Both the position numbers and the translations under genes were made by a program. From NCBI RefSeq assembly GCF_014395785.1, contig NZ_CP060713.1, positions 1,640,501-1,704,500 of the forward strand: a stretch of 64,000 nt of DNA. Reading direction: 5' to 3'. Position 1 is the first letter of the stretch; every line of letters starts with the position of its first letter. The stretch comes from Nocardioides mesophilus. GTDB lineage: Bacteria > Actinomycetota > Actinomycetes > Propionibacteriales > Nocardioidaceae. The notes below the pieces were generated by a model, which was not told where the DNA came from, did not search any database, and saw nothing but the letters and a program-made list of their open reading frames with translations. Of the stretch, positions 1 through 64,000 are shown piece by piece.

Positions 1-1461
1 AACGCCGACAACGTCATCTTCTGGATGAACATGATCAAGGCGGAGAAGGCCAACTGGGCGGCCTACGTGCCGGGTGAGTTCCCCGACAACGTCACCAAGG
101 TGAGCAAGATCGACGATCAGACGGTCAAGTTCGACCTCGACTCGAAGTACTCCAGCAACTGGTTCACCTACAACGAGCTGTCGCAGGTGACGCCGATGCC
201 GATGGCCTGGGACGTGACCAGCACCTCGGCCAAGGCCGGGAGCGGTGGCTGCACCACCGACATGGCGAAGTGCAAGGCGGTCTACGACTTCCTGGTCTCC
301 CAGTCCAAGGACCAGCAGAGCTACGCCAGCAGCAAGATCTGGAGCGTCGTGAACGGTCCGTGGAAGCTCGGCAGCTACAGCTCGTCCGGCAACTTCACGT
401 TCGTGCCGAACAAGGACTACTCCGGTTCCCCGAAGCCGAAGCTCGACGAGGTCAAGTTCCTTCCCTTCACCAGCGACTCCGCGGAGTACAACGTGCTGAA
501 GTCCGGGAGCACCATCGACATCGGCACCGTCCCACCGCAGGACCTGCCGCAGAAGCCGGCGGACTCCGACGTCCCGGGCACCAACCCGCTCGGCGCGAAC
601 TACTACCTCGCTCCCGAGTTCACCTGGTCGGTGAACTACTTCCCGATCAACTTCAACAACCCGACTCTCGGTCCGGCGTTCAAGCAGCTCTACGTGCGGC
701 AGGCCCTGCAGATGACGCTGAACCAGCCGGTGGGGATCGACAAGGCACTGTTGGGCTACGGCTATGAGAACTACTCGCCTGTGCCGGTCAAGCCCGACAA
801 CCAGTGGCTGAGCCCCGAGGCGCAGGCAGGAAACCCCTACCCCTTCGACGCGAACAAGGCGAAGAGCCTGCTCACCAGCCACGGCTGGACCGACCAGGGC
901 GGCGTGATGACCTGCACCAAGCCTGGCACGGCAGCCGACCAGTGCGGCGCGGGTGTCAAGTCCGGGACCAAGCTGTCGGTCAAGTACGACTACGCCTCCG
1001 GGTCGCAGCCGTTCAACCAGCAGATGCAGCAGTACAAGTCCGACGCCGCCAAGGCCGGCATCGAGCTGAACATGAAGCAGATGCCGTTCAACTCAGTGCT
1101 CGGCGAGTCCGTGACGTGCAAGCCCACCGAGCCGGCCTGCGCCTGGCAGGTGACCAACTGGGGTGGTGGCTGGATCTACGCCCCCGACTTCCTGCCGACC
1201 GGTGAGTCGCTGTTCGCGACCGGAGCCGGCTCGAACTCGGGCAGCTACAGCGACCCGAAGATGGACCAGCTGATCACCGCCTCGCAGAAGCTCAACGGCA
1301 CCGGACCGCTCTACGACTACGAGAACTACACGATGGAGCAGCTGCCGGTGATCTTCCAGTCCAACAGCTACAACATCAAGGCGGTCTCGACGACGGTCGG
1401 CGGGGTGATCTTCAACCCGCTCCTGACGCTGACCCCCGAGTACTGGTACCGCACGCAGTGA
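1..1461 (+). CDS. ABC transporter substrate-binding protein, family 5 (3' part)
   Basis: The reading frame is open from base 1, so the N-terminus, including any lipoprotein signal peptide, lies outside the window; 486 residues are visible. The sequence resembles the C-terminal lobe of SBP_bac_5 proteins (oligo/dipeptide or nickel binding). Typical features are the YVRQALQMTLNQ helix near residue 225 and a late block (PDFLPTGESLF) that shapes the ligand pocket in this family. Its stop overlaps the next start by 4 bp, and permeases and ATPases follow, so this is the binding component of a complete importer. The ligand cannot be read from the sequence; peptides are likeliest. Confidence 0.9.
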   Translation, partial: NADNVIFWMNMIKAEKANWAAYVPGEFPDNVTKVSKIDDQTVKFDLDSKYSSNWFTYNELSQVTPMPMAWDVTSTSAKAGSGGCTTDMAKCKAVYDFLVSQSKDQQSYASSKIWSVVNGPWKLGSYSSSGNFTFVPNKDYSGSPKPKLDEVKFLPFTSDSAEYNVLKSGSTIDIGTVPPQDLPQKPADSDVPGTNPLGANYYLAPEFTWSVNYFPINFNNPTLGPAFKQLYVRQALQMTLNQPVGIDKALLGYGYENYSPVPVKPDNQWLSPEAQAGNPYPFDANKAKSLLTSHGWTDQGGVMTCTKPGTAADQCGAGVKSGTKLSVKYDYASGSQPFNQQMQQYKSDAAKAGIELNMKQMPFNSVLGESVTCKPTEPACAWQVTNWGGGWIYAPDFLPTGESLFATGAGSNSGSYSDPKMDQLITASQKLNGTGPLYDYENYTMEQLPVIFQSNSYNIKAVSTTVGGVIFNPLLTLTPEYWYRTQ

Positions 1462-2405
1462 CCGCGTTCCTGCTGCGGCGGACGGTCCAGGCGGTCATCG
1501 TGATGCTGCTGGTGTCGCTGATCGTGTTCGTCCTGCTGCAGATGCTCCCCGGCGGCGCGGCCCGAGCCATCCTCGGGCCGCGCGCCACCCCGGCCCAGCT
1601 CGAGCACTTCAACCAGCAGAACGGGTTGGACAAGCCGGTCTTCCAGCAGTACCTGATCTGGCTCAACCATCTGATCCACGGGGACCTCGGCTACAGCTAC
1701 AAGCTCAACCAGAGCGTGTCGTCGCTGATCGCGGCGAAGCTGCCGAAGACGATCGTGCTCAACCTGCTCGCGCTGGTGTTCTCGGTGGCGCTGGCCGTGC
1801 CGATCGGGCTGACCCAGGCCGTCCGCCGCAACAGCCTGTTCGACTACTCGGCCACCTTCCTGGGGTTCGTCTTCTACTCCACGCCGATCTTCTTCCTCAG
1901 CCTGCTGATGGTGCTGTGGTTCTCGCTCAACCTGGGCTGGTTCCCGGCGCAGGCGCCACAGGCGGAGACGGTGGCCGGGATCCTCGCCGATCCCAAGGCC
2001 CTGGTCCTCCCGGTCGCCTCGCTCGTGCTGCTCCAGGTCTCGCTGTTCACCCGCTACATGCGCTCCGCCGTCCTGGACAACCTGGTCCAGGACTACGTCC
2101 GGACCGCCTACTCCAAGGGAGCCGGCCAGCGCCGGGTGATCTACCGGCACGTGCTGCGCAATTCGCTGATCCCGATGGTGACGATCCTGGGCCTGTCGCT
2201 GCCGATCCTGCTGGCCGGGTCGCTGGTCACCGAGCAGGTGTTCAACTACCCGGGCATGGGGCTGCTCTTCTACCAGCAGGCCCTCATCAACGACTACCCG
2301 ACGCTGCTCGGCATCACGCTGATCACCGGGATCGCCACGGTGCTGGGCAACCTGCTGGCCGACATCGGCTACGCGGTGCTGGACCCCCGAGTGAGGTACT
2401 CATGA
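1458..2405 (+). CDS. ABC transporter permease, DppB/OppB type
   Basis: A 315-residue inner-membrane permease with an N-terminal membrane segment (about residues 9-30) and five further hydrophobic segments. The cytoplasmic EAA coupling loop is visible in the stretch from DYVRTAYSKGAG to NSLIP (about residues 214-238), which docks on the ATPase. Length is typical for the DppB family. GTG start with GTGA overlap of the preceding stop, and ATGA overlap with the next gene, so it is translationally coupled within the importer operon. Confidence 0.93.
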   Translation: MTAFLLRRTVQAVIVMLLVSLIVFVLLQMLPGGAARAILGPRATPAQLEHFNQQNGLDKPVFQQYLIWLNHLIHGDLGYSYKLNQSVSSLIAAKLPKTIVLNLLALVFSVALAVPIGLTQAVRRNSLFDYSATFLGFVFYSTPIFFLSLLMVLWFSLNLGWFPAQAPQAETVAGILADPKALVLPVASLVLLQVSLFTRYMRSAVLDNLVQDYVRTAYSKGAGQRRVIYRHVLRNSLIPMVTILGLSLPILLAGSLVTEQVFNYPGMGLLFYQQALINDYPTLLGITLITGIATVLGNLLADIGYAVLDPRVRYS

Positions 2406-3340
2406 CCGCCGCGCCCACCCCGGGCTCCGAGCCCGTCGTCACCGCCGCACCGCCGGGCGGGACCCCGGTCGGCGGCGAGGTCCACGGCGAGCAGCGGAGC
2501 GCCCTGCGCCGCGCCGCGGAGGTGTTCTCCGAGAACCGGCTGGCCCTGGTCGGTCTCGGCATCGTGGTGGCGTTCCTGCTGTTCTGCTACCTGGGCCCGC
2601 TGGTCTACCACACCGACCAGACCACCTCGAACCTGGCGATCTCCAACGAGCCGCCGAGCAGCGAGCACCTGCTCGGCACCGATCCCAACGGCTACGACCA
2701 GCTCGGTCGGCTGATGTACGGCGGCCAGGCGTCCCTCGAGGTCGGCATCGCAGCGGCCCTGCTCGCGACCATCGTGGGAACCGCCTTCGGGGCGATCTCC
2801 GGCTACGTCGGCGGCGTCGTCGACGCGACGATGATGCGCCTGGTGGACGGGATGCTCGCGATCCCGGCGCTGTTCATCCTGCTGGTGCTCTCGACGATCT
2901 TCACCCCCGACAAGACCGCCATGATCCTGCTGATCGCGGCCTTCTCATGGCTGCCGGCCGCCCGGCTGATCCGCGGGGAGGCACTGTCGCTGCGCGTGCG
3001 CGAGTACGTCCAGGCGGTGCGGATGATGGGCGGCAGCAACCGTCGGGCGATCCTGCGGCACATCGCCCCCAACGCGATCGGCACGGTGGTGGTGTTCGCG
3101 ACCTTCACCGTTGCCGACGCGATCCTGATCCTGTCGTTCCTGGGCTACCTCGGCCTCGGCATCCAGCCCCCGCAGACTGACTGGGGCGGGATGCTCTCGC
3201 AGGCGATCAACTACATCAACAGCGGTTACTGGTGGCTGCTCTACCCGCCGGGCATCGCCATCGTGATGGTGGCCATCGCGTTCAACTTCATGGGCGACGC
3301 GCTGCGCGACGCCCTCGAGGTCCGGCTGCAGAGCAGGTGA
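2402..3340 (+). CDS. ABC transporter permease, DppC/OppC type
   Basis: A 312-residue permease. I take the ATG at 2402, whose ATGA overlaps the upstream stop; the frame is open further upstream but that part only shadows the DppB gene. The N-terminal OppC-type domain (a membrane segment near residues 50-75) precedes the transport domain, and the EAA loop is visible as EYVQAVRMMGGSNRRAI. It pairs with the DppB-type permease to form the membrane channel of the importer. Confidence 0.92.
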   Translation: MTAAPTPGSEPVVTAAPPGGTPVGGEVHGEQRSALRRAAEVFSENRLALVGLGIVVAFLLFCYLGPLVYHTDQTTSNLAISNEPPSSEHLLGTDPNGYDQLGRLMYGGQASLEVGIAAALLATIVGTAFGAISGYVGGVVDATMMRLVDGMLAIPALFILLVLSTIFTPDKTAMILLIAAFSWLPAARLIRGEALSLRVREYVQAVRMMGGSNRRAILRHIAPNAIGTVVVFATFTVADAILILSFLGYLGLGIQPPQTDWGGMLSQAINYINSGYWWLLYPPGIAIVMVAIAFNFMGDALRDALEVRLQSR

Positions 3341-3345
3341 GCCCC

Positions 3346-5418
3346 ATGGAGACCGGACCGACCCCGCACCCAGGCGGCCTCGCGGCCGCCGTACCGCCGC
3401 CGCTGCTGCAGATCCGCGGCCTGCGCACCGACATCCGGCTGAAGCGCTCCACCGTCCACGCCGTCGACGGCGTCGACCTCACGGTGCGCCAGGGCGAGAC
3501 CCTCGGCGTCGTCGGCGAGTCCGGGTGCGGCAAGACGATGCTCGCGCTGTCGATCATGCAGCTGCTGCCGCCCGGCGGGGACGTCGTCGACGGGGAGGTG
3601 GTGCTCGACGGGGTGGACCTGGTCGGCCTCGACGAGACCGAGATGAAGCACGTGCGCGGCGACGACGTCGCGATGATCTTCCAGGACCCGCTGACCTCGC
3701 TGAACCCGACCGTCCCTGTGGGCAAGCAGATCGCGGAGTCCGTGGTGCTGCACCGGCGGATCGGCGCGGCGGCCGCCCGGGCCCGCGCCGTGGAGGTGCT
3801 CGACCTCGTCGGGATCGCGCGTGCGCGGGACCGGGTCGACGACTACCCGCACCAGTTCTCCGGCGGGATGCGCCAGCGGGTGATGATCGCGATCGCGCTC
3901 GCCTGCGACCCCAAGCTGCTGATCGCCGACGAGCCGACGACCGCCCTCGACGTCACCATCCAGGCACAGATCCTCGAGCTGATCGACCGGCTGAAGGCCG
4001 AGCTCGGCATGGCGGTGATCCTGGTGACCCACGACCTCGGCGTCATCGCCGGGCGGGCGGACCGGGTGGCGGTGATGTACGCCGGCCGCGTGGTCGAGTC
4101 GGCCCCGTCCGATCTGCTCTTCCGCGAGCCGCGGCACCGCTACACCGAGGCGCTCTTCAGCGCGCTGCCGGAGCGTGCGGCGGAGAGCCGGCAGCCGCTC
4201 TATGCCATCCCCGGGCTGCCGCCGGACCTCACCCAGCCGCCGCCCGCCTGCCGGTTCGCGCCGCGGTGCCGCTTCGCCGAGGACGACTGCCGCAGCGAGG
4301 ACCCCGCCCTGATCCTCCAGCCGGACGGCCGCGAGGTCGCGTGCTTCCACCAAGCGTCCGCCGGTCACCGGCTCGAGGTGCACGAGCGGCTGCCCGAGCC
4401 GGAGGTGGCACCCCGGGAGCGCTCGGTCCTGCTCTCGGTGGAGCACCTGGTCAAGGACTTTCCGCTCGGACACTCGCTGTTCGGCCGCAAGCAGGGCACC
4501 GTCTCGGCGGTCGCGGACGTGAGCTTCGAGGTTCGCACGGGCGAGACGCTCGGCCTGGTGGGTGAGTCCGGGTGCGGCAAGACCACCACCGGACGCCTGG
4601 TCGTGGGGCTCGACGACCCCACCTCTGGCACGGTCCGGGTGGACGGGAAGGACCTGACCGCGCTCCCCCGGCGCGAGCGGCGGGTGATGCGCCGCGAGGT
4701 GCAGTTCATGTTCCAGGACCCGTACTCGTCCCTGGACCCGCGGATGCGGGTGGGGCCGATCCTGCGGGAGCCGCTGCAGATCCACCGACTCGGCGACCGC
4801 GCCGAGCAACGCCGCCAGGTCTCCGAGCTCCTCGACCTGGTCGGACTGCCCGAGTCGGCCGTCGACCGCTACCCGCACGAGTTCTCCGGCGGCCAACGGC
4901 AGCGGATCGGGCTGGCCCGCGCGCTGGCCCTGCACCCGCGGCTGGTGGTGGCCGACGAGCCGGTCTCCGCGCTCGACGTCTCGATCCAGGCACAGGTGCT
5001 GAACACGATGCGCGAGCTGCAGAACCGGCTGGACCTGACCTACGTGGTGATCTCCCACGACCTGTCGGTGATCCGCTACCTCGCGGACCGGATCGGCGTG
5101 ATGTACCTGGGCAAGCTGGTCGAGGAGGGGCCGGCGGCCGAGGTGTACCACCATCCGCTGCACCCCTACACCCACGGTCTCATCGAGACGATCCCGGTCG
5201 CCGACCCCGAACGGGAACGGGTCAAGGAGAAGGCCCCGCTCGGCGGCGAGCTGCCCAGCGCCGCCGCTCCGCCGTCCGGCTGCCGGTTCCGGACCCGGTG
5301 CCCGCTCGCCCAGGAGATCTGCGCCCAGGAGGAGCCACCGCTGGCCCCGCTGCGACCCGGCGGCCACCGGGTCGCGTGCCACTTCCCGCTGGAGCCCGCA
5401 GCGCCGACGGCCGTCTGA
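3346..5418 (+). CDS. Fused double ABC ATPase (DppD-DppF type)
   Basis: A 690-residue protein with two complete ATPase halves that energise the importer. Half 1 has Walker A GESGCGKT at residues 57-64, signature FSGGMRQR and Walker [13 protein letters not shown]. Half 2 repeats these with [16 protein letters not shown] and [12 protein letters not shown]. Each half ends in the Cys-containing oligopeptide-transporter tail (CRFAPRC; CRFRTRC). In most bacteria these are two genes; the fusion is common in actinobacteria. The ATG at 3346 has AGGTGA 5 nt upstream. A GTG at 3337 overlapping the previous stop is an alternative that adds three residues. Confidence 0.92.
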
Positions 5419-5447
5419 CATCAGGCTGCGTCAGATCCCGGTATAGA

Positions 5448-5491
5448 TGACGTCACTTGGTGTTGACATGACGTCATCGTGGTGTCATTGT
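5448..5491 (+). promoter_or_regulatory. Tandem TGACGTCA operators over a leaderless promoter
   Basis: Two perfect 8-bp palindromes TGACGTCA lie at 5448-5455 and 5469-5476, exactly 21 bp apart (two helical turns). A -35 TTGACA at 5463-5468 directly abuts the second box. With a 17-bp spacer a -10-like CATTGT sits at 5486-5491, seven bases before the ATG at 5499, and no Shine-Dalgarno sequence is present, so transcription probably starts at the start codon. A degenerate third box TGGTGTCA is at 5480-5487. The layout suggests repression, plausibly by the ribbon-helix-helix protein encoded next (inference). Confidence 0.7.
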
Positions 5492-5498
5492 GGTGCAC

Positions 5499-6074
5499 AT
5501 GGACATCACCCCCTTCGTCGAGAGCCTCCGCCAGGACCTCACCGCGGCCGCCGAGGCGGGCGGCCCCGAGATCAGGGCCGCCGCCGAGCGGCTGACGCTG
5601 GCGCTCGACCCCGCCGTGCGGCTGGCCCTGATGGACGCGCTGTCCCAGGCCGCCGCCGAGATCACCAGCGAGCTGCCGGCCGGGTCCGTGGAGCTCCGGC
5701 TGCGGGGCCGCGAGCCGCAGCTCGTCGTCGACGTACCCACCATGCCGCTGCAGGCCCTGCACGGCGAGGGTCCGACCCCTCCCGCCCCACCGGCGCCGCC
5801 GGCGCCCGAGGACCTCGAGGAGGACGCCGAGGACGGCGCCCTGGCCCGGATCACGCTGCGGATCCCGGAGTCGTTGAAGTACAAGGCCGAGGAGCTCGCC
5901 GCCAAGGGCGGGCACTCGCTCAACAGCTGGATCGTCAACGCGGTGCGCGCCGCCACCCGGGAGCGGGCGGCGGTCGAGGTCGACCTGGACCTCTCCAGCC
6001 TGCCGTTCTTCGACGGCCCCGGCTTCCCCACCGGCCGCGGCCGCAGCGCGAAGCGGATGACCGGCTGGGTCTGA
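5499..6074 (+). CDS. Ribbon-helix-helix (HicB/Arc-like) regulator
   Basis: A 191-residue protein. An N-terminal helical region (1-60) is followed by a short beta-rich part and a Pro-rich linker (92-103). The C-terminal ribbon-helix-helix fold spans about 116-155, with strand ARITLRIPESL, then helices containing YKAEELAAKGG and SLNSWIVNAVRAA. Such proteins are often annotated as HicB-family antitoxins, but no HicA-type toxin is adjacent. The start ATG lies 7 nt after a good -10, implying a leaderless mRNA. The DUF4097 gene follows 91 bp downstream, an arrangement I recall as frequent in actinobacteria. Autoregulation through the upstream TGACGTCA boxes is inferred. Confidence 0.8.
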   Translation: MDITPFVESLRQDLTAAAEAGGPEIRAAAERLTLALDPAVRLALMDALSQAAAEITSELPAGSVELRLRGREPQLVVDVPTMPLQALHGEGPTPPAPPAPPAPEDLEEDAEDGALARITLRIPESLKYKAEELAAKGGHSLNSWIVNAVRAATRERAAVEVDLDLSSLPFFDGPGFPTGRGRSAKRMTGWV

Positions 6075-6165
6075 CCCAGCACCCGAACCCCACCTCACCC
6101 CCAGATCCGACCGGCACCGCCGGCCGGGCGGACGAGCACACCCTGCTCGAGATCGGAGCACCGTC

Positions 6166-6986
6166 ATGGAGCACACCTTCACCACCCCGGGCCCATCACC
6201 CTGGCCGTCGAGCTCGGCTCGGGCGCCCTCACCGTGCACACCGACGACGTCGCCCAGACCGTGGTGGACGTCAACGGGCAGGGCGCCGAGGAGGTCGAGG
6301 TCCGCCAGGACGGCGACCTGATCAGCATCACCGCACCGCCGCGCCGCAGCGGCTTCTTCGGCCGCGGCGAGGAGCTCGACGTGCACGTCTCGATGCCGCA
6401 CGACAGCCGGCTGCAGACCAAGGTCGGCTCGGCGGACGTCACCGTCCTCGGCAGGGTCGGCGAGAGCGCCGTACGCGCCGGCTCCGGAGACGTCGAGATC
6501 GAGCAGATCGCCGGCGAGGCCCTCGTCGAGACCGGCTCGGGCGACGTCACGCTCGGCCGGGTGAGCGGCGACCTGCGGCTCAAGAGCGGCTCCGGCGAGG
6601 TCCGGGTCGACGAGATCGGCGGCTCCGGGTCGCTCTCCACCGGCTCCGGGGACATCCGGGTCGGCGCGGCGCACGGCGCGGTGCAGCTCAAGTCCGGCTC
6701 CGCGGACCTCCAGGTCGGCGAGGCGCACCAGGACATCGCACTCAGCACCGCCTCCGGAGACGTCCAGGTCGATCGGATCCACCGCGGCGAGCTGCGCGCC
6801 AACGCCGTCTCCGGCGACATCCTGATCGGCGTCCCCGGCGGCGTCCCGGTCTGGACCGACGTCAGCTCGCTCACCGGCCGGGTGCACTCCACGCTGCAGG
6901 GCGCGGGTCGGCCCGAGGAAGGCCAGGACTACATCGAGCTGCGGGCCAAGACGGTCAGCGGCAACGTCTCGCTCGAGCAGGTCTGA
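6166..6986 (+). pseudogene. DUF4097 beta-strand-repeat protein, apparent -1 frameshift
   Basis: From about 6195 to 6986 the frame encodes a right-handed beta-repeat protein with recurring GSG(D/E)V motifs, typical of DUF4097 (putative adhesin domain). The natural start is the ATG at 6166, with GGAG 7 nt upstream. It reads MEHTFTTPG and then runs out of frame at 6193-6194, where one base is missing from GGGCCC before ATCACC. Restoring one base joins it to PITLAVELGSGALTVHTDD, the family-typical N-terminus. The only in-frame alternative start (GTG 6234) has no ribosome binding site. Either a sequencing or assembly slip or a real mutation; function unknown. Confidence 0.78.
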
Positions 6987-7000
6987 CCCCGCAGCTCCCG

Positions 7001-7040
7001 CAGCCCCCAGCAGCCCCCAGCAGCCCCCAGCAGCCCCCAG
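7001..7040. repeat. 10-bp tandem repeat, four exact copies
   Basis: The unit CAGCCCCCAG occurs four times without change in the gap between the DUF4097 gene and the next small gene, with degenerate copies on both flanks (6991-7000 and 7041-7050). On the transcript it would be C-rich and unstructured. It is a likely slippage hotspot. Confidence 0.9.
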
Positions 7041-7079
7041 CATCTCCCCACCAACGACTTCCCGAGAGGAACCACCACC

Positions 7080-7235
7080 ATGTCCGAGTTCTCCGGCTAC
7101 TACGACCGCCTCGCCGAGCAGCAGATCCGCGAGCGGGTCGCCTCCCGCCGCACCGTCTCCCAGATGCGCCGCCCGCGCGGGCGGCACGCCCTCGCCGACC
7201 GGCTGCACCACCTCGCCGACCGGATCGACGGCTGA
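7080..7235 (+). CDS. Small basic protein of 51 residues
   Basis: ATG at 7080 with AGAGGA about 9 nt upstream; the stop is at 7233-7235. The product starts MSEFSGYYDRLAEQQ and ends with two related heptads, HALADRL and HHLADRI. It is rich in Arg and His and predicted mostly helical, with no membrane segment. It lies 93 bp after the DUF4097 gene and may be co-transcribed with it and with the RHH regulator. I do not recognise the family. Codon third positions are strongly G/C, as in the neighbours, which supports real coding. Confidence 0.65.
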   Translation: MSEFSGYYDRLAEQQIRERVASRRTVSQMRRPRGRHALADRLHHLADRIDG

Positions 7236-7336
7236 CCACCCACCTCCCGTCCCCGCCATGGCGGAACCCCGGCCCGGGCCCGCTGCCGCACCACCACCGG
7301 CAGCGGGCCCGACGCACGTCCGGGCGGCCGCCGACG

Positions 7337-7348
7337 GACAATGGAGCC
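7337..7348 (+). promoter_or_regulatory. -10-like GACAAT six bases before an ATG
   Basis: GACAAT at 7337-7342, then six bases, then the ATG at 7349. This is the same spacing seen before a dozen other genes here, so the SGNH hydrolase mRNA is probably leaderless. Confidence 0.5.
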
Positions 7349-8167
7349 ATGTCTGGCACCTTCCATCGATTCGTCGCGCTCGGAGACTCCTTCACCGAAG
7401 GGGTCGGCGACCACGACGCGGACCGGCCGAACGGGGTCCGCGGCTGGGCCGACCGCGTCGCCGAGGTGCTGAGCACCCAGGTCGACGACTTCCGCTACGC
7501 CAACCTCGCCATCCGCGGCCGCAAGATGGACGCGATCCTCGCCGAGCAGATCGGGCCGGCGGTGGCGCTCGCCCCCGACCTCGTCACCGTCTACGCCGGC
7601 GGCAACGACATCCTGCGGCCCAAGGTCGACATCGACGCAATGGTCGCCCGCTACGACGAGGGGATCGGACGGCTGGCGGCGACCGACGCCCGCGTGCTGG
7701 TCTTCACCGGCTTCGACCTCGGCTTCGCGCCGGTGTTCCGGCACCTGCGCGGCCGGGTCGCGACCTACAACGAGCTGGTCCGCGAGGTCGCCGACGACCA
7801 CGGCGCCACGGTCGTGGACTACTGGCGGCTGCGGGAGTACCGCGACCCGCGGCTGTGGGACGTCGACCGGCTGCACATGTCCGCGGCCGGACACCAGCGG
7901 ATGGCGGTCGCGGTGCTCGACACCCTCGGCGTGCCGCACCGGTTGCAGCGGCCCGTCCTGGCGGCGCTGCCGGAGATGGACCGTCGCCAGCGCCGCAACG
8001 CCGACCTGGCCTGGGCCAGGGCGCACGCGGCCCCGTGGGTGCGGCGCCGGCTGACCGGTACGTCGTCGGGCGACGGCCTGACCGCGCGCCGGCCGACCCT
8101 CGAGCCGGTCGGGCGGCCGTCGGACCTCGTCGACCACCTCGCGGACCGGGCGCCGGCCGACCGGTGA
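7349..8167 (+). CDS. SGNH/GDSL-family hydrolase
   Basis: A 272-residue esterase or lipase-like enzyme. Block I is FVALGDSFTEG near residues 8-18, with the nucleophilic Ser in GDS. Block III is GGNDI, giving the oxyanion Asn. Block V is DRLHMSAAGH with the Asp-x-x-His pair. No signal peptide is visible, so it is probably cytoplasmic. The C-terminal 60 residues, after the catalytic domain, are Arg-rich and contain PWVRRRL, typical of the actinobacterial subgroup. Its stop overlaps the next start by GTGA. Substrate unknown. Confidence 0.9.
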   Translation: MSGTFHRFVALGDSFTEGVGDHDADRPNGVRGWADRVAEVLSTQVDDFRYANLAIRGRKMDAILAEQIGPAVALAPDLVTVYAGGNDILRPKVDIDAMVARYDEGIGRLAATDARVLVFTGFDLGFAPVFRHLRGRVATYNELVREVADDHGATVVDYWRLREYRDPRLWDVDRLHMSAAGHQRMAVAVLDTLGVPHRLQRPVLAALPEMDRRQRRNADLAWARAHAAPWVRRRLTGTSSGDGLTARRPTLEPVGRPSDLVDHLADRAPADR

Positions 8168-8643
8168 GCACGCCACCGTACGTCGCGGTCGTCGGGCCCG
8201 GGCAGACCGACGACGCGGAGCTGCTCGACCGGGCCCGGCTGGCCGGCCGGCTGCTGGCCGAGCACGGCTGCGTGGTGCTGACGGGAGGGCTCGGCGGGGT
8301 GATGGCCGCGGCGGCCGCCGGCGTGGCGGAGGTCGGCGGCACGGCGGTCGCGCTGCTGCCGGGGTCGGACCGCTCGGCGGCCTCGCCGGGCCACACGGTG
8401 GCGGTCGCGACCGGGCTCGGCGAGCTGCGCAACGCGCTGCTGGTGCGCAGCGTCGACGCGGTGCTCGCGCTGCTCCCGGCCACCGGCACGAGCTGGGGCA
8501 CGCTCTCCGAGGTCGCGCTGGCGGCCCGCACCGGCGTCCCCGTCGTCGCGGTCGGTCCCTGGGGCCTGCCCGGCCCCGAGGTCAGCGCCTACGACGACGT
8601 ACCGCAGGCGCTCGAGCGGCTCCGCGCGCTGCTGCCCCGCTGA
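8164..8643 (+). CDS. LOG-like Rossmann protein (TIGR00725 type)
   Basis: A 159-residue protein starting at GTG 8164 and overlapping the previous stop. It has the SLOG/lysine-decarboxylase-like Rossmann pattern: PYVAVVGPG at the N-terminus, LTGGLGGVMAAAAAG (nucleotide-binding glycine loop), and LPATGTSWGTLSEVALA in place of the canonical PGGxGTxxE. The altered PGG motif makes phosphoribohydrolase activity uncertain. Coupled translation suggests a shared role with the SGNH hydrolase, but none is known. Confidence 0.8.
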   Translation: MSTPPYVAVVGPGQTDDAELLDRARLAGRLLAEHGCVVLTGGLGGVMAAAAAGVAEVGGTAVALLPGSDRSAASPGHTVAVATGLGELRNALLVRSVDAVLALLPATGTSWGTLSEVALAARTGVPVVAVGPWGLPGPEVSAYDDVPQALERLRALLPR

Positions 8644-8679
8644 CCCCGGCCGGTCGCGGCGGGTCGCGGCGCCGTACCG

Positions 8680-8739
8680 CTTCCCACGGGAGTTTGACGC
8701 TTCCCATGGGCCGTAACCCGTGGGAAGCATCAAACTTCC
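8680..8739. repeat. Long hairpin with two competing left arms
   Basis: A 20-bp arm at 8691-8710 pairs with 8717-8736 with two mismatches and a 6-nt loop. In addition CTTCCCACGGG at 8680-8690 is a perfect complement of 8717-8727, the same strand used by CTTCCCATGGG at 8700-8710. Two mutually exclusive stems are therefore possible. It lies between convergent genes, so it may act as a bidirectional terminator or be a dispersed palindromic repeat. There is no T-run after it. Confidence 0.75.
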
Positions 8740-8771
8740 GACATACCGTGGTAATCGGCGGGCGGCCGGGG

Positions 8772-9347
8772 TCAGATTTCGGTGCGGTGGAAGTTCAGGT
8801 GCGAGCGGGACGGCGTCGGGCCGCGCTGGCCCTGGTAGCGCGAGCCGTACTTCTCCGAGCCGTACGGGTGCTCCGAGGGGGAGGACAGCCGGAAGAAGCA
8901 CAGCTGGCCGATCTTCATCCCCGGCCACAGCTTGATCGGCAGCGTCGCGACGTTGGAGAGCTCGAGGGTCACGTGCCCGGAGAAGCCGGGGTCGATGAAG
9001 CCGGCCGTGGAGTGCGTGAGCAGGCCGAGCCGGCCGAGCGAGGACTTCCCCTCCAGTCGCGCGGCCACGTCGTCGGGCAGCGAGACCACCTCGTACGTCG
9101 AACCGAGGACGAACTCGCCCGGGTGCAGGATGAACGGATCCTCACCCTCGGGCTCGACCATCCGGGTCAGGTCCGGCTGGTCGGCGGCAGGGTCGATATG
9201 GGGGTACTTGTGGTTCTCGAAGACCCGGAAGAACCGGTCGAGGCGGACGTCGACGCTCGAGGGCTGGATCATCACCGGCTCGTAGGGGTCGAGGCCGACA
9301 CGGCCCGCCTCGAGCTCGGCCTGGATGTCGCGGTCGGAGAGCAGCAC
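8772..9347 (-). CDS. dcd: dCTP deaminase
   Basis: A 191-residue enzyme that deaminates dCTP; in the mycobacterial type it also hydrolyses the product, yielding dUMP for thymidylate synthesis. The N-terminus [17 protein letters not shown] and the core segments [11 protein letters not shown] and [15 protein letters not shown] are diagnostic. The catalytic Glu is in TLELSN. The full family length is present. Start is GTG at 9347, preceded by TAGGTT and exactly six bases, so the mRNA is probably leaderless. It is divergent from the tRNA-Gly gene. Confidence 0.96.
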
Positions 9348-9359
9348 AGGGAGAACCTA
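9348..9359 (-). promoter_or_regulatory. Leaderless promoter of dcd
   Basis: On the minus strand TAGGTT (9354-9359) is followed by six bases and the GTG start; no Shine-Dalgarno sequence is present. Confidence 0.6.
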
Positions 9360-9386
9360 ACGGACGACCAGCCGTCGTGGGTCGGG

Positions 9387-9392
9387 TACTAT
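9387..9392 (+). promoter_or_regulatory. -10 box of the tRNA-Gly gene
   Basis: TACTAT lies 31 bases before the tRNA 5' end, leaving a short 5' leader for RNase P to remove. The -35 (around GACGAC, 9364-9369) is weak. Confidence 0.5.
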
Positions 9393-9423
9393 CTGCAACC
9401 GGCGGACCCGCGAGGGCCGTCGT

Positions 9424-9499
9424 GCGGATGTAGCTCAGTTGGTAGAGCGCGACCTTCCCAAGGTCGATGTCGCGAGTTCGAGTCTCGTCATCCGCTCCA
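9424..9499 (+). tRNA. tRNA-Gly (anticodon CCC)
   Basis: A complete 76-nt cloverleaf. The acceptor stem GCGGATG pairs with CATCCGC, and the D arm is GCTC/GAGC. The anticodon stem CGACC/GGTCG has loop TTCCCAA, giving anticodon CCC. The T arm is GCGAG/CTCGT with loop TTCGAGT. Discriminator T and CCA are encoded (9497-9499). It reads GGG codons. Confidence 0.97.
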
Positions 9500-9589
9500 C
9501 TCCCCCGGCCCGGTCTCCCCTCCCGGCCCCGCGGACCCGCCGGCGAAGGCCCGGCTGATCGGCTGCGGGGCTACCAGCCAGTCGTTACC

Positions 9590-10177
9590 GTGGCCACCGT
9601 GGCCACCGAGACCCGCCTGCGGGACGGCACTCCCGCGCTCACCTGGGCGCTGCTGCCCGGCGACCGCGACCGGATCGCGGCCGGCTACGAGAACCTGGAC
9701 CCGGAGTCCCGGTTCCACCGGTTCCTGGCCGCGGTGCCGCACCTGACCGAGGCGATGCTGCAGAACCTCGTCGACGACGTCGACGGCGTCGACCACGTCG
9801 CGCTGGTGCGGTTCGTCTTCGACGAGCCCGACGTGGGCCTGCCGGCCGGGGTCGCCCGGATGATCCGCTACGACGACGACCCGACCACCGCGGACGTCGC
9901 GGTCACGGTCGCCGAGGAGTTCCGGGGCCGCGGCGTGGCCACCGCGCTGCTCGAGGAGCTGCTGCTCGAGCGCCCCCGCGGGGTGACCCGGCTGCTGACC
10001 CGGGTGGCCGCGGACAACCCGGCGTCGCTGGCGATGCTGCGACGGCTGGGCCCCACGACGGTCACGCCGGTCGACGAGGGCGCGGTGCTCTCGGTCACCG
10101 TCGAGCTGCCTCCGGCCACCGAGGTGGAGCCTGCCGGCGCAGTGCCGGCCGCGGGGGCCGTGGAGCACGCCGACTGA
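9590..10177 (+). CDS. GNAT-family N-acetyltransferase
   Basis: About 195 residues. Acetyl-CoA-binding motif A is visible as VAEEFRGRGVATALLEEL (R-G-R-G-V-A pyrophosphate loop). The core domain covers roughly residues 15-165, with a low-complexity Ala/Pro/Glu tail. The start is uncertain: GTG at 9590 and GTG at 9599 are both possible and neither has a good ribosome binding site. The frame stays open back through the tRNA gene, which is not coding. Substrate unknown. Confidence 0.85.
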   Translation: MATVATETRLRDGTPALTWALLPGDRDRIAAGYENLDPESRFHRFLAAVPHLTEAMLQNLVDDVDGVDHVALVRFVFDEPDVGLPAGVARMIRYDDDPTTADVAVTVAEEFRGRGVATALLEELLLERPRGVTRLLTRVAADNPASLAMLRRLGPTTVTPVDEGAVLSVTVELPPATEVEPAGAVPAAGAVEHAD

Positions 10178-10194
10178 GGCCACGGGAGCGCCGA

Positions 10195-10206
10195 TAGGCT
10201 GCGGGG
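10195..10206 (+). promoter_or_regulatory. Leaderless promoter of the DUF2461 gene
   Basis: TAGGCT (10195-10200), then six bases, then ATG at 10207; no ribosome binding site. Confidence 0.6.
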
Positions 10207-10842
10207 ATGACCGGCTTCCAGGGCTTCCCCGCCGCCGCGCTCGACTTCTACGACGACCTGGAGATGGACAACACCCGGTCGTTCTGGGCCGCGCACAAGC
10301 AGCAGTACGACGAGGCCGTGCGGGCCCCCATGGACGCGCTGGTGGCTGAGCTTGCCGAGGAGTTCGGGCCCGCCAAGGTGTTCCGGCCGTTCCGCGACGT
10401 CCGGTTCGCGAAGGACAAGACGCCGTACAAGACCCACCAGGGCGCCTACGTCGCCGCCAGCCCGGCCTGCGGCTGGTACGTCCAGGTGAGCGCGCCCGGC
10501 GTCCGGGTCGGGGCCGGCTTCTACGACGCCGGCCGGGAGCGGCTGGCCGCGATCCGCAGCGCCATCGACGACGAGCGGACCGGCTCCGAGCTGGAGAAGC
10601 TCCTGGCCGCGCTCACCGCCGCCGGCTGGGAGGTCGGCGGCGACCGGCTCAAGACCAGCCCGCGCGGCTACGACGTGGACCACCCGCGCATCGAGCTGCT
10701 GCGGCACCGCTCGCTCAGCGTCGGCAGGTCCTACGGCTTCGAGCCGGTGATCCACACCCCGGCGCTCGCGGACAAGGTGCGCGCGGACTGGCGCGCGGCC
10801 CGCCCGCTGGTCGAGTGGGTGACCCGGCACGCCATGATCTGA
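10207..10842 (+). CDS. DUF2461 / TIGR02453 family protein
   Basis: A 211-residue cytoplasmic protein of the DUF2461 family. The N-terminal FQGFPAAALDFYDDLEMDN and the segments FRPFRDVRFAKDKTPYKTH and YVQVSAPGVRVGAGFYD match the usual family pattern over its full length. No enzymatic function is established for the family. The start codon is directly preceded by a TAGGCT-N6 leaderless promoter, so it is transcribed independently of the GNAT gene. Confidence 0.9.
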   Translation: MTGFQGFPAAALDFYDDLEMDNTRSFWAAHKQQYDEAVRAPMDALVAELAEEFGPAKVFRPFRDVRFAKDKTPYKTHQGAYVAASPACGWYVQVSAPGVRVGAGFYDAGRERLAAIRSAIDDERTGSELEKLLAALTAAGWEVGGDRLKTSPRGYDVDHPRIELLRHRSLSVGRSYGFEPVIHTPALADKVRADWRAARPLVEWVTRHAMI

Positions 10843-10920
10843 GAGGCCCCGGGGGACCTTCGCCTCACCCGCCCTGCGCCGCCCCGGCGTAGCGTCGGCC
10901 TCGCCACCAGGAGGAACGGC

Positions 10921-12624
10921 ATGCCTGATCCGACCGACCGGCCGTGGGCAGCGAGCTACGCCCCCGGCGTACCGCTCGACATAGAGGTGCCCGCGGGGTC
11001 GCTGGTGGACCTCCTCGACGAGGCCGTGCAGCGGTTCGGCCCGCGTCCCGCGTTGGACTTCTTCGGCGCCACGACGACGTACGAGGAGCTCGGCGAGCAG
11101 GTGGCCCGGGCCGCCGGGGCGCTGCGGCAGCTCGGCGTCCAACGGGGTGACCGGGTCGCGCTGATCCTGCCCAACTGCCCCCAGCACGTGGTGGCGTTCT
11201 ACGCCGCGCTGCGGCTCGGGGCGATCGTGGTGGAGCACAACCCGCTCTACACCGCCGACGAGCTCCGCTACCAGCTGGCCGACCACCGCCCCGACGTGAT
11301 CGTCGCCTGGGACAAGGTGGCGCCGCTCGCCCGGCAGGTGGCGGGTCGGACCGAGGCGACGGTGCTCGCCGTCGGGCTGCCGAGCGCGCTGCCCCGCGCG
11401 CAGCGCTGGGCGTTGCGGCTGCCGCTGCCCCGCGTCCGCAAGGTCCGGGCCGCCATGACCGCGCCGGCCCCCGGCATCGAGTCGTGGGACCGGCTGGTCG
11501 CGCAAAGCGCACCGCTGCCGGCGGACCACCCCAAGCCCGTCGCGGAGGACGTCGCGGTGCTGCAGTACACCGGCGGCACCACCGGCCGGCCCAAGGCGGC
11601 GATCCTCACGCACCGCAACCTGCGGGCCAACGCCGCGCAGGGCCGGGCCTGGCTGCCCGGCTTCCGCGACGGCGAGGAGGTCATCTATGCCGTGCTGCCC
11701 CTGTTCCACGCCTACGGACTGACCCTGTGCCTGACGTTCGCGCTCAGCACCGGCGCCACCCTGGTGCTGTTCCCGCGCTTCGACGTGGACATGGTGCTGG
11801 ACGCCGTACGCCGGCGCGCGCCCACGTTCCTGCCGGCGGTGCCGCCCATCTACGAGCGGCTCGCCACCGCGGCCCGGAAGCGCGGCGTCGACCTCACCTC
11901 GGTCCGCTTCGCGATCTCCGGGGCGATGTCGCTGCCGGCGAGCACCGCGCAGCTGTGGGAGTCGGTCAGCGGCGGCCTGCTCGTCGAGGGCTACGGGATG
12001 ACCGAGTCCTCACCGGTCGCACTCGGCAACCCGGTCTCGGAGAACCGCCGGATCGGCACCGTCGGGGTGCCGTTCCCCTCCACCGAGGTGTTGGTCGTGG
12101 ACCGCGACGACCACAGCCGGGCGGTGGCGCCCGGCGAGCGCGGCGAGCTGCTGATCCGCGGCCCGCAGGTGTTCGCCGGCTACTGGGAGCGGCCCGCGGA
12201 GACCGCGGACGTGGTGCTGCCGGGTGGCTGGATCCGCACCGGCGACGTGGTGGTGATGGACGAGGACGGCTTCTTCACCGTGGTCGACCGGATCAAGGAG
12301 CTGATCATCACCGGCGGGTTCAACGTCTACCCGACCGAGGTCGAGGAGGCGCTGCGGCGGGTGCCGGGGATCGCCGACGCCGCGGTGGTCGGGCTGCCCT
12401 CCGACCAGGGCGGCGAGGACGTCGAGGCCGCAGTGGTGCTCGAGCCGGGCGCCGACTTCGACGAGGCCGCGGTGCGGGCCGCGTGCAAGGAGCGGCTGGC
12501 GGCCTACAAGGTGCCGCGGCGGATCGTCGTCGTCGAGGAGCTGCCGCGCTCGGTCATCGGCAAGGTGCTGCGCCGGCAGGTGCGCGACCAGCTGCAACAG
12601 CAGCAGGCCACCGGCACCGCCTGA
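10921..12624 (+). CDS. Long-chain fatty-acid--CoA ligase
   Basis: A 567-residue AMP-forming acyl-CoA synthetase that activates fatty acids for beta-oxidation or lipid synthesis. The AMP-binding P-loop is YTGGTTGRPKAA, the adenine motif is GYGMTESSP, and the hinge is the GDVVVMDEDGF / DRIKELIITGGFNVYP block. The catalytic Lys is in the C-terminal SVIGKVLRR. Full length for FadD proteins. The ATG has AGGAGG 5 nt upstream, in contrast to the leaderless neighbours. A tandem 32-bp repeat array begins 14 bp after its stop. Confidence 0.93.
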   Translation: MPDPTDRPWAASYAPGVPLDIEVPAGSLVDLLDEAVQRFGPRPALDFFGATTTYEELGEQVARAAGALRQLGVQRGDRVALILPNCPQHVVAFYAALRLGAIVVEHNPLYTADELRYQLADHRPDVIVAWDKVAPLARQVAGRTEATVLAVGLPSALPRAQRWALRLPLPRVRKVRAAMTAPAPGIESWDRLVAQSAPLPADHPKPVAEDVAVLQYTGGTTGRPKAAILTHRNLRANAAQGRAWLPGFRDGEEVIYAVLPLFHAYGLTLCLTFALSTGATLVLFPRFDVDMVLDAVRRRAPTFLPAVPPIYERLATAARKRGVDLTSVRFAISGAMSLPASTAQLWESVSGGLLVEGYGMTESSPVALGNPVSENRRIGTVGVPFPSTEVLVVDRDDHSRAVAPGERGELLIRGPQVFAGYWERPAETADVVLPGGWIRTGDVVVMDEDGFFTVVDRIKELIITGGFNVYPTEVEEALRRVPGIADAAVVGLPSDQGGEDVEAAVVLEPGADFDEAAVRAACKERLAAYKVPRRIVVVEELPRSVIGKVLRRQVRDQLQQQQATGTA

Positions 12625-12637
12625 CCCGCCTGACCCG

Positions 12638-12724
12638 CCGAGTCGGCGCATCTGCAGCGCTGGACCCTGCCGAGTCGGCGCATCTGCAGCGCCGAACCCT
12701 GCCGAGTCGGCGCATCTGCAGCGC
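12638..12724 (+). repeat. 32-bp tandem repeat array A (3 copies)
   Basis: Units start at 12638, 12670 and 12702, period 32. The core is CCGAGTCGGCGCATCTGCAG, made of an odd palindrome (CCGA-G-TCGG) beside a CTGCAG-centred one. The array lies between convergent genes. The same unit recurs at 39149-39300 and, inverted, at 40334-40555. Confidence 0.93.
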
Positions 12725-12776
12725 CGCGGCCACGCGCACCGGTGCCGCAGCCGACACGGTGCCGGCCGCGTACGGG

Positions 12777-13235
12777 TCAGTGCGGCTGCCAGGCGTCCTC
12801 GGACTTGGTGCGGCTGGTGACCGCCTTCGGCAGCTTGCGGTCCGCCAGCGAGCGGATGGTCACCTGCTCGAAGACGTCGCGCAGGCTGCTGCGCGCCGCG
12901 ATCCACACGTGCTGGAGGACCTCGGCGGACTCGTTGTAGGTGACCGCCTCCGGCCGCAGCCCGTAGACACTGACCAGCGGCCCGTCGACGGCGCGGATCA
13001 CGTCGGCCACGGTGACCGCCTCCGCGTCGCGGGCCAGCCGCCACCCGCCGGACTGGCCGCGCTGGCTGACCACGATCCCGGAGCGGCGCAGGTCCGCGAG
13101 GATCGCCTGCAGGAACCCGTGCGGGATGTCCTGCTGCTTGCCGATCTCCTCGGCGCTGACGGCGCCCCCGTCGTCGCGACCGGCCAGCTCGATGAGCGCG
13201 CGCAGCGCGTAGTCGGACTTGGCGGAGACACGCAT
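12777..13235 (-). CDS. Rrf2-family transcriptional regulator
   Basis: A 152-residue winged-helix protein beginning MRVSAKSDYALRALIELA, the Rrf2 signature, with QSGGWRLARDAEAVTVADV in the wing region. It has no cysteine at all, so it cannot bind the Fe-S cluster used by IscR, NsrR or RsrR; it should sense by another route. ATG at 13235 is preceded by GAGACT and six bases (13236-13247), again a leaderless pattern. It is the last gene of a run of minus-strand sulfur genes and may control them (inference). Confidence 0.9.
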   Translation of the reverse strand: MRVSAKSDYALRALIELAGRDDGGAVSAEEIGKQQDIPHGFLQAILADLRRSGIVVSQRGQSGGWRLARDAEAVTVADVIRAVDGPLVSVYGLRPEAVTYNESAEVLQHVWIAARSSLRDVFEQVTIRSLADRKLPKAVTSRTKSEDAWQPH

Positions 13236-13265
13236 GCGGGCAGTCTCTCAGACGCCGGACCGGCC

Positions 13266-13298
13266 GCGGGCGCACCGTCGGGTGACCCGCGCGCCCGC
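13266..13298 (-). terminator. Possible terminator after the TauE gene
   Basis: GCGGGCGC (13266-13273) pairs with GCGCCCGC (13291-13298), with a smaller CGGGT-G-ACCCG hairpin inside the loop. It starts a few bases after the TauE stop. There is no T-run, so assignment is tentative. Confidence 0.4.
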
Positions 13299-13303
13299 GA
13301 CGC

Positions 13304-14206
13304 TCAGACCAGCGCCGGCTCGACCTCGGCGTGCTCCGCGGCGAGCCGCCGGGCCAGCCGCTCCTGCTGGACGGCCCAGGTCACGAGCGCCACCCAGACC
13401 ACGAACAACGTCGCCGCGGCGATGGCGACCGTCGTGCCAGTGGCGCCGAGCGCCTCCAGGATCGTCTTCAGGTTGGTCAGCACGATCAGCCCACCGGCGG
13501 CCACGCCGAGGACCCGGGCCGCCAGGTGCCGGACCAGCCAGGCCGCCAGCGGGGCCGCGATGACGCCGCCGACGAGCAGGGCGACCGCCATCGACCAGGG
13601 GATGTCCTGGCTGCCCAGCGCGAGCAGGAACCCCAACGAGCCGCCGATCGCGACCACGAACTCGGAGGTGTCGATCGAGCCGACCACCTTGCGCGGCTCC
13701 AGCCGGCCTGAGGAGAGCAGCGAGGTGGTGCCGACCGGGCCCCAGCCGCCGCCGCCGATCGCGTCCATCAGGCCGGCGACCACGCCGAGCGGGGCCAGGA
13801 AGCCGGCCGAGAGCTTGCCCTTGAACTGCGGCCGGCGGCCGCCGAGCACCAGGAACCGGTAGATCACGTAGACGCCCAGGCTGAGCAGCAGCGCGGCCAC
13901 CCAGGGCTTCGCGGTGTCGCCGTCGAGGCTGGAGAGGAAGGTGGCGCCGGCGAACGCCCCGATGCCACCCGGCACCGCGATGATGCTGACGGTCCGCCAG
14001 TCGACGTTGCCGAGCTTGTGGTGGCTGATCCCGGAGACCAGCGTGGTGCCGATCTCGGAGAAGTGCACCGCCGCCGACGCAGCGGCCGGCGCGATGCCGG
14101 TGGCGATCAGGAGCGTCGAGGACGTGACGCCGTACGCCATCCCGAGCGACCCGTCGACGAGCTGGGCTGCCAGCCCGACCAGACCGAGCACGATGAGGCT
14201 GCGCAT
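13304..14206 (-). CDS. TauE/SafE-family sulfite/sulfur anion exporter
   Basis: A 300-residue membrane protein with about eight hydrophobic segments arranged as the two TauE/SafE repeats. Family signatures are VDGSLGMAYGVTSS near residue 18, IGGGGWGPVGTTSLL in the second repeat and HFSEIGTTLVSG. It should sit in the inner membrane and export sulfite, thiosulfate or sulfoacetate-type anions. Its own regulated-looking promoter lies upstream (14247-14318). It belongs to the minus-strand sulfur block with a second TauE, a persulfide dioxygenase fusion and SulP. Confidence 0.9.
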   Translation of the reverse strand: MRSLIVLGLVGLAAQLVDGSLGMAYGVTSSTLLIATGIAPAAASAAVHFSEIGTTLVSGISHHKLGNVDWRTVSIIAVPGGIGAFAGATFLSSLDGDTAKPWVAALLLSLGVYVIYRFLVLGGRRPQFKGKLSAGFLAPLGVVAGLMDAIGGGGWGPVGTTSLLSSGRLEPRKVVGSIDTSEFVVAIGGSLGFLLALGSQDIPWSMAVALLVGGVIAAPLAAWLVRHLAARVLGVAAGGLIVLTNLKTILEALGATGTTVAIAAATLFVVWVALVTWAVQQERLARRLAAEHAEVEPALV

Positions 14207-14246
14207 CGCGTCCCCCTCTTTCCTGTCGCCTCGACGGGCGACTTGT

Positions 14247-14318
14247 CTACTGTATGTCTATCGGTTCAGTAGAATAAGAGGAAGGCAGACAGTAAGTCAA
14301 CAATCTTCATCGACTTAC
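14247..14318 (-). promoter_or_regulatory. AT-rich promoter with two inverted repeats before tauE
   Basis: Reading the minus strand, a -35 TTGACT (14295-14300) and a -10 TATTCT (14271-14276) are 18 bp apart. CTACTG (14247-14252) and CAGTAG (14267-14272) form an inverted repeat overlapping the -10 and start site. GTAAGTC (14292-14298) and GACTTAC (14312-14318) form another over the -35. The region is strikingly AT-rich for this genome. A repressor site is inferred; the nearby Rrf2 protein is a candidate. Confidence 0.6.
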
Positions 14319-14391
14319 GGCGAGTCGGGCGCCCCAGCACGGGACGCCCGACTCACGACGGGGTACGGCGACCGGGTCGGCCGCCCGGTCG

Positions 14392-14559
14392 TCAGCGGCG
14401 GAAGATCCGGCTGAACAGGCCGCCGGAGCCGGCCTCCTCGCCGGAGTGGCCGGCGCACCGGTCCGCCGAGGGAACGCCGGCCATCACCTGGCTGACGTGC
14501 TGGCCGCAACCGGCCCAGGTGGTCTTGCCGCATTTGCGACAGCTGACTGCTCTGCACAT
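14392..14559 (-). CDS. Cys-rich miniprotein, 55 residues
   Basis: ATG at 14559 with AAGGAG a few bases upstream; the stop is at 14392-14394. The product begins MCRAVSCRKCGKTTWAGCG, giving cysteines at 2, 7, 10, 18 and 35 and a CxxC knuckle suitable for zinc. The second half contains a His and ends LFSRIFRR. It lies between the two TauE genes in the same direction, so it is probably co-transcribed with the upstream TauE and persulfide dioxygenase genes. Function unknown; a sulfur-carrier or metal-binding role is conceivable. Confidence 0.75.
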   Translation of the reverse strand: MCRAVSCRKCGKTTWAGCGQHVSQVMAGVPSADRCAGHSGEEAGSGGLFSRIFRR

Positions 14560-14599
14560 GTGGTTCTCCTTCTCGTGGGTGCTGCGGGGGACTTCGGTC

Positions 14600-15433
14600 T
14601 CAGATGGCCATCAGGGCCGGCACCGACTGCCAGGCGCTGTAGCCGGCGACCAGCACCAGCAGGGTGGTGAACGCCGCCTGCAGGTGCGCGGTGGACACCC
14701 GAGTCGCCAGCCTCGCACCGGCATGGCCGAACAGCACCGCCGCGCCGGTCAGCAGCAGCACCAGGGTCCAGTCGGGGGCGACGCCGGCGCCGACCCGCAC
14801 CGTGAACGCCACCGCCGAGGTGACTGCGATGACCACCAGCGAGGTGCCGGCGGCCTGGCGCATCGGCAGCCCCAGCGCCAGCACCAGGGCCGGCACGACC
14901 AGGAAGCCGCCGCCCACCCCGAGGAACCCGGTCAGCAGGCCCACGACGGTTGCGGTGACCAGCACCTTCAGCGCCCGCGGGCACTGGCAGGCGAAGGTCG
15001 GGCTGAAGGTGAGGATCGGGTCGTCGACAGCGACCCGCAGCGGGCGGGCGGTCGAGGCGCCCGCCCGGCGGCCGCGCACCTCGCGGACCACCATGAGCGA
15101 GGCCACCACGACCAGCAACGCCGCGAAGCTGGCGAGCAGCACGGCGTCCGGCACCGACGCCGAGGCGCGCGCGCCGACCACCGCCCCGCCGGTCGCGACC
15201 GCACCGAAGGCCAGCCCGCGTCCCAGCAGCGCGTTGCCGGCGCGCCGCGCGGTCACCGCGCCGATCAGCGCGGTGGCGCCGACCACCACGAGGGACCCGG
15301 TGGTCGCCTGCGCCGCGGTCTGGCCGAGCCCGTAGACGAGCACCGGCACCGCGAGGATCGAGCCGCCGCCGCCCAGGGCGCCGAGGCTCAACCCGATCAG
15401 GGCGCCGGCGACGATCGCCAGGAGGACGGTCAT
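14600..15433 (-). CDS. TauE/SafE-family sulfite/sulfur anion exporter (second copy)
   Basis: A 277-residue membrane protein with about eight hydrophobic segments. The repeat signature SLGALGGGGSILAVPVLVYG lies near the N-terminus and GFLGVGGGFLVVPALVL in the second half. It is a shorter, divergent paralogue of the 13304-14206 exporter. It starts 73 bp after the persulfide dioxygenase stop, in the same direction. TauE proteins are standard partners of CstB-type enzymes, which produce sulfite or thiosulfate that must be exported. Confidence 0.9.
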   Translation of the reverse strand: MTVLLAIVAGALIGLSLGALGGGGSILAVPVLVYGLGQTAAQATTGSLVVVGATALIGAVTARRAGNALLGRGLAFGAVATGGAVVGARASASVPDAVLLASFAALLVVVASLMVVREVRGRRAGASTARPLRVAVDDPILTFSPTFACQCPRALKVLVTATVVGLLTGFLGVGGGFLVVPALVLALGLPMRQAAGTSLVVIAVTSAVAFTVRVGAGVAPDWTLVLLLTGAAVLFGHAGARLATRVSTAHLQAAFTTLLVLVAGYSAWQSVPALMAI

Positions 15434-15506
15434 CGGAGCCGCCCGGCCCCTGCCGGTACGGCGGCCCCGGCCACCTGGGTCCCGCCGGCCATCCCGGTCC
15501 CGCGGG

Positions 15507-17231
15507 TCACGCCTCGGGGCCGATCAGGTGCAGGTTGACCAGCCGGGCGTTGTCGAAGCTGTCGTCGACGGCGACCAGCCGGTGCCCGGCGGCGTCGAGG
15601 ACCGAGGCGGCCACCGAGGCGCGGTAGCCGCCGGCGCAGTGGATCCAGAGCTCTCCGGCCGGGACCTCGTCGAGGCGACGGGTGAGCTCGTGGATCGGGA
15701 TGTTCACCGCGCCGTCGATGCGCGCGGCGGCGTACTCGTCGGCACGCCGCACGTCGAGGATCGTCACCGGCCGGTGGTGCCGGACCTGCGCCAGGTCGGC
15801 GAACGTCGCGGTCGGGAAGCCGGTCAGCGGCGCGTCGGTCCACTGCTCCGGTCCCCCTGTGGCGGCCGCGGCCGGCCGGTCGATGCCGATCCGGACCAGC
15901 TCGCGCTGCGCGGTGGCGACGTCCTCGGCGGTCTCCCCGAGCAGCGTCAGCGGCGTGCCCCAGTCGATCAGCCAGCCGACGTACGTCGCGAACGCGCCGT
16001 CGAGCCCGAAGTTCAGGGTGCCCGGCACGTGCCCGGCCGCGAACACGGTGCGGTTGCGGAGGTCGACGACCCACTCGCCCGCCTCGATGCGGCGCCGCAG
16101 CTCGGCCGGGTCGGCCTGGCCGGGAGGCGACAGGTCCGGCGCAGAGGGGCCGGCGGCGTTTGCGGGCCCCATGTGCGCGTAGTAGGCGGGGAAGGCGCCG
16201 AGCCCGTCGAGCAGCTCGCGGACGTAGGTCTCCTCGTCCTGGGTGAGCACCGGGTTGCTGCGGCGCTCCTGGCCGATGGTCGACTCGGTCGCCTCGGACT
16301 GGGTCGCGGAGCAGAACGAGCCGAACCCGTGGGTGGGGAAGACCCCGGCGTCGTCGGGCAGCTCGGCGGCGAGCCGGTGCGCGGAGGCGTGCTGCAGCCG
16401 GACCAGCTGGTGGGTGTGCTCGGGGCCCAGCAGGTCCGGGCGGCCGGTGGCGCCGTACAGCAGGGAGCCCCCGGAGAAGACCGCGAGCTGCTCGCCGGGC
16501 TCGCCGTCGCGCAGCACGAACGACAGGTGCGTGAAGGTGTGACCGGGGGTGGCGAGGGCCTGGACCCGCATCCGAGCGCCGACCGCGACCACGTCGCCGT
16601 CGCGGACCGGGGTCCGCTCGAAGGCCACCGCGTCGTCGGCGTTGACGAGGTACGCCGCGCCGGTGCGCTCCGCGAGGGCGAGCCCGCCGGTGACGTAGTC
16701 GTTGTGCAGGTGGGTCTCGAAGACGTGGGTCAGCCGCAGCGAGTGCCGCTCGAGGAGCTCGAAAACCCGGTCGATGTCGCGCTGGGGGTCGACGACGAAC
16801 GCGACCTGACCGTCGTGCACCAGATAGCTGCGGTCGCCCAGCGTCGGGGTCTCCACGGTCAGGATCTGCGGCCGGTGCGCCCCCTGGCCGACCGGGTGGG
16901 GGGTCCGTCCGGCCACCAGTGGACGCCCGGAGAGCTCCCAGGCGCGGGTGCCGCCGGCGACGTTGTAGGCGGAGAAGCCCTGCGCCCGCAGCAGGTCGGT
17001 CATCGCGGCGCTGCGGTTGCCGGTGGCGCAGATGAGGTGCACCTCGGCGTCCCGGTCCAGCTCCGCGGTGCGCGAGGCCAGCTGCCCCATCGGGATCAGC
17101 AGCGCGCCGGGGACGTGGCCGACGACGTACTCGCCGGGCTCGCGCACGTCGACCACGGTGGCTCCGCGGCTGAGCGCGGACTCCAGCGTGGCGACGTCGA
17201 CCGTCGGGATGGTGGGGGTGGCCTGCGACAT
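15507..17231 (-). CDS. Rhodanese-MBL persulfide dioxygenase-rhodanese fusion (CstB-like)
   Basis: A 574-residue multidomain enzyme for hydropersulfide detoxification. Domain order: an N-terminal rhodanese (about 9-105, active-site CATGNRS), a metallo-beta-lactamase persulfide dioxygenase core (about 115-340, ETHLHNDYVTGG and FPTHGFGSF), a rhodanese-like domain lacking the catalytic Cys (about 375-450), and a C-terminal rhodanese with HCAGGYRAS. The last three domains match the layout of Staphylococcus CstB; the extra N-terminal rhodanese is an additional fusion. ATG at 17231 with GAGG upstream; the longer frame upstream is non-coding. Two CsoR/CstR-like operators precede it. Confidence 0.92.
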   Translation of the reverse strand: MSQATPTIPTVDVATLESALSRGATVVDVREPGEYVVGHVPGALLIPMGQLASRTAELDRDAEVHLICATGNRSAAMTDLLRAQGFSAYNVAGGTRAWELSGRPLVAGRTPHPVGQGAHRPQILTVETPTLGDRSYLVHDGQVAFVVDPQRDIDRVFELLERHSLRLTHVFETHLHNDYVTGGLALAERTGAAYLVNADDAVAFERTPVRDGDVVAVGARMRVQALATPGHTFTHLSFVLRDGEPGEQLAVFSGGSLLYGATGRPDLLGPEHTHQLVRLQHASAHRLAAELPDDAGVFPTHGFGSFCSATQSEATESTIGQERRSNPVLTQDEETYVRELLDGLGAFPAYYAHMGPANAAGPSAPDLSPPGQADPAELRRRIEAGEWVVDLRNRTVFAAGHVPGTLNFGLDGAFATYVGWLIDWGTPLTLLGETAEDVATAQRELVRIGIDRPAAAATGGPEQWTDAPLTGFPTATFADLAQVRHHRPVTILDVRRADEYAAARIDGAVNIPIHELTRRLDEVPAGELWIHCAGGYRASVAASVLDAAGHRLVAVDDSFDNARLVNLHLIGPEA

Positions 17232-17269
17232 TCGGCGTCCTCTTCTGCTGCGTGCTCGATCGGACATGG

Positions 17270-17318
17270 ATACCCAGGGGGGTATGTCGTATGCCAACCG
17301 TAACACCCAGCGGGGTAT
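17270..17318 (-). promoter_or_regulatory. Two CsoR/CstR-like operators
   Basis: ATACCC-AGGG-GGGTAT at 17270-17285 has perfect half sites. ACACCC-AGCG-GGGTAT at 17303-17318 differs at one base. Centres are 33 bp apart, about three turns. Both resemble the operator of the CsoR/RcnR/CstR family. On the minus strand TTGGCA (17292-17297) could be the -35, so the first operator would lie between -35 and -10. No CsoR-family gene lies in this window. Confidence 0.72.
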
Positions 17319-17369
17319 TCCCCGCCGGGTGTCAGGCGCGGGCAGGCGAGGCCTGATCGGACGTGCGGC

Positions 17370-18914
17370 TCAGCCGTGCCCGGCACCCAGGTGGCCGCTG
17401 AGCCGGCCGTGCATCGCGGCGCTCGCGTCGTTGAGCCCGACGATCGAGACGGTCTTGCCCTTGGCCTCGAACTTGCGGGTGATCGAGTCCAGCGCGGCGA
17501 CCGTGGAGGCGTCCCAGATGTGTGCCCCGGAGAGGTCGATCACCACGTTGCGGGGGGCGCCCACGTAGTCGAACTGCGAGTAGAGGTCGTTGCTGGTGGC
17601 GAAGAAGAGCTCACCGGTGACCGCGTAGACGTGGGTGTCCTCGTCGACCACGGCGACGTCCTTGACGTCGGTGAGGTGCGCGACCCGGCGGGCGAACAGC
17701 ACCATCGCGGTGAGCACCCCGACGGCCACGCCGATCGCCAGGTTGTGGGTGGCGACCACCACCACGACGGTGGTCAGCATCACCAGGGTCTCGGCGCGCG
17801 GCATCCGCCGCAGCGTGGCGGGGTGCACGCTGTGCCAGTCGAACGTGCCTACCGCGACCATCACCATCACCGCGACCAGCGCGGCCATGGGGATCAGCGC
17901 GACGACGTCCCCGAAGCCGACCACCAGGACCAGCAGGAACACGCCGGCCAGAAACGTGGAGATCCGGGTCCGGGCGCCCGAGGCCTTCACGTTGATCATG
18001 GTCTGGCCGATCATGGCGCAGCCGCCCATCCCGCCGAAGAGGCCGGTGATCACGTTGGAGACGCCCTGGCCCCACGCCTCGCGGGTCTTGGCCGAGCGGG
18101 TGTCGGTGAGGTCGTCGACGAGCTTGGCGGTGAGCAGTGACTCCAGCAGCCCGACCAGCGCCATCCCGAGGGAGTACGGCGCGATGATCCGCAGCGTCTC
18201 GACCGAGAGGGGGACGTCGGGGAGGAACAGCGTCGGCAGGCTTCGGGGCAGCTCGCCCTCGTCGCCGACGTCCGGGAGGGACAGGCCCAGCCACAGTGTG
18301 GCCACGGTGAGCAGCACGATCGCGACCAGCGGGGCCGGGACGAGCGTGGTCACCTTGGGCAGCGCGACCATCAGCGCGATCCCGACCGCCACCATCAGGT
18401 AGACCGCCTTCGGCACGTCCACCAGGTGCGGCAGCTGGGCAAGGAAGATCAGGATCGCCAGCGCGTTGACGAATCCGATCATCACCGAGCGCGGGATGAA
18501 CCGCATCAGCCGGGCCACGCCGAGCAGCCCGAGGACGACCTGGAAGAGCCCGGCCAGGATCACCGTCGCGACGAAGTAGTCGAAGCCGTGCTCCCGGGCC
18601 ACCGGCGCGATCACCAGGGCGACGGCCCCGGTGGCGGCCGAGATCATCGCCGGCCGGCCACCGAGGAACGAGATCGAGACGGCCATCGTGAACGAGGCGA
18701 ACAGGCCCACCCGGGGGTCCACGCCGGCGATGATGCTGAACGAGATCGCCTCGGGAATCAGGGCCAGCGCGACGACCAGGCCGCCGAGCACCTCGGTGCG
18801 GAGCCGTGCCGGGGACCGCAGGGCGGCGCGGACACTCAGGTCCTCGGCCGGCGCACGGGCGACCGTGACGGGGGATTCGGGCGTGGGCGAGGGGGCGGAG
18901 ATCTCCTGGGGCAC
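17370..18914 (-). CDS. SulP-family anion transporter with STAS domain
   Basis: A 514-residue permease for sulfate or another anion (bicarbonate is possible). The membrane domain has the SulP signature around LALIPEAISFSIIAGVDPRVG and the GMGGCAMIGQTMINVKASG segment. The C-terminal STAS domain (about 400-505) includes NVVIDLSGAHIWDASTVAAL. Start is GTG at 18914. A TAGCGT box sits 8 bp upstream on the minus strand, so the leader is very short. It is upstream of and co-directional with the persulfide dioxygenase gene. Confidence 0.9.
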   Translation of the reverse strand: MPQEISAPSPTPESPVTVARAPAEDLSVRAALRSPARLRTEVLGGLVVALALIPEAISFSIIAGVDPRVGLFASFTMAVSISFLGGRPAMISAATGAVALVIAPVAREHGFDYFVATVILAGLFQVVLGLLGVARLMRFIPRSVMIGFVNALAILIFLAQLPHLVDVPKAVYLMVAVGIALMVALPKVTTLVPAPLVAIVLLTVATLWLGLSLPDVGDEGELPRSLPTLFLPDVPLSVETLRIIAPYSLGMALVGLLESLLTAKLVDDLTDTRSAKTREAWGQGVSNVITGLFGGMGGCAMIGQTMINVKASGARTRISTFLAGVFLLVLVVGFGDVVALIPMAALVAVMVMVAVGTFDWHSVHPATLRRMPRAETLVMLTTVVVVVATHNLAIGVAVGVLTAMVLFARRVAHLTDVKDVAVVDEDTHVYAVTGELFFATSNDLYSQFDYVGAPRNVVIDLSGAHIWDASTVAALDSITRKFEAKGKTVSIVGLNDASAAMHGRLSGHLGAGHG

Positions 18915-18990
18915 GTGACCTCACGCTACCCTGACGTTACGTGAGAGTACCAATCCACGAGGGCCGTCGGGCGGCGATCGGGGACGCGGC

Positions 18991-20727
18991 TCAGCCCTCC
19001 CCGGCGACCAGCGACTCGAGGGTGAGGTGCGGGTGGTCGCGGTGCACCGAGTGCACCCGCCACTTGTCCAGCGCGAGCGCCAGCAGGCTGCCGTCGCTGC
19101 GCTGCAGCACCTCCACCCCGCGCAGCCGGTCCAGCTCCGCGGCCGAGGCGGCGTCGGTGCGCCGGGCCTGGGTGTAGGACAGCTCCTCCAGGCGTACGGC
19201 GGCGTTGAACTCGCCCTGCATCCGGGACGTGGCGACCTCGAACTGCATCGGCCCGACGGCCGCGAGCACCGGCGCCTGGACCCCGCGCAGGTCGGAGCGG
19301 AGCACCTGCACGACGCCCTCGCTGTCCAGCTGCTCGATGCCGCGCCGGAACTGCTTGTAGCGGCCGCTGTCGACCGCGCGGACCACCGCGAAGTGCTCCG
19401 GGGCGAAGCTGGCGATCGGCGGGAACGTCACCGGCTCGTCGAGGTAGATCGTGTCGCCGACGGTCAGCGCGTTGGCGTTGACCAGGCCGATGATGTCGCC
19501 CGGATAGGCCAGGTCGAGCACCGCCCGCTCCCGGCCGAACATGGCCTGGGCGTACTTCGTGGCGAACGGCCGGCCGGTCTGCGCGTGCGTGACCACCATG
19601 CCGCGGTGGAAGACGCCCGAGCAGACCCGGGCGAAGGCGAGCCGGTCGCGGTGGGCGGTGTCCATGCCGGCCTGGACCTTGAACACGAACGCGCTGAACG
19701 GCGCCTCGACCGGCCGGGTCCGCGCCGGGGCGGTGGCCGCGTCCGCAGCGGCGACCGCCGCGTCGGTCGGCGTACCGGCCCCGCGCGGGGCGCTGCCCGC
19801 GTCCGGATCGACGACGGTGAACGGCAGCGGCGGCGGGGAGAGCTCGATCAGGGTGTTCAGCAAGGTGGCGACGCCGAAGTTCAGGATCGCCGAGGCGAAG
19901 ATCACCGGCGTGGTCACTCCGGCCAGGAACGCGTCCTGGTCGTGGTCGGCGCCGTCCGCGCTGAGCAGCTCGTGCTCCTCCACGGCGTCGTCCCACGCGG
20001 TCCCCTCGCGCTGCGCGGCCGCGGCCGCGGGCAGGTGCTCCTCGGGCGCGCGAGTGGCGCCGCCCGCGGTGCGGGTGTAGGCGACCAGGTCGCCGGTGGA
20101 GCGGTCGAGCACGCCGCGGAAGTCCCCGGCGATGCCGACCGGCCAGGTCAGCGGCGTGGGCCGCAGTCCGATCTGCTCCTGGATCTGGTCCATCAGCTCG
20201 AGCGCGTCGAGGCCGGGACGGTCCCACTTGTTGATCACGGTGATCACCGGGAGGCCCCGGTGCTTGCAGACCCTGAACAGCTTGAGCGTCTGCGGCTCCA
20301 GGCCCTTGGCCGCGTCGACCAGCATCACCGCGGCGTCGACCGCGGAGAGCACCCGGTAGGTGTCCTCGGAGAAGTCGGCGTGGCCGGGGGTGTCGACCAG
20401 GTTGACCACGTGCGCGTCGTACTCGAACTGGAGCGCCGCGGAGGTGATCGAGATCCCGCGCGCCCGCTCCATCTCCATCCAGTCCGACACCGTGGAGCGC
20501 CGACCGGCCTTGCCGTGCACGGCACCGGCCTCGGAGATCACCCGGGCGTGCAGGGCCAGCGCCTCGGTGAGCGTGGACTTGCCGGCGTCGGGGTGGCTGA
20601 TCACCGCGAAGGTACGGCGGCGCGCCGCCTCGCGGGTCACCTCGGCGGGGCGGGCCCGGACCTCCGCAGGCGCCGCGGCGTCGGGCGTGGTCGGTGCGTC
20701 GGGGCCGGTCTCGGTCGTGGAAGTCAC
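18991..20727 (-). CDS. prfC: Peptide chain release factor 3
   Basis: A 578-residue translational GTPase that recycles RF1/RF2 from terminated ribosomes. G-motifs: G1 HPDAGKST near residue 45, G3 DTPGHADFSEDTYR and G4 NKWD. The RF3-specific insert and C-terminal domains are present at usual length, with an acidic/Ala-rich 25-residue N-terminal extension. GTG start at 20727 overlaps the upstream MerR stop by 4 bp, so the two are translationally coupled, which is an unusual partnership. Confidence 0.95.
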   Translation of the reverse strand: MTSTTETGPDAPTTPDAAAPAEVRARPAEVTREAARRRTFAVISHPDAGKSTLTEALALHARVISEAGAVHGKAGRRSTVSDWMEMERARGISITSAALQFEYDAHVVNLVDTPGHADFSEDTYRVLSAVDAAVMLVDAAKGLEPQTLKLFRVCKHRGLPVITVINKWDRPGLDALELMDQIQEQIGLRPTPLTWPVGIAGDFRGVLDRSTGDLVAYTRTAGGATRAPEEHLPAAAAAQREGTAWDDAVEEHELLSADGADHDQDAFLAGVTTPVIFASAILNFGVATLLNTLIELSPPPLPFTVVDPDAGSAPRGAGTPTDAAVAAADAATAPARTRPVEAPFSAFVFKVQAGMDTAHRDRLAFARVCSGVFHRGMVVTHAQTGRPFATKYAQAMFGRERAVLDLAYPGDIIGLVNANALTVGDTIYLDEPVTFPPIASFAPEHFAVVRAVDSGRYKQFRRGIEQLDSEGVVQVLRSDLRGVQAPVLAAVGPMQFEVATSRMQGEFNAAVRLEELSYTQARRTDAASAAELDRLRGVEVLQRSDGSLLALALDKWRVHSVHRDHPHLTLESLVAGEG

Positions 20728-21140
20728 CTGGTGCGGCTCGCCATCCTCTTCTGTCGGGTCAGCTCGCGGCGCAGGTCGGCCGCGAAGCCTTCGGCGGTCT
20801 CGAGCTGTCGGCGCAGCCCGGTCACCCGGGCGTCGGCGTCCTCGCGGAACATCTCCAGGCGGTCCAGCAGCCCGGCGCGCTCCTCGCCGGGGAGCTCGGT
20901 GAGCTCCAGCCGGTCGAGCACCTCGAGCACCGCGCGCATCTCCTCGAGGGTGAAGTCGAGCGGCTTCATGCGACGGATCAGCATCAGCCGGGCGACATCG
21001 GTCTCGGTGTAGAGCCGGAAGCCGCCGGTGGTGCGCGCCGACGGCGGCACCAGCCCGACCTCCTCGTAGTAGCGGATCGTGCGCAGGCTCAGCTGCGTGC
21101 GCTCGGCGACCTCGCCGATCTGCATGTGGGGCACGTCCAT
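20724..21140 (-). CDS. MerR-family transcriptional regulator
   Basis: A 138-residue regulator: N-terminal winged helix MQIGEVAERTQLSLRTIRYY followed by GLVPPSARTTGGFRLYTETD, then a long coiled-coil (about 75-130) ending in Arg-rich residues. No Cys or effector domain is apparent, so the ligand is not predictable. I chose ATG 21140, which has GAGG upstream; ATG 21125 is an alternative. Its promoter has a 20-bp spacer with an ACCGG-N9-CCGGT repeat, typical for MerR autoregulation. Confidence 0.9.
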   Translation of the reverse strand: MDVPHMQIGEVAERTQLSLRTIRYYEEVGLVPPSARTTGGFRLYTETDVARLMLIRRMKPLDFTLEEMRAVLEVLDRLELTELPGEERAGLLDRLEMFREDADARVTGLRRQLETAEGFAADLRRELTRQKRMASRTR

Positions 21141-21180
21141 GAAGCCTCGATCCCGTTCCCGTGCTGAGAAGCAGCGGCTC

Positions 21181-21212
21181 ACGCTACGCGACCGGAGCGC
21201 CCGGCCGGTCAC
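21181..21212 (-). promoter_or_regulatory. MerR-type promoter with long spacer
   Basis: On the minus strand a -35 GTGACC (21207-21212) and a -10 TAGCGT (21181-21186) are separated by 20 bp. The inverted repeat ACCGG (21191-21195) / CCGGT (21205-21209) lies largely in the spacer. Extended spacers with such repeats are the hallmark of MerR-controlled promoters. Confidence 0.5.
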
Positions 21213-21223
21213 GCGCGTCGTGG

Positions 21224-22639
21224 TCACTGATCGAGCTCCCGCTCCGCCCAGGCGTGGATGTCGTGGCGGCGCACCCGACGGGCCAGCAGGTCGAGGCGGC
21301 GGCGGCGCTCCTCCGGTGCCGCGGACAGCGCCGTGGCCATCACCGCGCTCACGCCGTCGAGGTCGAAGGGGTTGCACAGGTACGCCTGGGGCATCTCGTC
21401 GGCGGCGCCGGTGAACTCGCTGAGCACCAGCGCGCCGGCCCCCTCGGTGGCGGACCGGGCGGACAGCGCGGCGTGCTGGACGGTGACGAACTCCTTGGCG
21501 ACCAGGTTCATGCCGTCCTTGAGCGGGGTGACCAGCATCAGGTCGGCGAGCAGGTAGTAGGCGAGCAGGTCCTCGCGGGCGACGCCGCGGTGGAAGTAGT
21601 GCACCGGCACGTCCTCGCCCGGCCGGGTGAAGCGTCCGTTGATCCGGCCCACCAGCTGGTCGACGAGGTCGCGCAGCCGTTGGTACTCCTCCACGTCGCC
21701 CCGGCTCGGCACCGCGATCTGGACCAGGCACACCCGGCCGTGCAGGTCCTCGCGGTCCTCCAGCAGCCGCTCGAAGGCCAGCAGCCGCTCGGGGATGCCC
21801 TTGGTGTAGTCGAGCCGGTCCACCCCGAGCAGCACGCGCCGGCCGGCGAACTGGCGGCGCAGCCGCTGCAGCCGGCCGGTGACCTCCTCGGAGCGGGCGT
21901 CCTCGGCGAAGTCGGTGGTGTCGATCGAGATCGGGTTCGCCTGGGTGTGCACCACCCGACCGTCCTCCAGCACGATGTCGCGGCCCCGGACCGTGACGTC
22001 GGTGAGCAGCAGGGCACAGGCCCGGACGAAGTTCCTGCGGTAGTGCTCGGTGTGGAAGCTCACCGTGTCGGCGCCGAGCAGCCCGCGCAGCAGCTGGTCG
22101 CGCCAGGGCAGCCGCGCGAAGAGCTCGGGCGCCGGGAACGGGATGTGCAGGAAGTAGCGGACCGGGGCGTCGGTGCCGGCGCGCAGCAGCTGGGGCACAA
22201 GCATGAGCTGGTAGTCCTGCACCCAGTACGTCGGCGAGCTCAGCTCCTCACCGGTCTTCAGCGCGGCCTCGGCGAAGGAGCGGTTGACCCGCTGGTAGGC
22301 CTCCCACCAGCTCCGCTGGAACTCGGGGGTGCCCACCAGGTCGTGGAACAGCGGCCACAACGTGGCGTTGGAGAACCCGTCGTAGTAGGCCTTGACGTCG
22401 GCCCGGCTCAGCCCGACGCCGACCAGCCCGGCGTCCGTGCCGGGCAGCTTCTCGGGCAGCTTGTGCGACCCCCCGTCCCAGCCCACCCAGCTCGTCGGCC
22501 GGGTCGACACCAGCGGCAGGAGCGCGGTGACCAGTCCTCCGGCCGAGGTCTGCCACTTGTTGCCCACCCGGCTGACCGGGAGCCGGTTCGAGAGGACGAC
22601 GAGGCCGGGCTCCTCGGAGCGCGGCTGGGTTCCGCTCAT
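21224..22639 (-). CDS. otsA: Alpha,alpha-trehalose-phosphate synthase
   Basis: A 471-residue GT20 glycosyltransferase making trehalose-6-phosphate from UDP-glucose and glucose-6-phosphate. Signatures: VLSNRLPVSR at the N-terminus, YWVQDYQLMLVPQLLR, HIPFPAPELFARLPWR, GVDRLDYTKGIPERL and TPLKDGMNLVAKEF. Length is typical. The ATG at 22639 has only a weak ribosome binding site, but its ATGA overlaps the stop of a 15-codon ORF that has a perfect AGGAGG. No otsB phosphatase is adjacent. Confidence 0.95.
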   Translation of the reverse strand: MSGTQPRSEEPGLVVLSNRLPVSRVGNKWQTSAGGLVTALLPLVSTRPTSWVGWDGGSHKLPEKLPGTDAGLVGVGLSRADVKAYYDGFSNATLWPLFHDLVGTPEFQRSWWEAYQRVNRSFAEAALKTGEELSSPTYWVQDYQLMLVPQLLRAGTDAPVRYFLHIPFPAPELFARLPWRDQLLRGLLGADTVSFHTEHYRRNFVRACALLLTDVTVRGRDIVLEDGRVVHTQANPISIDTTDFAEDARSEEVTGRLQRLRRQFAGRRVLLGVDRLDYTKGIPERLLAFERLLEDREDLHGRVCLVQIAVPSRGDVEEYQRLRDLVDQLVGRINGRFTRPGEDVPVHYFHRGVAREDLLAYYLLADLMLVTPLKDGMNLVAKEFVTVQHAALSARSATEGAGALVLSEFTGAADEMPQAYLCNPFDLDGVSAVMATALSAAPEERRRRLDLLARRVRRHDIHAWAERELDQ

Positions 22640-22683
22640 CGTCGTACCCCCGTGCTGGGAGGTCGCGGTCGCGTCGTTCGCAT
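22636..22683 (-). CDS. 15-residue upstream ORF coupled to otsA
   Basis: ATG at 22683 with AGGAGG 5 nt upstream; the sequence is MRTTRPRPPSTGVRR, and the TGA overlaps the otsA ATG as ATGA. The peptide is Arg/Pro-rich. It may act as a leader that delivers ribosomes to otsA. Alternatively, a frameshift has split the true otsA N-terminus. Confidence 0.5.
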   Translation of the reverse strand: MRTTRPRPPSTGVRR

Positions 22684-22710
22684 CGTTTCCTCCTGTGCAG
22701 ACCAGCAGTC

Positions 22711-22736
22711 AGCCTACCCTTCCGTCGCGGTAGAGT
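22711..22736. promoter_or_regulatory. Divergent -10 boxes between otsA and the DUF2795-like gene
   Basis: TAGGCT on the minus strand (22711-22716) would serve the otsA leader ORF. TAGAGT on the plus strand (22731-22736) would serve the small gene at 22812. The two boxes are 14 bp apart, so the promoters must compete. Confidence 0.4.
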
Positions 22737-22811
22737 TATCCGTTGGTCCTCCCGTCGCGGGGGTGACTCGGGCACCACACGTCTACCTCGGGGGAGCTGA
22801 GGAGAAACCAC

Positions 22812-23006
22812 ATGTCCGTCGACCACGCCGACCTGACCCCCCTCCTGGAGGAGGCGCTCGGGCAGTACGGCGCCAGCCGGACCGACCTGATCCGGGCCGC
22901 GATGAACGCCTGGGCCGCGCAGCCCGTCATCGACCGGCTCTGCGCGCTGCCGGAGGACCACTACCGCAGCGTCGACGAGGTGCTCGACCGGCTCCCGCCC
23001 GCCTGA
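22812..23006 (+). CDS. DUF2795-like small protein, 64 residues
   Basis: ATG at 22812 with GAGGAGA upstream. The pattern SRTDLIRAAMNAWAAQPVIDRLCALPEDHYRSVDEVL resembles DUF2795, whose consensus has helix-turn segments ending in LP-x-x-x-Y-x-S-x-x-x-V. Predicted all-helical and cytoplasmic. Function unknown. Followed by nearly 500 bp of repeats rather than another gene. Confidence 0.75.
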   Translation: MSVDHADLTPLLEEALGQYGASRTDLIRAAMNAWAAQPVIDRLCALPEDHYRSVDEVLDRLPPA

Positions 23007-23032
23007 CCCGCGCGCCTCGGCGCACACCTACG

Positions 23033-23067
23033 CCCGAAACCCAGCACAGCCGCGGTTCTGGCGCCGC
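23033..23067 (+). repeat. 35-bp imperfect direct repeat, copy 1
   Basis: Matches 23265-23299 at 28 of 35 positions (core GCAC-R-GCCG). Part of the 23007-23501 gap, which holds no gene and is built of repeats plus the fadE5 promoter. A weaker third copy lies around 23312-23345. Confidence 0.65.
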
Positions 23068-23131
23068 GGCGACCTCGCGCGCCGCGCGGCCACCTCACCG
23101 GCCGACCAGCAACCGGGCGGACAGCGACGCT

Positions 23132-23207
23132 CGGACATGCACTTGCGGAGCCAGGACCGGCGGCTCAGGCGGGAGGTCACCGGCCCGGGGCGGCAACTGC
23201 ATGTCCG
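23132..23207. repeat. Inverted repeat with CGGACATGCA arms, copy 1
   Basis: The arm at 23132-23146 is complementary to 23193-23207 over 15 bp with one mismatch. The 46-bp interior is GC-rich and can itself fold. The same outer arm (GGACATGCACT) bounds the element at 33740-33813. Confidence 0.8.
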
Positions 23208-23264
23208 AAGGGTGGTTCGACCCGGACGCGAGGCCGTCGCCGCCCGCGCGGGCCGGCCGCCGAG

Positions 23265-23299
23265 GCCGAAATCCCGCACGGCCGGGGTCCTGGTGCCGC
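23265..23299 (+). repeat. 35-bp imperfect direct repeat, copy 2
   Basis: Second copy of the 23033-23067 element, on the other side of the inverted repeat. Confidence 0.65.
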
Positions 23300-23364
23300 A
23301 ACCGACTGCGCCGCCGCAACCACGCACAGCCAGGGCCGGGATTCGGACGGCTTCTGCGCCAGGG

Positions 23365-23414
23365 ACTTGATCGGACCTACTCGCGGGTAGCATACTGTTG
23401 TTACTGATGAGTAT
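23365..23414 (+). promoter_or_regulatory. fadE5 promoter with putative operator
   Basis: A -35-like ACTTGA (23365-23370) and -10 TAGCAT (23388-23393) have 17-bp spacing. Immediately after the -10, ATACT (23392-23396) and AGTAT (23410-23414) form an inverted repeat with a 13-bp centre, placed where a TetR-type repressor would block initiation. No such regulator is nearby. Confidence 0.5.
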
Positions 23415-23501
23415 TCCGTGGCCGTCCTCCCCCGGGACGTGCCCGGCCCAGCCGGCCAGGTGCACGCACGCACCTCGCAGCCCAGACCCGAAGGTGGAGC
23501 C

Positions 23502-25376
23502 GTGAGCCACTACAAGAGCAACCTGCGTGACATCGAGTTCAACCTGTTCGAGGTGCTGCGCCGCGACGAGGTGCTGGGCACGGGCCCGTTCGAGGAGGTC
23601 GACACCGACACCGCGAAGGCGATCCTGGGCGAGGTGGACCGGCTGGCCCGCGAGGACCTGGCCGCGTCGTACGAGGACAGCGACCGCAACCCGCCGACGT
23701 TCGACGTCGAGACCAGCACCGCGGACATGCCGGAGTCGTTCAAGAAGAGCTACAAGGCGTGGATGGACGCGGAGTACTGGCGGCTCTCGCTGCCCGCCGA
23801 GCTGGGCGGACAGCCGGCTCCCTCGACGCTCAACTGGGCGCTCGGGGAGCTGGTGCTGGGCGCCAACGCCCCGGTCTGGATGTACGCCTGCGGGCCGAGC
23901 TTCGCCTCGATCGTGCACCGCAACGGCAACGACCGGGACAAGCGGATCGCCGAGCACATGGTCGAGCGCGGCTGGGGCGCCACCATGGTGCTGACCGAGC
24001 CCGACGCCGGCTCCGACGTCGGCGCCGGCCGGACCAAGGCCACCCTGCAGGACGACGGCTCCTGGCACATCGAGGGCGTCAAACGCTTCATCACCTCCGC
24101 CGAGCACGACATGAGCGAGAACATCGTCCACCTCGTCCTCGCCCGCCCGGTCGGCATCGAGGGCGTCGGCGGCCCGGGCACCAAGGGCCTGTCGCTGTTC
24201 ATCGTGCCCAAGTGGCACTTCGACCACGAGACCGGCGAGCTGACCGGTGAGCGCAACGGCGCCTACGTCACCAACGTCGAGAAGAAGATGGGCATCAAGG
24301 TGTCCAACACCTGCGAGGTCACCTTCGGCGACTCCGCGGTCGGCGGCGGGGAGCCGGCCCAGGGCTGGCTGCTCGGCGAGGTCCACAACGGCATCGCGCA
24401 GATGTTCCAGGTGATCGAGAACGCCCGGATGATGGTCGGCACCAAGGCGATCGCGACGCTCTCCACCGGCTACCTGAACGCCCTCGACTACGCCAAGCAG
24501 CGTCTCCAGGGCCCGGACCTGACCCAGGCCTCGGACAAGACCGCCCCGCGGGTGCCGATCACCCACCACCCCGACGTGCGCCGCTCGCTGATGACGCAGA
24601 AGTCGTTCGCGGAGGCGATGCGCTCGCTGGTGCTGTACACCGCCTCCTGGCAGGACCGCGTGCAGGTCGCGGAGTTCAACGGCGAGAAGGACGAGCTGGC
24701 CGAGCGCGTCAACGACCTGCTGCTGCCGATCGTCAAGGGCTACGGCTCCGAGCGGTCGTGGGTGCTGCTCGGCACCGAGTCGCTGCAGACCTACGGCGGC
24801 TCCGGCTTCCTGCAGGAGTACCCGGTCGAGCAGTACGTCCGCGACGCCAAGATCGACACCCTCTACGAGGGCACCACCGCGATCCAGGGCCAGGACCTGT
24901 TCTTCCGCAAGATCGTGAAGGACCAGGCCGCGGCGCTCGGCTTCCTCGCCGGCGAGATCACCGCGTTCCTCGACAGCGAGGCCGGCAACGGCCGGCTGAA
25001 GGTCGAGCGCGGGCTGCTCGCCCAGGGCCTCGAGGACGCCCAGGCGATGGTCGGCACGCTGATCAACCAGCTGATGTCGGCCGACCCGAACGCCGAGGGC
25101 GGCGACGTCCGCAACATCTACAAGGTCGGGCTGAACACCTCCCGGCTGCTGATGGCGCTCGGCGACGTGGTCTGCGCGTGGCTGCTGCTGCGCGGGGCCG
25201 AGGTGGCGCTGGAGAAGCTGGCCGGCGACTCCGGCCGCGACCAGGCGTTCTACGAGGGCAAGGTCGCCGCGGCGCAGTTCTTCGCGCGCAACGTGCTCCC
25301 GAAGCTGTCGGCCGAGCGCGCGATCGCCGAGGCCACCGACCTCTCGGTCATGGACCTCGCGGAGGAGTCCTTCTAG
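23502..25376 (+). CDS. fadE5: Acyl-CoA dehydrogenase, FadE5 type
   Basis: A 624-residue flavoenzyme catalysing the first step of fatty acyl-CoA beta-oxidation. The start [19 protein letters not shown] closely matches mycobacterial FadE5, which fixes GTG 23502 (AAGGTGGAG upstream) rather than upstream codons. FAD/substrate motifs: [13 protein letters not shown] and [10 protein letters not shown]. The catalytic-region segment [21 protein letters not shown] is typical, and the extra C-terminal domain that makes these enzymes about 610 residues is present. It is monocistronic, with a strong terminator 24 bp after the stop. Confidence 0.95.
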
Positions 25377-25400
25377 GACCCGCCGACCGCACCGCCGTAT

Positions 25401-25440
25401 GCCCGAGGGGCCGCTCCGAGACCGAGGCGGCCCCTCGGGC
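25401..25440 (+). terminator. Intrinsic terminator after fadE5
   Basis: A perfect 14-bp GC stem, GCCCGAGGGGCCGC (25401-25414) with 25427-25440, a 12-nt loop, then TTG. Stable even without a long T-run, as usual in actinobacteria. Confidence 0.85.
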
Positions 25441-25589
25441 TTGCGCGGACCGTTCTGAACCTCGCAGTCCGGAAATTTTACGCGGCGCAGGATTCGGGGC
25501 GTTCCGGGCGGGGTACTTCTTCCGACGGAGGGACGACCTCCCTTGCCAAACGGAAGCGGCCGACCGGGCCGTGACAGAAGGAGTGCACC

Positions 25590-25802
25590 ATGGGTATCGG
25601 TCTGGGAATCGTGCTACTGCTCGTCGGTCTCGTCCTCGTGCTCGGCGTCGTCAACTTCGACATCAGCTTCATCGACGACCTCGCGCTCGGCTGGATCTTC
25701 GTGATCATCGGCGCGCTCGCGATCATCCTCGCGCTGGTCATGAACCAGCAGCGCTCGCGGAGCACGCACGTCGAGGAGCGCCGCTACGAGAGCGGCCGCT
25801 GA
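25590..25802 (+). CDS. DUF6458-type small membrane protein
   Basis: A 70-residue protein with two hydrophobic segments: GLGIVLLLVGLVLVLGVVNF (about 4-23) and LGWIFVIIGALAIILALVM (about 34-52). An acidic turn (FIDDLA) lies between them and a charged tail (QQRSRSTHVEERRYESGR) follows. This matches the actinobacterial DUF6458 family. ATG at 25590 has AGAAGGAG upstream. The 5' region (25441-25575) is unusually AT-containing near 25474. Function unknown. Confidence 0.85.
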   Translation: MGIGLGIVLLLVGLVLVLGVVNFDISFIDDLALGWIFVIIGALAIILALVMNQQRSRSTHVEERRYESGR

Positions 25803-25856
25803 CCCACGCCCCTGCCGGCCGCTCCCGGGCCACCGGGCGAGCGCCCGCAACGACGA

Positions 25857-25890
25857 AAGGGCCGCCCCACCTCACGGTGGGGCGGCCCTT
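25857..25890. terminator. Bidirectional terminator
   Basis: A 15-bp perfect stem (25857-25871 with 25876-25890) and a 4-nt loop lie between convergent genes. On the minus strand the stem is followed by CTTTCG, on the plus strand by TTCG, so it can serve both the DUF6458 gene and the helicase gene. Confidence 0.85.
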
Positions 25891-25937
25891 CGTCATGTCA
25901 GGTCAGGTCAGCAGGCCCTGCCAGGGAGCGGCAGCGC

Positions 25938-27416
25938 TCAGGCCGACCAGCTCGACCGGCCGCCGCCGGAGCGGGTGCTGCTCGAGCGGGCCTCGGACCA
26001 GCCGCCGGAGCGACGACCCGATGCGGCACCGGCGCCGCGGCTGCTGCCACCGGCCGCCCCGCCGCGGCTGTACGCCGGCCGCTCGGTGCGCCGGCCCTGG
26101 TAGCCCGCGCCGCTGGGACGACGGGCCCCGGCGCTGCGACCCGAACCCGCCCGCGGGGCGACCTCGCCGGACGAGGCCAGCGTGGCCGCGGTCATCGGGC
26201 GCGGGGTGGAGCGGATGTCGTGGTGGCGCGACTCGACACCGGCGCGGGACTGCATCCGGATGATCTCGTCGACCTGCTTGGGCGTGGTGATCGTGACCAC
26301 CGTGCCGGACTCGCCGGCGCGGGCGGTGCGACCCGAGCGGTGCAGGTACGCCTTGGGGTCGTTCGGGGCGTCGAAGTGGACGACCAGGCCCACGTTGTCG
26401 ACGTGGATGCCGCGCGCGGCGACGTCGGTCGCGACCACCACGCGGGCGCGGCCCGAGGAGAACTTGTGCAGGTTCCGCTCGCGGACCCGCTGCGAGAGGT
26501 TGCCGTGCAGGTCGACGGACTCGATGCCGGCGTCGGTCAGCGCGCCGGCCAGCTCGGTGGCGCCCTCACGGGTGCGGGTGAAGACGATCGAGCGCTCGTT
26601 GGCCTCGACCAGCGCGGTGGCCGCGGAGATCTTGTCGCGGAAGCCGCCGACGACCATCACGTGGTGCTCCATCGTGGTGACCGCACCGGCGGCCGGGTCG
26701 AGCTGGTGCAGCCGCGGGTCGCGCAGGTGCTTGCGCACCAGCCGGTCCACGTCGCCGTCCAGCGTCGCGGAGAGCAGCATCCGCTGGCCGCCGGCCGGGA
26801 TCTGGTTCAGCAGCGCGTCGACGGCCGGGTAGAAGCCGAGGTCGCACAGGTGGTCGGCCTCGTCGAGGACGGTGATCGCGATGTCGTCGGTGCGGCAGTG
26901 GCCCTTGTCGATCAGGTCCTGCAGCCGACCGGGGGTGGCCACGACGATGTCGACGCCGGCCCGCAGCTGCTTGATCTGCCGGTCGTACGGCGAGCCGCCG
27001 TACACGGTGGTGAGCCGGAGCCCGGCGGCGAACGCCAGCGGCTCGAGCGAGCGACGCACCTGGGTGGCCAGCTCGCGGGTCGGCACGACGACCAGCGCAC
27101 GCGGCTGCTTGGGGCGGCTCTTCTGCCCGGCCAGGCGGGCCAGGATCGGCAGGCCGAAGGCCAGGGTCTTGCCCGAGCCGGTCTGCGCGCGGCCGAGCAC
27201 GTCGTGGCCGGCGAGGGCGTCGGGGACGACCGCGGCCTGGACCGGCGTCGGGTGGGTGATCCCGCCCTTGGCGAGCGCGGTGACGACCGCGGGGTGCATG
27301 CCGAGCTCGGCGAAGCTGGGACCGCTGAGCACGGTCTCGACCGCGGCGGGAGCGGTCTCGGGGGAGTCGGGGGCGATCAGTACGGCGTCAGAAGACGACA
27401 CGGGGCATTGCTCCAT
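25938..27416 (-). CDS. DEAD-box ATP-dependent RNA helicase
   Basis: About 492 residues. Q-motif near HPTPVQAAVVPD, motif I AQTGSGKT, Ia VPTRELATQV, II DEADHLCD, III SAT and VI HRSGRTARAG. A 100-residue C-terminal tail rich in Arg, Gly and Ser probably binds RNA. It should unwind structured RNA, for example in ribosome assembly or cold adaptation. The start is uncertain: ATG 27416 lacks a ribosome binding site, whereas GTG 27401 has GGAG 9 nt upstream. A roughly 200-nt leader precedes it. Confidence 0.92.
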   Translation of the reverse strand: MEQCPVSSSDAVLIAPDSPETAPAAVETVLSGPSFAELGMHPAVVTALAKGGITHPTPVQAAVVPDALAGHDVLGRAQTGSGKTLAFGLPILARLAGQKSRPKQPRALVVVPTRELATQVRRSLEPLAFAAGLRLTTVYGGSPYDRQIKQLRAGVDIVVATPGRLQDLIDKGHCRTDDIAITVLDEADHLCDLGFYPAVDALLNQIPAGGQRMLLSATLDGDVDRLVRKHLRDPRLHQLDPAAGAVTTMEHHVMVVGGFRDKISAATALVEANERSIVFTRTREGATELAGALTDAGIESVDLHGNLSQRVRERNLHKFSSGRARVVVATDVAARGIHVDNVGLVVHFDAPNDPKAYLHRSGRTARAGESGTVVTITTPKQVDEIIRMQSRAGVESRHHDIRSTPRPMTAATLASSGEVAPRAGSGRSAGARRPSGAGYQGRRTERPAYSRGGAAGGSSRGAGAASGRRSGGWSEARSSSTRSGGGRSSWSA

Positions 27417-27622
27417 CGGGGTGGTCAGGCGCGACCTGGCCCGATCCACGGTGTGGACGGGGTGAGCCAGCAGGACGCAGGTGTTTTCCTCGCAACACCC
27501 GATCACTGGTCTCGCGCGGTCCATCACGACGGATCCGCACACCACACCGGGCGACAAGAAAGGCCGGGAAGCGTGCACCCTCGCGGGGCGCGCCTCGGCC
27601 TTGGCTGTTCCCCAGTCTAGCA
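27417..27622 (-). promoter_or_regulatory. Long 5' leader of the helicase gene
   Basis: TAGACT on the minus strand (27617-27622) is the nearest good -10 box, giving a leader near 190 nt. This stretch has no convincing gene on either strand and contains an A/T-richer patch at 27481-27500. Long leaders are common for DEAD-box helicases controlled by temperature or by their own product. I cannot name a known element here. Confidence 0.4.
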
Positions 27623-27716
27623 GCGGTCCGGGGTCGCTCCGACCGGCTGGAGGCCTGCTGCAGGAGACCTGCGACACGTGCGCCGCCGCCGGACGGGCGG
27701 GCCGACCGGCCGGGGC

Positions 27717-27740
27717 GGAACCGGAACCGGAACCGGAACC
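27717..27740. repeat. GGAACC hexamer repeated four times
   Basis: Four exact head-to-tail copies directly after the stop of the thioredoxin-NHL gene (minus strand). Probably a slippage product. Confidence 0.85.
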
Positions 27741-27743
27741 GGC

Positions 27744-29561
27744 CTACCGCCCGGAGAGCGGCAGCACCAGCCGAGTGGCCGCGCCCTCGACGATCCGGAC
27801 CGGCACCCCCCAGTCCTGCTGGTGCATGTGGCAGGCCGCGCCCTCGCCGCCGTCGCTGTCGCACGAGGCCGCCCGGGCGGCGACGTGCAGCACGCCGTCG
27901 CCGACCTGCGGGTCGAGCACCAACGTGCGGCTCAGGTCAGTCCCGCGACCCTCGCCGGCCTTGAGCAGCGCCGGCGGGGTGGCCCCGACCACCAGCTGCG
28001 CGGAGGGACCGAACCGGTCATCGACCTTCTGCCCCGGCGGCGGCTCGAAGGAGACCACGAGCTCCAGCTCGCCGGGCGCCACCTCGGTGACCGGCCGCCG
28101 GGTGGTGTGCGCGAACCCGTCGACGAGGAGGCCGGCGCCCAGCGGCACCCGGGTGAGCCGGTGCGCGGCGGACTCCACGACCAGCAGGGTGTCGCCGTCG
28201 AGCAGCAGGCCGCTCGGCTCGGCGAGCCCGCGGGCCAGCGTGCTCAGCGTGCCCGCGGCCGGGTCCCAGCGGCGCACCGCCCCGTTGTAGGTGTCCGCGA
28301 CCGCAACCGAGCCGTCCGGCAGCACCGCGACCCCGAGCGGGTGCTGGAGCAGCGCCTGGTCGGCGGGACCGTCGACGAACCCGAAGTCGAACAGGCCGCG
28401 GCCCACGGCGGTGTGCACCTCGCCGTCCTCGACGAAGCGGAGCGAGGAGGTCTCGCTGTCGGCGATCCAGAGCCGCCCGCCGGGCGAACCGGCGGCGTCG
28501 ACGGCCAGCCCGGAGGTCTGCGCGAACCACGCCTGCGCCGCCGGCCCGTCGACGAGGCCCTCGTGGGTGGTGCCGGCGGCGACCGCCACCCCGCCGGTGA
28601 GCGGGTCGAAGCTCCACAGCTGGTGGATGCCGGCCATCGAGACCCAGACCCGGTCCTGCCACCAGACGACGTCCCACGGGCTCGACAGGCTGCCCTCGTT
28701 GCCGGGCCCGTCGCCCTGCATCCACTGGTGTCCGGTGCCGGCGAGCGTGCGGACCTCCCCGGTGTCGAGGCAGACGCCGCGCAACAGGTGGTTCACGGTG
28801 TCCGCGACGACGACGTCGTAGCCGGCCGCGGCCTCGACCTCATCGGGCAGCAGGCACAGGCCGTTCGGCTCGTTGAAGCTCGCGTGCGCGGCAGCACCGT
28901 CGGCGGAGCCCTTGTCGCCGGAGCCGATCCGGCGTACGACGCTCTCGCCGTCCGCCGCGAGCTCGACCAGCGAGTGGTGACCGGCGTCGGCGACCAGGAT
29001 CGTGCCGCCGGGCAGCCGGACCGCCTTCGCCGGGAACCGCAGGTCGCCCTCGACCACCGGCGGCGCCACGTAGGGCGAGTCGCCGGGCTGCAACGTGCCC
29101 TTGGCGAGGTGCTCCGCGCGCAGCTCGACGAGCAGCGCGTCGATGGCGTGGGCATGTCCCTCGCCGGCGTACTGCGCGACGACGTACCCCTCCGGGTCGA
29201 TCAGCACCAGCGTCGGCCAGGCCCGGGCGGTGTAGGCCTGCCAGGTCTCCAGCTCCGGGTCGTCGAGCACCGGGTGGTGCACGTCGTAGCGCTCGACCGC
29301 GGCGCGCAGCGCGTCCGGGTCGGCCTCGTGCACGAACTTCGGGGAGTGCACCCCGACGACCACCAGCTCGCCGGCGTACCTCTCCTCCAGCTCGCGCATC
29401 TCGTCCAGGACGTGCAGGCAGTTCACGCAGCAGAAGGTCCAGAAGTCCAGCAGGGTGAAGCGGCCGCGCAGCTCCTCGAGCGTCAGCGGCGCGGCGGTGT
29501 TCAGCCAGCCACGCCCCCGGAGCTCGGGCGCGCGGACACGGGCGGTGCGACCGGAGGACAT
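27744..29561 (-). CDS. Thioredoxin-fold plus NHL-repeat protein (NHLRC2-like)
   Basis: A 605-residue protein. The N-terminal thioredoxin-like domain (about 15-160) has the redox motif in [16 protein letters not shown] (C-x-x-C as CVNC). The middle and C-terminal parts form an NHL beta-propeller with recurrent blocks such as [42 protein letters not shown] and [14 protein letters not shown]. It has the same architecture as NHLRC2 and bacterial TlpA-NHL proteins. There is no signal peptide, so it is cytoplasmic despite the TlpA resemblance. ATG 29561 is preceded by GAGAAT-N6, a leaderless pattern. It is divergent from pgm. Confidence 0.9.
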
Positions 29562-29573
29562 GCCGCCATTCTC
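29562..29573 (-). promoter_or_regulatory. Leaderless promoter of the thioredoxin-NHL gene
   Basis: GAGAAT on the minus strand (29568-29573), then six bases, then ATG; no ribosome binding site. Confidence 0.5.
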
Positions 29574-29647
29574 CCAGGGCCCGCAGGCGCGCACCGCGGC
29601 CGTGTCCCCTCCCTGGACGGGAGGGTGTCAACGGCGACCGGGCGGAG

Positions 29648-29659
29648 CATGATGACGCC
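29648..29659 (+). promoter_or_regulatory. Leaderless promoter of pgm
   Basis: CATGAT (29648-29653), then six bases, then ATG 29660. Confidence 0.45.
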
Positions 29660-31312
<1,653 letters not shown>

Positions 31313-31356
31313 CCGGTCGGGGCTGCGTGCCGGGTCAGCGCTCGAGGCGCCCCCGG

Positions 31357-32043
31357 TCAGTTCGACGTGGCGCCGCCCACCGTGCCGGCGGTGACCGCCG
31401 CGAAGACCGCCGCCCTCATCGCCTCGATCGCGGACCGGACCGCGGCGGAGCCCCAGTCCCCCTCGGCGACCTCCTGGGCCCGACGCTCGAGCTGCCTGCG
31501 GGGCAGGCCGTGCCGTTCCGGGTCGACGACCTGGGGCACCACCCGCAGCGCGTGCAGCAGAGCGACCAGCGCCGCCGTCCGCGGCTGCGGGGTGACGCCG
31601 CTGACGAGCACCTGATCCACCAGCTCGCGGACCTCACGCTCGTGCGCCGCATCGGCCGCGGGCCAGGTGTGCTTCGGGAAGACGCCGAGCACCCGGCCCT
31701 CCTCGGCTCGGAGGATGCCCTGCTGCACGAGCCGGTCGTAGAGCCGCTGCCGGAGCCTCTTGCCGAGCTTGCCCACGGCGTCGGCCGGCCGCTTGCCCTG
31801 CCGTTCGACGAGCACCGCCAGCGCCTCGTCGAGCAGCGGGTCGCCGGTGGGGGTGGCGTCCCGGACGACCAGCCGGCCCTTCCTGCGGCCCTCGCCCTCG
31901 TGGGTCAGGTCCACCCGGCCCGCCAGCGCGAGCTGGACCAGCTGGGCGCCGCCGAGGGCGATGTCGGCCTCGGTTCCGGACACCACCAGCTTCCCGGTGT
32001 CGTCATCGGTGATCAGCAGCAGGAGATCCTCCGCGAGCAGCAT
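31357..32043 (-). CDS. GPP34 (GOLPH3-fold) family phosphoprotein
   Basis: A 228-residue helical protein of the GPP34 family, which in eukaryotes binds phosphatidylinositol-4-phosphate at the Golgi and is widespread in actinobacteria. Signature N-terminus LLAEDLLLLITDDDTG, followed by LGGAQLVQLALAGRVDL and DEALAVLVERQGKRP. Peripheral membrane association is inferred from the family. ATG 32043 has TACCGT-N6 upstream (32044-32055), a leaderless pattern. Confidence 0.92.
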   Translation of the reverse strand: MLLAEDLLLLITDDDTGKLVVSGTEADIALGGAQLVQLALAGRVDLTHEGEGRRKGRLVVRDATPTGDPLLDEALAVLVERQGKRPADAVGKLGKRLRQRLYDRLVQQGILRAEEGRVLGVFPKHTWPAADAAHEREVRELVDQVLVSGVTPQPRTAALVALLHALRVVPQVVDPERHGLPRRQLERRAQEVAEGDWGSAAVRSAIEAMRAAVFAAVTAGTVGGATSN

Positions 32044-32055
32044 GGTTCGACGGTA
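32044..32055 (-). promoter_or_regulatory. Leaderless promoter of the GPP34 gene
   Basis: TACCGT on the minus strand (32050-32055), then six bases, then ATG. Confidence 0.5.
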
Positions 32056-32173
32056 CGTCCGGAGGGCCGCTCGGCGCAGCGGAGTGACGTTCCGCCGCCG
32101 GTGCGCGGACAGGGGTGGCGCGACGCCGTACGACGCGGTGGAATCAAGCAGGAACCCTTACCGGAGGTGCTGC

Positions 32174-33700
<1,527 letters not shown>

Positions 33701-33739
33701 GCGGCGCGGTGTTCCGGCGGGGTCCGGGCACCCGCGCTC

Positions 33740-33813
33740 GGACATGCACTTCCCGGCGCTCGGGGCACGGCCCAGGCGTGGCCGTGCGCCCGGGGCCGCT
33801 CGAGTGCATGTCC
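33740..33813. repeat. Inverted repeat with GGACATGCACT arms, copy 2
   Basis: GGACATGCACT at 33740-33750 is perfectly complementary to 33803-33813. Inside, GCACGGCC and GGCCGTGC form a second perfect 8-bp stem, giving a long stem-loop. It occupies the gap between convergent genes and shares its arms with the 23132-23207 element. Confidence 0.82.
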
Positions 33814-33871
33814 CAGCGGCGGTGCGCCGTCCACGGTCCGGCCCGGGACGGCTGTCCCGCGTCCCGACGGG

Positions 33872-34015
33872 TCAGGCGCCGACGTACGGCGGCAGCGTGT
33901 CGCCGGCGTACTCGGAGCGTCCGCACCGCAGGCAGGTGAAGGAGGCGTCGCGCCAGTCGCCCGGCTCCCGGCGCCACCGGTGCCAGCCCAGCCGGCACCG
34001 CAGTGACTTGGTCAT
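33872..34015 (-). CDS. Zinc-ribbon-like miniprotein, 47 residues
   Basis: ATG at 34015; product MTKSLRCRLGWHRWRREPGD continues to a CLRCG knuckle and ends DTLPPYVGA. Cys 7, His 12 and the CxxC pair could bind one zinc. Such CxLGWHxW miniproteins recur in Nocardioides-type genomes. The longer frame upstream is antisense to the next gene and not coding. No clear ribosome binding site; GATCCT-N6 precedes the ATG. Confidence 0.7.
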   Translation of the reverse strand: MTKSLRCRLGWHRWRREPGDWRDASFTCLRCGRSEYAGDTLPPYVGA

Positions 34016-34171
34016 GGCTCGAGGATCCACCCCGGTCGGGGCCGCGGCAACGGGGTTTCCGACCTGCGCGAAGAGTCGCGAACGGGTGCTCCGGGGGCTC
34101 CGTCCGACTGCCGCGGCCGCCGCTGACGGCCCGCGGTCAGCCGGCCCGCTGCCGGCCGGGACGGCACCGCC

Positions 34172-34183
34172 TAGGGTGCGGTC
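34172..34183 (+). promoter_or_regulatory. Leaderless promoter of the mycothiol-type enzyme gene
   Basis: TAGGGT (34172-34177), then six bases, then ATG 34184. Confidence 0.6.
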
Positions 34184-35005
34184 ATGGACGACGCAGAGCG
34201 GTTGCAGGGGTACGTCGACGTGTGGGCCGGCTGCGTGGACGACGTGGTCGCCCTGCTGCGCGACCTGTCGCCCGAGGACTGGGACCGGCCGACCGACCTC
34301 GCCGGCTGGGACGTCCGCGCCGTCGCGGCCCACCTCGCACACCTGGAGTCCGAGCTCGCCGGCCGGGCGCAGGACCGGGTCGAGGTCCCCGAGCTCGAGC
34401 ACGTCCTGACGCCGCTGGCGCGCTACACCGAGCGCGGCCCGATCGCCCGACGGGACTGGCCGGTCGACCGGATCGTCGAGGAGCTCGCCGACTCCGCCGC
34501 GCAGCGGCTCACCGAGCTGCGGGCCGACCCGCCGACCGACGGCTCGGCCACCGCACCGCGCACCCCGGCCGGCATCGGCTGGTCCTGGACGACGCTGCTC
34601 TCCAACCGGATCGTGGACGTGTGGATGCACGAGCAGGACCTCCGGCGCGCCCTCGACCGGCCCGGCGGCCTGGACACGCCGGGCGCCGCGCACACGGTCG
34701 ACACCTTCCTGCGGGCCTTCGGCTACGTCGTCGGCAAGCGGGTCGCGCCGCCGGCCGGGACGACCGTCGTCCTCCAGGTCACCGGCGCCCAGGCGCGAGC
34801 GGCCGCGGTCGAGGTCGGGGCGGACGGCCGCGGCGTACCGCTGCCCGAGGCGCCGGAGCAGCCGACCGTCCGGCTGCGGATGGACACCGAGGCCTACGTG
34901 GTCCTCTCGGGCGGACGACGCGCCGCCGACCGGGTGCCGGTCGAGGTGGACGGCGACCCCGACCTCGCGGCGCGGGTGCTGGCCGCGCTGCCGGTCACGC
35001 CCTGA
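34184..35005 (+). CDS. Maleylpyruvate isomerase-family (DinB fold, mycothiol-dependent) protein
   Basis: A 273-residue protein. The N-terminal DinB-like four-helix bundle carries the metal ligands in VAAHLAHLESE and DVWMHEQDLRRAL; LAGWDVRAVAAHLAH is the characteristic MDMPI_N segment. The C-terminal domain (about 175-270) is the SCP2-like MDMPI_C part. Family members use mycothiol, the actinobacterial thiol, in isomerase or transferase reactions. The specific substrate is unknown. Transcript is probably leaderless. Confidence 0.88.
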   Translation: MDDAERLQGYVDVWAGCVDDVVALLRDLSPEDWDRPTDLAGWDVRAVAAHLAHLESELAGRAQDRVEVPELEHVLTPLARYTERGPIARRDWPVDRIVEELADSAAQRLTELRADPPTDGSATAPRTPAGIGWSWTTLLSNRIVDVWMHEQDLRRALDRPGGLDTPGAAHTVDTFLRAFGYVVGKRVAPPAGTTVVLQVTGAQARAAAVEVGADGRGVPLPEAPEQPTVRLRMDTEAYVVLSGGRRAADRVPVEVDGDPDLAARVLAALPVTP

Positions 35006-35136
35006 CCGCCACCCGACCGCCCGCCGAGCGCGCAGCAAGGCGTCACCGTCCGCCTCGCACTGTCTTCAGTACGATTCGGCGGTCGCGCGTCACCGAGACG
35101 CCGGCTCGAGTCGATGGGGGTAGCTTGTCTCGCGGA

Positions 35137-35714
35137 GTGCCTGGCCCTGCAGCGGTGTCGTCTTTGACGCAAGCGCTCGTGACCCTTCTGGCCGGGGCGG
35201 TTTTCGGCGTCGTCGTCGTGGCGTTGAACCACGCCGAGCCGGCCCCCTGCGGGCGCTGTCCATCGTCACCGGGGGCGGTGCGGGGTGGGCCGCCTTCGGG
35301 ATCCTGATGGCCGCCTGGTGGCGGCGTCGGCTCGTGCTGTCCGTGGCAGCCGCGTTCTTCGCCCTGGCGGCCGCCGTCGCGGCGTACTACGTCGCGGATG
35401 CAACTGCCGCCGGAAGCCCGATCGTCGACGAGGTCTCAGACCTGCGCTTCTGGATCGTGGGGGCCCTGGTCGTCGGGCCACCCCTGGGGCTGCTCGGCTG
35501 GCGCGCCCGGCGAGACGACACCTGGCTGGGCCTCGTCGCCATGGTCGTTGCCCCGTTGGGCTTCGCTGCGGAGTCGGCGATCTATCTCGACGGTTTCGAG
35601 TGGCTGTCGCCGTTGGAGCGTGCCGTCCGAGTGGCCATCATCGGCACAGCGCTGGCCGTGGTCGCGGTGCTGGTGGGTCGGAAGCTCACGGGACCCGTCC
35701 GTGCCGTTGGCTAG
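35137..35714 (+). pseudogene. DUF6518-like membrane protein with apparent -1 frameshift
   Basis: The first frame (GTG 35137 or 35155) gives a membrane segment LVTLLAGAVFGVVVVALNHAEP. After 35239-35247 homology continues one base earlier, as PLRALSIVTGGGAGWAAFGI and then three further membrane segments to 35714. The break is at a run of five C where six would keep the frame. Joined, it is a roughly 190-residue four- to five-helix protein resembling DUF6518. A start at 35307 alone would lack the first helices. A sequencing slip or true decay cannot be told apart here. Confidence 0.7.
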
Positions 35715-35723
35715 CATCGCCCG
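35712..35723 (+). promoter_or_regulatory. Leaderless promoter of the NlpC/P60-like gene
   Basis: TAGCAT (35712-35717), then six bases, then ATG 35724. It overlaps the stop of the preceding membrane-protein gene. Confidence 0.55.
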
Positions 35724-36575
35724 ATGCGTGCGCTGAACATCGACGTCCCCGACGCCCTTGTCGAGCGTTGGATCGAATGGTTCAGCCCAGCCGTGCAGCC
35801 GTTCCTCGCCGATTCGGAGCTCGCGGCCTCGCTCGGCGAACACTCAGGCGAGGTGTCCCTCTCCGATGAGGTCCGGGACACCTTCTGTCTCTACGGGCTG
35901 CCCAGCGGAGTGCAGCACGTATGGCTGAGCGAGGCTCAGTTCCTGGCCCTGCCCAGACGGAGCAGGGCTGCGCTCGTGCGGGCCCAGCGAACCCTTGACC
36001 GCGAGCTCGTTCCTTCCGTCAGGTCATGGGTCTCGGTGGTCGGCGACCCGGCTCGCGAGCAGGCGGACGGCCACAGGTTCGTGTGGTGGCGGTCGCTGCT
36101 GCGCGGCTGCGAAGAGCTGGTGCTGAGGGACTACGTCGAAGAGGGTCGCCGGGCCAGCCGCCACGACGAGGTGTCGGAGGAGGTCTGGGACTCGGCAGCC
36201 CGCACGCTTCCCGGCGCGCGGAGGATCGCCGGGACGTTCCCCCCGGCCAGCGGGCCGAACTGCTTCGGCACGGTGATGGCCGCAGCCGGGGTCGTCGACG
36301 CCGACACGGTGTGGATGCAGCGGGAGCCGTTCGAGCGCTGGTTGTCGGAGAAGACCCGACCGAACGGGGACGACGCCGCCCCCGGCACCGTGCTCGTCTG
36401 GCGGTCCCCTGACGGCCTCGTGCAGCACGCCGCCGTCACGCTCGGCGACGGCTGGGTGCTGCACAAGCCGTCGCAGGGGTGGATGAGCCCCACCAAGGTC
36501 CTGACCACGCACGAGGGCAAGGCGAGCTCGCGTGCGTCCGGCCGCCGTCTGGAGCGGCACGCGATCACGACCTGA
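35724..36575 (+). CDS. Unrecognised protein with NlpC/P60-like C-terminal half
   Basis: A 283-residue soluble protein that I do not recognise as a whole. The N-terminal half (1-165) is helical and charged. The C-terminal half resembles papain-like NlpC/P60 amidases: Cys180 in GPNCFGTVM, then PGTVLVW, then His235 in VQHAAVTLGDGW and His247 in VLHKPSQG. These could form a Cys-His-His triad. No signal peptide, so any activity is cytoplasmic. Codon choice is less G/C-biased than the neighbours, hinting at transfer. It sits in an accessory-like stretch between a broken membrane gene and an S10 peptidase. Confidence 0.65.
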   Translation: MRALNIDVPDALVERWIEWFSPAVQPFLADSELAASLGEHSGEVSLSDEVRDTFCLYGLPSGVQHVWLSEAQFLALPRRSRAALVRAQRTLDRELVPSVRSWVSVVGDPAREQADGHRFVWWRSLLRGCEELVLRDYVEEGRRASRHDEVSEEVWDSAARTLPGARRIAGTFPPASGPNCFGTVMAAAGVVDADTVWMQREPFERWLSEKTRPNGDDAAPGTVLVWRSPDGLVQHAAVTLGDGWVLHKPSQGWMSPTKVLTTHEGKASSRASGRRLERHAITT

Positions 36576-36672
36576 TGTCACGTGGCTCACCGAGTGGAGG
36601 GACACCCGCACATCGCCGGATCCGGCGACGCGCCTGCACGGCTCGCCGGCCGGCGGCAGGGCCACACCTCGT

Positions 36673-36684
36673 TAGGGTGGCGGC
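36673..36684 (+). promoter_or_regulatory. Leaderless promoter of the S10 peptidase gene
   Basis: TAGGGT (36673-36678), then six bases, then GTG 36685. Confidence 0.6.
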
Positions 36685-38214
36685 GTGGCTGACGAGAACC
36701 CGACGACCCAGGCCGGCGCGACCAGCGGCGGTACCAGCAGCACCGGCGCCGCGCCGGGCGTGACGACCAAGCCGAGCGAGCCGGTCGACGACCTGGTCGC
36801 GACCAAGCACCACCTCAAGGTGGGCCGCCGCACGCTCGACTACACCGCGACGTCGGGGCGGGTGGTGCTCCGCGACGAGGTCTACGAGGACGGCACCTTC
36901 ACCGGCTTCAAGGCGAAGGCCGAGATGTCGGTGACCTCCTACGTGCTCGACGTGGCCGACCCGGCCGAGGCGGCCGCCCGGCCGATCACCTTCGCCTTCA
37001 ACGGCGGGCCGGGCTCCTCCAGCGTGTGGTTGCACCTGGGCCTGTTCGGGCCGCGTCGGGTGCTGATGGGCGACGCTGGCGAGCTGCTGCCGCCGCCGTA
37101 CGGCCTGGCCGACAACCCCGAGTCGCTGCTGGCCGTCAGCGACCTGGTGTTCATCGACCCGGTCTCGACCGGCTACTCGCGGACGGTCGAGGGCACCAAG
37201 CCGGAGTCGTTCCACGGCTACCAGGGCGACATCGAGTCGGTCGCCGAGCTGATCCGGATCTGGACGTCGCGGCACAAGCGCTGGATGTCGCCGAAGTTCG
37301 TCGCCGGCGAGTCCTACGGCACGCTGCGCGGAGCCGCGCTCGTCGAGCACCTGCAGGCCCGGCACGGGATGTACGTCAACGGGCTGATCCTGATCTCCAG
37401 CGTCCTCGACGTCTCCTCAATCGACTTCGAGAACCAGCGCAACGACCGGGCGCACGCGCTGTACCTCCCCACCTACGCCGCGATCGCGCACTACCACGGC
37501 AAGCTCGGGCGGCGGTCCCTGAAGTCGGTGCTGGCCGAGGCCGAGGAGTACGCCGCGCGCGACTACCCGTGGGTGCTCTCCCGCGGCGACCGGCTGACCC
37601 GCAAGGAGCGGAGCGCCGCGGTGCGCAAGCTCGCCGGCCTGACCGGGCTCACCGAGGAGTACATCGACCGGGCGGAGCTGCGGATCGAGCACTGGCGGTT
37701 CTTCGGCGAGCTGCTCCGCGAGCAGCGGCGTACCGTCGGGCGGCTCGACGGCCGGTTCACCGGCCCCGCCGCCAGCGCCATCGCCGAGAACATGGACGCC
37801 GACCCCTCGCACGACGTGATCGCCGGGCCCTACGCGGCGGCGTTCAACCACTACGTCCGCGACGAGCTCGGCTACGAGAACGACCTGCCCTACGAGCAGA
37901 TCTCCCGGCGCGTGCACCCGTGGTCGTTCAAGGACTTCGAGGGCCGCCCGGTCGACGTGACGCCGAAGCTCGAGCGCGCGATGCGGCAGAACCCGCACCT
38001 GAAGGTGCACGTCGCCTACGGCTACTACGACGGTGCGACCCCGCACTTCGCCGCCGAGGACGTGCTCGCGCACCTGCAGATCCCCGAGGAGCTGCGCGCC
38101 AACATCGAGCACGCCTACTACGAGGCCGGCCACATGACCTACGTCCACGAGCCGTCCAGGATCCAGCAGAGCAAGGACATCGCCGCGTTCGTGACCCGCT
38201 CCTCGGGCCGCTGA
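36685..38214 (+). CDS. Peptidase S10 family protein (serine carboxypeptidase-like)
   Basis: A 509-residue alpha/beta-hydrolase peptidase. Oxyanion segment FNGGPGSSSVWLHLGLFGP at about 105-122, nucleophile Ser210 in AGESYGTLRG, the acid in GYYDGATP and His in EAGHMTY near the C-terminus: the full S10 triad. The first 35 residues are Thr/Ala/Pro-rich and lack a hydrophobic core, so there is no signal peptide and it is likely cytoplasmic, unlike eukaryotic vacuolar enzymes. The following membrane gene starts 4 bp after the stop, suggesting co-transcription. Confidence 0.92.
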   Translation: MADENPTTQAGATSGGTSSTGAAPGVTTKPSEPVDDLVATKHHLKVGRRTLDYTATSGRVVLRDEVYEDGTFTGFKAKAEMSVTSYVLDVADPAEAAARPITFAFNGGPGSSSVWLHLGLFGPRRVLMGDAGELLPPPYGLADNPESLLAVSDLVFIDPVSTGYSRTVEGTKPESFHGYQGDIESVAELIRIWTSRHKRWMSPKFVAGESYGTLRGAALVEHLQARHGMYVNGLILISSVLDVSSIDFENQRNDRAHALYLPTYAAIAHYHGKLGRRSLKSVLAEAEEYAARDYPWVLSRGDRLTRKERSAAVRKLAGLTGLTEEYIDRAELRIEHWRFFGELLREQRRTVGRLDGRFTGPAASAIAENMDADPSHDVIAGPYAAAFNHYVRDELGYENDLPYEQISRRVHPWSFKDFEGRPVDVTPKLERAMRQNPHLKVHVAYGYYDGATPHFAAEDVLAHLQIPEELRANIEHAYYEAGHMTYVHEPSRIQQSKDIAAFVTRSSGR

Positions 38215-38218
38215 CCGG

Positions 38219-39145
38219 GTGCGCGGACTCGTCGCGGTCGTGCTGCTGGTGGTCGGCAGCCTGATGGTCCCGGTGGCCACCGCCGGCTGGTGGCTGCGGG
38301 ACACGGTCGTGCCCACGGACAGCTACGTCGAGACGGTCGCGCCGCTGGCCACCGACCCCGCGGTCCTGGGCGCGGTCGAGGACCGGCTGGTCGCCGAGGT
38401 CATGGCGTCGATCCGGGACGCAGGTTTGCTCGACCAGGTCGCCGCCGCGCTCGAGCGGGGCGGCCTGTCCCCGCTGCTCGCCGAGGAGCTGCAGGGGCAG
38501 GCCGGCGCGCTGGAGGCGAAGATCGAGCGGCTGGTCACCGGGGCGGTCCGGACTGTGGTGCGGAGTCCCGCCTTCGCCGAGGCCTGGCGCACCTCGAACG
38601 AGGTCGCCCACGACGAGCTCGTCGCGATCCTGTCCGGCGACTCCGCGGCGGTCGAGCGGGGTCCCGGCGCCCGCGTGGACGTGCGGCTCGCCGCGCTGTC
38701 CACGACGCTGCGCAAGGAGCTGGTCGCGGCAGGGGTGCCGTTCGCGGAGACGCTGCCGAAGGTGCAGGCGACCTACACGATCGGCACCGTCGAGGACCTG
38801 CAGCGCGCGCAGGTCGCGTACGCCGCGCTGGACCGGTGGGGCCGGTTGCTCCCCGTGCTCGCCGGGGCGTTGCTGCTGCTCGGACTGCTGGTGGCGCGGC
38901 GCCGCCGACGGGCGCTGATCGGGTCGGCGCTGCTCTCGCTGCTCGGGCTTGGCCTGCTTGCGGTCGCGATCGTGCTGGGCCGTTCGGCCTACCTCGCGTC
39001 GCTGCCGGTGGAGGTGCCGTCCGCGGCCGGCCGGGCGTACTTCGACGTGCTCACCGCCGACCTCTGGCGCGACCTCGGGTGGGTCGCCGGCGCGGCCGGG
39101 CTGCTGCTGGTGCTCGCGCTCGTCGTACGCCGTCCGTCCCGCTGA
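38219..39145 (+). CDS. Membrane protein with extracytoplasmic central domain
   Basis: A 308-residue protein. The N-terminal membrane segment VAVVLLVVGSLMVPVATAGW (about 4-23) is followed by a 180-residue helical domain beginning VPTDSYVETVAPLATDPAV. Three C-terminal membrane segments then follow (about 205-225, 235-255 and 285-303). This layout recurs in actinobacterial hypothetical proteins; function unknown. GTG start 4 bp after the S10 peptidase stop. Ribosome re-initiation is likely because there is no good ribosome binding site. Confidence 0.8.
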   Translation: MRGLVAVVLLVVGSLMVPVATAGWWLRDTVVPTDSYVETVAPLATDPAVLGAVEDRLVAEVMASIRDAGLLDQVAAALERGGLSPLLAEELQGQAGALEAKIERLVTGAVRTVVRSPAFAEAWRTSNEVAHDELVAILSGDSAAVERGPGARVDVRLAALSTTLRKELVAAGVPFAETLPKVQATYTIGTVEDLQRAQVAYAALDRWGRLLPVLAGALLLLGLLVARRRRRALIGSALLSLLGLGLLAVAIVLGRSAYLASLPVEVPSAAGRAYFDVLTADLWRDLGWVAGAAGLLLVLALVVRRPSR

Positions 39146-39148
39146 CCG

Positions 39149-39300
39149 CCGAGTCGGCGCAACTGCAGCCCTCAACCCCGCCGAGTCGGCGCATCTGCAG
39201 CCCTCCCACCCGCCGAGTCGGCGCATCTGCAGCCCTCAACCCCGCCGAGTCGGCGCATCTGCAGCCCTCCCCCGCCGAGTCGGCGCATCTGCAGCGCTCC
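39149..39300 (+). repeat. 32-bp tandem repeat array B (5 copies)
   Basis: Units begin at 39149, 39181, 39213, 39245 and 39275 (period 32, last step 30). Same orientation and core as array A. The first unit has GCAACTGCAG where the others have GCATCTGCAG. It starts 3 bp after the preceding stop and ends about 30 bp before the AbiEi/DUF559-like gene. Confidence 0.95.
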
Positions 39301-39331
39301 TGCCGCGTCCTGGGGATAACCGACTGCGGGT

Positions 39332-40333
39332 ATGTCGGGAATCGACGACGGTTCTCCGATGGCCCAACCGTCCTTGTTCACCGATGGCCCGCTCCTCGGG
39401 GCCGACTTCCCGCTCCCCCTGGACCGCCCGTTCACGACCCGACAAGCAGCCGACCTCGGTGTCAGCCGCTCGGTGCTCTCGCGCCTCCATCGCACGGGCT
39501 ACGTGCGGCGACTGCTCAAGGGTGTGTTCGTCGCCGCCCAGGTGCCGGACACCCTGACGCTCCGCGTGCAGGCGCTGCAGCTCGTCGTTCCGGCGGGCAC
39601 GGTGATCGTCGACTGGACCGCGGTGTGGCTGTACACCGGCTGCCTGCCGTTCGGCCACCACCTGGAGGTGCCGCCGGTCTCGGTCTTCCGCCTCCCCGGT
39701 CGAGGCCGGCTCCGGAACGGTCTGTGCGTCAGCGGCGAGCGCGACCTGCGGCCCGGGGACGTGACCATGGTGGACGACTTGACGGTGACGACACCCTTGC
39801 GCACAGCCTGGGATGTCGGCCGGCTCTCGCACCGTGACCTGGCGATGGCCGGTCTCGACTGCCTGCTCCGGACCGCCTACTTCGGCAAGGACGAGCTCAC
39901 GGGGGGCGTCGAACGCTTTGGCAAGCGGCGCGGCGTCGTACAGCTCCGCGAGCTTGCGCCCAAGGCCGACGGCAGGGCCGAGTCGACCGGCGAGTCGGTG
40001 CTGCGACTGCGGTGGCTGGACATGTCGTCGCTGCCACCGCCGCGACCGCAGGTGCCGATCCTCGACGACAGCGGTCGCGAGCTCTACCGGCTGGACCTCG
40101 GTGTCGAGGAGATCCGGTTCGCGGCGGAGTACGACGGGGAGGAGTTCCACACCAGCGACGCCGACCGAGCACACGACCGCGCCCGACGTGAGTGGATCGA
40201 GCAACACCGCGGCTGGATCATCGAGCCGGTGCGGCGGGAGAACGTGTTCGGGCTGCACCGGGACGTCGAGAGCATCCTGTCCGAAGGGATCGCCCGGGCC
40301 CGTCGCAAACTCGGGTCGTCCGGACGAGGTTGA
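39332..40333 (+). CDS. AbiEi-like winged helix plus DUF559/Vsr-like nuclease-fold protein
   Basis: A 333-residue protein. Residues about 33-67 (TTRQAADLGVSRSVLSRLHR, then KGVFVA) match the winged-helix N-terminus of AbiEi antitoxins. The C-terminus (about 215-300) resembles DUF559/Vsr-type PD-(D/E)XK domains: a helical Glu (217 or 221), Asp255 in YRLDLG, Glu266-x-Asp268 in AAEYDGEEFH, then a helix and strand GWIIEPVRR. Conserved acids suggest it may cut DNA. No AbiEii toxin is adjacent. It is bracketed by oppositely oriented 32-bp repeat arrays. ATG 39332 is chosen; ATG 39359 is possible. Confidence 0.78.
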   Translation: MSGIDDGSPMAQPSLFTDGPLLGADFPLPLDRPFTTRQAADLGVSRSVLSRLHRTGYVRRLLKGVFVAAQVPDTLTLRVQALQLVVPAGTVIVDWTAVWLYTGCLPFGHHLEVPPVSVFRLPGRGRLRNGLCVSGERDLRPGDVTMVDDLTVTTPLRTAWDVGRLSHRDLAMAGLDCLLRTAYFGKDELTGGVERFGKRRGVVQLRELAPKADGRAESTGESVLRLRWLDMSSLPPPRPQVPILDDSGRELYRLDLGVEEIRFAAEYDGEEFHTSDADRAHDRARREWIEQHRGWIIEPVRRENVFGLHRDVESILSEGIARARRKLGSSGRG

Positions 40334-40555
40334 GCGCTGCAGACGCGCCGACTCGACGGGGTCCAGCGCTGCAGACGCGCCGACTCGACGGGGTCCAGCG
40401 CTGCAGACGCGCCGACTCGGCAGGGTTCAGCGCTGCAGACGCGCCGACTCGACAGGGTCCAGCGCTGCAGACGCGCCGACTCGACAGGGTCCAGCGCTGC
40501 AGATGCGCCGACTCGGCGGGGTCCAGCGCTGCAGACGCGCCGACTCGGCGGGTAG
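40334..40555 (-). repeat. 32-bp tandem repeat array C (7 copies, inverted)
   Basis: Units begin at 40334, 40366, 40398, 40430, 40462, 40494 and 40526 at exact 32-bp spacing, reading GCGCTGCAGACGCGCCGACT. This is the reverse complement of the array A/B core with one C/T change, and one unit keeps the T. The first unit touches the stop codon of the AbiEi/DUF559-like gene, and the array fills the convergent gap up to paaN. Confidence 0.95.
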
Positions 40556-40563
40556 GGCGGGGG

Positions 40564-42249
40564 TCAGAGGTGGCGGCGGGACTGGACCACGCGGAAGCGG
40601 CTCGCGACGTAGGCGGTGTCGGTGTAGGAGGCGGTCGCGGCCGGGTTCGCGCCGGTGCCGTGGTAGTCGCTGAACGCCGCGGACTGGTTCACGAAGACCC
40701 CACCGGTGAGGTTCTCCGAGAGCGCCACCCCGACGTCCAGCGCGGCCTCGCGCATCGCCTCGACGACCCGCTCCGAGGTGGAGTACACCGACGCCGTCAT
40801 CGCGCCGTGCTCCTTGACGGTCCGCCGGAACACTGCGATCGACTCCGCGGTGTCGGCGGTCTCGATCAGGTAGGCCACCGGGCCGAAGCACTCCTGCTCG
40901 TAGATGTCCCGGTCGGCCACGGTCAGCCCGATGATCGTCGGCGTGCGCACCACCGCGTCGTCGTACGCCGGATGGCGCACCGCGCGCGACCCGACGAGGA
41001 CCCGGCCCGTCGTCCCGGACTCCTCGAGCCGGGAGAGCACCCCCTCGTTCACGACGCCGCCGAGCAGCTCGACGGCGCGGGCGTCGTCGCCGAGGAGCTT
41101 GCCGAGCGCGGCCTCGATGCCGGCGGCCACCTCCTCGACGGACTTGCGTCCCTCGTCGGTCTCGATGCCGCCGGCCGGCAGGAAGACGTTCTGCGGGGCG
41201 GTGCACATCTGGCCGGTGTAGAGGGAGAAGGAGAAGGCGAGGTTCGTGCAGAGGCCGCGGAAGCTGTCGGTGGAGTCCAGCACGACGGCGTTCACGCCGG
41301 CCTTCTCCGCGAACACGATGGCCTGGCGGGCGTGCTGCTCCAGCCAGTCACCGAAGGCGTTGCCGCCGGTGAAGTCGATCAGCTTCACCTCGGGCCGCAC
41401 CGCCAGCACCGCCGCCAGCCCGTCGGCCGGGTCCTCGGCGGCCAGCGTGACCAGGTTCGGGTCGAAGCCGGCCTCCAGGAGCACCTCGCGGCACACCTGC
41501 ACGGTGATCGCCAGGGGCAGCACGGCGCCCGGGTGCGGCTTGACGACGACGGCGTTGCCGCAGGCCAGCGAGGCGAACAGGCCGGGCCAGGAGTTCCAGG
41601 TCGGGAAGGTGTTGCAGCCGACCACCAGCGCGACGCCGCGCGGCACGACGGTGAAGGTCTTCTCCATGCGCAGCGGCTCGCCCTTGCCGGGCTTCTCCCA
41701 CACCACGGTGTGCGGGGTCCGGGTCATCTCGTCCCAGGCGTAGGCGACCGCCTCGAGCGCCCGGTCCAGGGCGTGGGCGCCGCCGGCCTGGAAGGCCATC
41801 ACGAACGCCTGGCCGGAGGTGTGCTGGACCGCGTTGGCGAGCTCGAAGACCCGCTGGTGCAGCCGGGTGAGGATCTCCAGGCAGACCCCGACGCGGGCGT
41901 CCGGCCCGGCGTCGCGGAACGCCTTCATGCCGTGGGCGGCCGCCGCCAGCAGCGGGTCGACGCCGTCCGGGGCGACCCGCGGGTAGGCCACGTCGAGCGG
42001 GAAGCCGAACGGCGACTTCTCGGTCGTCACCGTGCCCTCGGCGCCGGGGGTGTCGAGGGGGAACGTGGTGCCGGCGTACTCCTCGAACGCGGCCTTGCCC
42101 TCCGCGGCGGCGCCCTCGCCGTAGATCCGCGGGGACGGCGACTCCTCGAAGGCGGAGAAGTACTCGCGGGTGCGGGTCGCCTCCACGGCGCGGCGCAGCG
42201 TCTCCTCGTGCGCGGCGAACAGGGCGGCGGCGGAAGGGGCGTCGGTCAT
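40564..42249 (-). CDS. paaN: Phenylacetic acid degradation protein PaaN (aldehyde dehydrogenase)
   Basis: A 561-residue aldehyde-dehydrogenase-superfamily protein of the stand-alone PaaN type. Its length and N-terminus (TDAPSAAALFAAHEETLRRA) fit that group. NAD-fold and catalytic parts: VVGCNTFPTWNSWPGLF, the Cys in YTGQMCTAPQN, and the C-terminal ECFGPVAYLIE. In aromatic catabolism PaaN-type enzymes oxidise the ring-opened semialdehyde. No other paa ring-oxidation genes are in the window, though a PaaI-like thioesterase lies at 56525. A TGTGACAG/CTGTCACA repeat precedes it. Confidence 0.88.
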   Translation of the reverse strand: MTDAPSAAALFAAHEETLRRAVEATRTREYFSAFEESPSPRIYGEGAAAEGKAAFEEYAGTTFPLDTPGAEGTVTTEKSPFGFPLDVAYPRVAPDGVDPLLAAAAHGMKAFRDAGPDARVGVCLEILTRLHQRVFELANAVQHTSGQAFVMAFQAGGAHALDRALEAVAYAWDEMTRTPHTVVWEKPGKGEPLRMEKTFTVVPRGVALVVGCNTFPTWNSWPGLFASLACGNAVVVKPHPGAVLPLAITVQVCREVLLEAGFDPNLVTLAAEDPADGLAAVLAVRPEVKLIDFTGGNAFGDWLEQHARQAIVFAEKAGVNAVVLDSTDSFRGLCTNLAFSFSLYTGQMCTAPQNVFLPAGGIETDEGRKSVEEVAAGIEAALGKLLGDDARAVELLGGVVNEGVLSRLEESGTTGRVLVGSRAVRHPAYDDAVVRTPTIIGLTVADRDIYEQECFGPVAYLIETADTAESIAVFRRTVKEHGAMTASVYSTSERVVEAMREAALDVGVALSENLTGGVFVNQSAAFSDYHGTGANPAATASYTDTAYVASRFRVVQSRRHL

Positions 42250-42263
42250 GGCGGGTCCTCACA

Positions 42264-42303
42264 TGTGACAGCGCTGGGGCGGATCTGTGTTCATCCTGTC
42301 ACA
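42264..42303 (-). promoter_or_regulatory. Inverted repeat upstream of paaN
   Basis: TGTGACAG (42264-42271) and CTGTCACA (42296-42303) are perfect 8-bp complements 24 bp apart, 15 bp upstream of the ATG. A regulator site, for example for a TetR-type PaaR, is inferred from position only. Confidence 0.5.
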
Positions 42304-42392
42304 GTGACGGCCCGCGGTGCAGGCTCCGCCAGGCCGCATCCGGCTCCCGGCAGGCGCTCAACGGGAAGCCGCCGCACGAGCAGGACCTGCGG

Positions 42393-43094
42393 TCACGGAC
42401 GCCGCTGCGCCGCCGCCACCAGACCCCGAAACAGCCCCGCGTCGTCCCGGGTCTCCGGGTGCCACTGGACGGCCAGCTCGAATCGGTCGCCGGGGGCCTC
42501 CATCGCCTCGAGGGTGCCGTCGGCCGCGCGGGCCGCCGGGACGTAGCCGGGGTGCCGGCGCACCGACTGGTGGTGGTGGCAGTCGACCTCGCCCTTGTCG
42601 CCGACCAGCGCGCGGAGCCGGGTGCCCGGCAGGGTGTCCACGTCGACGCTGCCGTAGGCGTCGCCGCCCGGCGAGTGCTCGTCGTGGCCGACCACGTCGG
42701 GGGTGTGCTGGTCCAGCTCGCCGCCGCGGTGCACCGCCATCACCTGCATGCCGCGGCAGATCCCCAGCACCGGCAGCCCCGCGGCGTCGGCGGCGTCGAG
42801 CAGCGCGAGCTCCCAGGCGTCGCGGCCCGGCCGCCAGCCGGCGGTGCGCGGGTGCGGCGCGGCGCCGTAGCGCTCCGGGTCCACGTCGGCGCCCCCGCAG
42901 ATGACCAGCCCGTCCAGCCGCGTCACCACGGTCGGGGCGGCGGACGGGTCCAGCGGCGGCAGCAGCACGGGTACGCCGCCGGCGCGCTCGACCGCTTCGG
43001 CGTACGTGGTCGGCAGCAGGTCGGCCGGCGCGTCCCACACTCCCCACCGGGCCTGCTCCCGGTAGGTGCTCAGCCCGATCACCGGCGCCTGCAC
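42393..43094 (-). CDS. Gamma-glutamyl hydrolase, PuuD-like (class I glutamine amidotransferase fold)
   Basis: A 233-residue enzyme. Nucleophile Cys in LPVLGICRGMQVMAVHRGG, and the catalytic His-x-Glu in LAVQWHPETR. Start PVIGLSTYREQARWG matches gamma-glutamyl-GABA hydrolases. It would remove the glutamyl group from gamma-glutamylated amine products, regenerating glutamate. GTG start 15 bp after the SDR stop; last gene of the five-gene minus-strand arm that begins with GntR. Confidence 0.88.
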   Translation of the reverse strand: MQAPVIGLSTYREQARWGVWDAPADLLPTTYAEAVERAGGVPVLLPPLDPSAAPTVVTRLDGLVICGGADVDPERYGAAPHPRTAGWRPGRDAWELALLDAADAAGLPVLGICRGMQVMAVHRGGELDQHTPDVVGHDEHSPGGDAYGSVDVDTLPGTRLRALVGDKGEVDCHHHQSVRRHPGYVPAARAADGTLEAMEAPGDRFELAVQWHPETRDDAGLFRGLVAAAQRRP

Positions 43095-43109
43095 GACCAG
43101 CTCACCGGC

Positions 43110-43883
43110 TCACAGCGGCGTGACGTAGGCGCCGGAGATCCCGCCGTCGACGAGGAACGAGCTCGCGGTCATGAAGCTCGACTCGTCGGAGGCCAGGAAC
43201 ACCACCGCGTTGGCGATCTCGACCGGCTCGGCGAAGCGGCCCATCGGCACGTGCACCAGCCGGCGCTGGGCGCGCTCGGCGTCCTTGGCGAACAGCTCCT
43301 GCAGCAGCGGGGTGTTCACCGGTCCGGGGCACAGCGCGTTGACCCGCACGCCCTGCCGGGCGAACTGCACGCCGAGCTCGCGGCTCATCGAGAGCACGCC
43401 GCCCTTCGAGGCGGAGTAGGAGATCTGCGAGGTCGCCGCTCCCATCACCGCCACGAACGAGGCGGTATTGATGATCGAGCCTCGCCCCTGCTCGAGCATG
43501 ATCGGCAGCACCGCCTTGCAGCACAGGTAGACGCTGGTCAGGTTGACCTCCTGCACCTTGCGCCAGGCGTCGAGGTCGGTGTCCAGGATCGAGTCGTCCT
43601 CCGGCGGGGAGATGCCGGCGTTGTTGAAGGCGATGTCGACCGAGCCGTAGGTCTCCTTGGCGGTCGCGAACAGCGCGTCCACCTGGTCCTTGTCGGTCAC
43701 GTCGCAGTGCACGTAGAGCCCCGGCGGCTCGAGGCCCTCGACGATCCCCGGTCCGCGCGCGTCGTCGAGGTCGCCGATCACCACCCGGGCGCCCTCCTCG
43801 GCGAAGCGGCGCACGGTCGCCAGGCCGATGCCCGAGCAGCCCCCGGTGACGACGGCGACCTTGCCGTCGAGACGTCCTGCCAT
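43110..43883 (-). CDS. Short-chain dehydrogenase/reductase
   Basis: A 257-residue classical SDR. Cofactor loop TGGCSGIG (12-20 region) and NNAG, the catalytic Ser and Tyr-x-x-x-Lys in SYSASKGGVLS, and DLDD after strand 2 suggesting NAD(H) preference. It ends with the family-typical LVDGG. AGAGGA precedes ATG 43883. Position between an aldehyde dehydrogenase and a PuuD-like hydrolase suggests it oxidises a hydroxyl or handles an alcohol intermediate of the same pathway. Confidence 0.9.
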   Translation of the reverse strand: MAGRLDGKVAVVTGGCSGIGLATVRRFAEEGARVVIGDLDDARGPGIVEGLEPPGLYVHCDVTDKDQVDALFATAKETYGSVDIAFNNAGISPPEDDSILDTDLDAWRKVQEVNLTSVYLCCKAVLPIMLEQGRGSIINTASFVAVMGAATSQISYSASKGGVLSMSRELGVQFARQGVRVNALCPGPVNTPLLQELFAKDAERAQRRLVHVPMGRFAEPVEIANAVVFLASDESSFMTASSFLVDGGISGAYVTPL

Positions 43884-43920
43884 CTGCGTTCCTCTCGTGG
43901 TGCTGGGGTTTGCGCGCGGG

Positions 43921-45285
43921 TCAGTGCGCGATGAAGACGTTCTTCTCCTCGGTGAACGCGTTCGGCGCGTCCGGCCCGAGCTCGCGACCGAGGCCGGACT
44001 GCTTGAAGCCGCCGAACGGCGTCCAGTAGCGCACCGCCGAGTGCGAGTTCACCGAGAGGTTCCCCGACTCGATGCCGCGTGCCACCCGCAGCGCCTTGCC
44101 GACGTCGCGGGTGAAGATCGAACCGGACAGGCCGTACTCGGTGTCGTTGGCCATCGCGACCGCGTCGGCCTCGCCGTCGAACGGCAGCACCGCGACGACC
44201 GGGCCGAACACCTCCTCGCGCCAGATGCGCTGCTCGGTGGACTCCGCGAGCACCACGGTCGGCGGCACCCAGAACCCGGGGCCCTCCGGCACCGGCCCGG
44301 TGAAGGCCACGTCGACCTCGTCGACGTACCCCAGCACGGTGCTCCGCTGGTGCGCCGAGATCAGCGGCCCCATCTCGCTGCTGCGGTCGGCCGGGTCGAG
44401 GACCTTCATCGACTCCACCGCCCGCTGCAGCAGGGTCAGGAACTCGTCGTAGGCGGAGCGCTCGACGAGGATCCGCGACCGTGCGCAGCAGTCCTGGCCG
44501 GCGTTGTCGAACACGGCGTACGGCGCCGCCGCGGCCGCGGCCGCCAGGTCCGCGTCGGCGAACACCACGTTGGCGCTCTTGCCGCCGAGCTCGAGCGTGC
44601 AGCGCTTCACCTGGTCCGCGCAGCCGGCCATGATCCGCTTGCCGACCTCGGTGGAGCCGGTGAACGCGACCTTGCGGACCAGCGGGTGCGTGACGAACCG
44701 CTCCCCGACCACCGAGCCCTTGCCGGGGATGACGGTCAGCACGCCTTCGGGCAGGCCCGCCTCGAGCGCCAGCTCGCCGATCCGGACCGCGGTCAGCGGG
44801 GTCAGCTCGGCCGGCTTGAGCACCACGGTGTTGCCGGCGGCCAGCGCCGGCGCCATCCCCCAGGCCATGATCGGCATCGGGAAGTTCCAGGGCACGATGA
44901 TCCCGACCACGCCGAGCGGCTCGTGGAAGGTGATGTCGACGCCGCCGGGCACCGGGATCTGCCGGCCGAACAGCCGCTCCGGCGCGGCGGAGTAGTAGTT
45001 GAGGCAGTCGCGGACGTTACCGGCCTCCCAGGTCGCGTTGCCCCAGGTGTGGCCGGCGTTGCGGACCTCGAGCTCGGCGAGCTCCTCGACGTGCTCGTCG
45101 ACGACGGTGGCGAAGCGGCGCAGCAGCCGCGCCCGCTCCCCCGGCGCGACGGCCTTCCAGGCGGGGAACGCGGCGTGCGCCTTCTCGATCAGCGCGTCGG
45201 TCTCCGCGACCGAGGCCAGGTGCACGTCGGTGACCGGCTGCTCGGTGGCGGGGTTGACGACGGTGAACGTGCTGGCTGAGCTCAC
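43921..45285 (-). CDS. NAD(P)-dependent aldehyde dehydrogenase (PuuC-like)
   Basis: A 454-residue aldehyde dehydrogenase. Rossmann segment GIIVPWNFPMPIMAWGMAPA, glutamate region KCTLELGGKSANVVF-like (seen as RCTLELGGKSANVVF) and catalytic Cys in NAGQDCCARSRI. The C-terminus includes EEVFGPVVAVLPF. It probably oxidises gamma-glutamyl aldehyde intermediates. GTG start with AGAGGG upstream, 7 bp after the glutamine-synthetase-like gene, a tight operon. Confidence 0.93.
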   Translation of the reverse strand: MSSASTFTVVNPATEQPVTDVHLASVAETDALIEKAHAAFPAWKAVAPGERARLLRRFATVVDEHVEELAELEVRNAGHTWGNATWEAGNVRDCLNYYSAAPERLFGRQIPVPGGVDITFHEPLGVVGIIVPWNFPMPIMAWGMAPALAAGNTVVLKPAELTPLTAVRIGELALEAGLPEGVLTVIPGKGSVVGERFVTHPLVRKVAFTGSTEVGKRIMAGCADQVKRCTLELGGKSANVVFADADLAAAAAAAPYAVFDNAGQDCCARSRILVERSAYDEFLTLLQRAVESMKVLDPADRSSEMGPLISAHQRSTVLGYVDEVDVAFTGPVPEGPGFWVPPTVVLAESTEQRIWREEVFGPVVAVLPFDGEADAVAMANDTEYGLSGSIFTRDVGKALRVARGIESGNLSVNSHSAVRYWTPFGGFKQSGLGRELGPDAPNAFTEEKNVFIAH

Positions 45286-45292
45286 GTCCCTC

Positions 45293-46666
45293 TCACATCC
45301 TCTCGAAGCCGCGCCGGCGCTCCCAGTCGGTCACCGTGGCGCCGTAGGCGGCCAGCTCGACGTCGGCCATGTTCGTGTAGTGGTCGACGACCTCGTCGCC
45401 GAAGGCCGAGCGGGCCAGGGCCGACGACGCGAAGGCGTCGCGTGCGTCCCGAAGGGTACGCGGCACCTTGGTCTTGTCCGACCGGTAGGCGTTGCCGACC
45501 AGCTCGGGCTCGAGCTCGAGCTCCTGCTCGATGCCGTGCAGTCCGCCGGCGATCATCGCCGCCAGCGCCAGGTAGGGGTTCACGTCGCCGCCGGGGAGCC
45601 GGTTCTCCAGGCGGGCCGACGGTCCGCGGCCGATCAGGCGCACCGCGCAGGTGCGGTTGTCGTTGCCCCAGCCGATCGTGGTCGGCGCGAACGAGCCGTC
45701 GGCGTACCGCTTGTAGGAGTTGACGTTCGGCGCGTACAAGAGCGTGAAGTCCGCCATCGTGGCGAGGATGCCGGCGATGAACCGGTCGTAGAGCACCGAG
45801 CGGCCGCGTGCCTCCTCGTCCCAGAACACCAGCGAGTCGTCGGAGCCGCGCAGCGAGAGGTGGATGTGGCAGGAGTTCCCCTCACGCTCGTCCCACTTGG
45901 CCATGAACGTGATCGACTTGCCGTGCGCGGCGGCGATCTCCTTGGCGGCGGTCTTGTAGACCGAGTGGTTGTCGGCGGTGACCAGCGCCCGGTCGTAGAC
46001 GAACCCGATCTCGTGCTGGCCGAAGTTGCACTCGCCCTTGGCGCCCTCGACGTTCATTCCGGCGGCGTGCATCGCGTTGCGGATGTCGCGCAGCACCGGC
46101 TCGACCCGGGAGGTGCCCAGGATCGAGTAGTCGACGTTGTACTGGTTGCTGGGCGTGAGCCCGTGGTAGCCCGCGGCCCAGGCGGACTCGTAGGTGTCCT
46201 CGAACAGCATGAACTCCAGCTCGGTGCCCGCCAGCGCGACGTAGCCGGCCTCCTCGGCGTGCGCCACCTGGCGGCGCAGGATCTGCCGCGGTGACGGCTC
46301 GACCGGGGCGTGGTCGTCCCAGACCAGGTCGCACTGGACCATCGCGGTGCCGGGCAGGTGCGGCAGCAGCCGCAGCGTGGAGAGGTCCAGGGAGAACTCC
46401 ATGTCGCCGTAGCCCTTGTCCCACGACGTCATCGCGTAGCCGTCGACGGTGTTCATGTCCACGTCGACGCCGAGCAGGTAGTTGCAGCCCTCCTGGCCGT
46501 GCTCGAGGGCGAAGTCGAGGAAGTACGACGCGTGCAGCCGCTTGCCCTGCAGCCGCCCCTGCATGTCGGTGAACGCGACGACCACCGTGTCGACCGCGCC
46601 GTCCGCGACGCGGCGGCGCAGCGTGTCGAGGTCGATCAGGCGCGGGTTCGGTTCGGGAAGGCTCAT
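45293..46666 (-). CDS. Glutamine-synthetase-like gamma-glutamylamine ligase (PuuA/GlnA4 type)
   Basis: A 457-residue GS-fold enzyme. N-terminal beta-grasp FTDMQGRLQGKRLHASYFL, metal-binding ELEFMLFE and HEIGF, nucleotide region SCHIHLSLRG, and the RLIGRGPSARLENRLPGGD segment. Such GS homologues glutamylate polyamines (PuuA, GlnA3) or ethanolamine (GlnA4 in Streptomyces) rather than ammonia. ATG 46666 with AAAGGA upstream; the longer upstream frame is rejected. The set of ligase, aldehyde dehydrogenase and gamma-glutamyl hydrolase in one operon supports an amine-glutamylation pathway. Confidence 0.9.
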   Translation of the reverse strand: MSLPEPNPRLIDLDTLRRRVADGAVDTVVVAFTDMQGRLQGKRLHASYFLDFALEHGQEGCNYLLGVDVDMNTVDGYAMTSWDKGYGDMEFSLDLSTLRLLPHLPGTAMVQCDLVWDDHAPVEPSPRQILRRQVAHAEEAGYVALAGTELEFMLFEDTYESAWAAGYHGLTPSNQYNVDYSILGTSRVEPVLRDIRNAMHAAGMNVEGAKGECNFGQHEIGFVYDRALVTADNHSVYKTAAKEIAAAHGKSITFMAKWDEREGNSCHIHLSLRGSDDSLVFWDEEARGRSVLYDRFIAGILATMADFTLLYAPNVNSYKRYADGSFAPTTIGWGNDNRTCAVRLIGRGPSARLENRLPGGDVNPYLALAAMIAGGLHGIEQELELEPELVGNAYRSDKTKVPRTLRDARDAFASSALARSAFGDEVVDHYTNMADVELAAYGATVTDWERRRGFERM

Positions 46667-46691
46667 CTGGGTCCTTTCGTCGGGCCGGCGC

Positions 46692-47423
46692 TCAGGCCAG
46701 CAGGCCACGCAGCAGGGCAGCGGTGTCGTCGCAGTGGCTCTCCATCACGCGCCGGGCCCGGGTGGGATCACCGCCCAGGATCGCGTCGAGGATCGCCCGG
46801 TGCTGGACGGCGGAGTGGGCGATGTTCACCTCGAGCACCGGGATCGCGTTGAGCATGTCGTGCAGGTCGGCCTGGACCGACGCGACCGCCCGCACGGTCA
46901 GCGGCGACTCGGTGACCGCGGCGAGGGCGAGGTGGAAGCGCGAGTCCGCCTGCCGGTGCCGGGCCGGGTCGGTCGCGGCCGCCACCTCGTCGTGCGCGGC
47001 CGCCAGGAAGTCCCGCTGCTCGGCGGAGAGCCCGCGGGACGCTGCCACGTGGCAGGCGCCCGGCTCGACGAGCCGCCGGAACACCAGGGTGTCCAGAAGC
47101 TCCGCGCGCCGCGGCTGCAGCGCCCGGGCGCCGCGGGCCGAGGGTCGCTTGGCCCGGTAGCTCACCACGGTCCCGCCGCCCCGGCCCCGCGTGGTGCTGA
47201 CGAAGTCGGCGGCCCGGAGCGCGGCGATGGCCTCGCGCAGCGTGGCCCGGGAGACCCCCATCCGCTCGGCGAGCTCACGCTCGGGGGGCAGCGCGCTGCC
47301 ACGGGGGTAGACGCCGAGGCGGATCGCGGTGGCCAGCTGCTCGACGCAGCCCTCGAACGCGTGGTGCCCGCGCACCGCCCGCAGCATCGTCTCGCTCAGC
47401 TCGATGCTCGGGTTCGCAGACAC
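46692..47423 (-). CDS. GntR/FadR-family regulator
   Basis: A 243-residue regulator: winged helix LPPERELAERMGVSRATLRE near 50-75, then the FCD effector domain with metal-binding positions in the FHLALA and HRAILDAI segments. I choose GTG 47423 because GAGACT lies exactly six bases upstream, a leaderless promoter with -35 TTGACG (47454-47459). The longer ATG at 47459 would start within that -35. Likely controls both arms of the amine locus through the palindrome at 47461-47476. Confidence 0.9.
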   Translation of the reverse strand: MSANPSIELSETMLRAVRGHHAFEGCVEQLATAIRLGVYPRGSALPPERELAERMGVSRATLREAIAALRAADFVSTTRGRGGGTVVSYRAKRPSARGARALQPRRAELLDTLVFRRLVEPGACHVAASRGLSAEQRDFLAAAHDEVAAATDPARHRQADSRFHLALAAVTESPLTVRAVASVQADLHDMLNAIPVLEVNIAHSAVQHRAILDAILGGDPTRARRVMESHCDDTAALLRGLLA

Positions 47424-47459
47424 GTCGACAGTCTCGTGACGAGCGACATTCCACGTCAA
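47424..47459 (-). promoter_or_regulatory. Leaderless promoter of the gntR gene
   Basis: On the minus strand TTGACG (47454-47459), an 18-bp spacer, GAGACT (47430-47435), then six bases to the GTG start. Confidence 0.6.
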
Positions 47460-47460
47460 T

Positions 47461-47476
47461 GGTTTGACTTCAAACC
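47461..47476. promoter_or_regulatory. Perfect palindromic operator between the divergent amine genes
   Basis: GGTTTGACTTCAAACC: 7-bp half sites around a CT centre. It abuts the gntR -35 and lies about 78 bp upstream of the permease ATG, the expected place for a FadR/GntR-family operator. Confidence 0.72.
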
Positions 47477-47554
47477 TTTTGCCGCCGGGCTATGGACGTC
47501 CTTTCCGGCCCGGCGCTACGTTGAGCCCACTTCGTTGACTGCCAAGGAGCGCAC

Positions 47555-49147
47555 ATGGCTGACCAGTCTCACTTGGATGCGGACGAGCGCCGGTTGGCCG
47601 AGCTCGGTTACAAGCAGGAGCTCTCGCGGAGCTGGTCCGGTTTCTCCAACTTCGCCATCTCGTTCTCGATCATCTCGATCCTCGCCGGCTGCTTCACGAC
47701 CTTCGGCCAGGGCTTCAACAACGGCGGGCCGATCGCGATCTCGTGGGGGTGGCCGGTCGTCTCGATCTTCATCCTGATCATCGGCTTCACGATGTCGGAG
47801 CTGGTCTCCGCCTACCCGACGTCGGGCGGCATCTACTGGTGGGCCTCGAAGATGGGCGGCCCCCGCGCCGGTTTCTTCACCGGCTGGCTGAACCTGATCG
47901 GCCTGATCGCGGTCACCGCGTCGGTGGCCTACGGCTGCGCCACGTTCATCGACCTGACCCTGTCGACGTTCTCGGACTCGTTCGCCTCGAGCTACTCGCT
48001 CACCCGGGTGTTCGTGATCTTCGTGGTGGTGCTCGCGATCGCCTCGCTGCTCAACATCTTCAGCGGCCACCTGATGGCGGTCATGAACAACGTGTCGGTG
48101 TGGTGGCACGTCGTCGGCGCGCTGGCGATCGTGCTGATCCTGGCTTTCGTGCCCGACAACCACCAGAGCATCGGCTACGTCTTCACCGAGCGGTTCAACA
48201 ACTCCGGCTACGACGGCGGCAGCAACTCCTCGGTCATGTACTGGCTGCTGGTGATGCCGTTCGGGCTGCTGCTCACGCAGTACACGATCACCGGCTTCGA
48301 CGCCTCCGCACACCTCTCCGAGGAGACCCACTCCGCCGCGGACAGCGCCGCCAAGGGCATCTGGCGCTCGATCGCCTACTCGGCGATCGGCGGCTGGATC
48401 CTGTTGCTGGCCTTCCTGTTCGCGGTCCCCGACGCCGCGGGCGGCGGCCCCGACAACGCCGGGGTGGGCGCCGGTGGAGTCGCCTACATCTTCACCTCCT
48501 CGCTCGGCGCCAACATCGCCGCGCTGGTGCTGTTCATCTCCGCGGCCGGCCAGTTCTTCTGCACCACGGCCTGCATGACCAGCGCGTCCCGGATGCTGTT
48601 CGCGTTCAGCCGCGACCGGGCCGTGCCCGGCTCGCAGCACTGGTCCAAGGTGACCGCCCGCAAGGTGCCGGCGTACGCCGTGATGCTGGTCGCCGTGGTC
48701 TCCGCGCTGATCACGCTGCCGGCCCTGGTCGAGGTGAACATCGGGACCGCCGCGGATCCGCTGATCGTGCCGACCGCCTTCTACGCGGTCGTCTCGGTGG
48801 CGGTGATCGGGCTCTACCTCGCGTTCCTGATCCCGATCTGGCAGCGCTGGCGGCTCGGCGACGCGTTCGAGGCCGGCACCTGGAACAACGGCGCGAAGTA
48901 CAAGTGGATGAACCTGGTCGCGGTGATCGAGATCGCGGTGATCAGCATCTACTTCATCCTGCCGTTCGTGCCGCAGGGAGTCCCGTTCTCCGAGAACTTC
49001 TCCTGGAAGTTCGTCAACTACGCCCCGTTCCTGACCATCGGCTCGCTGCTGCTGCTCGCGCTGTGGTGGCAGCTCTCGGCCCGCAAGTGGTTCACCGGCC
49101 CGAAGCACACCATCGACCAGGCGGTTCTGGAGGCCTTCGGCGAGTGA
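47555..49147 (+). CDS. APC-family amino acid/amine permease
   Basis: A 530-residue inner-membrane transporter with about 12 hydrophobic segments. Start LGYKQELSRSWSGFSNFAIS and SAYPTSGGIYWWASKMGG are typical of the amino-acid/choline/GABA permease group (BAT1/GabP-like). ATG 47555 with AAGGAG upstream. A -10-like TACGTT (47517-47522) is nearby. Divergent from gntR and the glutamylation operon; it probably imports the amine substrate. Confidence 0.92.
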   Translation: MADQSHLDADERRLAELGYKQELSRSWSGFSNFAISFSIISILAGCFTTFGQGFNNGGPIAISWGWPVVSIFILIIGFTMSELVSAYPTSGGIYWWASKMGGPRAGFFTGWLNLIGLIAVTASVAYGCATFIDLTLSTFSDSFASSYSLTRVFVIFVVVLAIASLLNIFSGHLMAVMNNVSVWWHVVGALAIVLILAFVPDNHQSIGYVFTERFNNSGYDGGSNSSVMYWLLVMPFGLLLTQYTITGFDASAHLSEETHSAADSAAKGIWRSIAYSAIGGWILLLAFLFAVPDAAGGGPDNAGVGAGGVAYIFTSSLGANIAALVLFISAAGQFFCTTACMTSASRMLFAFSRDRAVPGSQHWSKVTARKVPAYAVMLVAVVSALITLPALVEVNIGTAADPLIVPTAFYAVVSVAVIGLYLAFLIPIWQRWRLGDAFEAGTWNNGAKYKWMNLVAVIEIAVISIYFILPFVPQGVPFSENFSWKFVNYAPFLTIGSLLLLALWWQLSARKWFTGPKHTIDQAVLEAFGE

Positions 49148-50052
49148 CCCCCGACCTCGACGAGCGGCTCGACGCCGTACCCCTGCTGGCGGGACGGCCA
49201 CGGCACGTCGAGGAGCTCCCGGGCGGGCTGACCAACCAGAACCTCAAGGTCAGCACGCCCGGGGGCACCTTCGTCGCCCGGGTCTTCCGGGGCGACGCGG
49301 CGCTGCTCGGCATCGACCGGGACGCCGAGTTCCACAACAGCCGCGCCGCCGCCGAGGCCGGGGTGGGCGCCGGCGTCGTCGACTACCGGCCCGACCTCGG
49401 GATGCTGGTCATCGACTACATCCCAGGCGTCACCTTCGACAACGACTCGTTCGGCACGCCGGGGGTGCTCGACCGGGTCGCCGCCGCCTGCCGGACGCTG
49501 CACGCCGGCCCGCGCTTCGTCAACGACTTCGACATGTTCGCCCGGCAGGCCGGCTACCTGCGGGTGGTGCACGAGCACGGCTTCTGGCTGCCGGAGGGCT
49601 ACGAGTCCTTCGACGAGCAGTTCCAGGAGGTACGCCGGGCGCTGGCGGTCCGCGCCGGGCCGACCGTCCCGTGCAACAACGACCTGCTGGCCGGGAACTT
49701 CGTCGACGACGGCGTCAAGCTCTGGCTGATCGACTACGAGTACTCCGGCAACAACGACGCCTGCTTCGAGCTCGGCAACATCGGCACCGAGTGCGACCTC
49801 GAGCCCGACCAGCTCGACGCGCTCGTCACCGCCTACTTCGGCCGGCCGCTGCGCCACGCGATCGCCCGGGCCCGGCTGCAGGCCCTGGTCTCGCAGTACG
49901 GCTGGGCGCTCTGGGGCGCCATCCAGGCCTCGCGCAGCAGTCTGGAGTTCGACTTCCGGGCCTGGGGCCTGGAGCGGTTCGAGAAGGCGGCCGCCGGCTT
50001 CGGCTCCGCCGACCACCCCCGCCTGCTGGAGGACGTGCAACGTGACGACTGA
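49144..50052 (+). CDS. Choline/ethanolamine kinase-like phosphotransferase
   Basis: A 302-residue APH/choline-kinase-fold protein. N-terminal ELPGGLTNQNLKV is the family glycine loop, the catalytic loop is PCNNDLLAGNFV, and the metal-binding Asp is in LWLIDYEYSGNNDACFELG, as in LicA choline kinases. GTG 49144 overlaps the permease stop as GTGA. It may phosphorylate the imported amine (choline, ethanolamine or a related alcohol), which sits oddly with a glutamylation route. Confidence 0.88.
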   Translation: MTPDLDERLDAVPLLAGRPRHVEELPGGLTNQNLKVSTPGGTFVARVFRGDAALLGIDRDAEFHNSRAAAEAGVGAGVVDYRPDLGMLVIDYIPGVTFDNDSFGTPGVLDRVAAACRTLHAGPRFVNDFDMFARQAGYLRVVHEHGFWLPEGYESFDEQFQEVRRALAVRAGPTVPCNNDLLAGNFVDDGVKLWLIDYEYSGNNDACFELGNIGTECDLEPDQLDALVTAYFGRPLRHAIARARLQALVSQYGWALWGAIQASRSSLEFDFRAWGLERFEKAAAGFGSADHPRLLEDVQRDD

Positions 50053-52489
50053 CCTGCCGGACCGCGCCCGGGTGGTGATCATCGGCGGCGGCGTGATCGG
50101 CACCAGCGTCGCCTACCACCTGACCAAGCTGGGCTGGAACGACGTGCTGCTGCTCGAGCAGGGCAGCCTGTCCGGCGGCACCACCTGGCACGCCGCCGGG
50201 CTGGTCGGGCTGCTGCGCGCCTCGGAGAGCGGCACCCGGCTGGTGCAGTACTCCGCAGAGCTCTACGCCTCGCTCGAGGCGGAGACCGGCCTGGCCACCG
50301 GCTACAAGCAGTGCGGCGGCGTGATCGTGGCGCGCAGCGAGGACCGGATGACCCAGCTGCGCCGTACGGCGGCCACCGCGGCCGCGTTCGGCCTCGACTG
50401 CGAGCTGCTGACCCCCGCCGAGGCCCTCGGGAAGTGGCCGGTGATGGCTGTCGACGACCTGGTCGGAGCGATCTGGCTGCCCGGCGACGGCAAGGCCAAC
50501 CCCACCGACCTGACCCTGTCGCTGGCCAAGGGCGCCCGGCTCGGCGGCGCCGTCATCGCTGAGCGCACCCGGGTGGTCGGGGTGCTGACCCGGGACGGCC
50601 GGGCCTGCGGGGTGCGCACCGACCGCGGCGACGTCGAGGCCGAGGTGGTCGTGAACTGCGCCGGCCAGTGGGCCAAGCAGGTCGGCGCGCTCGCCGGGGT
50701 GAGCGTGCCACTGCACTCCGCGGAGCACTTCTACGTGGTCACCGACCAGATCGAGGGAGTCCACCCCGACCTACCGGTGATGCGCGACCCGGACGGCTAC
50801 ACCTACTTCAAGGAGGAGGTCGGCGGCCTCGTGGTCGGCGGCTTCGAGCCGGTCGCGAAGCCCTGGGTGTCCCCGGAGGAGATCCCCTACCCGTTCGAGT
50901 TCGCGCTGCTCGAGGAGGACTGGGACCACTTCGCGGTGCTGATGGAGAACGCGCTGCTGCGGATCCCGGCGCTGGCGCACACCGGGATCCGCAAGTTCTA
51001 CAACGGCCCGGAGAGCTTCACCCCCGACAACCAGTTCCTGCTCGGCGAGGCGCCGGGGCTGCCCGGCTTCTTCGTCGGCGCCGGCTTCAACTCGGTGGGG
51101 ATCGCCTCGGCCGGCGGCGCCGGTCGCGCGCTGGCGCAGTGGATCGTCGACGGCGAGCCCGACACCGACCTCACCGGCGTGGACCTGCGCCGGTTCGCCG
51201 CCTTCCACGGCAACAGCCGCTGGCTGCGCGACCGGGTCGGCGAGGTGCTCGGCCTGCACTACGCGATCCCGTGGCCGAACCGGGAGCTGGAGTCGGCCCG
51301 GCCGTTCCGGCGGTCCCCGCTGCACGACCGGCTCGCCGGGCGCGGCGCATGCTGGGGCAGCCGGATGGGCTGGGAGCGGCCGCTGTTCTTCGCCGGCGAC
51401 GCGCGGCACGCCGAGCTCGACTACTCCTGGGGCAAGCCCCGGTGGCTGCGCTTCTCCGCCGCCGAGCAGCGCGCCACCCGCGAGGCGGTCGCGGTCTTCG
51501 ACCAGACCTCGTTCTCGAAGTACCTCGTGCTCGGCCGCGACGCGGAGGCGGCGCTGCAGTGGCTGTGCACCAACGACGTCTCCGGCCCGGTCGGCACCGT
51601 CACCTACACCGGGCTGCTCAACGCCCGCGGCACCTACGAGTCCGACCTCACCGTGACCCGGCTCTCCGGCACCGAGTTCCTGCTGGTCAGCAGCTCGGCG
51701 ACCACCGAGCGCGACCAGGACTGGCTCCGCCGGCACGTCCCGGCCGGGCTCGACGCGCACGTGGTCGACGTGACCTCGGCGTACGCCGTGCTCGGCGTGA
51801 TGGGGCCGAGGTCGCGCGAGCTGCTGAACCGGCTCTCGGGCGACGCGTTCGACGACTTCGCCTTCGGCACCAGCCGCGAGGTGTGGCTGGGTCACGCCAC
51901 CGTGCGGGCCACCCGGATCACCTACGTCGGCGAGCTCGGCTGGGAGCTCTACGTGCCGGTGGAGCTCGCGCTCGGGGTCTACGAGGACCTCCTCGGCGCC
52001 GGCGCGGACCTCGGGGTCGTCGACGCCGGCTACTCCGCGATCGAGTCGCTGCGGCTGGAGAAGGGCTACCGAGCCTTCGGCCGCGAGCTCACCCCTGACC
52101 ACGGGCCGCTGGAGGCCGGCCTGCTGTTCGCCTGCAAGCTGAAGACCGACATCGACTTCCTCGGCCGCGAGGTGCTCGAGCGGCAGCGCGCCGCCGGCGC
52201 CCGGCGCCGGCTGGTCTCGTTCGTCCTCGACGACGCCGAGCCGATGCTGTGGGGCGGCGAGCTGGTGCTCCGCGACGGCGCCCCGGTCGGGCAGGTGACC
52301 AGCGCCGCCTGGGGGGAGACGGTCGGCGCGTGCGTCGGCCTCGCCTACGTCGCGGACCCGGCCGGCACCACCACGGCCGGCTGGGTCCGCGCCGGTTCGT
52401 ACGTCGTCGACGCCGGCGGGCTGCGGTGCCCGGCGCAGGTGGCCCTGCGGCCGCCGTACGACCCGGACAACGGCCGGATCCGCGGCTGA
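50042..52489 (+). CDS. FAD-dependent dehydrogenase with GcvT domain (dimethylglycine/sarcosine dehydrogenase type)
   Basis: An 815-residue two-part enzyme. The N-terminal DAO domain (1-380) has RVVIIGGGVIGTSVAYHL and a TTWHAAG segment whose His is the usual covalent FAD site in dimethylglycine dehydrogenases. The C-terminal tetrahydrofolate-binding GcvT domains (about 430-810) include LGVMGPRSRELL and ITYVGELGWELYVP. It demethylates N-methylated glycine or amine substrates and passes C1 units to folate. It overlaps the kinase gene by 11 bp and completes the plus-strand arm. Confidence 0.92.
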   Translation: MTTDLPDRARVVIIGGGVIGTSVAYHLTKLGWNDVLLLEQGSLSGGTTWHAAGLVGLLRASESGTRLVQYSAELYASLEAETGLATGYKQCGGVIVARSEDRMTQLRRTAATAAAFGLDCELLTPAEALGKWPVMAVDDLVGAIWLPGDGKANPTDLTLSLAKGARLGGAVIAERTRVVGVLTRDGRACGVRTDRGDVEAEVVVNCAGQWAKQVGALAGVSVPLHSAEHFYVVTDQIEGVHPDLPVMRDPDGYTYFKEEVGGLVVGGFEPVAKPWVSPEEIPYPFEFALLEEDWDHFAVLMENALLRIPALAHTGIRKFYNGPESFTPDNQFLLGEAPGLPGFFVGAGFNSVGIASAGGAGRALAQWIVDGEPDTDLTGVDLRRFAAFHGNSRWLRDRVGEVLGLHYAIPWPNRELESARPFRRSPLHDRLAGRGACWGSRMGWERPLFFAGDARHAELDYSWGKPRWLRFSAAEQRATREAVAVFDQTSFSKYLVLGRDAEAALQWLCTNDVSGPVGTVTYTGLLNARGTYESDLTVTRLSGTEFLLVSSSATTERDQDWLRRHVPAGLDAHVVDVTSAYAVLGVMGPRSRELLNRLSGDAFDDFAFGTSREVWLGHATVRATRITYVGELGWELYVPVELALGVYEDLLGAGADLGVVDAGYSAIESLRLEKGYRAFGRELTPDHGPLEAGLLFACKLKTDIDFLGREVLERQRAAGARRRLVSFVLDDAEPMLWGGELVLRDGAPVGQVTSAAWGETVGACVGLAYVADPAGTTTAGWVRAGSYVVDAGGLRCPAQVALRPPYDPDNGRIRG

Positions 52490-52521
52490 CCGCAGATCGG
52501 CCGGTCACGCCGGTCCCGTGC

Positions 52522-53691
52522 TCAACGGGCCCGGGCCGGGGTGAGCCGCCGGTGCCGCGTCGCGGCCGGCGCACCCGGATCGGTCTCCACCCGGTCCACC
52601 CGGACCTCGGCGTAGGTGAACTCGCCCTCCGGCGGCGGTGCGTGCCACCGGGCCTCCCCGCTCACCACCACCGGCTCGGACCTCGGGGCGCCGAACCCGG
52701 TCGAGGGGGTGGACCAGCGGAGCCGGGTGAAGCTCGTGCCGTCGGCGGAGGCGCGCAGCCGGTCGTCGGAGACGAAGTCGACGAGCCGGGCCTGGTCGTC
52801 GAAGCGCAGCTCCGCGGAGACCGTCTCGCCGAACGCGGTGTAGACGCCGCGGACCCGGCGCTCGTCGAGCTGCTGCCAGGTCACCGGGGCGTCGAGGAGT
52901 GCCGGGGGCGCCAGCAGGCACAGGTCGTTGAAGACCGTGACCGTCTCGCCCCGGAGCATCTCGGGGCCGCTGGAGTCCACCATGGTGAACAGCGACAGCA
53001 CCCGCGCCCGCATGTTCGACGACCCGTCGGCGTACACGTGCAGCACGTCGACGGGCACCCCGTGCAACGAGGCGTCCATGTGGAACAACCGACTCGGCGC
53101 GAGGCCGCCGGTGTTGACCTGCTCGGCGGTGAACGACATCCAGGGCGCGTCCGGTGCGCTGCGGATCCGCCCGTGCAGGACGGCGCGGAAGCTGCCCACC
53201 CGGGGCCGTCCGACCGCTCCGCCGCGGCGCAGGTAGTCGGCTAGCGGTCCCGGCAGGGCGGCGAGGTCCGACTCGGTGACCGGCCGTCCTGGTGCGTGGC
53301 TGCCGAGGGCCGTGGCGGCGCGCCGGGAGTACTCGGCATGGAAGCTGCCCGGACCCTCCACCGCGTAGCCGTGCACCGCGACCAGCAGCAGCAGGACGTT
53401 GAGTGCGGTGCCGGCCCAGGCGTCGCCCCACGAGGTCGCGATCGCCGCTTCGGACACCACCGCCGCGACGGCGGCCACGACCCACCAGCGGTACACGTCC
53501 AGCATCAGGGTCACCGCCGCCGCGGCCACGAGCAGAGCGGCCAGCAGCCACAGCGCACCCTCGGCGCGCGAGACCGGCCGGCTCAGCGCCTCGACGTCGG
53601 CCAGGCCCCAGCCCTCGACGACGCCGAGCAGGTGGACGGCCCCGTGCAGCAGGACCACCACGCCGACGACGTACCGCGCCGCAGTCCGCAT
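52522..53691 (-). CDS. DUF6544-like membrane-anchored protein
   Basis: A 389-residue protein. About four N-terminal hydrophobic segments (residues 5-125) are followed by a soluble beta-rich domain (about 150-380) with SFRAVLHGRIRSAPDAPWM, FTAEQVNTGG and MRARVLSLFTMVD. The soluble part resembles the DUF6544/DUF6920 group; function unknown. ATG 53691 with AAGGAGGGG upstream. It is divergent from the alpha/beta hydrolase gene and convergent with the FAD dehydrogenase. Confidence 0.75.
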   Translation of the reverse strand: MRTAARYVVGVVVLLHGAVHLLGVVEGWGLADVEALSRPVSRAEGALWLLAALLVAAAAVTLMLDVYRWWVVAAVAAVVSEAAIATSWGDAWAGTALNVLLLLVAVHGYAVEGPGSFHAEYSRRAATALGSHAPGRPVTESDLAALPGPLADYLRRGGAVGRPRVGSFRAVLHGRIRSAPDAPWMSFTAEQVNTGGLAPSRLFHMDASLHGVPVDVLHVYADGSSNMRARVLSLFTMVDSSGPEMLRGETVTVFNDLCLLAPPALLDAPVTWQQLDERRVRGVYTAFGETVSAELRFDDQARLVDFVSDDRLRASADGTSFTRLRWSTPSTGFGAPRSEPVVVSGEARWHAPPPEGEFTYAEVRVDRVETDPGAPAATRHRRLTPARAR

Positions 53692-53916
53692 GACCCGCCC
53701 CTCCTTCACCACCCCGGTGATCCACCGGCCCCGGTTGCGAGCCTGCGCCCCGGCCGGTACGCCGGGGAGGGCCGCACGTCCCGCGGGCCCCGCCGGAAGC
53801 GCCGCGGCCGCCCGGCGACGCGTGCCCGACAGCCCGGCCGGGACGGGGCGATCGTCCCTGCCCGTGGCGCGGTCCCGGAGGGACGGTGGAGGCGTGGCAC
53901 CACGACGGAGGCGATG

Positions 53917-55077
53917 ATGAGCAGCGCGACACCGACCCGGCACGGGCAGATCCGGTCCCCGCGCCACGGCGGCCTGCCGGTCGGCCGTGGCCCGGTCCGC
54001 TGGCAGCATCCGGTGCTCGCCGCGCTGGTGGCCCTGGTCGTCGGCACCGCGGCGACCGGGGCGGGGGCGGGCATCGGGGTGCGCTACCTGCAGAAGACCG
54101 GCCTCACGGCGACCACCGTGATCGGGTTCGCGCTGCTGGCCACCGGGCTGATGCTGCTCGGCTATGCCGGCGTCGTCGCCTGGCGGGGACTGCACCGGTG
54201 GTGGCGGCTGGTGCTGGTGCCCGCGACCCTGCTGGTGCTGGTCGTGGCGTTCGCCGTCTCGCTGTCGGTGGCCGCCACCGTGGTGCCCCCGACCGAGCTC
54301 GGGAGCTCCACCCCCGCCGACCAGGGCCTGCCCTACCGCGAGGTCGGCTTCACCACCGGCGACGGCGTGCGCCTGTCCGGCTGGTTCGTCCCGTCCCGCA
54401 ACGGCGCCGCCGTCGTGGTGATGCACGGGGCGGGCTCCACGCGCACCGCGACCCTGGCCCAGGCCGGCGTGCTCGGGCGGCACGGCTACGGGCTGCTGAT
54501 CGTCGACGCCCGCGGGCACGGCCGCAGCGGCGGCCGCGGCATGGACTTCGGCTGGTACGGCGACCCCGACACCACCGCCGCGCTCGGCTACCTCGTCCGG
54601 CGACCCGGGGTCGACCCGGACCGGATCGGCGTTCTCGGGCTGTCGATGGGTGGCGAGGAGGCGGTCGGTGCGGCCGCCGCCGACCCGCGGATCCGGGCCG
54701 TGGTCGCCGAGGGGGTGACCGCCCGGACGGCGGCGGACCGCGACACCTGGCTGCCCGGCGGGGTCGCCGGGGCGATCACCCGCGGCTTCGACGCGATGAC
54801 CTACGGCTTCACCGACCTGCTCACCCCGGCCAGGCCGCCGACGACGCTGCGCACCGCGGTCGGCTCGGCGACCGGCACCTCGTTCCTGCTGGTCACCGCG
54901 GGCGCCGAGCCGGACGAGAAGCTCGCCGCGGAGGCGCTGCAGGGAGCGGCCCCCGAGCGGGTGGACGTCTGGACGGTGCCGGACGCCGCCCACACCGGCG
55001 GGCTCGCGGCCGCCCCGGTGCAGTGGCGCCAACGGGTCCTGGCCTTCCTCGACCAGGCCCTCGGCACCCGGGACTGA
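53917..55077 (+). CDS. Membrane-anchored alpha/beta hydrolase
   Basis: A 386-residue protein. Three N-terminal hydrophobic segments (about 30-115) precede a hydrolase domain starting near 140. The oxyanion segment is VVVMHGAGSTR, the nucleophile elbow GVLGLSMGGEEAVG, and the C-terminal His is in DAAHTGG. Substrate unknown; peptidase S9/esterase-like. GGAGG lies 5 nt before ATG 53917; the adjacent ATG 53914 is too close to it. Confidence 0.88.
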   Translation: MSSATPTRHGQIRSPRHGGLPVGRGPVRWQHPVLAALVALVVGTAATGAGAGIGVRYLQKTGLTATTVIGFALLATGLMLLGYAGVVAWRGLHRWWRLVLVPATLLVLVVAFAVSLSVAATVVPPTELGSSTPADQGLPYREVGFTTGDGVRLSGWFVPSRNGAAVVVMHGAGSTRTATLAQAGVLGRHGYGLLIVDARGHGRSGGRGMDFGWYGDPDTTAALGYLVRRPGVDPDRIGVLGLSMGGEEAVGAAAADPRIRAVVAEGVTARTAADRDTWLPGGVAGAITRGFDAMTYGFTDLLTPARPPTTLRTAVGSATGTSFLLVTAGAEPDEKLAAEALQGAAPERVDVWTVPDAAHTGGLAAAPVQWRQRVLAFLDQALGTRD

Positions 55078-55158
55078 GAGCCCGGGGGCGCACGGACCAA
55101 CGGCCCTGACCCGTCCAAAGGGCAGCCACGAGGCTCGAGGAGACGAGGGAGGTCACCC

Positions 55159-55959
55159 ATGGTTGTCCTGACAGATCCCGGCCGGGCGCCGGGCCGCCGC
55201 ACGTCGGTGCCGGAGGAGGCCGGAGTGCTCTCCATCCTCCGCGGGGTGACGGTGGTCTCCGGCGGGCCCCTGGCCCTGGCCCTGGCCAGCGCGGTGGCCC
55301 CGGTGGCCGCCGTACGCCGCTGGCCCGAGCGCGCGTCGACCTGCCGGGGCCGGCAGGCGGCGTGGGGGCTGACCGCACTCGGCCTGGCCCTGCCCTGGGT
55401 CTACGGCGGCGTGGTGCGCCCGTGGCTGCAGCACTGGGGCGCCACCCCCGAGGAGCGGGCCGCCAGCTACCCCGGGGACGATCCCGGCCGCCGGCCGCTG
55501 TTCCGGATCACCCGGGCGGTCACCATCGAGGCGCCTGCGGAGGACGTGTGGCGCTGGCTGGTGCAGATCGGCCAGGACAAGGGCGGCTTCTACTCCTACG
55601 ACGCGCTGGAGAACCTCGCCGGCTGCCGGCTGCGCAGCGCCGACCGGGTCCACGAGGAGTGGCAGGACCTGAAGGCCGGCGACCCGCTGACGCTGTTCCC
55701 CGGCTTCAGCACGACCTTCTCGGCCGTCGACCCGCCCCGGTCCCTGGTGATCGAGAACTGGGGCTGCTACGTGGTCGTGCCGATCGACGCCGACCGGTGC
55801 CGGCTGGTCGCCCGCTCGGAGGTGGACCGCGGCCCGGCCGCACTCCCCTACATCCTCAACCTCGAGCTCTCGCACGCGGTGATGGAGCGCAAGATGCTGC
55901 TCGGCATCAAGCAGCGCGCCGAGCAGGAGGCCCGGCGCGCCACCGCCGACCTGGCCTGA
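55159..55959 (+). CDS. SRPBCC-fold protein with N-terminal membrane segments
   Basis: A 266-residue protein. Two hydrophobic segments (about 28-50 and 62-80) are followed by a START/SRPBCC lipid- or ligand-binding domain (about 110-255) with [20 protein letters not shown] and [15 protein letters not shown]. Start ATG 55159 has GGGAGG upstream. It follows the hydrolase by 81 bp and may be in the same unit. Ligand unknown. Confidence 0.85.
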
Positions 55960-56039
55960 GTCTTCGCCGGCGCAGCGCCGGCGCGGTGCCGGCGCGGTGC
56001 TCGGCGCGGACCCGGCTCGGGCCGGTGCCCGGGCGCCCC

Positions 56040-56051
56040 TAGGGTGGGCGC
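56040..56051 (+). promoter_or_regulatory. Leaderless promoter of the GNAT-paaI-CaiB operon
   Basis: TAGGGT (56040-56045), then six bases, then GTG 56052. Confidence 0.6.
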
Positions 56052-56528
56052 GTGCCCGTGCTGCGACCGATGACGCCCGACGACGTACCCGCCATCCTGG
56101 CGCTCAACGAGCGCAACGTCGTCAAGCTCGCCCCAATGGACGAGCCCCGGCTGTGGCAGCTGCGAGGCTGGGCCGAGCGCTTCGACGTGGTGGACGTCGA
56201 CGGCACCTTCGCCGGCTTCGTGGTCACCTTCCCGTCCGGCTCGCCCTACGACTCGGAGAACTACCGCTGGTTCTCCGAGCGCTACCCCGCCTTCGCCTAC
56301 CTCGACCGGATCGTGCTGCACGAGGACTTCCGCCGGCGCGGCCTCGGCACCCTGGTCTACGACGTCGTGGAGGCCGACGCGCAGCAGCACGGCCGGCTGG
56401 CGCTCGAGGTGAACCTGGTGCCGCGCAACGACGCGTCGCTGGCCTTCCACGCCCGCCGCGGCTACACCGAGGTGGGCCGGCTCGGCGACGACGAGCACCT
56501 CGTCTCGCTGATGGAGAAGCGGCTGTGA
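56052..56528 (+). CDS. GNAT-family N-acetyltransferase
   Basis: A 158-residue acetyltransferase. Motif A is VLHEDFRRRGLGTLVYDVV with the R-x-x-G-L-G acetyl-CoA loop; motif B includes NDASLAFHARRGYTEVG. The start LRPMTPDDVPAILALNERN is typical. GTG start. Its stop overlaps the paaI start as GTGA, so it is coupled to two CoA-metabolism genes. The acceptor is unknown. Confidence 0.92.
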   Translation: MPVLRPMTPDDVPAILALNERNVVKLAPMDEPRLWQLRGWAERFDVVDVDGTFAGFVVTFPSGSPYDSENYRWFSERYPAFAYLDRIVLHEDFRRRGLGTLVYDVVEADAQQHGRLALEVNLVPRNDASLAFHARRGYTEVGRLGDDEHLVSLMEKRL

Positions 56529-56953
56529 CGCCGCAGGAGCGCGCCGAGCGGTCCGCGGCCGCGATGTGGGCCGGGGACGCCGCCAGCCAGGCCCTCGGCA
56601 TGCGGATCCTCGAGGTGGGCCCCGGCCGGGCCACGCTGGAGATGGTGGTGCGCCCCGACATGCTCAACGGCCAGGCGATCGGCCACGGCGGGCTGACCTT
56701 CACGCTGGCCGACTCCGCCTTCGCCTTCGCCTGCAACTCCTACAACCGCCGCACGGTCGCCCGGCTGTGCGAGATCCGGTTCCGGGCGCCGACCCGCGAG
56801 GGCGACCGGCTGGTCGCCGAGGCCGTCGAGGTGAGCCGGGACGAGCGGGACGGCCGCTACGCGGTCACCGTGCGCTGCGACGGCACCGAGGTCGCGTCCT
56901 TCGCGGGGCAGAGCCGCGAGGTCGGAGGCACGCTCTTCGACGAGGAGGTCTGA
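56525..56953 (+). CDS. paaI: Hydroxyphenylacetyl-CoA thioesterase PaaI
   Basis: A 142-residue hotdog-fold thioesterase. The active-site block is NGQAIGHGGLTFTLADSAFA, with the His-Gly-Gly motif and the catalytic Asp of PaaI. It hydrolyses aromatic acyl-CoA dead-end intermediates. GTG start overlapping the GNAT stop, and a TGATG junction with the CaiB gene. No phenylacetate oxygenase genes are nearby, so it may serve another acyl-CoA route. Confidence 0.9.
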   Translation: MTPQERAERSAAAMWAGDAASQALGMRILEVGPGRATLEMVVRPDMLNGQAIGHGGLTFTLADSAFAFACNSYNRRTVARLCEIRFRAPTREGDRLVAEAVEVSRDERDGRYAVTVRCDGTEVASFAGQSREVGGTLFDEEV

Positions 56954-58113
56954 TGCTCGAGGACGTCCTGGTCGTCGACCTCACCCGGGCGCTGTCCGGG
57001 CCGCACGCGGCGATGCTGCTCGGGGACCTGGGGGCCCGGGTGATCAAGGTGGAGGCTCCCGGGGGCGGCGACGAGTCCCGGTCGTGGGGTCCCCCGTTCG
57101 TCGGGCCGGACGAGGAGCCGGTGTCGACGTACTTCCTCGCCGCCAACCGCAACAAGGAGTCGGTCGTCGCCGACCTCAAGTCCGCCGACGGCGCCGAGCT
57201 GCTCACCCGGCTGGTGCAGCGCGCCGACGTGCTGCTGGAGAACTTCCGTCCCGGGGTGCTGGACCGGCTGGGATTCTCCGTCGAGCGGCTGCACGAGCTG
57301 AACCCGCGGCTGGTGGTCCTCTCGATCTCCGGCTTCGGCCACGACGGCCCGGAGGGCGGCCGCGCCGGCTACGACCAGATCGCCCAGGGCGAGGCGGGCC
57401 TGATGTCGATCACCGGCCCCGACCCGGACAGCCCGACCCGGGTCGGGGTGCCGATCGCGGACCTGCTCGCCGGGATGCACGGGGCGTACGGCGTCGTGGC
57501 CGCCCTGCACGAGCGGGCCCGGACCGGCCGCGGGCGGGTGGTCCGCGCGAGCCTGCTCGCCTCGGTGGTAGGCGTGCACGCCTACCAGGGCACCCGGTGG
57601 ACGGTGGCCGGCGAGGTGCCGCGGCCGCTCGGCAACCACCACCCCTCGATCGCTCCCTACGGCCTCTTCCACGCCGCCGACGGACCGGTGCAGATCGCCT
57701 GCGGCAACGACACCCAGTGGCGGGCGCTGGCCCACCTGCTCGGCATCGCCGACGACCGCTACGCCCGCAACCCGGACCGGGTGGCGCTCCGCGACGAGCT
57801 CGCCGCCCGGATCGACCGGGCGCTGGCCGCGCTGCCGGCCGAGGAGTGGCTGCGCCGGCTGGCCGACCTCGGCATCCCGGCCGGCAAGGTGCGCAGCCTC
57901 GACGAGGTCTACGACTGGGAGCAGACCCGTTCCCAGGGCCTGCTGGTCGAGGTCGAGCACCCGACGGCCGGCCGGCTCGAGCTGCCCGGGCCGTCGCTGC
58001 GCCTCGACGACAACGACTTCTCGGGCGCCCGGCGCGAGCACCTGCCCCCGCCGCTGCTCGGGGAGCACACCGCCGCGGTCCGCGCGTGGCTCGGGATGGA
58101 CCCGGCCGGCTGA
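56953..58113 (+). CDS. CaiB/BaiF-family CoA transferase
   Basis: A 386-residue family III CoA transferase. N-terminal VLVVDLTRALSGPHAAMLLG, the catalytic Asp in RAGYDQIAQGEAGLMSITG, and C-terminal GIPAGKVRSLDEVYD. Length typical. ATG overlaps the paaI stop by one base with GAGGAGG upstream. It moves CoA between carboxylic acids, which would fit an operon that also contains a CoA thioesterase. Confidence 0.93.
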   Translation: MLEDVLVVDLTRALSGPHAAMLLGDLGARVIKVEAPGGGDESRSWGPPFVGPDEEPVSTYFLAANRNKESVVADLKSADGAELLTRLVQRADVLLENFRPGVLDRLGFSVERLHELNPRLVVLSISGFGHDGPEGGRAGYDQIAQGEAGLMSITGPDPDSPTRVGVPIADLLAGMHGAYGVVAALHERARTGRGRVVRASLLASVVGVHAYQGTRWTVAGEVPRPLGNHHPSIAPYGLFHAADGPVQIACGNDTQWRALAHLLGIADDRYARNPDRVALRDELAARIDRALAALPAEEWLRRLADLGIPAGKVRSLDEVYDWEQTRSQGLLVEVEHPTAGRLELPGPSLRLDDNDFSGARREHLPPPLLGEHTAAVRAWLGMDPAG

Positions 58114-58157
58114 CCGGTCCCGGTCTCGGGCGCGAGGCCGCGTGAGAGCCTCGTCCG

Positions 58158-59093
58158 GTGGAGGACCAGCTGACCCCGGCCTGGGCGGACCTGCTGCGCT
58201 CGCAGGGCCATGCGCCCGGGCCCGTCCTCGGCTCCGGGATGGAGGGCACCGTCGTGGCGCTCGGCGACGGCCTGGTCGCCAAGCTCTGGCGCAGCCGGTC
58301 CGCGGCCGAGCTGACCCGGCTGCAGTCGTTCTACGAGGCGGTCGCCGCAGCGGGTCCGGCGCTGCGCACGCCGCGGATCCACCGGGTCCTCCACCTCGAC
58401 GGTGCGTGCGCCTCGGTGGAGACGCTCCTCGAGGGCCGGCCGCTGTGGCAGCCGAGCGGCACGTCGCCGCCGCTGATCACCGATCGGCAGGTCGGCGCGG
58501 TCGTCGACGCCCTGGCCGCGCTGGCCGCCGTCGTCCCGACCGCGGGCATGGCTGTGCTGCCGGTGCTGGAGGGCGAGGAGCCGTTCCCGACCGGCACCGT
58601 GCCGTTCGAGCGCTCGCTGGCCGCGCTCGTGCAGCGCCGCGTGGAGCGGTCCCAGGGCCCGCTGGCGGCGCGGCTGCCGGACCTCGACGCCGTCGCCGCG
58701 GCCGTCGTCGCGCGGCTGCGCGACCTCCCGCCGGCGCCCCCGCGGCTGGTGCACGGTGACCTGATCCCGGCGAACGTCCTGGTCGACCAGGACTCCCGGC
58801 CGGTGGCGGTGCTCGACTTCGGGTTCCTGACCACCGTCGGAGACCCCGCCTTCGACGCCGCGGTCGCCGCCAGCGTGTTCGACATGTACGGTCCCCGGGC
58901 GCGGGACACCGAGGCGCTCCTCGACGCCGCGGTCGCGGACCGGTTCGGCTATCCGGCGGAGCGGCTCGCGGCGTACCGCGCCGGCTACGCGCTGGCCACC
59001 AGCACCTGCTACAGCGCCTCGGGCAGCGACGGGCACTTCGCCTGGTGCCTGCGGATGCTGGAGCGGCCGGACGTACGGGCGGCTCTCGGCTAG
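58158..59093 (+). CDS. Aminoglycoside phosphotransferase-fold kinase
   Basis: A 311-residue protein. The catalytic loop is LVHGDLIPANVLVD and the metal-binding segment AVLDFGFLTTVGDP, with a glycine loop LGSGMEGTVVALG and the ATP Lys in VAKLWR. Members phosphorylate diverse small alcohols; no basis for an antibiotic-resistance claim. GTG 58158 lies six bases after GAGCCT, a weak leaderless pattern. Confidence 0.85.
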   Translation: MEDQLTPAWADLLRSQGHAPGPVLGSGMEGTVVALGDGLVAKLWRSRSAAELTRLQSFYEAVAAAGPALRTPRIHRVLHLDGACASVETLLEGRPLWQPSGTSPPLITDRQVGAVVDALAALAAVVPTAGMAVLPVLEGEEPFPTGTVPFERSLAALVQRRVERSQGPLAARLPDLDAVAAAVVARLRDLPPAPPRLVHGDLIPANVLVDQDSRPVAVLDFGFLTTVGDPAFDAAVAASVFDMYGPRARDTEALLDAAVADRFGYPAERLAAYRAGYALATSTCYSASGSDGHFAWCLRMLERPDVRAALG

Positions 59094-59100
59094 CAGCGGG

Positions 59101-59144
59101 CCGGTCAGCCGCCGGTCAGCCGCCGGTCAGCTGCCGGTCATGCC
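59101..59144. repeat. 11-bp tandem repeat spanning a stop codon
   Basis: The unit CCGGTCAGCCG is repeated about four times with the last copies degenerate. The MFS stop (59127-59129, minus strand) lies inside the third copy, and each copy carries TGA on the minus strand. Confidence 0.8.
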
Positions 59145-60425
59145 GCGCCACACCTGCGGCTGCGTGGCCTGCAGGTGCGCGCGGGCCCGGCGGCGGAACC
59201 GGAACACCAGCAGGCCGCCGCCGATCCAGCCGACGTACTGCACCGACATCGCGACGGTGTAGGCGTGCGAGGAGTAGTCGGTGGACTCCCCCGGCGTCAG
59301 CACGTCGAGCAGCACCCCGACCGCGAAGACCACCAGCAGCGAGGCCACGAAGCCGCCGACGTTGACGATGCCGGTGGCCGAGCCCAGCCGGGCGGAGGGG
59401 TTGAAGGTGCGGGCGACGTCGAAGCCGACCATCGACCCCGGGCCGCCGAGGCCGGTGGCCACCACCATCGGCACCAGCAGCCAGACCGGCGCGTCCCCCG
59501 GCCACAGCAGCACCGCGGCCCAGGTGAGCATGATCGCCAGCACGATGCCGAGCACCAGGGTGGAGCGGTGCCACGGGTTCCGGGCGATGTAGCCGCCGAC
59601 CAGCGGGCCGCCGACCATCATCGTCACCACCAGCAGCGAGAGCAGCAGCCCGGCGGTGGTCCGGCCGGTGTGCTCGCCGTGCACGAAGAACGGGTAGCCC
59701 CAGAGCAGGCCGAGCACGTTGGCCCCGAACTGGGCGGTGAAGTGCGACCACAGCCCGAGCTGGGTGCCCGGGTCCCGCCAGGACGCCCGCAGGTCGCGCC
59801 CGACGGTCCGGACGTCCTTGGCCGCCCGCGACGACGGGGCCCCGGGCGGGACGTCGCGGACGATCAGCACCACCAGCAGGCCGAGCACCAGCCCGACCGC
59901 GGCGCTGACCGCGAAGGTGGTGGTCCACCCGAACTGGTGCAGCGAGCGGGCCAGCGGGATCGCCGCCACCAGCGCGCCGCACTGGCCGAGCAGCGCCGTC
60001 CACGCGGTGAGGATCGGGTTGCGCATCGGCGGGAACCACGAGGCGATGATCCGCAGCACGCTGATGAAGACCATCGCGTCGCCCATGCCGACGAAGACCC
60101 GCGCGACCAGCGCCCCGCCGTAGGTGCCGGTGAAGGCGAACCCCAGCTGGGCGGCGGTCATGAACAGCGCGCCGGCCAGCAGCAGCCGCTGCGGTCCGAA
60201 GCGGTCCAGCAGCACCCCGACCGGGATCTGCATCCCGGCGTAGACGAGCAGCTGCAGCACCGTGAACGTGGACAGCTGGGAGGCGGAGATGTGGAAGCGC
60301 TCGGTGGCCGAGATCCCGGCGACGCCGAGCGAGGAGCGGTGGAACACCGCGAGGAAGTAGACCGCGACGGCGGTCAGCCACACCACCCGGGCGCGGCGGC
60401 CCCCCGCGGGGACGGGACCGGTCAA
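59127..60425 (-). CDS. MFS transporter
   Basis: A 432-residue permease with 12 hydrophobic segments. N-terminal VAVYFLAVFHRSSLGVAG and the loop GVLLDRFGPQRLLL match the MFS signature. Start is TTG 60425, whose TTGA overlaps the GntR stop by 4 bp, so translation depends on the upstream gene. Substrate unknown; sugar-acid or aromatic-acid transporters of this type often pair with FCD regulators. Confidence 0.92.
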   Translation of the reverse strand: MTGPVPAGGRRARVVWLTAVAVYFLAVFHRSSLGVAGISATERFHISASQLSTFTVLQLLVYAGMQIPVGVLLDRFGPQRLLLAGALFMTAAQLGFAFTGTYGGALVARVFVGMGDAMVFISVLRIIASWFPPMRNPILTAWTALLGQCGALVAAIPLARSLHQFGWTTTFAVSAAVGLVLGLLVVLIVRDVPPGAPSSRAAKDVRTVGRDLRASWRDPGTQLGLWSHFTAQFGANVLGLLWGYPFFVHGEHTGRTTAGLLLSLLVVTMMVGGPLVGGYIARNPWHRSTLVLGIVLAIMLTWAAVLLWPGDAPVWLLVPMVVATGLGGPGSMVGFDVARTFNPSARLGSATGIVNVGGFVASLLVVFAVGVLLDVLTPGESTDYSSHAYTVAMSVQYVGWIGGGLLVFRFRRRARAHLQATQPQVWRGMTGS

Positions 60426-61069
60426 TGCGACTCCCGGGCCAGGGCGATCGACCAGCGCAGGTGCTCGTTGACCACCGAGCAGAAAGCCTCCGCGTCGTCA
60501 CCGCGCAGCGCCTCGACGATCCGGGCGTGCTCGGCGATCGCGGCGTCCATGCGGTCGGTGCGGCCGCGGACCATCGTGGAGGTGAACAGGGTCTGCTGCT
60601 CGCGCAGGGTGCGGTAGACCGCGGAGAGCACCGAGTTGTCGGCCGCGTCCACGATCAGCTCGTGGAAGCGGCGGTCCGCGTCGGTGAAGCCGGCCGTGTC
60701 CTGCTCCCGGCGCCGCTGCCGCATCTCCTCGTGGACGCACTCGACCGCCGGCAGCAGCGCCTGCCGGGCGGCGAAGGAGCGGCCGGCGGTGTGGTTCTCC
60801 ACCAGCACCCGGGCCTCCAGGATGTCCTCGACCTGGTGCAGCGAGAACTCGTTGACGACGGCGCCGCGGCCGGGGACCAGGGTGACCAGCCCCTCGCACT
60901 CGAGCCGGACCAGAGCGTCGCGGGCCGAGGTGCGGCCGACCCCCAGCTCGCGGCCGAGGCCGGTCACGGTGATCACCGCGCCACTCTCGTAGACCGCGCT
61001 CAGGATCGCCCACTTGGCGTAGTCGTAGGCCCGCCGAGGGGCGGGGACGGACGCGGGGGACTGGCTCAT
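60422..61069 (-). CDS. GntR-family regulator (FCD domain)
   Basis: A 215-residue regulator. Winged helix with LGRELGVGRTSARDALVRLE, and the FCD all-helical effector domain (about 80-205) with metal-binding candidates in DRRFHELIVDA and AEHARIVEAL. ATG 61069; TAAAAT (61079-61084, minus strand) gives a start site only about 3 nt upstream. It likely controls the coupled MFS transporter. Confidence 0.92.
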   Translation of the reverse strand: MSQSPASVPAPRRAYDYAKWAILSAVYESGAVITVTGLGRELGVGRTSARDALVRLECEGLVTLVPGRGAVVNEFSLHQVEDILEARVLVENHTAGRSFAARQALLPAVECVHEEMRQRRREQDTAGFTDADRRFHELIVDAADNSVLSAVYRTLREQQTLFTSTMVRGRTDRMDAAIAEHARIVEALRGDDAEAFCSVVNEHLRWSIALARESH

Positions 61070-61173
61070 GCCGCGACCATTTTAGGCGGTTCGTCGCCCA
61101 CCGGACGACGGGAGTCCACCCTCCCGGCGTCCGGTGCCGCCGGGGCCCCCTCGGCGGGGGTACGGCGGCCCGC

Positions 61174-62640
61174 TCAGTGCAGCAGCGCGGTGGCCGGGTC
61201 CTCGAGGATCGCGGCGACGTCGCTGAGGAACCGGGAGCCCTTCTCGCCGTCGATGAGCCGGTGGTCGAAGGAGAGCGCCAGCGTGGTCAGCGAGCGCACC
61301 TTGATCTTGCCCTTGTGCACCCACGGCTGCTCCCGCACCGCCCCGAAGCACAGGATCGCGGACTCGCCCGGGTTGATGATCGGGGTCCCGGCGTCCACGC
61401 CGAACACGCCGACGTTGGTGATCGTGAAGGTGCCGCCGGCCATCTCCGCCGGCTGGGTGCGGCCCTCGCGCGCCGTGCGCGCCAGCGCGTTGATCGCCCC
61501 GCCGAGCTCGACCATCGACAGCGCCTGCGCGTCCTTGACGTTGGGCACCACCAGGCCGCGCGGGGTGGCCGCGGCGATCCCGAGGTTGACGTAGGACTTG
61601 AAGACGACCTCCTGGGCGGCCTCGTCCCAGGTGGCGTTGAGCTCGGGGACCCGGCGCATCGCCAGCATGCAGGCCTTGGCCACCACCAGCAGCGGGGAGA
61701 CCTTGACCTCGGCGAACGCCCGGTCGTGCTTGAGCCGCTCGACGAGCCGCATCGTCTTGGTGACGTCGACGGTGACCCACTCGGTCACGTGCGGCGCGGA
61801 GAAGGCGGAGTCGACCATCGCCTGGGCCATCATCTTGCGGACGCCCTTGATCGGCTCGCGGCGCTCCCGGGCCGCGCCGTCGAACGACGCCGTCGTCGTG
61901 GCTGCCGCCGGCGCGGTCTCTGTGGCCGCACCGGTGGCCCCGCCCGAGGCCGCGGCCTCGACGTCGGCGCGCGAGACGGTGCCGTGCGGGCCGGTGGCGG
62001 CCAGCGAGGCCAGGTCGATGCCGAGGTCCTTGGCGAGCTTGCGGACCGGGGGCTTGGCGAGCACCCGGGTGGCGGCCGGACCGGCAGCCGGCGCGGCCGC
62101 GGGGGTCGCGGGGACGGCGGGCTCGTCGGCCTCGACGACCTCGGAGGACTCCGCGCCGCCCTGGCCGAACGCCCCCTGCACCTGCAGCTGCGCAGCGGCG
62201 CCGGCCTCCGAGGACGGCGACGCGCCGCCGCGGCGCGGCCGGCGGTGCGCGGCGCCCTCACGCGGGCCGTAGCCGACCAGCGTCTGGTTCTCGCCGCCAC
62301 CGGTGGCGGCCGGGTTCGACATGTCGATCTCGCCGAGCGGGGCGCCCGCGGCCGCCGGGGTCACGTCTGCCGGCGGCGTCGCACCCGCGGTCTCCGGGGC
62401 TTCGCTGCCGTCGCTGATCCGGATGATCGGGGTGCCGACCGCGACGGTCTCCCCCTCGGGGACCAGCAGCGCGGCGATGGTGCCGGCGTACGGCGAGGGC
62501 AGCTCGACCAGGGACTTGGCGGTCTCGATCTCCACGACGATGTCGTTGATCTTGATGACGTCGCCGACCTTCACCTTCCAGGTGACGATCTCGGCCTCGG
62601 TCAGGCCCTCACCGACGTCGGGCAGCTTGTACTCGTTCAC
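61174..62640 (-). CDS. 2-oxoacid dehydrogenase E2 (dihydrolipoamide acyltransferase)
   Basis: A 488-residue E2 core of a pyruvate or branched-chain 2-oxoacid dehydrogenase. Lipoyl domain 1-78 with Lys42 in EIETAKS; long Ala/Pro linkers. The subunit-binding domain is near 195-230 (VRKLAKDLGIDLASLAATG). The catalytic domain ends with SFDHRLIDGEKGSRFL, containing the H-R-x-x-D-G motif. GTG start with AAGGAG upstream. One lipoyl domain suggests a BkdC-like enzyme. Third gene of the operon. Confidence 0.94.
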   Translation of the reverse strand: MNEYKLPDVGEGLTEAEIVTWKVKVGDVIKINDIVVEIETAKSLVELPSPYAGTIAALLVPEGETVAVGTPIIRISDGSEAPETAGATPPADVTPAAAGAPLGEIDMSNPAATGGGENQTLVGYGPREGAAHRRPRRGGASPSSEAGAAAQLQVQGAFGQGGAESSEVVEADEPAVPATPAAAPAAGPAATRVLAKPPVRKLAKDLGIDLASLAATGPHGTVSRADVEAAASGGATGAATETAPAAATTTASFDGAARERREPIKGVRKMMAQAMVDSAFSAPHVTEWVTVDVTKTMRLVERLKHDRAFAEVKVSPLLVVAKACMLAMRRVPELNATWDEAAQEVVFKSYVNLGIAAATPRGLVVPNVKDAQALSMVELGGAINALARTAREGRTQPAEMAGGTFTITNVGVFGVDAGTPIINPGESAILCFGAVREQPWVHKGKIKVRSLTTLALSFDHRLIDGEKGSRFLSDVAAILEDPATALLH

Positions 62641-62688
62641 GCGTCTCTCCTTGGAACGTGGTCCCGACGAGCGCGACCACCCGGGGGT

Positions 62689-63672
62689 TCAGTAGGCCAG
62701 CGAGCGGTCGACGGCGTCCAGGACGCGGTCGAGGTCGGGGAGCCACTCCTCCTCGATGCGGCTGGGAGGGTACGGCGTGTCGAAGCCGCCCACCCGCAGC
62801 ACCGGGGCCTCGAGGGAGTAGAAGCACTCCTCGGTGATCCGCGCCGCGACCTCCGCACCCATGCCGAGGTTGACGTGCGCTTCGTGGGCGATGACCGCGC
62901 GGCCGGTCTTGCGGACCGACTCCAGGACCGGGCCCATGTCGAGCGGGGACAGCGTGCGCAGGTCGATCACCTCGACGCTCTGGCCGTCGCCGGCGGCGGC
63001 CTCGGCGCTCTGCAGGCAGGTCTTCACCATCGGGCCGTAGGCCAGCAGCGTCAGGTCGCTGCCCTGCCGCACCACACGGGAGCTGAACAGCGGGTCGGGC
63101 GTCGCGGTCTCGTCGAGCTCGGCCTTGTCGGCGTGGTACTGCCGCTTCGGCTCGAGGAAGATCACCGGGTCGTCGCAGGCGATGGCCTGCTGGATCATCC
63201 AGTAGCCGTCGACCGGGTTCGAGCAGGCCACGACCTTGAGGCCCGGGGTGTGCGCGAACTGCGCCTCGGGGCTCTCCGAGTGGTGCTCGACCGCGCCGAT
63301 GCCGCCGCCGAACGGGATCCGGATCACCAGCGGCATCTTGACCTTGCCCTGCGACCGGAAGTGGATCTTCGCGACCTGGCTGACGATCTGGTCGTAGGCC
63401 GGGTAGACGAAGCCGTCGAACTGGATCTCGCAGACCGGCCGGTAGCCCCGCATGGCCAGCCCGACCGCCGTGCCGATGATCCCGGACTCCGCGAGCGGGG
63501 AGTCGATGACCCGGTCCTCGCCGAAGTCCTTCTGCAGGCCGTCGGTGATCCGGAAGACGCCGCCGAGCTTGCCGACGTCCTCGCCCATGACGAGGACCTT
63601 CGGGTCGGCCTCCATCGCCTTGCGCAGCCCGCCGTTGAGGCCCTTGGCCAGGGTGATCTTCGAGGTGGCCAT
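62689..63672 (-). CDS. 2-oxoacid dehydrogenase E1 beta subunit
   Basis: A 327-residue transketolase-like subunit. VLVMGEDVGKLGGVFRITDGL, DRVIDSPLAESGIIGTAVGLA and the C-terminal LRVGGFDTPYPPSRIEEEWL are standard for branched-chain or pyruvate E1 beta. ATG overlaps the alpha stop as ATGA, ensuring equal amounts of both subunits. Substrate choice (branched-chain versus pyruvate) cannot be settled from this subunit alone. Confidence 0.94.
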   Translation of the reverse strand: MATSKITLAKGLNGGLRKAMEADPKVLVMGEDVGKLGGVFRITDGLQKDFGEDRVIDSPLAESGIIGTAVGLAMRGYRPVCEIQFDGFVYPAYDQIVSQVAKIHFRSQGKVKMPLVIRIPFGGGIGAVEHHSESPEAQFAHTPGLKVVACSNPVDGYWMIQQAIACDDPVIFLEPKRQYHADKAELDETATPDPLFSSRVVRQGSDLTLLAYGPMVKTCLQSAEAAAGDGQSVEVIDLRTLSPLDMGPVLESVRKTGRAVIAHEAHVNLGMGAEVAARITEECFYSLEAPVLRVGGFDTPYPPSRIEEEWLPDLDRVLDAVDRSLAY

Positions 63673-64000
63673 CAGTGCGCTCCTGCCGTGGTGTCGAAGC
63701 TGTCGAGGTAGGCCGCGAAGCCGTCGCGCTCGGCGGCCAGCTCGGCGGTCTGCTCGGCGTAGACGTAGTCGAAGGTGTCCAGGATCCGCGGCTCGGGCAG
63801 CGCCTTGCAGCCGGCGCGCAGGTGCTCGCCGAGCTTCTCTGCCTCGTCTTCGATCTCGTCGAAGAAGTCCTGGTCCACCAGCCCGTTGCGGGTCAGGTAG
63901 ACCTTCACCCGCTGGATCGGGTCCTTGAGCTTCCAGCTCTCCACGTCGGCCGAGAGCCGGTAGCGGGTGGGGTCGTCGGTGGTGGTGTGCGCACCCATCC
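63672..64000 (-). CDS. 2-oxoacid dehydrogenase E1 alpha subunit (C-terminal part)
   Basis: The frame stays open to the window edge, so only the last 109 residues are seen. MGAHTTTDDPTRYRLSADVE is the conserved phosphorylation/ThDP loop region of E1 alpha, typical of branched-chain and actinobacterial enzymes. Translation must begin beyond base 64000; the internal ATG at 63998 is not the start. First gene of the alpha-beta-E2 operon. Confidence 0.9.
   Translation of the reverse strand, partial: MGAHTTTDDPTRYRLSADVESWKLKDPIQRVKVYLTRNGLVDQDFFDEIEDEAEKLGEHLRAGCKALPEPRILDTFDYVYAEQTAELAAERDGFAAYLDSFDTTAGAH

Follow-up and report, generated by a model that had tools for sequence, protein, structure and literature searches.

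How does one short DNA repeat come to stand in two mutually inverted arrays around a single gene, and is the product of that gene concerned with the repeat? The question is raised by a locus in a 64,000-nucleotide stretch of the Nocardioides mesophilus chromosome, hereafter called the window. The reading preferred here, to which a probability of about 0.72 is given, is that the repeats form a REP-like system operated by a predicted sequence-specific nuclease of unrelated type, the flanking unit being its recognition site. As far as sequence comparison can carry it, this reading is supported by the flanking of the gene throughout its family, the copy number of the cognate unit, the covariation of protein and unit, array-free sites, the adjacency of arrays to stop codons and the joint replacement of gene and units. 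DNA binding, cleavage and the mechanism of copying, which would be break repair or gene conversion and not a classical transposase reaction, are inferred.

The locus and its repeat unit

The features of the locus are collected in Table 1. The initial annotation had described five forward units before the gene, seven inverted units after its stop and further copies 26 kb away without such a gene, and all of these were found at the positions it gave. Matches to the forward units, taken as 20-mers, start at 39149, 39181, 39213, 39245 and 39275, and the inverted unit starts run from 40337 to 40529. The forward array opens a few nucleotides past the stop of the upstream host ORF (38219-39145) and leaves a gap of about 30-37 bp to the start codon of the nuclease gene (ATG, 39332). 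On the other side, the inverted array begins 4 nt past the stop of that gene and extends close to the stop of an aldehyde dehydrogenase ORF in convergent orientation (40564-42249).

Table 1. Positions of the arrays, the gene and its domains in the window
Feature	Position	Strand	Basis
Gene-less array, 3 units	12638..12721	+	Two convergent ORFs stop on either side of it, at 12624 and 12777
Forward array, 5 units, spacing 32/32/32/30	39146..39301	+	Repeat-unit matching in the window
Nuclease gene (predicted), 333 aa	39332..40333	+	ORF, Pfam, structure model, alignment, dN/dS
Codons 46-54, second helix of the modelled helix-turn-helix	39467..39493	+	Residues covary with the right half of the unit
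Codons 118-129, middle-domain loop	39683..39718	+	Covariation of residue 125 with unit positions 5-6
Codons 216-333, Vsr/EDxHD-like nuclease domain (predicted)	39977..40330	+	Structure model, Foldseek, conserved residues
Inverted array, 7 units, spacing 32	40337..40556	-	Repeat-unit matching in the window

When up to three mismatches are allowed, 16 matches to CCGAGTCGGCGCATCTGCAG occur in the window, whereas 100 shuffles gave 0.01 on average. The 16th of these matches lies at 4774, has two mismatches, looks coding-like by eye and was left out of the arrays. Over the whole genome the 11-base core GCGCCGACTCG occurs 87 + 90 = 177 times, as compared with 7 + 8 = 15 for the reversed control. The unit had earlier been described as two adjacent palindromes; it is better regarded as a bipartite site with a conserved left half and a right half that varies among relatives. 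Successive copies in the downstream array repeat the whole 32-bp unit at about 88-89% identity. By definition, a CRISPR array consists of repeats with unique spacers between them. Such an array was ruled out here, since whole units repeat and the two arrays are mutually inverted (cas genes were outside the search).

Inverted arrays throughout the family

The relatives compared were the best 80 of 428 confirmed loci from one scan of named genomes, nearly all from Nocardioides and its kin. Three of them lacked enough flanking sequence for the flank test. In the other 77 of these best 80, matching inverted arrays were found on both flanks at a score of at least 40 in 70 loci, against 1 of 374 other genes of the same loci, so that the family members are indeed repeatedly flanked by arrays, as the initial annotation had asked to be checked. 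At the laxest threshold printed, the figures were 73 of 77 and 16 of 374. A first look at other fetches had given 27 of 32 with flanking inverted arrays at score 40, the far-flank control being at most 30. The seven loci that failed were L063, L066, L068, L089, L091, L108 and L119. Two of these (L068 and L091) passed once the last 60 nt of the gene were admitted; L089 and L108 have an array on one side only, and the downstream array of L063 is displaced.

The tandem arrangement is also widespread. Among 78 loci examined, a period of 21, 22, 31, 32 or 42 bp was found upstream in 60 of the 71 with a detectable period and downstream in 60 of 63 such flanks; these periods correspond to about 2, 3 or 4 turns of DNA. 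The units themselves differ from relative to relative, with a shared left half, YCGASNCGGCG, and a variable right half. Similarity between units (score at least 40) follows protein identity: it was seen in all 6 pairs whose proteins are at least 80% identical, in 10 of the 14 between 70 and 80% and in 56 of 2769 below 60%.

One locus, L100, is a near-copy of L101. It was kept for the flank test and for the period, outer-gene and home counts, and was dropped from the 82-row protein alignment and from the protein-unit, covariation, stop-distance and background counts. Both lie in Nocardioides sp. CFH 31398, on contig regions that are nearly identical. At the upstream array the alignment of these regions is offset by ~96 bp, or three 32-bp periods; the pair may be an assembly duplicate.

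Copy number across genomes

Three units, those of the window, L035 and L055, were searched in 149 genomes and were abundant in five. The window unit (19-mer, at most one mismatch) is present in 135 copies in genome G000, 129 in G113 and 77 in G005, in 1-3 copies in seven others and in none of the remaining 139 of the 149. A homologue at E <= 1e-30 is encoded by 101 of the same 149 genomes; a homologue alone, therefore, does not bring the window unit. The L035 unit has 39 copies in its owner G001 and one in G166, and the L055 unit 91 copies in its owner G034 and one in G081, with none in the other 147 genomes in either case. All five genomes with an abundant unit have a gene flanked by that unit or, in G005, by its variant. 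The gene of G113, L060, encodes a protein 47% identical to that of the window and is nevertheless flanked by the window unit.

Repeats equally abundant in genomes without the gene would have spoken against a connection between the two. This was not the case for the three units searched. The expected tracking of copy number with the cognate gene holds for G000, G113, G001 and G034 and is less neat for G005, whose copies are of a one-mismatch form and whose units beside the gene L034 differ from the search word by 2-3 letters. A search of the 0.85 Mb surrounding 67 loci gave 36 cognate unit-like matches as against about 24 non-cognate and 9 reversed ones, and by eye a part of the 36 looks like coding sequence. 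Dispersal is strong in some genomes only and is not universal.

Position of the arrays and array-free sites

The arrays tend to begin near host stop codons, mostly between convergent genes. The outer genes are convergent at 49 of 73 loci, compared with 129 of 603 background genes. Where a host gene ends nearby and a unit was found, the first unit lies 0-15 nt from the host stop codon on 88 of 107 sides, and on 11 of the 107 the stop codon is the YGA of the unit itself. Gene-less arrays occur at many sites in G000 and G113, and in the loci examined they often take the form of a forward array, a spacer and an inverted array. Of 47 dispersed arrays in 29 loci of these two genomes, 26 have a sense stop no more than 50 nt away and 6 fall inside a predicted gene; like the 107 sides above, these positions rest on a crude gene caller.

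The spacers of gene-less arrays were considered as remnants of the nuclease gene, and this was not upheld: for eight spacers only weak matches were found among those listed (best E 0.002). In L147, the 650-bp spacer of a gene-less array carries another ORF.

Two dispersed arrays of G113 were compared with their counterparts in 58 congeners each, 19 loci being fetched for each, and array-free junctions were found at both. At the first site, four of the eight relatives readable on both sides are array-free, with gaps of 1, 3, 8 and 17 bp between the stops; L165 holds, by eye, an array of another unit, and the remaining readable relatives have other sequence. At the second, one of five readable relatives is array-free, with a 17-bp gap, and the other four hold other elements or a longer insert. 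No target-site duplication was seen. In three relatives of G113 (L185, L189 and L195), other palindromic elements were noticed by eye at the same convergent junction.

The predicted protein

An AbiEi-type winged helix, a middle domain and a predicted Vsr/EDxHD-like nuclease domain make up the window protein. The initial annotation had read the same two outer parts from the sequence, and its assignment agrees with Pfam, in which AbiEi_4 scores over the cut-off and the MTES_1575 restriction endonuclease (REase) family under it, and with a compatible structure model. The AbiEi models of PADLOC are the best matches to the protein, and NCBIfam gave no match. A structure model built from 82 sequences has a mean pLDDT of 93.7. 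Through Foldseek, the AbiEi antitoxin 6y8q was matched at E 1.6e-5 with low TM-scores; the EDxHD homing enzyme I-Bth0305I (3r3p) was matched with a probability of 0.92 and a TMt of 0.67 but an E of 0.31, and Vsr (1vsr) with a probability of 0.80, a TMt of 0.49 and an E of about 0.3. The model is compatible with a Vsr/EDxHD-like nuclease, while cleavage as such is inferred.

In the 82 alignment rows, S218, E221, D255 and D282 are invariant, and E266, Y267, G269, H273 and R285 are kept in at least 90%. L042 and L045 were excluded from the first alignment, and L040 and two own-genome paralogues also from the next. The nuclease gene is under purifying selection in the eight pairs of relatives computed, with dN/dS of 0.06-0.21. 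Carriage by phages or plasmids was rejected: no phage match to the window protein was found, and the single plasmid match covers 34% of it.

Covariation of protein and unit

The proteins and their units covary, residues near 125 with the left half of the unit and the helix near 46 with the right half. Where residue 125 is glycine, unit positions 5-6 tend to be GT or GC (30/3/3/39 over 75 loci), and where residue 46 is arginine (R46), unit position 17 tends to be G (23/5/9/38). When the whole protein is scanned in windows of 9 residues, the left half of the unit goes best with a window centred on residue 123 and the right half with one centred on 49, within the helix 46-54; in a thinned set of 47 loci, these centres fall at 124 and 49. 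Among the 40 highest covariation cells, five pair the helix with the right half and ten the loop with the left half (0.7 expected for each), with none crosswise. Many other cells of the top 40 fall elsewhere in the protein, and the helix and loop blocks were drawn after the residue-125 result was known. The Mantel correlation for the whole protein is weak (0.16), and none of 300 permutations was as high. L080, whose unit was found out of register, was left out.

The Fisher values ignore kinship. When the tree is made without the protein region concerned, the two traits of the R46 pairing (arginine at 46, G at unit position 17) show 19 and 18 changes. Among independent pairs, 8.1 differ the same way, 1.2 the opposite way and 2.8 show no difference, which gives a median p of 0.039 (range 0.012-0.344) for a pairing picked from 25104 tests, in which it ranked 9. 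For residue 125, the tree-aware median p is 0.25, or 0.125 without the loop, with too few pairs. In winged helices, one particular helix reads DNA, and contacts between arginine and guanine are familiar. The helix 46-54 is inferred to be this recognition helix, and recognition of the unit by the protein is inferred from the covariation.

Replacement at chromosomal homes

Thirty loci share one chromosomal home, 19 with the gene in one orientation and 11 with it in the other, and none of 399 pairwise calls is inconsistent. Smaller homes comprise 9 loci (8 and 1), 7 and 4, along with five pairs. For the large home, the protein tree requires two changes of orientation and the tree of the flanking DNA six. 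Two pairs of loci are instructive. The flanks of L115 and L139 are 89-90% identical, whereas their proteins are 36% identical, their orientations opposite and their units different. Between L129 and L141, the flanks are 92-94% and the protein 58% identical, the inner units differ, and old-type units seem by eye to be kept at the outer edge. Together with the orientation counts, these contrasts lead to the view that gene and units appear to be exchanged together at fixed homes. Rapid flipping of the gene between its inverted arrays was rejected in favour of replacement, as orientation tracks the protein clade (two changes).

Proposed mechanism and alternative explanations

It is proposed that the middle domain would read the conserved left half of the unit and the recognition helix of the AbiEi-type winged helix its variable right half. 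Units placed ~2, 3 or 4 helical turns apart could bring several protein molecules onto one face of the DNA. The nuclease would then cut or nick at the units and so drive a REP-like copying process that places arrays in the gaps between the ends of host genes; at these target gaps the common stop context, TGACC, resembles the left half of the unit. The gene would remain at a few fixed homes, gene and units being replaced jointly by rival versions. Unit-specific cutting with repair-driven copying is, by inference, the most likely mechanism.

Other explanations have to be weighed against this one. A strict homing endonuclease, with homing confined to the gene cassette (its targets being alleles without it) and with arrays that are protected or decoy sites and do not form a mobile population, would suit the resemblance of the nuclease domain to the EDxHD enzyme I-Bth0305I and the swapping of alternative versions at one home between related species. 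It remains unlikely, given the gene-less arrays at many sites in G000 and G113 and the array-free counterparts at 2 of 2 sites tested. Slightly less credence is given to the possibility that the repeats serve the host, at transcription ends or in structuring the chromosome between convergent genes, with the protein maintaining or binding them. Arrays at 3' ends between convergent genes and purifying selection on the gene (eight pairs computed) would be expected from it; array-free sites in congeners, units that vary between species and replacement at the homes, however, argue against a fixed requirement, and the nuclease residues stay conserved.

That the arrays are operators, through which an AbiEi-like transcription regulator controls itself and a regulon, is quite improbable. 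In its favour are the AbiEi winged helix and the array that lies ~30 bp ahead of the ATG, but matching arrays lie downstream too, and the proximity to stop codons, at 88 of 107 gene-flanking sides (0-15 nt) and 26 of 47 dispersed arrays (within 50 nt), is at odds with it. There is hardly any room for the notion that the repeats are moved by a RAYT or other transposase encoded elsewhere, with the nuclease gene as a mere passenger. The distribution is REP-like (cf. the part of PMC3733652 available), yet Y1_Tnp was found in 0 of 5 genomes (other transposase classes were outside the search), copy number follows the unit of the nuclease gene, and protein and unit covary. The sequence-specific nuclease acting on its own flanking unit is thus the reading retained.

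Comparison with known systems

The system works like a REP/RAYT system but is not one, because the defining RAYT-type transposase (Y1_Tnp) was not found in any of five repeat-bearing genomes; a control search for it was positive in 5 of 14 known genomes, E. coli included, and the window gene itself is matched by other Pfam families. The initial idea of a RAYT/REPIN logic with an unrelated enzyme fits these results. Both systems have an enzyme gene flanked by its own repeats and dispersed copies, the latter strong in some genomes only. As described in the available portions of the respective papers, REP/RAYT repeats also lie beside the 3' ends of convergent genes and can supply the stop codon (PMC3733652), the enzyme gene is single-copy and long-kept (PMC8049555), and enzyme and repeat co-evolve (PMC8266576). 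The difference lies in the enzyme, which in the window is a winged helix with a predicted Vsr/EDxHD-like nuclease domain and not an HUH tyrosine transposase, and in the units, which in the window family form tandem arrays with near-helical spacing.

Replacement at fixed sites is a trait shared with EDxHD homing endonucleases. One of them, I-Bth0305I, is among the best solved matches to the nuclease domain and, according to the accessible part of PMC3943268, is likewise a multi-domain enzyme with a long target. It differs in that the window gene is chromosomal and not intron-borne, has many flanking units and is accompanied by gene-less arrays elsewhere. With the AbiEi antitoxin of the AbiE type IV toxin-antitoxin system, the protein shares the N-terminal winged helix and the domain following it. 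An AbiE system has, by definition, an AbiEii toxin gene next to AbiEi. The window protein, in contrast, has a fused, predicted nuclease domain and flanking arrays, and no AbiEii gene was detected by Pfam among the three neighbours tested (Peptidase_S10, one ORF without a Pfam match and Aldedh) at the window locus, the only one so tested. The C-terminal domain resembles, under the Pfam cut-off, the MTES_1575/DUF559 Vsr-type REases. For MTES_1575, fusions to HEPN, transglutaminase, helicase and wHTH domains are listed in PMC3710099, with no mention of repeat arrays in the part of that paper that was available. PMC10448857 was used as well.

No description of such a system was found in the open-licence PubMed Central literature (preprints excluded). 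If the reading is true, a nuclease of another fold with its cognate repeats means that REP-like populations can arise in another way. It is considered fairly probable that a RAYT-independent second route to such populations exists, in which Actinobacteria hold AbiEi-type winged-helix nucleases in many versions, each with a two-part site beside its gene, and in which the flanking repeats reveal, and may predict, specificity. Since copies of the apparent target stand beside each gene, the family would be a natural library of protein-DNA specificity pairs.

Distant homologues and paralogues

Distant homologues, fetched across the class with the paralogue L033, have similar inverted sequence on both sides in 20 of 27 loci, as compared with 0 of 27 far flanks. 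The count was made at score 40 after three short loci of 30 had been dropped, and 6 of the 27 belong to the window's own family. These distant relatives are flanked by long palindromes, and the palindromes beside 20 of the 27 usable loci suggest a wider reach.

Some of the paralogues and relatives have repeats of their own. L033/L203 (G000:C1, about 1469700-1471420) a distant paralogue, is 32% identical to the window protein and has a palindromic repeat of its own on its flanks, GCAACNAGCG...CGCTCGTTGC. A 15-base piece of this repeat occurs, with at most one mismatch, 41 times in the genome against 0 for the reversed sequence, and the copies lie in part between arrays of the window unit. A third paralogue, L032 (G000:C1:320563-321354), has three 52-bp repeats upstream and no matching inverted array downstream. 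In homologues from other families of the class (L208, L210, L216, L221, L225 and L226), the flanking palindromes contain GATCATGG or a near form of it, and the palindromes with GATCATGG are possibly one large repeat family.
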